Below, one piece after another: positions 1 through 21,937 of a stretch of 21,937 nucleotides of DNA (positions are counted from its first letter, which is position 1; the number at the start of each line of letters is the position of its first letter). A program made the translations under genes and the position numbers. The stretch spans positions 2,375,592 through 2,397,528 of the forward strand of contig CP070650.1 in NCBI GenBank assembly GCA_020354595.1, read 5' to 3'. The notes beneath the pieces were generated by a model. That model was given only the letters and a program-made list of their open reading frames with translations, had not been told where the DNA came from and did not search any database. The stretch is from Myxococcales bacterium. Its GTDB lineage: Bacteria; Myxococcota_A; Polyangia; Polyangiales; Houyiibacteriaceae.

Positions 1-150
1 GGCGCTCCATTGAGCACCAACGAGGAGGGAAAGCCGGCCGGCTGCATGTCACCGCCCGACGATGCGGACTCCGGTCCGCTGTAAGAAAACCTGGGTCTGC
101 CCTTCGGCGAGCAGCCGGGCGGAACCCAAACGTTCTTTTCGGTCGAGTAA
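1..150 (+). pseudogene. 3' end of an MbnP-family (four-Cys, MXAN_0976-type) gene with in-frame stop
   Basis: Frame 1 is open from the window edge to a TAA at 82-84. The same frame then stays open for another 21 codons to a TAA at 148-150. The reading before the stop ends GCMSPPDDADSGPL; after it comes ENLGLPFGEQPGGTQTFFSVE-like sequence, which matches my memory of the MbnP/MXAN_0976 C-terminus on both sides of the stop (GCMS, PDD, a Cys, GPxF, GL, QTFF.VE). This family is the periplasmic copper-binding partner of MbnH-type di-heme enzymes, and such an enzyme lies 40 bases downstream. A Ser (TCC, 70-72) sits where I recall the last of the four Cys. The first TAA could be one base from TAC. Decay or sequencing error are both possible; the 5' part is outside the window. 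Confidence 0.6.
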
Positions 151-190
151 AACCTCCTCGATCGGGTGACAACCCTAATCACACCTCCAA

Positions 191-1354
191 ATGCAAACGA
201 TCCCTTATCTACTTCTTGTCTTAATCCTCGTCGGGGCCGGATGCGGCAGTAGCGACGCCGCATCCGAGCCTGAGGAATGGGTTTGGGATCTCCCGGAGGG
301 AGTCCTTCCGCCACGCGTGCCCGAAGACAACCCGATGTCGGAGGCCAAAGTGGAGCTCGGGCGCTTCCTCTTTTACGACAAGCGCCTGTCGGCCAACGAG
401 ACGCAGAGCTGCGCGAGCTGCCACCAGCAAGACCTCGCATTCACGGACGGCCTCACTCAGGCGAAAGGCTCGACCGGCGAGATCCACCCGCGAAACTCGA
501 TGATGCTCGCCAATGCTGGCTACGCAGCCTCGCTGACCTGGGCGAACGACACCCTCGAGAAGCTCGAGGAACAAGCCTTGGTGCCGATGTTCGGGGAGAT
601 GCCGGTGGAGCTCGGCATGGCTGGAGTGGATGAGGAGCTGCTCCGCCGTATGCGGGATGACGACCGCTATCCCGACATGTTTGCCTCTGCATTCCCGAAT
701 GAGGAAGATCCGATCGTCCTCGGCAACATCACGAAAGCCATCGCAGCGTTTCAGCGTCAGCTCACGAGCTTCAACTCCCCCTACGATCGCTGGACTTACG
801 ATCGGGATCGGACCGCGCTCAACGAGTCCGAGCAGCGCGGCATGGCCCTGTTCTTCGGGGAGAAGCTCGAGTGCTTTCATTGCCATGGTGGATTCCTGCT
901 GTCGCAAGCATCGGACCACGAACAGAACACGTTCGACCAGAAGTCCTTCATGAACAACGGCCTCTACAACCTGGACGAGGATGGAAGCTATCCAACGGGC
1001 AACCAAGGGCTCTACGATCTCTCCTTCGAGCCAGTGGATAAGGGCCGATTCAAGCCCCCGAGCCTTCGCAACATCGCGGTCACGGCGCCCTACATGCACG
1101 ACGGCTCGATCGCGACGCTCGAGGAGGTGATCGATCACTACGCGCGCGGGGGTCGGCTCGTGCCCGAGGGCACGGTGATCAAAGGTCAAGATGTCTCCGG
1201 CGATGGGCGAGACAATCCGAACAAAAGCGCGTTCATCAAAGGCTTCGAGCTCACCGACCAGGAGCGCGAGGACGTCCTCGCGTTTCTGAGAGCGTTGACC
1301 GACGAGGAGTTCCTCACGAACCCCGTGAACAGCGATCCGTTCGTCGAAGAATAG
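191..1354 (+). CDS. MbnH-like di-heme enzyme, MXAN_0977 family (di-heme cytochrome c peroxidase superfamily)
   Basis: A 387-residue exported di-heme protein. Residues 1-17 form a hydrophobic signal ending VGAG before Cys18, so it is probably a lipoprotein. The c-type heme sites are CASCH (74-78) and CFHCH (228-232). The stretch WDLPEGVLPPRVPEDNPMS with KVELGRFLFYDKRLS (about 32-66) and the later PSLRNIAVTAPYMHDGS (290-306) are typical of the MXAN_0977/MbnH branch rather than classical CcpA. Characterised MbnH oxidises a tryptophan of its partner MbnP to kynurenine, creating a copper site. The same job is inferred here because an MbnP-like gene end lies just upstream on the same strand. No methanobactin precursor gene is visible, so the role is probably general periplasmic copper handling. 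No good Shine-Dalgarno precedes the ATG. The stop is 2 bases from the convergent murB stop. Confidence 0.9.
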   Translation: MQTIPYLLLVLILVGAGCGSSDAASEPEEWVWDLPEGVLPPRVPEDNPMSEAKVELGRFLFYDKRLSANETQSCASCHQQDLAFTDGLTQAKGSTGEIHPRNSMMLANAGYAASLTWANDTLEKLEEQALVPMFGEMPVELGMAGVDEELLRRMRDDDRYPDMFASAFPNEEDPIVLGNITKAIAAFQRQLTSFNSPYDRWTYDRDRTALNESEQRGMALFFGEKLECFHCHGGFLLSQASDHEQNTFDQKSFMNNGLYNLDEDGSYPTGNQGLYDLSFEPVDKGRFKPPSLRNIAVTAPYMHDGSIATLEEVIDHYARGGRLVPEGTVIKGQDVSGDGRDNPNKSAFIKGFELTDQEREDVLAFLRALTDEEFLTNPVNSDPFVEE

Positions 1355-1356
1355 AG

Positions 1357-2403
1357 CTACTGGAGAAGCCTGGGCTCGCGCTCTAGGTCCACTCCGAAAC
1401 GGTCCCGGACCCGAGCTCTGATTTCCTCGGCAAAGGCGAGAAGCTCGGCGGTGGTCCCTCCGCCATGATGCACGAGCGCCAGGGCGTGATTGGTGGATAC
1501 CCCGATCGCACCGCGACGCGTGCCTTTTGCGATGCCCGCCTTCTCGATCAACCAGCCTGCCGCGAGCTTCGTCCGGCCCTCTTGCGCCGGGTAGCGAGGT
1601 ACCTCGGACGCGGTGGTGACGAGCCCCTCGTCGACCGCGCGCTCCACGAGGGTCTCTGCTTGGTTCGTGGGAACGACCGGGTTCAGAAAGAAGGAACCCG
1701 CGCTTCGGTGATTTGCATCTCCTCGGTCGAGAACCATGGACTTTCGTTTCCGCAGCTCGAGCACGGCGCGTCGGACGTCGCCGAGTGAGGCGTGTGCGGC
1801 GACGTTGTCTTGGAGCTCGGCGTATCGAATGCTCGGAGGACCGTCCGGACGCAACGCGAAGTCGACCCCGGTCACGACGAATCGGTCGGGATGGCGCTTG
1901 AAAACGCTGTTCCGATAGTCGAGCTCGCACTCCGAAGGATTGAGCTCCTCGGCTTCGAGAGTGTCGCGCCGAACGACGCGCACGCGGTCGATGACGCCGG
2001 CGACTTCCTGTCCATACGCTCCGACATTCTGAATCGGCGTCGCGCCGGTCGAGCCCGGGATTCCGGTGAGGCATTCGACGCCGGCCCACCCGCGGAACAC
2101 CGCGCCGTCGACCACGTCTTCCCATGGGACGCCGGCGCCGGCTTGGATCAGGCCGCCATCTCGGAACGTCAGGTCGCTCATTCCGAGCTGGACCACGAGA
2201 CCGTCGTAGCCTTCGTCGGGCACGATGAGATTCGACCCTCCCCCGAGAATGGCTACGGGGCAGTCTCGAGCCGTGGCCCAGTGGAGCGCGTCGATGAGCG
2301 CAGGCTCGCTTTGCACGCGAACGAAGTGCTTGGCAGCGCCACCGAGCTCCAAGGTCGTGAGCGGAGCGAGCGGAACGTTGCGCTGAATGTCGAGCGTGTT
2401 CAT
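1357..2403 (-). CDS. murB: UDP-N-acetylenolpyruvoylglucosamine reductase
   Basis: MurB, 348 residues, uses FAD and NADPH to reduce UDP-GlcNAc-enolpyruvate to UDP-MurNAc in cytoplasmic peptidoglycan precursor synthesis. The FAD-binding part shows LELGGAAKHF (18-27) and the AILGGGSNLIVPDEG loop (51-65), then TGIPGSTGATPIQNVGAYGQE (113-133). The proton-donating Ser is in AGSFFLNPVV (Ser237), and the late catalytic Glu is in EREPRLLQ (Glu342). The YRNSVFKRHPDRFVV segment (163-177) and the length fit the type I enzyme of E. coli rather than the shorter type II. The ATG directly abuts the serS stop, so the two genes are probably cotranscribed and murB may rely on translational coupling, as no clear ribosome site is seen. 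Other cell-wall genes are absent from the window. Confidence 0.96.
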   Translation of the reverse strand: MNTLDIQRNVPLAPLTTLELGGAAKHFVRVQSEPALIDALHWATARDCPVAILGGGSNLIVPDEGYDGLVVQLGMSDLTFRDGGLIQAGAGVPWEDVVDGAVFRGWAGVECLTGIPGSTGATPIQNVGAYGQEVAGVIDRVRVVRRDTLEAEELNPSECELDYRNSVFKRHPDRFVVTGVDFALRPDGPPSIRYAELQDNVAAHASLGDVRRAVLELRKRKSMVLDRGDANHRSAGSFFLNPVVPTNQAETLVERAVDEGLVTTASEVPRYPAQEGRTKLAAGWLIEKAGIAKGTRRGAIGVSTNHALALVHHGGGTTAELLAFAEEIRARVRDRFGVDLEREPRLLQ

Positions 2404-3726
2404 TTAAGGTGGCAGGATGCGTTCGATGCCGCCCATGTAAGGCACCAACGCCTCAGGCACGTTCACGCTTCCATCGGACTGCTGGTTCTGCTCGAGAATC
2501 GCAACCAGCGTGCGGCCGATCGCGAGCCCCGAGCCGTTGAGCGTGTGAAGGAGCTGCGGCTTCCCTTTGGGCTCGGGACGGAAGCGGGCCTTCATACGAC
2601 GCGCTTGGAAATCCCCGAACCACGAGCAGCTCGAGATCTCGCGGTAGGTGTTCTGCGCCGGCAGCCACACCTCGAGATCGTAGGATTTCTGCGCGGCAAA
2701 CCCCATGTCGCCGGCGCAGAGTTGTACGACCCGATAGTGAAGGCCGAGTCTTTGTAAGATCGTCTCCGCGTGTGTGGTGAGCTTGTCGAGCTCCGCGTCG
2801 CCCCGGTCCGGATGGCAGAAACGGACCAGCTCGACCTTGTCGAACTGGTGGACCCTGATCATGCCGCGGGTGTCTTTGCCGTAGCTTCCCGCTTCGCTCC
2901 GAAAACACGCGGTGTACCCCGTGTAGGTCAGCGGGAGCTGGGCCTCGGAGATGATCTCGCCCGCGTGTAGATTCGTGATGGGGACCTCGGCCGTCGGAAC
3001 GAGGAACAAGTCGTGCCCTTGCAAGTCGGCCTCCGCCTCCCAGTCCTCATCTTTGGCGATGCGGAACGCCTCGCGGGCGAACTTCGGCAGCTGGCCCGTG
3101 CCGCGCATCGCGCTGTCTTTGACCAGCACGGGCGGCCAGACCTCCTCGTAACCGTGCTCGGAGGTGTGCACGTCGAGCATGAGCTGCATCAGTGCGCGAT
3201 TGAGGCGGGAGCCGAGGCCTTTGAGGACGACGAATCGTGAGCCGCTGATCTTCGCTGCGCGCTCGAAGTCGAGGATCCCGAGCGCCGTCCCGATCTCGAC
3301 GTGATCTCGAACGCCGAACTCGAACGACGGCTTGTCGCCCCATACGCGCCGCTCGACATTGTCGGCTTCGCTGAGCCCGTCCGGCGTGTCGGCGTGCGGC
3401 AGGTTCGGAAGATTCAGCAGGATGCTCTCGAGCTCGCCTTCGACCTCGGCTTGGCGTGACTCGCCCTGCTTGATCTGCTCGCCGAGGGCGCGAAGTTGCT
3501 CACGCTTGGCCTGAAACTCTTCGGACTTCTTGTCGACCACGCGGCCCATGGCTTGGCTCGCCTCGTTGCGCCGTTGGCGCAGCGCGTCGACGCTGGTGAT
3601 GATGCTCCGACGCTCTTCGGCGAGGGACCCGAGCCGGTCGAGCAGGTCGGCGTCGGCAAAGCCGCGACGCGCGAGGGCCGCCTTCACATCGGCCAGGTTT
3701 TCGCTGACATGGCGGAGGTCCAGCAT
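2404..3726 (-). CDS. serS: Seryl-tRNA synthetase
   Basis: A 440-residue class II synthetase that charges tRNA-Ser with serine (and would charge tRNA-Sec if present). The N-terminal part (about 30-105) is the heptad-rich antiparallel coiled-coil arm that grips the long variable arm of tRNA-Ser. The catalytic core shows the serine-binding TAE (245-247), motif 2 around CFRSEAGSYGKDTRGMIR (274-291) and motif 3 NGSGLAIGRTLVAILEQNQ (397-415). Length is normal for the bacterial enzyme. It is the first gene of a two-gene unit with murB. The 80-base gap to the divergent phosphoesterase gene must hold its promoter, but no convincing -35/-10 pair or strong Shine-Dalgarno is visible there. No tRNA gene is seen nearby. 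Confidence 0.97.
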   Translation of the reverse strand: MLDLRHVSENLADVKAALARRGFADADLLDRLGSLAEERRSIITSVDALRQRRNEASQAMGRVVDKKSEEFQAKREQLRALGEQIKQGESRQAEVEGELESILLNLPNLPHADTPDGLSEADNVERRVWGDKPSFEFGVRDHVEIGTALGILDFERAAKISGSRFVVLKGLGSRLNRALMQLMLDVHTSEHGYEEVWPPVLVKDSAMRGTGQLPKFAREAFRIAKDEDWEAEADLQGHDLFLVPTAEVPITNLHAGEIISEAQLPLTYTGYTACFRSEAGSYGKDTRGMIRVHQFDKVELVRFCHPDRGDAELDKLTTHAETILQRLGLHYRVVQLCAGDMGFAAQKSYDLEVWLPAQNTYREISSCSWFGDFQARRMKARFRPEPKGKPQLLHTLNGSGLAIGRTLVAILEQNQQSDGSVNVPEALVPYMGGIERILPP

Positions 3727-3806
3727 GGGAGCGGTCTACAACACGAGGGCGCGGAGCACCAGCCGCACGCTTCTTGGCGTGGCAGTGCAAAAGCCTCTAA
3801 GTTGGG

Positions 3807-4478
3807 GTGGTGATCAGCACGGCCAGGGTCGGCCGAGTGGGCGTCGTCGGCGACGTTCACTGCGAGTCCGAAACGCTCAGTCGAGTGCTCGATGCATTGG
3901 AAACGATGAACGTCGACGCGGTCTTGTGCGTGGGCGATCTCGTCGACGGCCCCGGCGACGCCGACGCCACGCTCGCCTTGTTGGCGAACCGAGACGTGCA
4001 GTGCGTCGCCGGCAACCACGAACGCTGGCTCCTCGACGGCGAACGGCGGGACGTCGAGGATGCGACCGACGCGGTCAACGAAGCGTCGGAAGCGTTCCTC
4101 CGGAGGCTGCCGAGGATCAGGCTCTACGAGAGCTCCGTCGGTCGGGTGATGCTCTGCCATGGCGTCGGCGAAGATGACGAAGCGTGGCTGCGTCCCGACA
4201 CCCGCGGGTACGCGTTGCAGGACATTCCCACCCTGCGCGAGCTCATGCTCGACGACCACTTCCAGTACATGATCGGGGGCCACACCCACGAACGCATGGT
4301 CCGGGTCTTCCCCGGCCTAACCGTCGTGAACGCGGGCACGATCCATCGCAAAGACGAGCAAACCTTCACGGTGATCGATTTCGACGCAGAAACGGTAGCT
4401 TTCCACTCGGCCGCCGAGGCGGATACGGGCAGACTGATCGAGGAAGTCGACCTCCCCCCGCCGGGCCCGGTGGAATAG
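3807..4478 (+). CDS. Calcineurin-like metallophosphoesterase (YfcE/MJ0936-like)
   Basis: A 223-residue cytoplasmic protein of the binuclear-metal phosphoesterase fold. All metal-ligand motifs are present in order: GDVH (15-18), GDLVDG (43-48), GNHE (69-72), CHG (117-119) and GGHTHE (157-162), followed by VVNAGTIH (173-180). The small size and the GGHTH ending fit the YfcE/MJ0936 group, whose members hydrolyse phosphodiesters; the natural substrate cannot be told from sequence. It starts at GTG; two GTG codons are adjacent (3807 and 3810), and either could be used because the ribosome site is weak. The gene stands alone between the divergent serS and the convergent ABC permease. Its stop codon runs into the left arm of a long inverted repeat that likely ends its transcript. 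Confidence 0.88.
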   Translation: MVISTARVGRVGVVGDVHCESETLSRVLDALETMNVDAVLCVGDLVDGPGDADATLALLANRDVQCVAGNHERWLLDGERRDVEDATDAVNEASEAFLRRLPRIRLYESSVGRVMLCHGVGEDDEAWLRPDTRGYALQDIPTLRELMLDDHFQYMIGGHTHERMVRVFPGLTVVNAGTIHRKDEQTFTVIDFDAETVAFHSAAEADTGRLIEEVDLPPPGPVE

Positions 4479-4637
4479 CGGTTTAGTAGTACCACCCGCC
4501 CACCCCCGCCCGTAGTCCTCCCTGCCGCGCGCTTCGCGCTTGGCGGCGCCGTCGGCGCCGGCAAGCCCCGAGCGAAGCGATGGGGCGCGCAGGGAGGATT
4601 ACGGGTGGGGGTGGGCGGGTGGTATTACTAAACCGCT
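4477..4637. repeat. 161-bp long inverted repeat between convergent genes
   Basis: The left arm (4477-4525) and right arm (4589-4637) are 49 bases each and complementary apart from three positions. At all three the left arm has G opposite T in the right arm, so RNA read from the plus strand would pair along the whole 49 bp with three G-U wobbles. The 63-base middle is GC-rich and self-complementary too, including a cggcgccg...cggcgccg hairpin near 4542-4561. The element overlaps the last two bases of the phosphoesterase stop codon and ends 26 bases from the permease stop. A role as a bidirectional transcript end or RNA stabiliser is inferred; it has no T-tract like a standard intrinsic terminator. 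A second, partial copy lies at 6960-7012. It could also be a REP/MITE-like mobile palindrome. Confidence 0.9.
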
Positions 4638-4663
4638 CGAGCTCTTGCGCTCACTCGCGCTCT

Positions 4664-5932
4664 TTACCGCGCCTGCCGCCACAGCTCTGCGAGCGATGGC
4701 CTCGATCCGGTCAGTAGAAATCCGACCCGGAACAGGCGCGCGCCGACGCGAATCGAGAGCCACGTCGAGATCACGAGCACCGCGACGGCTCCCGCGACCT
4801 CCCACCACGCCACACCGGATGCGTCGACGGCCAAGCGAATGATGACGGTGAGTGGCGAGGTGAATGGGATCCAGGTCATCACTTGGCCGAGGATCCCGTT
4901 TGGGTCTTCGAGGAGGACCACCAGGACCATCAGCGGCAAGATCGCCAACATCGCCCAACCCATGGTGAGCTTCTGGCTTTCCGCGGCGTTGGCGCCGAGC
5001 GCCGCAGTCGCGAGCATCAGGCTGCCCAAGAACAGATAGCCGAGCACGAAGAGGAACGGCGAAACGAGGAGCGCCACCCACGGGACCGACACCACCGCGG
5101 AAAGCGCGGCCGAGGCGGTGAGCGCAACGAAGACCACCATCGAAGTCCAGGCTGCAAATTGCACCAAGCCGGCAGCGCCCAAACCGAACAGCTTCCCTGC
5201 GAGGATCTCTTCGGGCGTCACCGAGGAAAGAAGCACTTCGACGATCTTGCTCTCCTTGTCCGTAGAGACGGTTTGAACGAGGTAGCCCGAGGCGCTTAGA
5301 AGCGCGGTGAGCAACAGAATGCCGAGGAAGAGTGGAATCGTCGTACGCACCAAGAGATCGAGTGCTTCGTCGACGCCGACGACCTCGGCGCCTTCGGGGC
5401 CGAGGCGGGCTCGAACGAAGTGAGCCGGAGAGATCACCCGCTCCTCCACGTCTTGGCCGAGGCGCCCGTCGAGAAGTGATCGTCTCAAGAGCGACCGCAG
5501 CAGCGGCTCGACGGTGGTGCCCCGCATGCTGAGCAGGGGAGTCTTTTCCGATTGAATGGCGCGGACATTGCCGCTCTTCAGGTAGTCTCTCTCGACGACG
5601 TAGAGCGCGCGAAGACGGCCGGATTCGAGATCTTCGGTCGCCGTGGCCCGCTCCGCGTAGAGCACGACGTCACTCTCCTCGAAGGTCCAGACTCGTGCGC
5701 CTTGCTTTTCCTCGAACATCGAACGATCGACTACGCCTGCTTCGTCGACGAGGCCGAACGCAGAGCTTTCCTCGGCGCGCTGCGTCAGGAAGTATGTCTG
5801 CACGCCGAGGACCGTGCCGGACACCGCCGCCAAGAAGAGCGGCAACCCAAAGGTCGCAATCAGGTACGACCAACGCTTGACGACCGCCAAGAATTCGAAG
5901 CGCGCGACCGCCGCGATTCGTTTGGTCCGCAT
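4664..5932 (-). CDS. ABC-2 family export permease (NatB-like)
   Basis: A 422-residue inner-membrane protein. One membrane helix lies near the N-terminus (about 22-48), then a soluble extracytoplasmic domain of about 140 residues, then a cluster of five or so hydrophobic helices between 192 and 395. The sequence DKESKIVEVLLSSVTPEEILAGK (225-247) is the cytoplasmic loop characteristic of the ABC2_membrane_3/NatB group, which couples to the ATPase. The gene begins 3 bases after the stop of the ATPase gene, so the two form one exporter operon. NatAB exports Na+ in Bacillus, but the family also includes exporters of other small molecules and peptides, and the substrate here is unknown. The transcript would run into the inverted repeat at 4477-4637. 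Confidence 0.88.
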   Translation of the reverse strand: MRTKRIAAVARFEFLAVVKRWSYLIATFGLPLFLAAVSGTVLGVQTYFLTQRAEESSAFGLVDEAGVVDRSMFEEKQGARVWTFEESDVVLYAERATATEDLESGRLRALYVVERDYLKSGNVRAIQSEKTPLLSMRGTTVEPLLRSLLRRSLLDGRLGQDVEERVISPAHFVRARLGPEGAEVVGVDEALDLLVRTTIPLFLGILLLTALLSASGYLVQTVSTDKESKIVEVLLSSVTPEEILAGKLFGLGAAGLVQFAAWTSMVVFVALTASAALSAVVSVPWVALLVSPFLFVLGYLFLGSLMLATAALGANAAESQKLTMGWAMLAILPLMVLVVLLEDPNGILGQVMTWIPFTSPLTVIIRLAVDASGVAWWEVAGAVAVLVISTWLSIRVGARLFRVGFLLTGSRPSLAELWRQAR

Positions 5933-5935
5933 GCG

Positions 5936-6826
<891 letters not shown>

Positions 6827-6959
6827 GCTGGAAGTGTATCGGGCGCAGTGGGGCGGGCGCCACTGCCGTGCCTCTCTTGGAGGCGCACCGCAAGGCTGGA
6901 AGCCGGCAGGCGGCAGCGCGAGCCCGAAGGGCGAAGCCCGGCGCGAATGCGCCGCCAAG

Positions 6960-7012
6960 CCCAAGCGAAGCGCAGGGCGCGGAGGGAGGATTACGGGTGG
7001 GGGTGGGCGGGT
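6960..7012. repeat. Partial copy of the palindromic repeat element
   Basis: Bases 6983-7012 are identical to 4591-4620, the core of the right arm of the large inverted repeat. The preceding bases (about 6960-6982, containing aagcgaagcgcagggcgcg) also resemble the corresponding stretch before 4591. The matching left arm is missing, so this copy cannot form the long helix. It lies 9 bases beyond the mutY stop and occupies the same position relative to that gene's end as the full copy does to the phosphoesterase. The rest of the 195-base spacer (6827-7021) holds only short GC-rich hairpins, for example gcagtgg...ccactgc at 6845-6866. Confidence 0.8.
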
Positions 7013-7021
7013 CGGTTCGTA

Positions 7022-8047
7022 TTAAAACGCGACTGCGAGCACCTTGAGCATCAACCTGGAGACGCCAACGCGATCGAGCTCATCCGGCGAGAACGCCTTG
7101 TGCGAGTGCGTCTCCACGCCGTTCGCACCCGTCGCCCGATACACGTCGATGCATAGCCGCCGATGCGACAACACGTGTTCGATTTCCCCGACCGGCTCCG
7201 TTCGCAGTCGCGCCCGCAACCCAGCGGCTCGTAGCGCGTCGCGCGGCGTCCCTTCGATCATCGGAACGCCCCAGAGCCCACCGAACAGCGCCTTGTCACC
7301 CTTGTTCATCCATACCTTTCGATCCGCACCCCGGCCCGAGGTCGCAACGACCGCGGCGAGCTTCAGCTCGCGTGGTGCCTTGCGGGCTTTGGCGACGGGG
7401 AGCGCGTCGACCTCGCCTTGCGCGAACGCGGCGCACCCTTCCGAGAGGGGGCACGACTCGCACTTGGGCTGCCGCGGCGTGCACACCGTGGCGCCGAGCT
7501 CCATCAAGGCCTGATTGAAGTCACCGGGTCGCTCGCTCGGGATCAGGCGGGCCGCTTCTTCCCACAACCGCTTGGTCGTGACCGCTGCGCCCGTTGGCGT
7601 GTCGATGCGCAGCAGCCGCGCCAACACGCGGGTGACGTTTCCGTCTACGACGGGCTCGGGTTTTCCGAAAGCGATGCTCCCGATGGCGCCGGCCGTATAG
7701 CGCCCGATACCGGGTAGGGCGCGCCGGGCTTCGGCGTCTTCGGGAACCACGCCGTCGTATTGGGCCACAACCTCCCGTACACCGGCGTGCAGCATGCGCG
7801 CGCGCCGATAGTAGCCGAGGCCGCTCCAGTGGGAGAGGACCGCATCTTCGTCGGCATCGGCAAGGGCTCGCGCGGTCGGGAAGCTCCGGACAAACCGCTC
7901 GTAGTATGGGATCACCGTGTCGACGCGAGTCTGTTGAAGCATGACCTCGGATACCCAGACCGCGTACGGGTCCGTGGTCGCGCGCCACGGAAGATCGCGG
8001 GCGGACTCGTCGTACCAACTCAGGAGCCTCTGCTGGAGCTCTGCCAT
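7022..8047 (-). CDS. mutY: A/G-specific adenine DNA glycosylase
   Basis: MutY, 341 residues, removes adenine mispaired with 8-oxoguanine. The catalytic Glu is in SEVMLQQT (Glu34). The helix-hairpin-helix LPGIGRYTAGAIGS (111-124) is followed by the catalytic Asp in VVDGNVTRVLAR (Asp135). The [4Fe-4S] ligands are Cys189, Cys196, Cys199 and Cys205 in the expected C-x6-C-x2-C-x5-C spacing. The C-terminal 120 residues form the NUDIX-like domain that recognises 8-oxoG, ending in a degenerate SHRRLCIDVYRATG-type segment. Length is normal. Its ATG directly abuts the E2 stop, so it is the last gene of the dehydrogenase operon. This is an unusual neighbour for a repair enzyme and is probably a matter of transcription only. 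Confidence 0.96.
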   Translation of the reverse strand: MAELQQRLLSWYDESARDLPWRATTDPYAVWVSEVMLQQTRVDTVIPYYERFVRSFPTARALADADEDAVLSHWSGLGYYRRARMLHAGVREVVAQYDGVVPEDAEARRALPGIGRYTAGAIGSIAFGKPEPVVDGNVTRVLARLLRIDTPTGAAVTTKRLWEEAARLIPSERPGDFNQALMELGATVCTPRQPKCESCPLSEGCAAFAQGEVDALPVAKARKAPRELKLAAVVATSGRGADRKVWMNKGDKALFGGLWGVPMIEGTPRDALRAAGLRARLRTEPVGEIEHVLSHRRLCIDVYRATGANGVETHSHKAFSPDELDRVGVSRLMLKVLAVAF

Positions 8048-9379
8048 TCAGAGGAAGTCGTAGAACAATCGCTCGGGGTTCTCCAGCGTTTCGATCACAG
8101 CGTACGCAAAGGCCGCGCCGACGTGACCGTCCACGATGCGATGGTCGAAGGAAAGCGAGAGCAACATCACCTTGCCAATGACGACTTGTCCGTTGCGAAC
8201 CACCGGCTTTTCCTTGATGCGATGCACGCCGAGGATGCCGACTTCAGGATGATTCAAGATCGGCGTCGCCAGGAGGCCGCTTTGCTTGCCGAGGGAGGTT
8301 ACGGTGAACGTCGAGTTGCGGAGATCCTCGGGCCCGAGGGTTCCATCCCGGGCGGCCTTCGAGAGTTGCTCGACGCGACTCGCAAGCTCGAATAGACGAA
8401 GCCGGTCCGCATTGTGGACGACGGGCACGACGAGCCCCGCGTCCGTCGCGGTGGCGACCCCGATATTGTAGTACTTCTTGTATACGAGCTCGTTGGCCTG
8501 CTCGTCGATGGCGCTATTGAGGGCCGGGTGTCGCACGAGGGCGTCGGTCACCGCCTTGATGATGAACGGCAGGAACGTGAGCTTGACCCCGCGGCGCTCT
8601 GCCTCCGGCGCCAGCCTCTGTCGCATCTGCACGAGCCGCGAAGCGTCGCACTCCTCGACGAAGGTGAAGTGCGCAGCGGTGGCCGTGGCCTGGCGCATCC
8701 GCTCGGCGATCTTACGACGTACGCCGACGATCGGCTCGCGTCGCTCGCGCGGAGCATCGGGCTCGTCCTCGCCCGTCTCCACCCGAACGGCGGCGCGCAC
8801 GTCGTCGCGGGTGACCCGACCGCCGCTGCCACTCGGCCGCACATGCCGAAGATCGATCCCCATGTCTTTGGCAAAACGCCTAGTGGCCGGAGTCGCCAAA
8901 GGCTTCGCTTCGAAATAGGCGCTTCCGGCAACCACTCCAGGCGATGTTCGTAAGGCCCTCCTCTGCGCGGCGATCGCCGGCCTCACCGATGACCTCCGCG
9001 TGCCCCCATTGCCCTTGAACGGCGCCTGAGCCCGGCCTTCCCCAAAAAGCCCAGCGCCCGGCAACTCGTCCGAGATCTCCCCGACGGCAGTAGCCGGCGG
9101 CCGACTCGATTTCTGTGCATTCCCGACGTTCGACTCCGCCGAAGACTCGAGCGTCAAAATCACCTGGCCCACCTTCGCGACCCCGCCGACCTCGAAGCAG
9201 AGCTTCTCCACGCGAGCATCACAGGGCGCCCCGATCGTCACGGTCGCCTTGTCGGTCATCACCTCGACCATGGGGTCGTCTTCACGGATGGTGTCACCGA
9301 CACCAACGAACCATTCGACGATCTCGCCTTCGGTGACGCCCTCTCCGATGTCGGGAAGCCTGAAATCGAGCCGAGACAT
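8048..9379 (-). CDS. Dihydrolipoamide acyltransferase (E2) of branched-chain 2-oxoacid dehydrogenase
   Basis: A 443-residue E2 core subunit that takes the acyl group from E1 on its lipoyl arm and passes it to CoA. It has one lipoyl domain (1-80) with the lipoyl lysine in EVMTDKATVTI (Lys44). A Pro/Ala-rich hinge follows, then a peripheral subunit-binding domain (about 161-197, ATPATRRFAKDMGIDL with GSGGRVTRDDV), a second hinge, and the catalytic domain ending in SFDHRIVDGHVGAAFA (His413, Asp417). The TDKATVTI lipoyl context resembles branched-chain rather than pyruvate dehydrogenase E2. GAGG stands 8 bases before the ATG. It starts 2 bases after the E1-beta stop. The E3 gene is not in the window. 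Substrate preference (2-oxoisovalerate and relatives) is inferred from family resemblance. Confidence 0.92.
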   Translation of the reverse strand: MSRLDFRLPDIGEGVTEGEIVEWFVGVGDTIREDDPMVEVMTDKATVTIGAPCDARVEKLCFEVGGVAKVGQVILTLESSAESNVGNAQKSSRPPATAVGEISDELPGAGLFGEGRAQAPFKGNGGTRRSSVRPAIAAQRRALRTSPGVVAGSAYFEAKPLATPATRRFAKDMGIDLRHVRPSGSGGRVTRDDVRAAVRVETGEDEPDAPRERREPIVGVRRKIAERMRQATATAAHFTFVEECDASRLVQMRQRLAPEAERRGVKLTFLPFIIKAVTDALVRHPALNSAIDEQANELVYKKYYNIGVATATDAGLVVPVVHNADRLRLFELASRVEQLSKAARDGTLGPEDLRNSTFTVTSLGKQSGLLATPILNHPEVGILGVHRIKEKPVVRNGQVVIGKVMLLSLSFDHRIVDGHVGAAFAYAVIETLENPERLFYDFL

Positions 9380-9381
9380 CG

Positions 9382-10356
9382 TCAGTACCTCGCGGTTCCA
9401 ATCAACACGGGCGCAATACGATGCGCAAGCGGCAGGTATTCGCGCTCGTGTGTCAGCGGAAAAGGCGTGTCGAAGCCCGTGACGCGAGCCGGTGGCGCCT
9501 CGAGATGGAGAAACGCCTGCTCGGTCACGAGCGTCACCAACTCGCTTCCGAACCCGCAGGTGCGGGGCGCCTCATGCACCACTACGATGCGGCCGGTCTT
9601 TTTCACGCTCGAGACGATCGCTTCGATGTCCAGCGGCCAAAGCGTTCTGAGGTCGATCACCTCGACGTCGACGCCCTGCTTAGCGACTTCTTCCGCCGCG
9701 GCGAATGCCTCGTAGAGCATCGCTCCCCAAGCCACGCACGTCACGTGCTCGCCGGCTCGGACCACCTGCGCCTCGCTCAGGGGCACGGTGTACGGCGCGT
9801 CGGGCACTTCCATCTTGATCGCCCGGTAAACGCGCTTCGGCTCGAAAAACACCACCGGATCCTCGTCGAGAATCGACTGGATTAGAAGCCCCTTCGCATC
9901 GTACGGGTTCGAAGGGCACACCACCTTGAGACCCGCCGTGTGAATGAATAGGGACTCCGGCGACTGCGAGTGATACTGCCCCCCACGAATACCGCCGCCA
10001 TAGGGGGTCCTCACGACCATCGGCACGTGAAACTCGCCCGCCGTACGATACCGGTACTTCGCCGCCTCGTTCACCAACTGGTCGAAGCCGGGGTAGATGA
10101 AGTCGGCGAACTGGATCTCGGAGATCGGCCGCAAACCATAGAGCGCCATGCCAATCGCGGTGCCGATGATCCCGGTTTCCGAAAGCGGCGTGTCGAGGAC
10201 CCGCTCGGGCCCGAATTCTTCCTGCAGCCCTTGGGTCACGCGGAAGACCCCGCCTAGCCGCCCGATGTCCTCGCCCATCAACAGGACGTCTTCATTTTGC
10301 CGCATCGCGTCCCGTAGCCCGCTATTGATCGCCTGGACGAGGTTCATCTGGGTCAC
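9382..10356 (-). CDS. 2-oxoacid dehydrogenase E1 beta subunit (branched-chain type)
   Basis: A 324-residue transketolase-like beta subunit that pairs with E1-alpha to decarboxylate branched-chain 2-oxoacids using thiamine diphosphate. Recognisable segments are MGEDIGRLGGVFRVTQGL near residue 26, DTPLSETGIIGTAIGMAL and the glycine-rich PYGGGIRGGQYHSQSPES, all standard for this subunit. The GTG at 10354-10356 is chosen as start because it overlaps the E1-alpha TGA (GTGA) and has a purine-rich GAGGAGGA site 6 bases upstream. A longer reading frame reaching 10425 would lie inside the E1-alpha gene and adds only Arg-rich sequence. An ATG at 10345-10347 is an alternative 3 codons in. E2 follows after 2 bases. 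Confidence 0.93.
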   Translation of the reverse strand: MTQMNLVQAINSGLRDAMRQNEDVLLMGEDIGRLGGVFRVTQGLQEEFGPERVLDTPLSETGIIGTAIGMALYGLRPISEIQFADFIYPGFDQLVNEAAKYRYRTAGEFHVPMVVRTPYGGGIRGGQYHSQSPESLFIHTAGLKVVCPSNPYDAKGLLIQSILDEDPVVFFEPKRVYRAIKMEVPDAPYTVPLSEAQVVRAGEHVTCVAWGAMLYEAFAAAEEVAKQGVDVEVIDLRTLWPLDIEAIVSSVKKTGRIVVVHEAPRTCGFGSELVTLVTEQAFLHLEAPPARVTGFDTPFPLTHEREYLPLAHRIAPVLIGTARY

Positions 10357-11435
10357 GACTCGTCCTCCTCGTCTTTGGCGCGGGGACCTTCGAGGCATTG
10401 CGTCTCTTGCTCGCGAAGGTGCCAAGGCTGCGCCTCATACACGTCGGTGAACAGATCGCGAAGCTCGGAAGGCGGCTTTTGCTCGGCGCGCTGCACGCAG
10501 GCTTTCACCTCCGCCTCGCAAACCGAGAGCCAGTCGGCGTCGAGGTCGTCGGTCCAGACGTCCTCCTGCTCGATGTGCTTGCGCAAGCGCAACAGCGGGT
10601 CGGCACGACGCCACGCATCCACTTCTTCTTGCTTTCGGTAAATGCGCGGGTCGTCCGAGGTGGAGTGCCCGCCCAAGCGATAAGTCATCAGCTCGATGAA
10701 GCTCGGGCCGCCGCCCTCCGAAGCCCGCTGCACGCCTTCGCGGACGGCGCGCCACACCGCGAGCACGTCGTTGCCGTCGATTCTTGACGCGGGCACGCGG
10801 TATGCCGCGGCCTTCTCCGCCAGCGTTCGCACCGCGGTCTGATCCTCGGTGCGCAAGCTGATCGCATAACCGTTGTTGCGGCACAGGAACAAGACGGGCG
10901 CGCGATACACACCGGCAAAATTCATCGCCGCATGAAAATCGTTGGAGCTCGTAGCGCCGTCCCCGAAGAACACCCCCACGCATTCATCTTGGCCGCGTTT
11001 CTTTGCCGCCATCGCAAGCCCGACGGCTTGTGGAATCTGCGTCCCGATCGGAGCGCTGACCGACAGATAGCGATGCACCTTGCTGAAGGTGTGGTCGGGC
11101 ATCTGGCGACCCCGCAGGGGATCCCCGGCATTGCCGTACATGTGGTCGATGTACTTCTGAAGCGGATAGCCTCTCCACAAGAGCGCGCCGACCTCGCGAT
11201 AGCAAGGGACGACCCAATCCCGATCTCGGAGCGCCGCAGCCGAACCGATGATCGCTGCTTCTTCGCCAAGCGAGCCGACGTGAAAGGCGATGCGGCCCTG
11301 CCGCTGGATCTTCTGCAGCCGATCGTCGATGACGCGTGTCCGCACCATCGCCTTGTACAGCGCGACGACTCTATCGATCGACAAGCCCGGGTCGAGCTTG
11401 GGGTCGAGACTTCCGTCGTCGCGAATGACTTGCAT
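10353..11435 (-). CDS. 2-oxoacid dehydrogenase E1 alpha subunit (branched-chain type)
   Basis: A 360-residue thiamine-diphosphate-binding subunit. The TPP motif runs from GDGATSSNDFHAAMNFAG (158-175) to the NN pair at 187-188. The HSTSDDPRIYR loop (257-267) matches the phosphorylation-loop region of branched-chain E1-alpha. RGRQMPDHTFSKVH (108-121) is where other members bind substrate. Branched-chain dehydrogenase supplies isobutyryl-, isovaleryl- and 2-methylbutyryl-CoA, the primers of iso and anteiso fatty acids abundant in myxobacteria; that link is inference. GAGGGG sits a few bases before the ATG. It starts 9 bases after the lipA stop and overlaps the E1-beta start by 4 bases. The C-terminus is acidic (AKDEEDES). 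Confidence 0.94.
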   Translation of the reverse strand: MQVIRDDGSLDPKLDPGLSIDRVVALYKAMVRTRVIDDRLQKIQRQGRIAFHVGSLGEEAAIIGSAAALRDRDWVVPCYREVGALLWRGYPLQKYIDHMYGNAGDPLRGRQMPDHTFSKVHRYLSVSAPIGTQIPQAVGLAMAAKKRGQDECVGVFFGDGATSSNDFHAAMNFAGVYRAPVLFLCRNNGYAISLRTEDQTAVRTLAEKAAAYRVPASRIDGNDVLAVWRAVREGVQRASEGGGPSFIELMTYRLGGHSTSDDPRIYRKQEEVDAWRRADPLLRLRKHIEQEDVWTDDLDADWLSVCEAEVKACVQRAEQKPPSELRDLFTDVYEAQPWHLREQETQCLEGPRAKDEEDES

Positions 11436-11444
11436 GAACCCCCT

Positions 11445-12365
11445 CTAGGTCAGCACCGATAGCTTTCGTCTCTTGCCGTATCGATCCATCTCTTCCGAGA
11501 GGAACGCCTCGGCCGCGCGGTAGCTCGAACGAACCAAGGGCCCCGAAGCCACGAACATGAAGCCCATGTCGAGCCCTGCCTGCTCGTAATCGGCAAACTC
11601 CGACGGCTCGACGTATCGCTCGACCGTCGCGTGGCGCTTGGTGGGTCGGAGATACTGCCCGATCGTGAGCACGTCGACACCGGCGTCGCGAAGCCGTCGC
11701 ATCGCTTCGATCACCTCCTCGCGTCGCTCGCCCAGACCGACCATCAGCGAAGACTTGGTGATCGCCGAGCCGAGCTCCTTGGCGGCAACGAGCACGTCGA
11801 CGGAGCGGTCCCACGAGCAGCGCGCATCGCGAATCGGGCGCTGTAAGCGCGGCACGACCTCGACGTTGTGGGCAAACACATCCGGCTCGCCCTGCTGAAC
11901 GATGGTCCGGATGTCGGCGCGCTGACCGCGAAAATCGCCGACCAGGGTCTCGACTCGAAGCTCCGGGCTTCGTTGTTTGATGCGGCGAACGGTCTTGGCC
12001 ACGTGCCCGGCACCGCCATCGTCGAGGTCGTCCCGGTCGACCATCGTGAGCACGACGTAGGCAAGCCCCATCTCCGCGAGTGACAGGGCCGTGTTCTCCG
12101 GCTCGTTTGGATCGACCACCCCGCCGGGCTTGCCCGTGGTGACCGAGCAGAAGCGACAGCCGCGGGTACAGACCTCGCCGAGAATCATCACCGTCGCGGT
12201 GCCCTGGCCCCAACACTCGAAGATGTTCGGGCAGCGCGCCTCCTCGCAGACCGTGTGAAGCCCGCGGCCTCGGAAACGAGCCCGGAGGCCTTGGAATTCC
12301 TCGTGTTGCGGCCCCGCGGGGAGCCGCACGCGAAGCCAATCGGGTTTGCGAGCCGGCAAGGTCAT
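11445..12365 (-). CDS. lipA: Lipoyl synthase
   Basis: LipA, 306 residues, is a radical SAM enzyme that inserts two sulfurs into octanoyl groups already attached to lipoyl domains. The auxiliary cluster cysteines are Cys40, Cys45 and Cys51 (CEEARCPNIFEC). The SAM cluster is CTRGCRFC (Cys66, Cys70, Cys73). The conserved RSSY (279-282) near the C-terminus supplies the serine ligand of the auxiliary cluster. Length and all motifs are intact. It is the first gene of the minus-strand operon that goes on to encode E1-alpha, E1-beta and E2, so the cofactor-making enzyme is made together with its main client. lipB, the octanoyl transferase, is not in the window. The ribosome site is GGAG, 7 bases before the ATG. 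Confidence 0.97.
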   Translation of the reverse strand: MTLPARKPDWLRVRLPAGPQHEEFQGLRARFRGRGLHTVCEEARCPNIFECWGQGTATVMILGEVCTRGCRFCSVTTGKPGGVVDPNEPENTALSLAEMGLAYVVLTMVDRDDLDDGGAGHVAKTVRRIKQRSPELRVETLVGDFRGQRADIRTIVQQGEPDVFAHNVEVVPRLQRPIRDARCSWDRSVDVLVAAKELGSAITKSSLMVGLGERREEVIEAMRRLRDAGVDVLTIGQYLRPTKRHATVERYVEPSEFADYEQAGLDMGFMFVASGPLVRSSYRAAEAFLSEEMDRYGKRRKLSVLT

Positions 12366-12392
12366 CCAGTGCTCCTGCGATCCTAAGCCAAG

Positions 12393-12421
12393 CTCTTAGG
12401 GGTCTCACTCCCCCGTGTCAA
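12393..12421 (-). promoter_or_regulatory. Candidate sigma-70-type promoter for lipA-dehydrogenase operon
   Basis: Reading the minus strand, a perfect TTGACA (12416-12421) is followed after 17 bases by TAAGAG (12393-12398), a weak -10. The spacing is ideal, and the pair lies 28 bases before the lipA ATG. It is the only good -35 in the 218-base divergent region. The spacer contains GGGGG and CCCC blocks that could form a small palindrome. Confidence 0.45.
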
Positions 12422-12469
12422 ACGCGTCTAACACTACGAATTGTGACGGTTTCTCCGGTTTGGCGCAAC

Positions 12470-12512
12470 GTTTTGAAAACCGCGGTTCTTCTCGCGCAAT
12501 ATTTTCGCGAAA
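12470..12512 (+). promoter_or_regulatory. Palindromes and possible promoter ahead of the TetR-family gene
   Basis: Two short palindromes are visible: GTTTTGAAAAC (12470-12480) and TTTCGCGAAA (12503-12512); the second is part of a wider CGCGCAATATTTTCGCG arrangement (12493-12509). TTGAAA (12473-12478) and CAATAT (12497-12502) could act as a -35/-10 pair with 18 bases between. The palindromes would then lie on the promoter elements, as expected for an autorepressing TetR protein. This is inference from position and symmetry only. Confidence 0.3.
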
Positions 12513-12583
12513 TGTCTTTACGTGGCCACCTCGTGCCCCATAATCAGCCATCGCAGAGCTTCATCCCCGTTAGGAGCAACTCG

Positions 12584-13249
12584 ATGGACCAAGAAAGAAG
12601 GCCGCGGCGCGCCGGCCCGATGGAGCGCCCTGGAGCCGTTGGCGGTAAGCGTGATCTCAACCGGAGAAAGCGCGTTCAGGACCTGGTCGACGCCGGTTTG
12701 AACCTCTTCCTCGAGCGAGGCATCGAGGCGGTGACCATCGATGAGGTCGCGCGTGAAGCCGGCATGGCAAAGGGCAATTTCTATCGTTATTTCAGGGACA
12801 AGGCGGATCTCGTCGAGGCGGTGATCGAGCCTGTGGCCCAGACCACTCGAGCCGCCCTGGACGAATGCCATCAGAAGCTCCGCCAGGTCAATGGGCACAA
12901 GGAGGCCGCGACCGCATATGCCGAGCTGGGCAACCGCTTGGTCGGCGCGATGGCGATGTACCCGGACTCGATGTGTCTTTACCTGCAGGAACGCCGGGCG
13001 CCCGCTACCACGGCACGCCAGGCGATCTCCGATCTCGCCTCGGACCTCGACGGTCGTGCCATGGCGCTCAGCCAGGTCGCCGCGGATCAGAAGCTCGTCG
13101 TGGTGTCTGACCCCCGCGTGAGCGCCCTTGCCGTGTTGGGCGCAGTCGAAGCGCTCGCGTTGGCATCGGTGCGCAATCAAGTGCAGATGGACCCCGTCGA
13201 AACGACGAAGGGGCTCATCTCGCTCGTGCTCGAGGGCCTGCGGAAATAG
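12584..13249 (+). CDS. TetR-family transcriptional regulator
   Basis: A 221-residue DNA-binding regulator. The TetR N-terminal helix-turn-helix covers about residues 31-78, with TIDEVAREAGMAKGNFYRYFRDK (51-73) containing the recognition helix. The rest is a ligand-binding and dimerisation domain without a recognisable subfamily. The ATG at 12584 is chosen because AGGAG (12572-12576) stands 7 bases upstream; the frame is open 47 codons further back but that stretch is promoter-like and has no domain. The first 30 residues are basic and Arg/Pro-rich. It is divergent from lipA and could regulate the dehydrogenase operon, itself, or the ion-transport genes that start 65 bases downstream on the same strand. 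Its effector is unknown. Confidence 0.88.
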   Translation: MDQERRPRRAGPMERPGAVGGKRDLNRRKRVQDLVDAGLNLFLERGIEAVTIDEVAREAGMAKGNFYRYFRDKADLVEAVIEPVAQTTRAALDECHQKLRQVNGHKEAATAYAELGNRLVGAMAMYPDSMCLYLQERRAPATTARQAISDLASDLDGRAMALSQVAADQKLVVVSDPRVSALAVLGAVEALALASVRNQVQMDPVETTKGLISLVLEGLRK

Positions 13250-13314
13250 AGGCTAAACACCTGTCCAGCCCGAAACTACCGCTCCGGCGGCTTCTTCTTC
13301 ACAATTAGGCGCAT

Positions 13315-14676
13315 ATGGCGGGGAGGCTGACGGGTGCCGCGTTGCCGCTGCTTTGGGCGGCGATGCCGGGCGTTGCGTACGCGGCGAGCGGCGGCGACAA
13401 AGACGGCAGCGTTGGCGAGCTCGGCACGGTCGTGTTGCTCGTCCTCGTAGTCGGCGTGGCTTACGTCCTGGCACACAACGTCGTCGAGCGACTGCAGCGC
13501 CGCTTCCTGATCGTGAGCGGCGCGGAGTACTTGCTGTTGGGCGTCTTGCTTGGACCCGTCTTTCTGAAGATCGACGCGTTCGAAGACATGACCGGCCTCC
13601 TTCCGGTCATCGCCTTGGCAGCCGGCTGGGTCGGCCTCCTCCGCGGCACCGATTTCGACTTCGCGAGCCTCCAGAAGCTCGACCCAGCCACGTGGCGGAT
13701 CGTGTTCCTGCACCACTTGCTGCCCGGCATCGCCGTGGGGGTGAGCGCCTACTACTTCTTCATCCAGCCCGGCCTCGTATACGCGAAGTGGGAGCTTGGC
13801 GCGGATGAGACGCGCACCGCGATGCTGAGCGCGGCGGCTCTCGCGTGCTTTGCGGCCGCAGATTCCGCCGAGCCATTCGACCTCTTGTCGAGACGCTACG
13901 AAATCAGCGGTCGGCTCTCCCCGCTCCTGCGAAACGGGACGCGCCTCGGCGACATCATGGTCATCCTCGCGTTTGGCCTGATCTTCTGCGTGTTCCACCA
14001 AAGCGCACCCGGCGCCAAAGAATACTCTGCGTCGCTCTGGGCCTGGGTCACGTTCTTGCTCGGCGGAGCGCTCGGCTTCTTGTTCTCGCTCTTCTTGGCC
14101 GGTGACGAATCCGACAACTCGCGGTTCCTCGCGCTGGTAGGGATCATCGCGTTTGCTTCCGGCGGGGCGTATTTCCTAGAGCTTTCACCACTTGCGGTGA
14201 ACCTCTCGATGGGGTTCGTACTGGTGAACTTCGCGCGAGGCGGTCACCTCCTTCACAGCACACTCGAGTCGACCGAACGGCCCATGGCCATCGTGCTGCT
14301 GATATTCGCGGGTGCGCTGTGGACGCCCACCGATTGGAAGCTCACTCTGCTCGCGCTCGGCGCGTTTCTGGTTCTCCGGACCTCGGCCAAGTGGCTCGCG
14401 AGCGCCATCGCCGCTTGGGGGACGAGCTTACGGACGGACCTGTTCCGCGGCTTGCTGGCGCACGGCGACGTGACTCTCGCAATGGCGGTTTCCTTTCGGC
14501 TCGTCTACAAGGGGGGCGCCGCCGACATCGCCTACTCGGTGGTCCTCGGCTCGATCATGGTGAACGACCTCCTCGCGCCGCGCCTACTGCGCGGGTTGCT
14601 TGCTGACCAGGGCGAGATCCAGCGCGAGCTTAGGGACACCGATTCCCGCACATCGATCGAGGTATCCGCGAAATGA
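13315..14676 (+). CDS. CPA2-like cation/proton antiporter, RCK-less
   Basis: A 453-residue polytopic membrane protein. Residues 1-23 look like a cleavable signal (hydrophobic, ending AYA before ASGG). About a dozen hydrophobic helices follow. SGAEYLLLGVLLGP (68-81) matches the GYLLAGILLGP motif of Na_H_Exchanger/CPA2 proteins. RNGTRLGDIMVILAFGL (206-222), with Asp213 in the helix, and the late TLAMAVSFRLVYKGG and GSIMVNDLLAPRLLRGLL segments also fit that family. It lacks the C-terminal RCK (TrkA_N) domain of KefC/KefB; instead a free TrkA protein is encoded next, overlapping by ATGA. Na+ or K+ exchange against H+ is inferred. The 65-base gap upstream shows no clear promoter, so it may be read from the TetR promoter. 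A distant family member; assignment is moderate. Confidence 0.75.
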   Translation: MAGRLTGAALPLLWAAMPGVAYAASGGDKDGSVGELGTVVLLVLVVGVAYVLAHNVVERLQRRFLIVSGAEYLLLGVLLGPVFLKIDAFEDMTGLLPVIALAAGWVGLLRGTDFDFASLQKLDPATWRIVFLHHLLPGIAVGVSAYYFFIQPGLVYAKWELGADETRTAMLSAAALACFAAADSAEPFDLLSRRYEISGRLSPLLRNGTRLGDIMVILAFGLIFCVFHQSAPGAKEYSASLWAWVTFLLGGALGFLFSLFLAGDESDNSRFLALVGIIAFASGGAYFLELSPLAVNLSMGFVLVNFARGGHLLHSTLESTERPMAIVLLIFAGALWTPTDWKLTLLALGAFLVLRTSAKWLASAIAAWGTSLRTDLFRGLLAHGDVTLAMAVSFRLVYKGGAADIAYSVVLGSIMVNDLLAPRLLRGLLADQGEIQRELRDTDSRTSIEVSAK

Positions 14677-16013
14677 ACATCGTCATCATAGGTCTGGGCG
14701 AGGTCGGCCGTCATCTGTTGAGTGTCCTCGACAAGGAAGGACACGACATCGTCGCCGTCGATGCGAGCGCGAAGGCGGTGCAACACGCCGAGGAGAACTT
14801 CGATGTTGCGTCGATGGTGGGCTACGGGGCGAGCGAGACGTTGCTCAAGATCGCAGGCGTCGCTCGCGCGGACTTGGTGGCGGCCGTCACGAACCACGAC
14901 GAGATGAACCTCATCGCCGCGCTCGCCGCAAAGCAACTCGGGGCGAAGCACGTAGTCGCTCGTGTCCAAGGAACGGCATGGTCGGAGTGGACCGAGGGGA
15001 TCCGTTACGGCCTCCTCGGGGTCGACGTGGTCATCAACCCCCGAGTGCTCGTCGCTCAGGAGCTCAGTCGGATCGCTCGATCCTACGGCGCCTCCGACGT
15101 CGTCGACTTGGCGCAAGACCGCGTGGAGCTCGTTCAGATCGATCTCGAGGAATCGCGCGTGCTGAACAAGCCGCTGTCCTCGGTGGAGCTTCCGCCGCAC
15201 ACGCTCGTGAGCGCCGTGGTGCGCGACGGCGAGCTCTTCGTGCCGGGCGGGGCGGACGTGCTGGTCAAGGGGGACCGCGTCTACCTCATCGGGCGGCCCG
15301 AGGGCGTGCTGGCAGCCGAACGGCTCTTCAGCAAAGAGAGGGAGGCGAAGCGCGTCTGCATCGTGGGCGGAGGGGTCGTCGGTAAGGCGCTGGCTCGCGA
15401 GCTGCTGTCGCAGGGGGCGACCGTGATGATGATCGAGAGCGACCTCGCCACCGCCGAGGAGATCAGCGCCGAGTTCCAAGGCATCGAAGTGGTGCACGGC
15501 GACGGCACCGATGGCGCTCTTCTCGAAGAAGAAGAGGTCGGAACCTACGACCTATTCGCCGCCGTCACTCGCCAGGATGAGATCAACCTGATGGCGGCAT
15601 TGCTCGCGCAGCGCGCCGGCTGCAAACGCACCGCGACGATCGTCCAGCGCGCGGACTACGCGTCGATCTACCGCCAGCTCGGCGTCGACATCGTTCTGTC
15701 TCCACGAACCGTCGCTTCGGATCAGATTCTGCGCTTCTCGCGCGGCGGCGGTCTTCACAGTCTCACGGTGCTCGAAGACGGACAGGCCGAGGTCGTCGAG
15801 CTCACCGCGAGCCCCAAGTGCCGCGCCGTCAACAAGCCGCTTCACCGAATGAACCTTCCCCGTGGCTCGTTGCTCGCCGCCATCGTGCACGGGGACGATG
15901 TGATCATTCCGCACGGCAAGGACGTCGTTCATCCTGGCGACCGGGTCATTCTCATGACCACCCAAGACGCCCGGCCGACCGTCGAACGCCTCTTTCGACC
16001 GAGGGGTGAGTGA
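14673..16013 (+). CDS. trkA: Trk K+ transport system regulatory subunit TrkA
   Basis: A 446-residue peripheral protein with two tandem RCK units, the normal arrangement for TrkA. The first Rossmann fold begins MNIVIIGLGEVGRHLL with GLGEVG (7-12) and acidic Asp30 at the end of strand two. A first TrkA_C domain follows at about 143-223. The second fold begins RVCIVGGGVVGKALA with GGGVVG (232-237), and a second TrkA_C domain lies at about 365-443. It binds NAD(H) or ATP/ADP and gates TrkH from the cytoplasmic face. The ATG overlaps the antiporter stop (ATGA), with GAGG about 11 bases upstream; the stop overlaps the trkH GTG (GTGA). It may serve both the antiporter and TrkH, since the former has no RCK domain of its own. 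Confidence 0.96.
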   Translation: MNIVIIGLGEVGRHLLSVLDKEGHDIVAVDASAKAVQHAEENFDVASMVGYGASETLLKIAGVARADLVAAVTNHDEMNLIAALAAKQLGAKHVVARVQGTAWSEWTEGIRYGLLGVDVVINPRVLVAQELSRIARSYGASDVVDLAQDRVELVQIDLEESRVLNKPLSSVELPPHTLVSAVVRDGELFVPGGADVLVKGDRVYLIGRPEGVLAAERLFSKEREAKRVCIVGGGVVGKALARELLSQGATVMMIESDLATAEEISAEFQGIEVVHGDGTDGALLEEEEVGTYDLFAAVTRQDEINLMAALLAQRAGCKRTATIVQRADYASIYRQLGVDIVLSPRTVASDQILRFSRGGGLHSLTVLEDGQAEVVELTASPKCRAVNKPLHRMNLPRGSLLAAIVHGDDVIIPHGKDVVHPGDRVILMTTQDARPTVERLFRPRGE

Positions 16014-17500
16014 GCACGAAGGCGCGAGACTTTCGAGGCGTCATCCGCCCGGTCGGCGCGGTGGTCCTCGGCATCGGCGTGATGATCGCCTTGTGCGCAG
16101 GCGTCGGAATGCTCTGGGACCGGTTCGCGCCCGATCCGGTGCGCCCGCAAGGCGGCGCCGCCGAGCTCGCGCTGTCGTCGATCATCGTCTCTGCGATCGG
16201 GCTCACCGCGTTTCTCTACGGGAAGCGCCATGTGTCCGAGCGAATCACGCGCCGAGAGGCGATCCTGGCGGTGAGCCTGATCTGGATCGCGGCCGGGGCG
16301 TGCGGCGCCATCCCGTTCATGCTGGGCGCCGGCATGTCCCCCGCGGACTCCTTCTTCGAAGCGGTCAGCGGCCTCACGACGACCGGCGCGACGGTGGTGA
16401 CCGACATCGAAGGGCGGCTCTCGCGCCCGTTGCTGCTCTGGCGCTCGCTGATCCAGTGGCTCGGTGGGATGGGCATCGTCGTTTTGTTCGTTGCGGTCTT
16501 CCCAAGCCTCGGGGCAGGCGGAAAGCACATGTTCCGCGGCGAGGTGCCGGGCACGACGGCCGAGGGGCTTCGTCCGCGCATCGCGGAAACGTCGTTTGCG
16601 CTATGGAAACTCTACGCGTTGCTCACCTTGATCGAGATTGCGCTACTCAAGGTGCTCGGTCTCGATCTCTTCGACGCCGTGTGCCACGCGTTCACCACCA
16701 TGTCGACAGGGGGCTTTTCGACGCTCGACGCCTCGGTGGGCGGGTTCAACAGGCCCGCCGTCGAGTACGTCATCGCGTGCTTCATGCTGATCGGCAGCGT
16801 CAACTACGGGCTCTATTATGGCTTGTTGCGAAGCGGCAGTTGGCGGGGCCTCGTGCGGGACATCGAGTTCCGTTCCTACGTAGCCATCGTCATCGTCGCC
16901 GTGGTCGTATTGACGGTTCTGAACCTCAGCGTGCACGACGAGGTTCTCACCTCGTTCCGCTACTCGTTCTTCATGGTCGCAACGACGATCTCATCGACCG
17001 GCTACGGTACGGACGACTACAGCGTCTACAGCTCGACCGCGTTGACGATCGTGATCCTGCTGATGTTCGTCGGAGGCTGCTCGTGATCGACGGCCGGCGG
17101 CATCAAGATCGAGCGTGCCGTCTTGATGGGAAAGCAGGCTATCGCCCAGCTCCAAAAGAGCTTTCGCCCCGCCACCGTCCAGCTCGTTCGTATGGGAAGA
17201 ACGGCCGTGAGCCCGCAGGTCCTAGCCGACGTCGCATCGTTCTTCTTGATCTACATGGGCTGCATCGGCTTTGGTCTGCTCTTCGTGACGTTGGTCGAGG
17301 GCGTCCCGGTGCCGACGGCATTCGGAACGATGCTTACGTGCCTCTCCAACATGGGCCCGGCTCCCTTCCACGTCGGGCCGGATAACTTCGCTGCGTACTC
17401 CGCGGGTAGCAAAATGTTCTTCGCGCTCGCGATGCTGCTCGGGCGCCTCGAGTTCTTCACGCTGTTCGCCTTGATTCTCCCCGGGTTCTGGAGGCGTTGA
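16010..17500 (+). pseudogene. trkH: Trk K+ channel subunit TrkH, interrupted by in-frame TGA
   Basis: The membrane subunit for K+ uptake. The frame runs from GTG (16010) to a TGA at 17084-17086 (358 codons), then continues without shift for 137 codons to the stop at 17498-17500. Together they make a normal TrkH of about 495 residues. The selectivity loops are TTTGAT (123-128), TMSTGGFS (230-237), SSTGYGT (328-334) and GGCS-stop-STAGGIK. Family members read GGCSGSTAGGIK there, so the stop replaces the conserved filter glycine and is one base from GGA. The part after the stop has the usual TrkH ending (LGRLEFFTLFALILPGFWRR). A protein ending at the stop would lack the fourth pore loop and should not conduct K+. 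The two overlapping neighbours look intact. Decay, sequencing error and readthrough are all possible. Confidence 0.85.
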
Positions 17501-20500
17501 TGACGGGCTCGTACAGCATGCCGCCTCCAGGCGAAGAGACCCACGCGCGAAGGCAGATCACCGTCATCGTCTTGCTTCTGTTCGGCATGGTAGCGCTTTA
17601 CCAGTTCGAGCAGTTCGCCCAGGAAGCCTTCGACCCGAGCGGGATGCTCGCCTTCGGTTTCGTGGTGTTGGCGAGTTACACGATCGGCGGGCTCGTCGGT
17701 CAGATTCGTCTGCCACACATCACCGGGTACCTGATCGCCGGCCTGGTGTTCGGTCCTTCGCTTGCCAAGGCGCTGAGCGGGCTCGATCTCCCGCCGCCGT
17801 TCGACAAGGGCATACTCAACGACGAAGTCATCGAGCAGCTGAGCTTGCTCGACACGCTCGCCGTGGCGCTCATCGCTCTGACCGCAGGTGGCGAGCTCAA
17901 GCTGGAAGGCCTCAAGAAAGGCCTCCGCGTCATCAGCTCGATCCTCGCGGCGCAGTTGGTGTCGATCGGCGTCCTGATGACCGGTTTCTTCTGGCTGATC
18001 TCCGGCGCGGTCCCCTTCGTCTCGCTTCCCGGCATGTCCGGTTTGCCCATGATGGCCGCACTCGCTGTCGGCGGCATGGTGGCATCGGTGTCCTTGGCCA
18101 CGTCTCCTGCGGCCACGATCGCCGTGATCATGGAGTCCCGGGCCGAAGGCCCGATGACCCGAAACGTCCTGTCGGTGGTCGTGCTCAAAGACGTCATCGT
18201 GCTCGTTGCGTTCGCCGTCGCTCAGGTCGTCGTCGCTCAACAGATCGGGATGGGGGCGCTCGAAAGTGGCTTCTGGGAGTACATTCTCAACCACATCGTC
18301 TTTTCGATCGCCTTCGGCGCGCTGGTCGTCGGCGGCTTGATGGCGCTCTACATTCGCTACGTCAATCAGGAGCTTCTGATCTTCGTGATCGGCCTGGTGT
18401 ATCTGGTCGCCTTCATTTGTGATCAACTCGGCTGGGACCCCGTGCTGGTATTCCTAGCCGCCGGTTTCGGCGTCGCGAACTTCTCGAAGACCGGCCACCG
18501 ACTCATCGAGACGGTCGAGCGCCTCTCGCTCCCCGTCTACGTCGTCTTCTTCACGCTCGCGGGCGCCAAGCTGCATCTCGAGCAGCTACAACAGGTCGCG
18601 CTCTTCGCAGTGGCTCTGGTCGCCGTCCGCGTTTTCGCGATCTATGCAGGCACCAACCTCGGCGCGCGCCTGAGCAAGGCAGACGAGGCAACGCGAACGT
18701 TCGGCTGGATGGGCTTCGTGTCGCAGGCCGGCGTATCGATCCTGCTGGCCGCGCTGGTCGGCAACTCGTTCGGAGAGATCGGGAAATCGCTCGAAACGCT
18801 GATCATCGGCGGCGTCGCGATCAACGAGCTGATCGGCCCGGTGCTCTTCAAGATGGGCCTCGGCCTCGCCGGCGAAACCAGCGGCACGCGGACCTCGCTC
18901 TCGCCGACGCGCCACCTTTCGGTCAAGCCGCCCTCGCTTCGCCCCGAAGGTGACGAAGGCACATCCAAGCAGCTCGAGCCCTGGCCCGAGCACGTCGGGG
19001 AAAAAGACCTGTGGGGCGAGCCGCTCCACACGAAAAGCGCGGAGCTCAACTCCCGAGTGCAGGATCTTGGCGGAGACCTACAGAGCATCGTCCGCGAGGT
19101 TTCGACCGGCCCGCTCCGCAATTTTCAAATCGATGCCGGGAAGTACCTCCGCGATCTTCGACGCGAGTTCCTGCGCCAGCACCGGCGTTTGACCGTGCAG
19201 GCGCGGGCAGAGGAGGGCGTCGAGCGCGACGAGCTAGTGACGATGCTTCGCACGGCGCAGTCTGAGCTGGCGGCGCATTGGCGAGGCATCGTGCTCGGCA
19301 GGTCTGTGACGCTTGCGAAGCTCACATGGACGCCCGAAAACATCCTGTCGAACGTGGACAGCGTCGTCGACGAGCTGCCGGAAGTGGTCTCGGCGCCATA
19401 CGAGGACGTCTCGTACGAGCTCCATGAGGACGACTCCCTGTGGAAGAGCGTGCGTCGGGGAATCCTGCGGATGCGGCGCGGCTGGCGCAAGGCTCTCGGG
19501 CAGAGCCCGCCGATGCGAGACGTCCGGCTACGGGCGCTCGGGCGCTACCATCTGTCCTATGACGCGCCGTCTCGTTTCGAGGCGCTCGCGGCCTTGTTCG
19601 TCGAAGCGGATCGCCACATGGCTGCCCGAACGCGAAGCCTCTTCGACGGGGTGATCGCGGGGTACGACGACGTGGTCGACGTCTGCAGCGATCCGAGCGC
19701 AGATCTCGAAAGGCAGCTCGTGCGCTTGCGCCACGAGGTCGAGGAAGAGCTCGCCCTCGCCCTCGATGAGGTCGTCCGCATCACGAGCGACGGAACGCAC
19801 CGAGCTGCCAGCGCCGTTGCGGTCGGCTTCGTCCAGATGAAGGACGACCTGCCGACCTTCGGGACGGTGGATCTTCCGTCCAGCGAGCGGCGGACGAGCA
19901 GGCGTTTCGCCAACCGCATGCGAGCGATCGAGACGCTGACCAAGGACGTCGCCAACCTTCGCAAAGCGAGCTCGGCAGAGTACTCGTCGTTGGCGATGGA
20001 GCTCGAGTTGCTCGGCCTCGAAGCGCGAATCAAGGACAATGTCGCCGAGTACGTGCTGCGTCTCACCAACACGGTCAACCGACGCGCGACGTCCCAGGTG
20101 GCCCGCGTGAGTGACATGCTTCAGGCGGCGCTCGCGGAGCTGAGCAAACAGCTCGAGAGCGACCTCTCGGGCGAGGAGCTGGCAACGGCACTTCGAGCCG
20201 CCACGGAAGCGACGAGCAAAGCCACGGGGGAAGCTGCGCGAGTCACCAACGAGCTCTACCAGGACCTCAGCGACGACACGAAGATCGCACCGTTGTTGGA
20301 TACGCTGGTAGAGGCGTGCCGAGCGCTAACCCCGCGGTACCGCGTCACAGTCGGTCAACGGCAAACCGGAGAGTGGCGCTTGCCAACCGCATTGCCCGAG
20401 GTAGAGGTTCCTTTTCGTGAGGTCATCCTCACTTACATCGACAGTCGCGTTGCGCCGAAACTTCTTTCGATCCAACGCGAGCTCGCCGAACGGGTTCAGC

Positions 20501-21937
20501 CATTGGCCAACTTGCTGCAAGAGCTCGAGCGTGTGGTGGCTTTCAACGTCGAGCTAGCGACCGCGGAGCTGGAAATCGTCCACGACGAGGCGGTTCCCGA
20601 AGAGATGCACTCCTTGTTGCGAGACATGGTCTACAGCCAGCTCGAGCGCAGCTACAACTCGCTCGAAGAGATCCGGGTCGAGGCCAAGGGGTGGCCGCAA
20701 ATCATCGAGACCGAGATGGAGGATGCGGCGCTCGGTACCTTGGAAACGCTGCGCGAAGAGCTTGCCGAAGGTGAGTTCAGCCGATCGCGGCTCGAGGCGA
20801 TGCGCCGAGCCGCCAGCGGCCTCCGCATGATCGAAAAGGCTGAAAAGCCACCGCGGATCGAACTAATCAAGGCCCAGGCCGTCAGCGCGCTTCGGGCGCT
20901 GTTCGGGGCGGAACGACTGGAGTATTGGAGTGAGCGCCTGGGACTCAAGGGACCGCTCCCCACCGAAGAGCTGACCGCGGGAAGCTTTGCCGCGCCCGAC
21001 GTCGGCACGGAGCTTCCGCTAGTCTACCGGCGCCTCTTTGCAGCCGACACCATGGAGGCCGGCGACGTGCTCACCGGTCGCGACGAGGAGATCCGTCGCG
21101 CAGAGTCAGTGCTTTCGAGTGAGCAAAGGGGTCGCTTGCGGTCGGTGGCGCTGATCGGCGTCGACGGTGTCGGCAAGGCGGCTGTGTCGAGCGCGATCGT
21201 GCGAAGCCGACGTTGGAAGAACGTCAAACGCGTCGTCTTCACGGGACCGGTCACGGTCGAAGACGTCGACGCAATCTTTCAAGATGCTCCGGAGGGTCAG
21301 CTCGTCGTGGTCGACGGCTTGCATTGGATGCTCTCGATGGCGCCCGGTGGATTCGAACCGCTTCGCCGGTTCGTCAAAGGCATCATTGAAGAGGGCGGAC
21401 GCAGGCGCTGGTTGACCCACGGCGCGGTTTTGTTCTGGAACTTCGCGTCCACCGTCGCGCCTCTGAAGGATGCGTTCCCGGAGTTGATCCGACTCGAACC
21501 GTTGAGCGAGCAAGAGCTTCAAGCGGCCGTGATCGCGCGGCATCGGCTCAGCGGCTTTGAGCATTCGTTCGACCGAGGCGACGGCTCCCCCATCGAGGGC
21601 CTCTTCGCGCGGGGAGCGAGTCGAATCCGCCGGCCCTACGATCAATACTTTCACGAGCTTCACCAGGCGACAGGCGGTTTGGTGCGAGATGCGCTTCGCC
21701 TATGGCTCGCATCGATCCGAGAGATTCAAGATGACATCGTCCACGTCGGACCGATTCCTGCGTCGCCATACACACGGATTCGACGGCTGCCCGACGACAT
21801 CATGGTCAACCTCTACCAGATCGCGCGTGAGGGTTGGATGGACGCCGCAGGTCAGGCGCGGCTTTTCCGTCTGGACGTCAACACCGCGCAGGCACAGCTC
21901 AGTCGTCTCGCGCACCTCGGGCTGCTCGAAGAGCGAG
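17500..21937 (+). CDS. Giant fusion: CPA2-type cation/H+ antiporter, helical region, AAA/STAND-like ATPase (3' end missing)
   Basis: One uninterrupted frame of 1479 codons running off the window. The ATG overlaps the trkH stop (TGATG), with GGAGG (17490-17494) upstream. Residues about 15-462 form a polytopic antiporter domain with LPHITGYLIAGLVFGPS (72-88), TSPAAT (201-206), LKDVIVLV with Asp231, and SQAGVSILLAALVGNSFGE (408-426). A linker (463-505) leads to about 650 hydrophilic residues (508-1160), rich in Leu, Glu, Ala and Arg, with coiled-coil-like stretches and no recognised domain. After LPLVYRRLF and LTGRDEEI comes a P-loop module: Walker A GVDGVGKAA (1220-1228), Walker B LVVVDGLHWM (1268-1277), then LEPLSEQELQAAVIARHRLSGF, as in AAA/STAND lids, then a probable winged helix. 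The usual Thr/Ser after the Walker Lys is Ala. The antiporter call is firm; the ATPase's sensory role is inference. Confidence 0.85.
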   Translation, partial: MTGSYSMPPPGEETHARRQITVIVLLLFGMVALYQFEQFAQEAFDPSGMLAFGFVVLASYTIGGLVGQIRLPHITGYLIAGLVFGPSLAKALSGLDLPPPFDKGILNDEVIEQLSLLDTLAVALIALTAGGELKLEGLKKGLRVISSILAAQLVSIGVLMTGFFWLISGAVPFVSLPGMSGLPMMAALAVGGMVASVSLATSPAATIAVIMESRAEGPMTRNVLSVVVLKDVIVLVAFAVAQVVVAQQIGMGALESGFWEYILNHIVFSIAFGALVVGGLMALYIRYVNQELLIFVIGLVYLVAFICDQLGWDPVLVFLAAGFGVANFSKTGHRLIETVERLSLPVYVVFFTLAGAKLHLEQLQQVALFAVALVAVRVFAIYAGTNLGARLSKADEATRTFGWMGFVSQAGVSILLAALVGNSFGEIGKSLETLIIGGVAINELIGPVLFKMGLGLAGETSGTRTSLSPTRHLSVKPPSLRPEGDEGTSKQLEPWPEHVGEKDLWGEPLHTKSAELNSRVQDLGGDLQSIVREVSTGPLRNFQIDAGKYLRDLRREFLRQHRRLTVQARAEEGVERDELVTMLRTAQSELAAHWRGIVLGRSVTLAKLTWTPENILSNVDSVVDELPEVVSAPYEDVSYELHEDDSLWKSVRRGILRMRRGWRKALGQSPPMRDVRLRALGRYHLSYDAPSRFEALAALFVEADRHMAARTRSLFDGVIAGYDDVVDVCSDPSADLERQLVRLRHEVEEELALALDEVVRITSDGTHRAASAVAVGFVQMKDDLPTFGTVDLPSSERRTSRRFANRMRAIETLTKDVANLRKASSAEYSSLAMELELLGLEARIKDNVAEYVLRLTNTVNRRATSQVARVSDMLQAALAELSKQLESDLSGEELATALRAATEATSKATGEAARVTNELYQDLSDDTKIAPLLDTLVEACRALTPRYRVTVGQRQTGEWRLPTALPEVEVPFREVILTYIDSRVAPKLLSIQRELAERVQPLANLLQELERVVAFNVELATAELEIVHDEAVPEEMHSLLRDMVYSQLERSYNSLEEIRVEAKGWPQIIETEMEDAALGTLETLREELAEGEFSRSRLEAMRRAASGLRMIEKAEKPPRIELIKAQAVSALRALFGAERLEYWSERLGLKGPLPTEELTAGSFAAPDVGTELPLVYRRLFAADTMEAGDVLTGRDEEIRRAESVLSSEQRGRLRSVALIGVDGVGKAAVSSAIVRSRRWKNVKRVVFTGPVTVEDVDAIFQDAPEGQLVVVDGLHWMLSMAPGGFEPLRRFVKGIIEEGGRRRWLTHGAVLFWNFASTVAPLKDAFPELIRLEPLSEQELQAAVIARHRLSGFEHSFDRGDGSPIEGLFARGASRIRRPYDQYFHELHQATGGLVRDALRLWLASIREIQDDIVHVGPIPASPYTRIRRLPDDIMVNLYQIAREGWMDAAGQARLFRLDVNTAQAQLSRLAHLGLLEER

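Follow-up and report, generated by a model that had tools for sequence, protein, structure and literature searches.

In the window, by which we mean the whole 21,937-nucleotide stretch of DNA analysed here, a single reading frame of at least 1,479 codons joins an antiporter domain, a helical arm of ~650 residues and an AAA+ domain with a winged helix, and our analysis confirmed that this fusion is a real single gene and not a chimera. Judging by its sequence and gene neighbourhood, its product (hereafter the giant) probably serves as the large subunit of an antiporter built from two subunits, and its AAA+ domain looks like a nucleotide-binding switch and not a motor. The features are collected in Table 1, with residues such as D231 and K1226 numbered from the ATG at 17500.

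Table 1. Positions in the window of the giant, its domains and motifs, and the neighbouring genes of its operon.
Feature	Coordinates	Strand	Basis or remark
Partner, 453-aa antiporter-fold protein (putative small subunit)	13315..14676	+	No Pfam match of its own
TrkA, two RCK (TrkA_N/TrkA_C) units	14673..16013	+	Pfam 6e-46; NCBIfam NF007039 above cut-off
TrkH K+ channel subunit	16010..17500	+	Two Pfam TrkH pieces, 16010-17086 and 17123-17500
Giant gene	17500..21937	+	ATG 17500 start, TTG 17497 possible; continues past window end
Antiporter domain, residues 21-461	17560..18882	+	PF00999 match; profile alignment A3
K230-D231 ion-site pair, CPA motif positions 6-7	18187..18192	+	Alignment
R377, invariant basic residue	18628..18630	+	34/34 rows of A3; probable CPA motif position 8
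Helical arm, residues 504-1151	19009..20952	+	AlphaFold2 model; stand-alone arm-AAA+ proteins match by profile
Degenerate AAA+ domain with lid and winged helix, residue 1180 to window end	21037..21936	+	Model, fold comparison
Walker A, GVDGVGKA	21157..21180	+	Lys retained; Ser/Thr replaced by Ala
Walker B, VVVDG	21304..21318	+	Second acid gone
Arg 1396 in GGLVRDAL, sensor-2-like	21685..21687	+	Arg in 110/110 listed
Winged-helix tail	21766..21936	+	1w5t aligned to model end; final part beyond window

The homologues bore out an earlier note on this DNA, which had read the antiporter, arm and ATPase as one continuous frame. Among the matches listed (the best 120 of 230; a second listing gave the best 120 of 214), 110 of 120 homologues were longer than 1,430 aa, and in these the fusion was supported by length together with Pfam or alignment, contradicting the notion, also raised in that note, that homologues might always be two separate genes. 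The same domain order, which the note had proposed to look for in other genomes, was found by ORF analysis as a fused frame in at least nine Myxococcota families (f1, f3, f11, f23, f27, f29, f36, f42 and f43); the 20 regions of the ORF set (L103-L122) were picked for fused matches, and nine of 19 named loci entered it. Giant-bearing genomes read by eye comprised 26 with the giant in one frame and eight with it in pieces; among the former, the giant of G010 stops at residue 1397, which we assume to be a contig end, and among the latter G009 and G017 have no ATPase piece, where contig ends are likewise assumed. An assembly chimera or misread frame could be suspected from the source assembly, whose completeness is rated 66.8% and in which TrkH, directly upstream of the giant, is broken by an in-frame TGA (17084-17086; none of the eight named relatives checked has a stop in TrkH). 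Yet the same fusion recurs at 80-90% identity in named assemblies from other samples, as well as across families, leaving such an artefact a negligible probability, and the chimeric reading was ruled out on this ground.

The antiporter domain matches Na_H_Exchanger (PF00999) with an E value of 1e-21 and 77.6 bits, against a curated cut-off of 26.2. Its KD pair aligns to the QD of KefB and the ND of NHE1; in counts that include many near copies, the ion-site Asp (D231) is present in all 110 listed near giants, and position 230 is K in 105, L in two and I, Q or T in one each. Across 34 diverse giants the ion-site position is D in 29, E in three and N in two. Two f36 giants carry NN at this site and the f36 partner seen carries DE, a sequence pattern suggesting that the ion-carrying subunit can change between giant and partner. 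The CPA motif calls for Asp at position 7 and Arg or Lys at position 8 (PMC9408914), and the giant has D231 and, by its probable placement, R377.

Placement within the superfamily was mixed. The Glu of CPA1 at position 5 is absent (residue 226 is V in 70, T in 17, A in 13, S in nine and I in one of the 110), and of the five E. coli K-12 antiporters compared with the antiporter profile, KefB scored best, YbaL weakly and KefC not significantly, while CvrA and YjcE gave nothing; yet the only PDB sequence match of the profile was the CPA1 protein NHE1 (E 2e-5). As the earlier note had implied, the giant lacks an RCK domain, with no Pfam match to TrkA_N or TrkA_C at E up to 1. The antiporter assignment of that note therefore stands, whereas its label "KefB/KefC-type CPA2" is too specific, because RCK is missing, the motif is KD, NHE1 is the sole PDB match and the E. 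coli scores are mixed; by its sequence, with KD instead of QD and without RCK, the giant antiporter is not Kef proper.

The operon runs in the order partner, TrkA, TrkH, giant, with the giant as last gene and the trkA gene overlapping the partner gene by ATGA. By its sequence the partner is an antiporter-fold paralogue of full length whose ion-site acid is not dependably kept: its profile (A4) aligned to the antiporter profile (A3) over 385 columns (hhalign probability 99.8, E 8e-30), the invariant Arg is present in 22 of 22 partners, and the ion site is D or E in 13 of 22 (Asp in 10), with the acid lost in nine. It is also the giant's most constant neighbour, found at E < 1e-100 in 34/34 giant-bearing relatives and in 1/23 others, with weaker partner-like matches in ten more relatives that lack a giant. 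On the same strand and within 10 kb, a partner lay near an ATPase match in 34 of 45 phylum genomes; this set was read by eye, G133 entered it by a second ATPase match and G221 by a stand-alone frame, and the ATPase frames of G111, G215, G139 and G186 are open at a contig start and may be either fused or stand-alone. One genome, G097, has a giant and a poor partner match (no match at 1e-3 when one sequence served as query, 2e-27 when a profile did). Neither giant nor partner matched any PADLOC anti-phage defence model at E 0.1.

Pairs of this kind also exist without the ATPase. Three phylum genomes (G173, G092 and G142) have a partner at E < 1e-100 and no ATPase match at 1e-8, and tandem antiporter-fold pairs with no ATPase or arm match were found in 18 of 20 regions, which had been picked for their partner-like matches. 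Since pairs of the same two subunits occur without an ATPase match, the giant probably acts as the large member of a two-subunit antiporter. Co-occurrence and gene order fall short of proof of a complex, and genomes of relatives are not independent samples. Alternatively, the giant could be an ordinary KefC-like homodimer, with the 453-aa neighbour an independent transporter that shares the operon; two papers give KefC, NhaA and PaNhaP as homodimeric or dimeric (PMC11150392, PMC9408914), and the ion-site Asp retained in 10 of 22 partners would fit a transporter in its own right. We regard this as unlikely, given that partner and giant stay together in the seven of 20 regions (L103-L122) where no trk genes adjoin them, that the pair is intact in the 18 ATPase-free regions, and that nine partners have lost the ion-site acid. 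This alternative bears on subunit make-up only and is compatible with a nucleotide switch.

The helical stretch of ~650 residues described in the earlier note was recovered in the AlphaFold2 model of the arm alone (pLDDT 88.2, pTM 0.75), whose longest helix has 84 residues. The arm-AAA+ unit is also found by itself, in proteins lacking membrane helices, and a profile of these stand-alone proteins aligned to the giant over 846 columns (hhalign E 1.6e-85). The P-loop fold with winged-helix tail proposed in that note likewise held: the AAA+ part with its winged helix was predicted with a pLDDT of 84, and its fold matches in the PDB were RuvB, ORC, RFC and PAN. According to this model, the C-terminal fold is an ORC/RuvB-like AAA+ domain and not clearly STAND; Pfam at E up to 1 gave neither a STAND match nor C-terminal repeats in the window protein, and the one STAND match noted above cut-off, nSTAND1, was in a distant relative (L090). 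Of the note's labels "AAA/STAND-like" and "ORC-like", the ORC-like AAA+ part is kept, and STAND is not the best label.

Among the 110 listed sequences, Walker A has the GxxxxGK form with its Lys (K1226) in every case, and the following residue is A in 96, G in eight, S in five and V in one, so that Ser/Thr is lost in 105. In Walker B, the first position holds D in 95, S in eight, E in four, N in two and G in one (D 21, S 7, E 4, N 1 and G 1 in the 34 sequences below 80% identity), and the second is G in 108 and A or N in one each, an acid in none. Both K1226 and the Arg of GGLVRDAL, the latter presumably "sensor 2", are retained in 110/110, which is hard to explain without nucleotide binding. 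Binding is not universal among giants, because Walker A itself is gone from the giant of G221.

Two other readings of this domain were weighed. The arm and AAA+ domain might be a scaffold that holds the antiporter to other proteins, such as the Trk complex or further copies of itself, or to DNA, with nucleotides playing no regulatory part. The loss of catalytic residues, the unfixed first Walker B acid, the destroyed Walker A in G221 and the long helices of the arm model speak for it, as does the frequent role of winged helices in binding DNA or protein; set against the universally retained Lys and Arg, it seems to us rather unlikely. The domain might instead be an active ATPase that does work, be it on the arm or on a substrate protein. 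It has the AAA+ fold with lid and winged helix, both Walker B acids are present in 14 of 65 compared ATPases, including the fused-type P0139, P0140, L092, L100 and L126, and in G221 a second arm-AAA+ frame adjoining the giant has E-E as its Walker B pair. Within the clade to which the window belongs, however, the second Walker B acid and, with few exceptions, the Ser/Thr after the Lys are lost, and we consider an active ATPase improbable. Most AAA+ proteins are ring-forming ATPases, and hydrolysis by an altered active site might still occur; both points count against reading the domain as a switch.

The fusion to a worn AAA+ domain, the constant partner and the frequent potassium-importer neighbour together suggest an exchanger under control of the cell's energy state through an unusual switch. 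Our favoured reading, to which we give somewhat less than even weight, is that of a two-subunit monovalent cation/proton antiporter with the giant as large subunit, gated by energy charge through a AAA+ nucleotide switch. Giant and partner would pair as a heterodimer, or two such pairs would join as a dimer of heterodimers, replacing the usual homodimer. The AAA+ domain would bind ATP or ADP with little hydrolysis. The arm would be moved or released by nucleotide occupancy, or by the AAA+ domains associating as a result, and would lock or free the elevator movement of the transport core, as AMP-bound RCK does in KefC. KefC is gated by its AMP-bound RCK (PMC11150392); with ADP, TrkA closes TrkH, and with ATP it opens the channel (PMC6987127). 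Since trkA and trkH lie in the giant's operon, the adenylate state would govern both K+ uptake, which ATP-bound TrkA opens, and cation/H+ exchange. Against the favoured reading stand the weaker partner-like matches in giant-free relatives, the three genomes with a partner and no ATPase match, the NN site of the two f36 giants, the poor partner match in G097, the seven of 20 regions with no trk genes beside the pair, and the lost Walker A of the G221 giant. The earlier note's exchanger gated by an NTP-dependent switch survives as the best guess on the nucleotide-dependent switch, with hydrolytic residues lost and the gating conjectural. The second antiporter-fold gene and the nearby trkA-trkH, the ATPase-free pairs, the stand-alone arm-AAA+ proteins and the lost hydrolytic residues go beyond that note.

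More speculatively, and in our view doubtfully, these proteins may represent an obligate two-subunit class of cation/proton antiporters, pairing a main ion carrier with a degenerate subunit of antiporter fold. Some lineages would then have added a long arm bearing a AAA+ switch that does not hydrolyse. Assembly of the AAA+ domains, driven by nucleotide and in some species including a separate arm-AAA+ protein with intact catalytic acids, would bring several antiporters together and tie them to the cell's energy charge.

Bacterial cation/H+ antiporters are known to be regulated through RCK domains, other small ligand-binding domains and partner proteins. A search of titles and the beginnings of abstracts, in literature largely outside subscription journals, returned no fusion of a cation/proton antiporter with AAA+ or STAND, no heterodimeric CPA pair and no AAA+ module regulating bacterial cation/H+ antiporters. 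If our reading is true, AAA+ proteins join the regulators of secondary transporters, the pair becomes a candidate example of a heterodimeric CPA antiporter in which one subunit is degenerate, and the natural series of pair alone, pair with fused AAA+ and stand-alone arm-AAA+ offers a setting for testing how a worn ATPase becomes a switch. It would also become possible to ask directly if one adenylate signal serves both K+ uptake and cation exchange.

Among known systems, a remote CPA2-type protein of Myxococcus xanthus (TC 2.A.37.6.1, Q1D5P4, 432 aa), compared by description only, is about the size of the partner and is treated as a single antiporter (PMC3924187). KefC and KefB, the glutathione-gated K+/H+ antiporters of E. 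coli, resemble the giant in that an antiporter domain from the same superfamily precedes a cytosolic regulatory part that binds nucleotides, and KefB could be aligned with profile A3 at positions 28-426 of 435; the giant differs from them in its RCK-less, far longer cytosolic part with a AAA+ fold, in its ion-site pair, and in an operon that holds a second antiporter-fold gene, trkA and trkH and not KefF/KefG-like genes. With NHE1 and the CPA1 exchangers the giant shares the profile match and the aligned ND/KD pair, but it has Val 226 in place of the position-5 Glu, and we know of no counterpart of its AAA+ arm among them. Its C-terminal domain has the fold, lid and winged helix of ORC1/Cdc6, RuvB and RFC-type AAA+ proteins, but has lost catalytic residues and is joined to a membrane transporter; STAND ATPases also combine a P-loop domain with a winged helix, whereas the window protein has no sensor repeats or STAND match in Pfam. 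Finally, TrkH-TrkA stands in the same operon and is likewise an ion transport system under nucleotide control, but it is a channel with an RCK ring, whereas the giant is an antiporter with a AAA+ domain.

The giant protein of the window was read in an earlier note as an antiporter domain, a helical arm and an ATPase joined in one chain, and this reading was borne out by its homologues. The protein search returned 230 of them, 110 of the best 120 exceeding 1,430 amino acids; among the matches listed, several carry an antiporter name with Myxococcales, Polyangiales or Myxococcota as the source. Antiporter and ATPase lay in a single open frame in 26 of 57 relatives and in pieces in another 8, and 19 loci in named assemblies, SG8_38 among these, encode the whole giant or a piece of it. 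Across the wider phylum, the ATPase profile matched 45 of 188 genomes at E 1e-8. The note had also advised looking for the same domain order in other genomes, and ORF analysis of regions picked from phylum genomes and relatives already matching found it in nine Myxococcota families (f1, f3, f11, f23, f27, f29, f36, f42 and f43), the arm being mostly too diverged in f23 and f43 for a match by the arm profile. We regard the antiporter-arm-AAA+ architecture itself as close to certain. An assembly chimera was ruled out by the long homologues, the single-frame relatives, the named assemblies and the nine families sharing the order.

Upstream of the giant lie genes for a 453-aa partner without a Pfam match, TrkA and TrkH, each overlapping the next (see table). 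Profile-profile comparison showed the partner to be related to the antiporter domain over its full length (probability 99.8, E 8e-30, 385 columns). In the 20 regions chosen around fused genes, the order partner-trkA-trkH-giant appeared in 10, partner and giant without trk matches in 7, and no partner adjoining the giant in 3 (L108, L112, L114); with the same script, all four genes were found together in 8 of 9 named loci, the exception being L046. The partner was located elsewhere in the genomes of L046 (G014:C1, ~104.5 kb), L108 and L112, and in that of L114 (G097) it gave no match at 1e-3 by single query and 2e-27 by profile. Locus L046 had no trk or partner match in the 10 kb upstream of the giant. 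Phage tail tape-measure, tail sheath, tail fibre and virion genes abut the giant's 5' end there, and in G042 (L108) the giant's 3' end adjoins a 582-aa frame that has about four membrane helices. In the window, the second half of the TrkH channel is broken by an in-frame TGA, with no stop in the eight of eight named relatives checked; this is either an assembly error or a loss of function.

Positions of gene overlaps, neighbouring features and third-architecture frames
Feature	Locus	Position	Sequence
partner/trkA overlap	window	14673	ATGA
trkA/trkH overlap	window	16010	GTGA
in-frame stop in trkH	window	17084-17086	TGA
trkH/giant overlap	window	17498	TGATG
phage genes at giant's 5' end	L046	2-9893	
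582-aa frame at giant's 3' end	L108	2548-4293	
second arm-AAA+ frame	L172	2-2680	
third-architecture family, ~770-1,220 aa	L098	1067-4297	
third-architecture family, ~770-1,220 aa	L102	3302-6616	
third-architecture family, further ORFs	L124, L127-L131, L135, L137, L142		

At E < 1e-100 the partner was present in 34 of 34 relatives with the giant versus 1 of 23 without it (Fisher p 7e-15, the genomes being related), and weaker partner-like matches occurred in 10 of those 23. Among the 45 phylum genomes, 34 have the partner on the strand of the ATPase match and no more than 10 kb from it, 9 have it elsewhere (counting the weak match of G097) and 2, both with a different architecture, lack it. 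The partner family is commoner than the ATPase (81 of 188 phylum genomes at 1e-6), with strong partner matches lacking an ATPase match in G173, G092 and G142. In 18 of 20 Myxococcota regions selected for partner-like matches (L152-L157, L160-L171), a tandem antiporter-fold pair was found, small subunit first, with no arm or ATPase match at 1e-3; of the other two, L158 holds the large type only and L159 the small type only. The listed frames of the tandem pairs overlap by four bases in nine cases and by seven in a tenth, stop codons included. The antiporter pair is thus independent of the AAA+ fusion. In these tandem pairs the ion site is often DD or DE in the small subunit and mostly SD, AD or GD in the large one.

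In the giant, Asp231 was invariant in all 110 near giants among the matches listed, preceded by Lys in 105, and this pair aligned onto the QD of KefB and the ND of NHE1. On this alignment, and with CPA motif positions as defined in PMC9408914, section 14, the giant has TSPA, lacks Glu at position 5 and carries KD at 6-7 and Arg at 8; the section names ND and DD as pairs, but not KD. Position 7 in 34 diverse giants was D in 29, E in 3 and N in 2, and f23 giants mostly carry AD or GD. Of 22 partners, 10 have D at this site, 3 have E and 9 have no acid there, with an Arg invariant in 22 of 22. From these counts, a pair usually has one acid or more, and the partner has the look of a subunit with or without an ion-carrying role. 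Two f36 giants (L087, L086) have NN instead of KD; the one f36 partner tabulated (G129; L113) has DE, as though ion transport had passed from the giant to its partner.

Judged by its motifs, the giant's ATPase is worn. The Walker A Lys and the Arg of GGLVRDAL were kept in 110 of 110 listed matches of the window's clade. The Walker A Ser/Thr normally holds Mg2+; at this position the clade has Ala in 96, Gly in 8, Ser in 5 and Val in 1. At the first Walker B position 95 of 110 have Asp, and at the second none has an acid (Gly in 108); in ATPases of all architectures the second position is acidic in 14 of 65. A member of the same family, L031, has Arg for the Walker A Lys. Genome G221 has another arm-AAA+ frame (L172), open at the contig start, immediately upstream of the partner and giant genes. 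This frame has Walker B EE, acids absent from the adjoining giant, which has also lost Walker A; this single case suggests mixed AAA+ assemblies.

The arm and ATPase also occur in other architectures. Both are matched over 846 columns (E 1.6e-85) by five proteins (P0136, P0137, P0138, P0142, L123) that are 1,033-1,185 aa long and show no membrane helices in a hydropathy analysis. Four others of 927-930 aa, one carrying an Acidobacteriota name, align with the AAA+ and the arm's last part, 480 columns in all (E 3.5e-39). In a third architecture (L098, L102) the same ATPase follows a few membrane helices and, before these, a long N-terminal part that is probably a periplasmic coiled coil; some of its members (L129, L137) keep Walker B DE. 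It forms one group in the ATPase tree (100/99), which leaves the number of fusion events unfixed. P0134, a 1,817-aa giant relative, matches carboxypeptidase-regulatory-like Pfam entries around residues 260-398, in a gap separating membrane helices.

Every piece of the giant and of the pair belongs to a known superfamily, and among the papers listed by a literature search, judged by title or the start of the abstract, none described an antiporter-AAA+ fusion or such an antiporter pair. From the observed parts, their order, conservation and degeneracy, we infer a heterodimer, nucleotide binding, a direction of control and the ion, Na+ or K+. Giant and partner would form a heterodimeric antiporter, whose AAA+ domain would bind nucleotide, hardly hydrolyse it, and take the RCK role via the long arm; as an entire chain this is a tentative proposal, which we place somewhat short of probable. 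In systems already described, TrkA with ADP closes TrkH and TrkA with ATP opens it (PMC6987127), and AMP-bound RCK domains hold and inhibit the KefC homodimer (PMC11150392). Whereas RCK domains regulate a homodimer in KefC, here an AAA+ domain on an arm would do so in a heterodimer.
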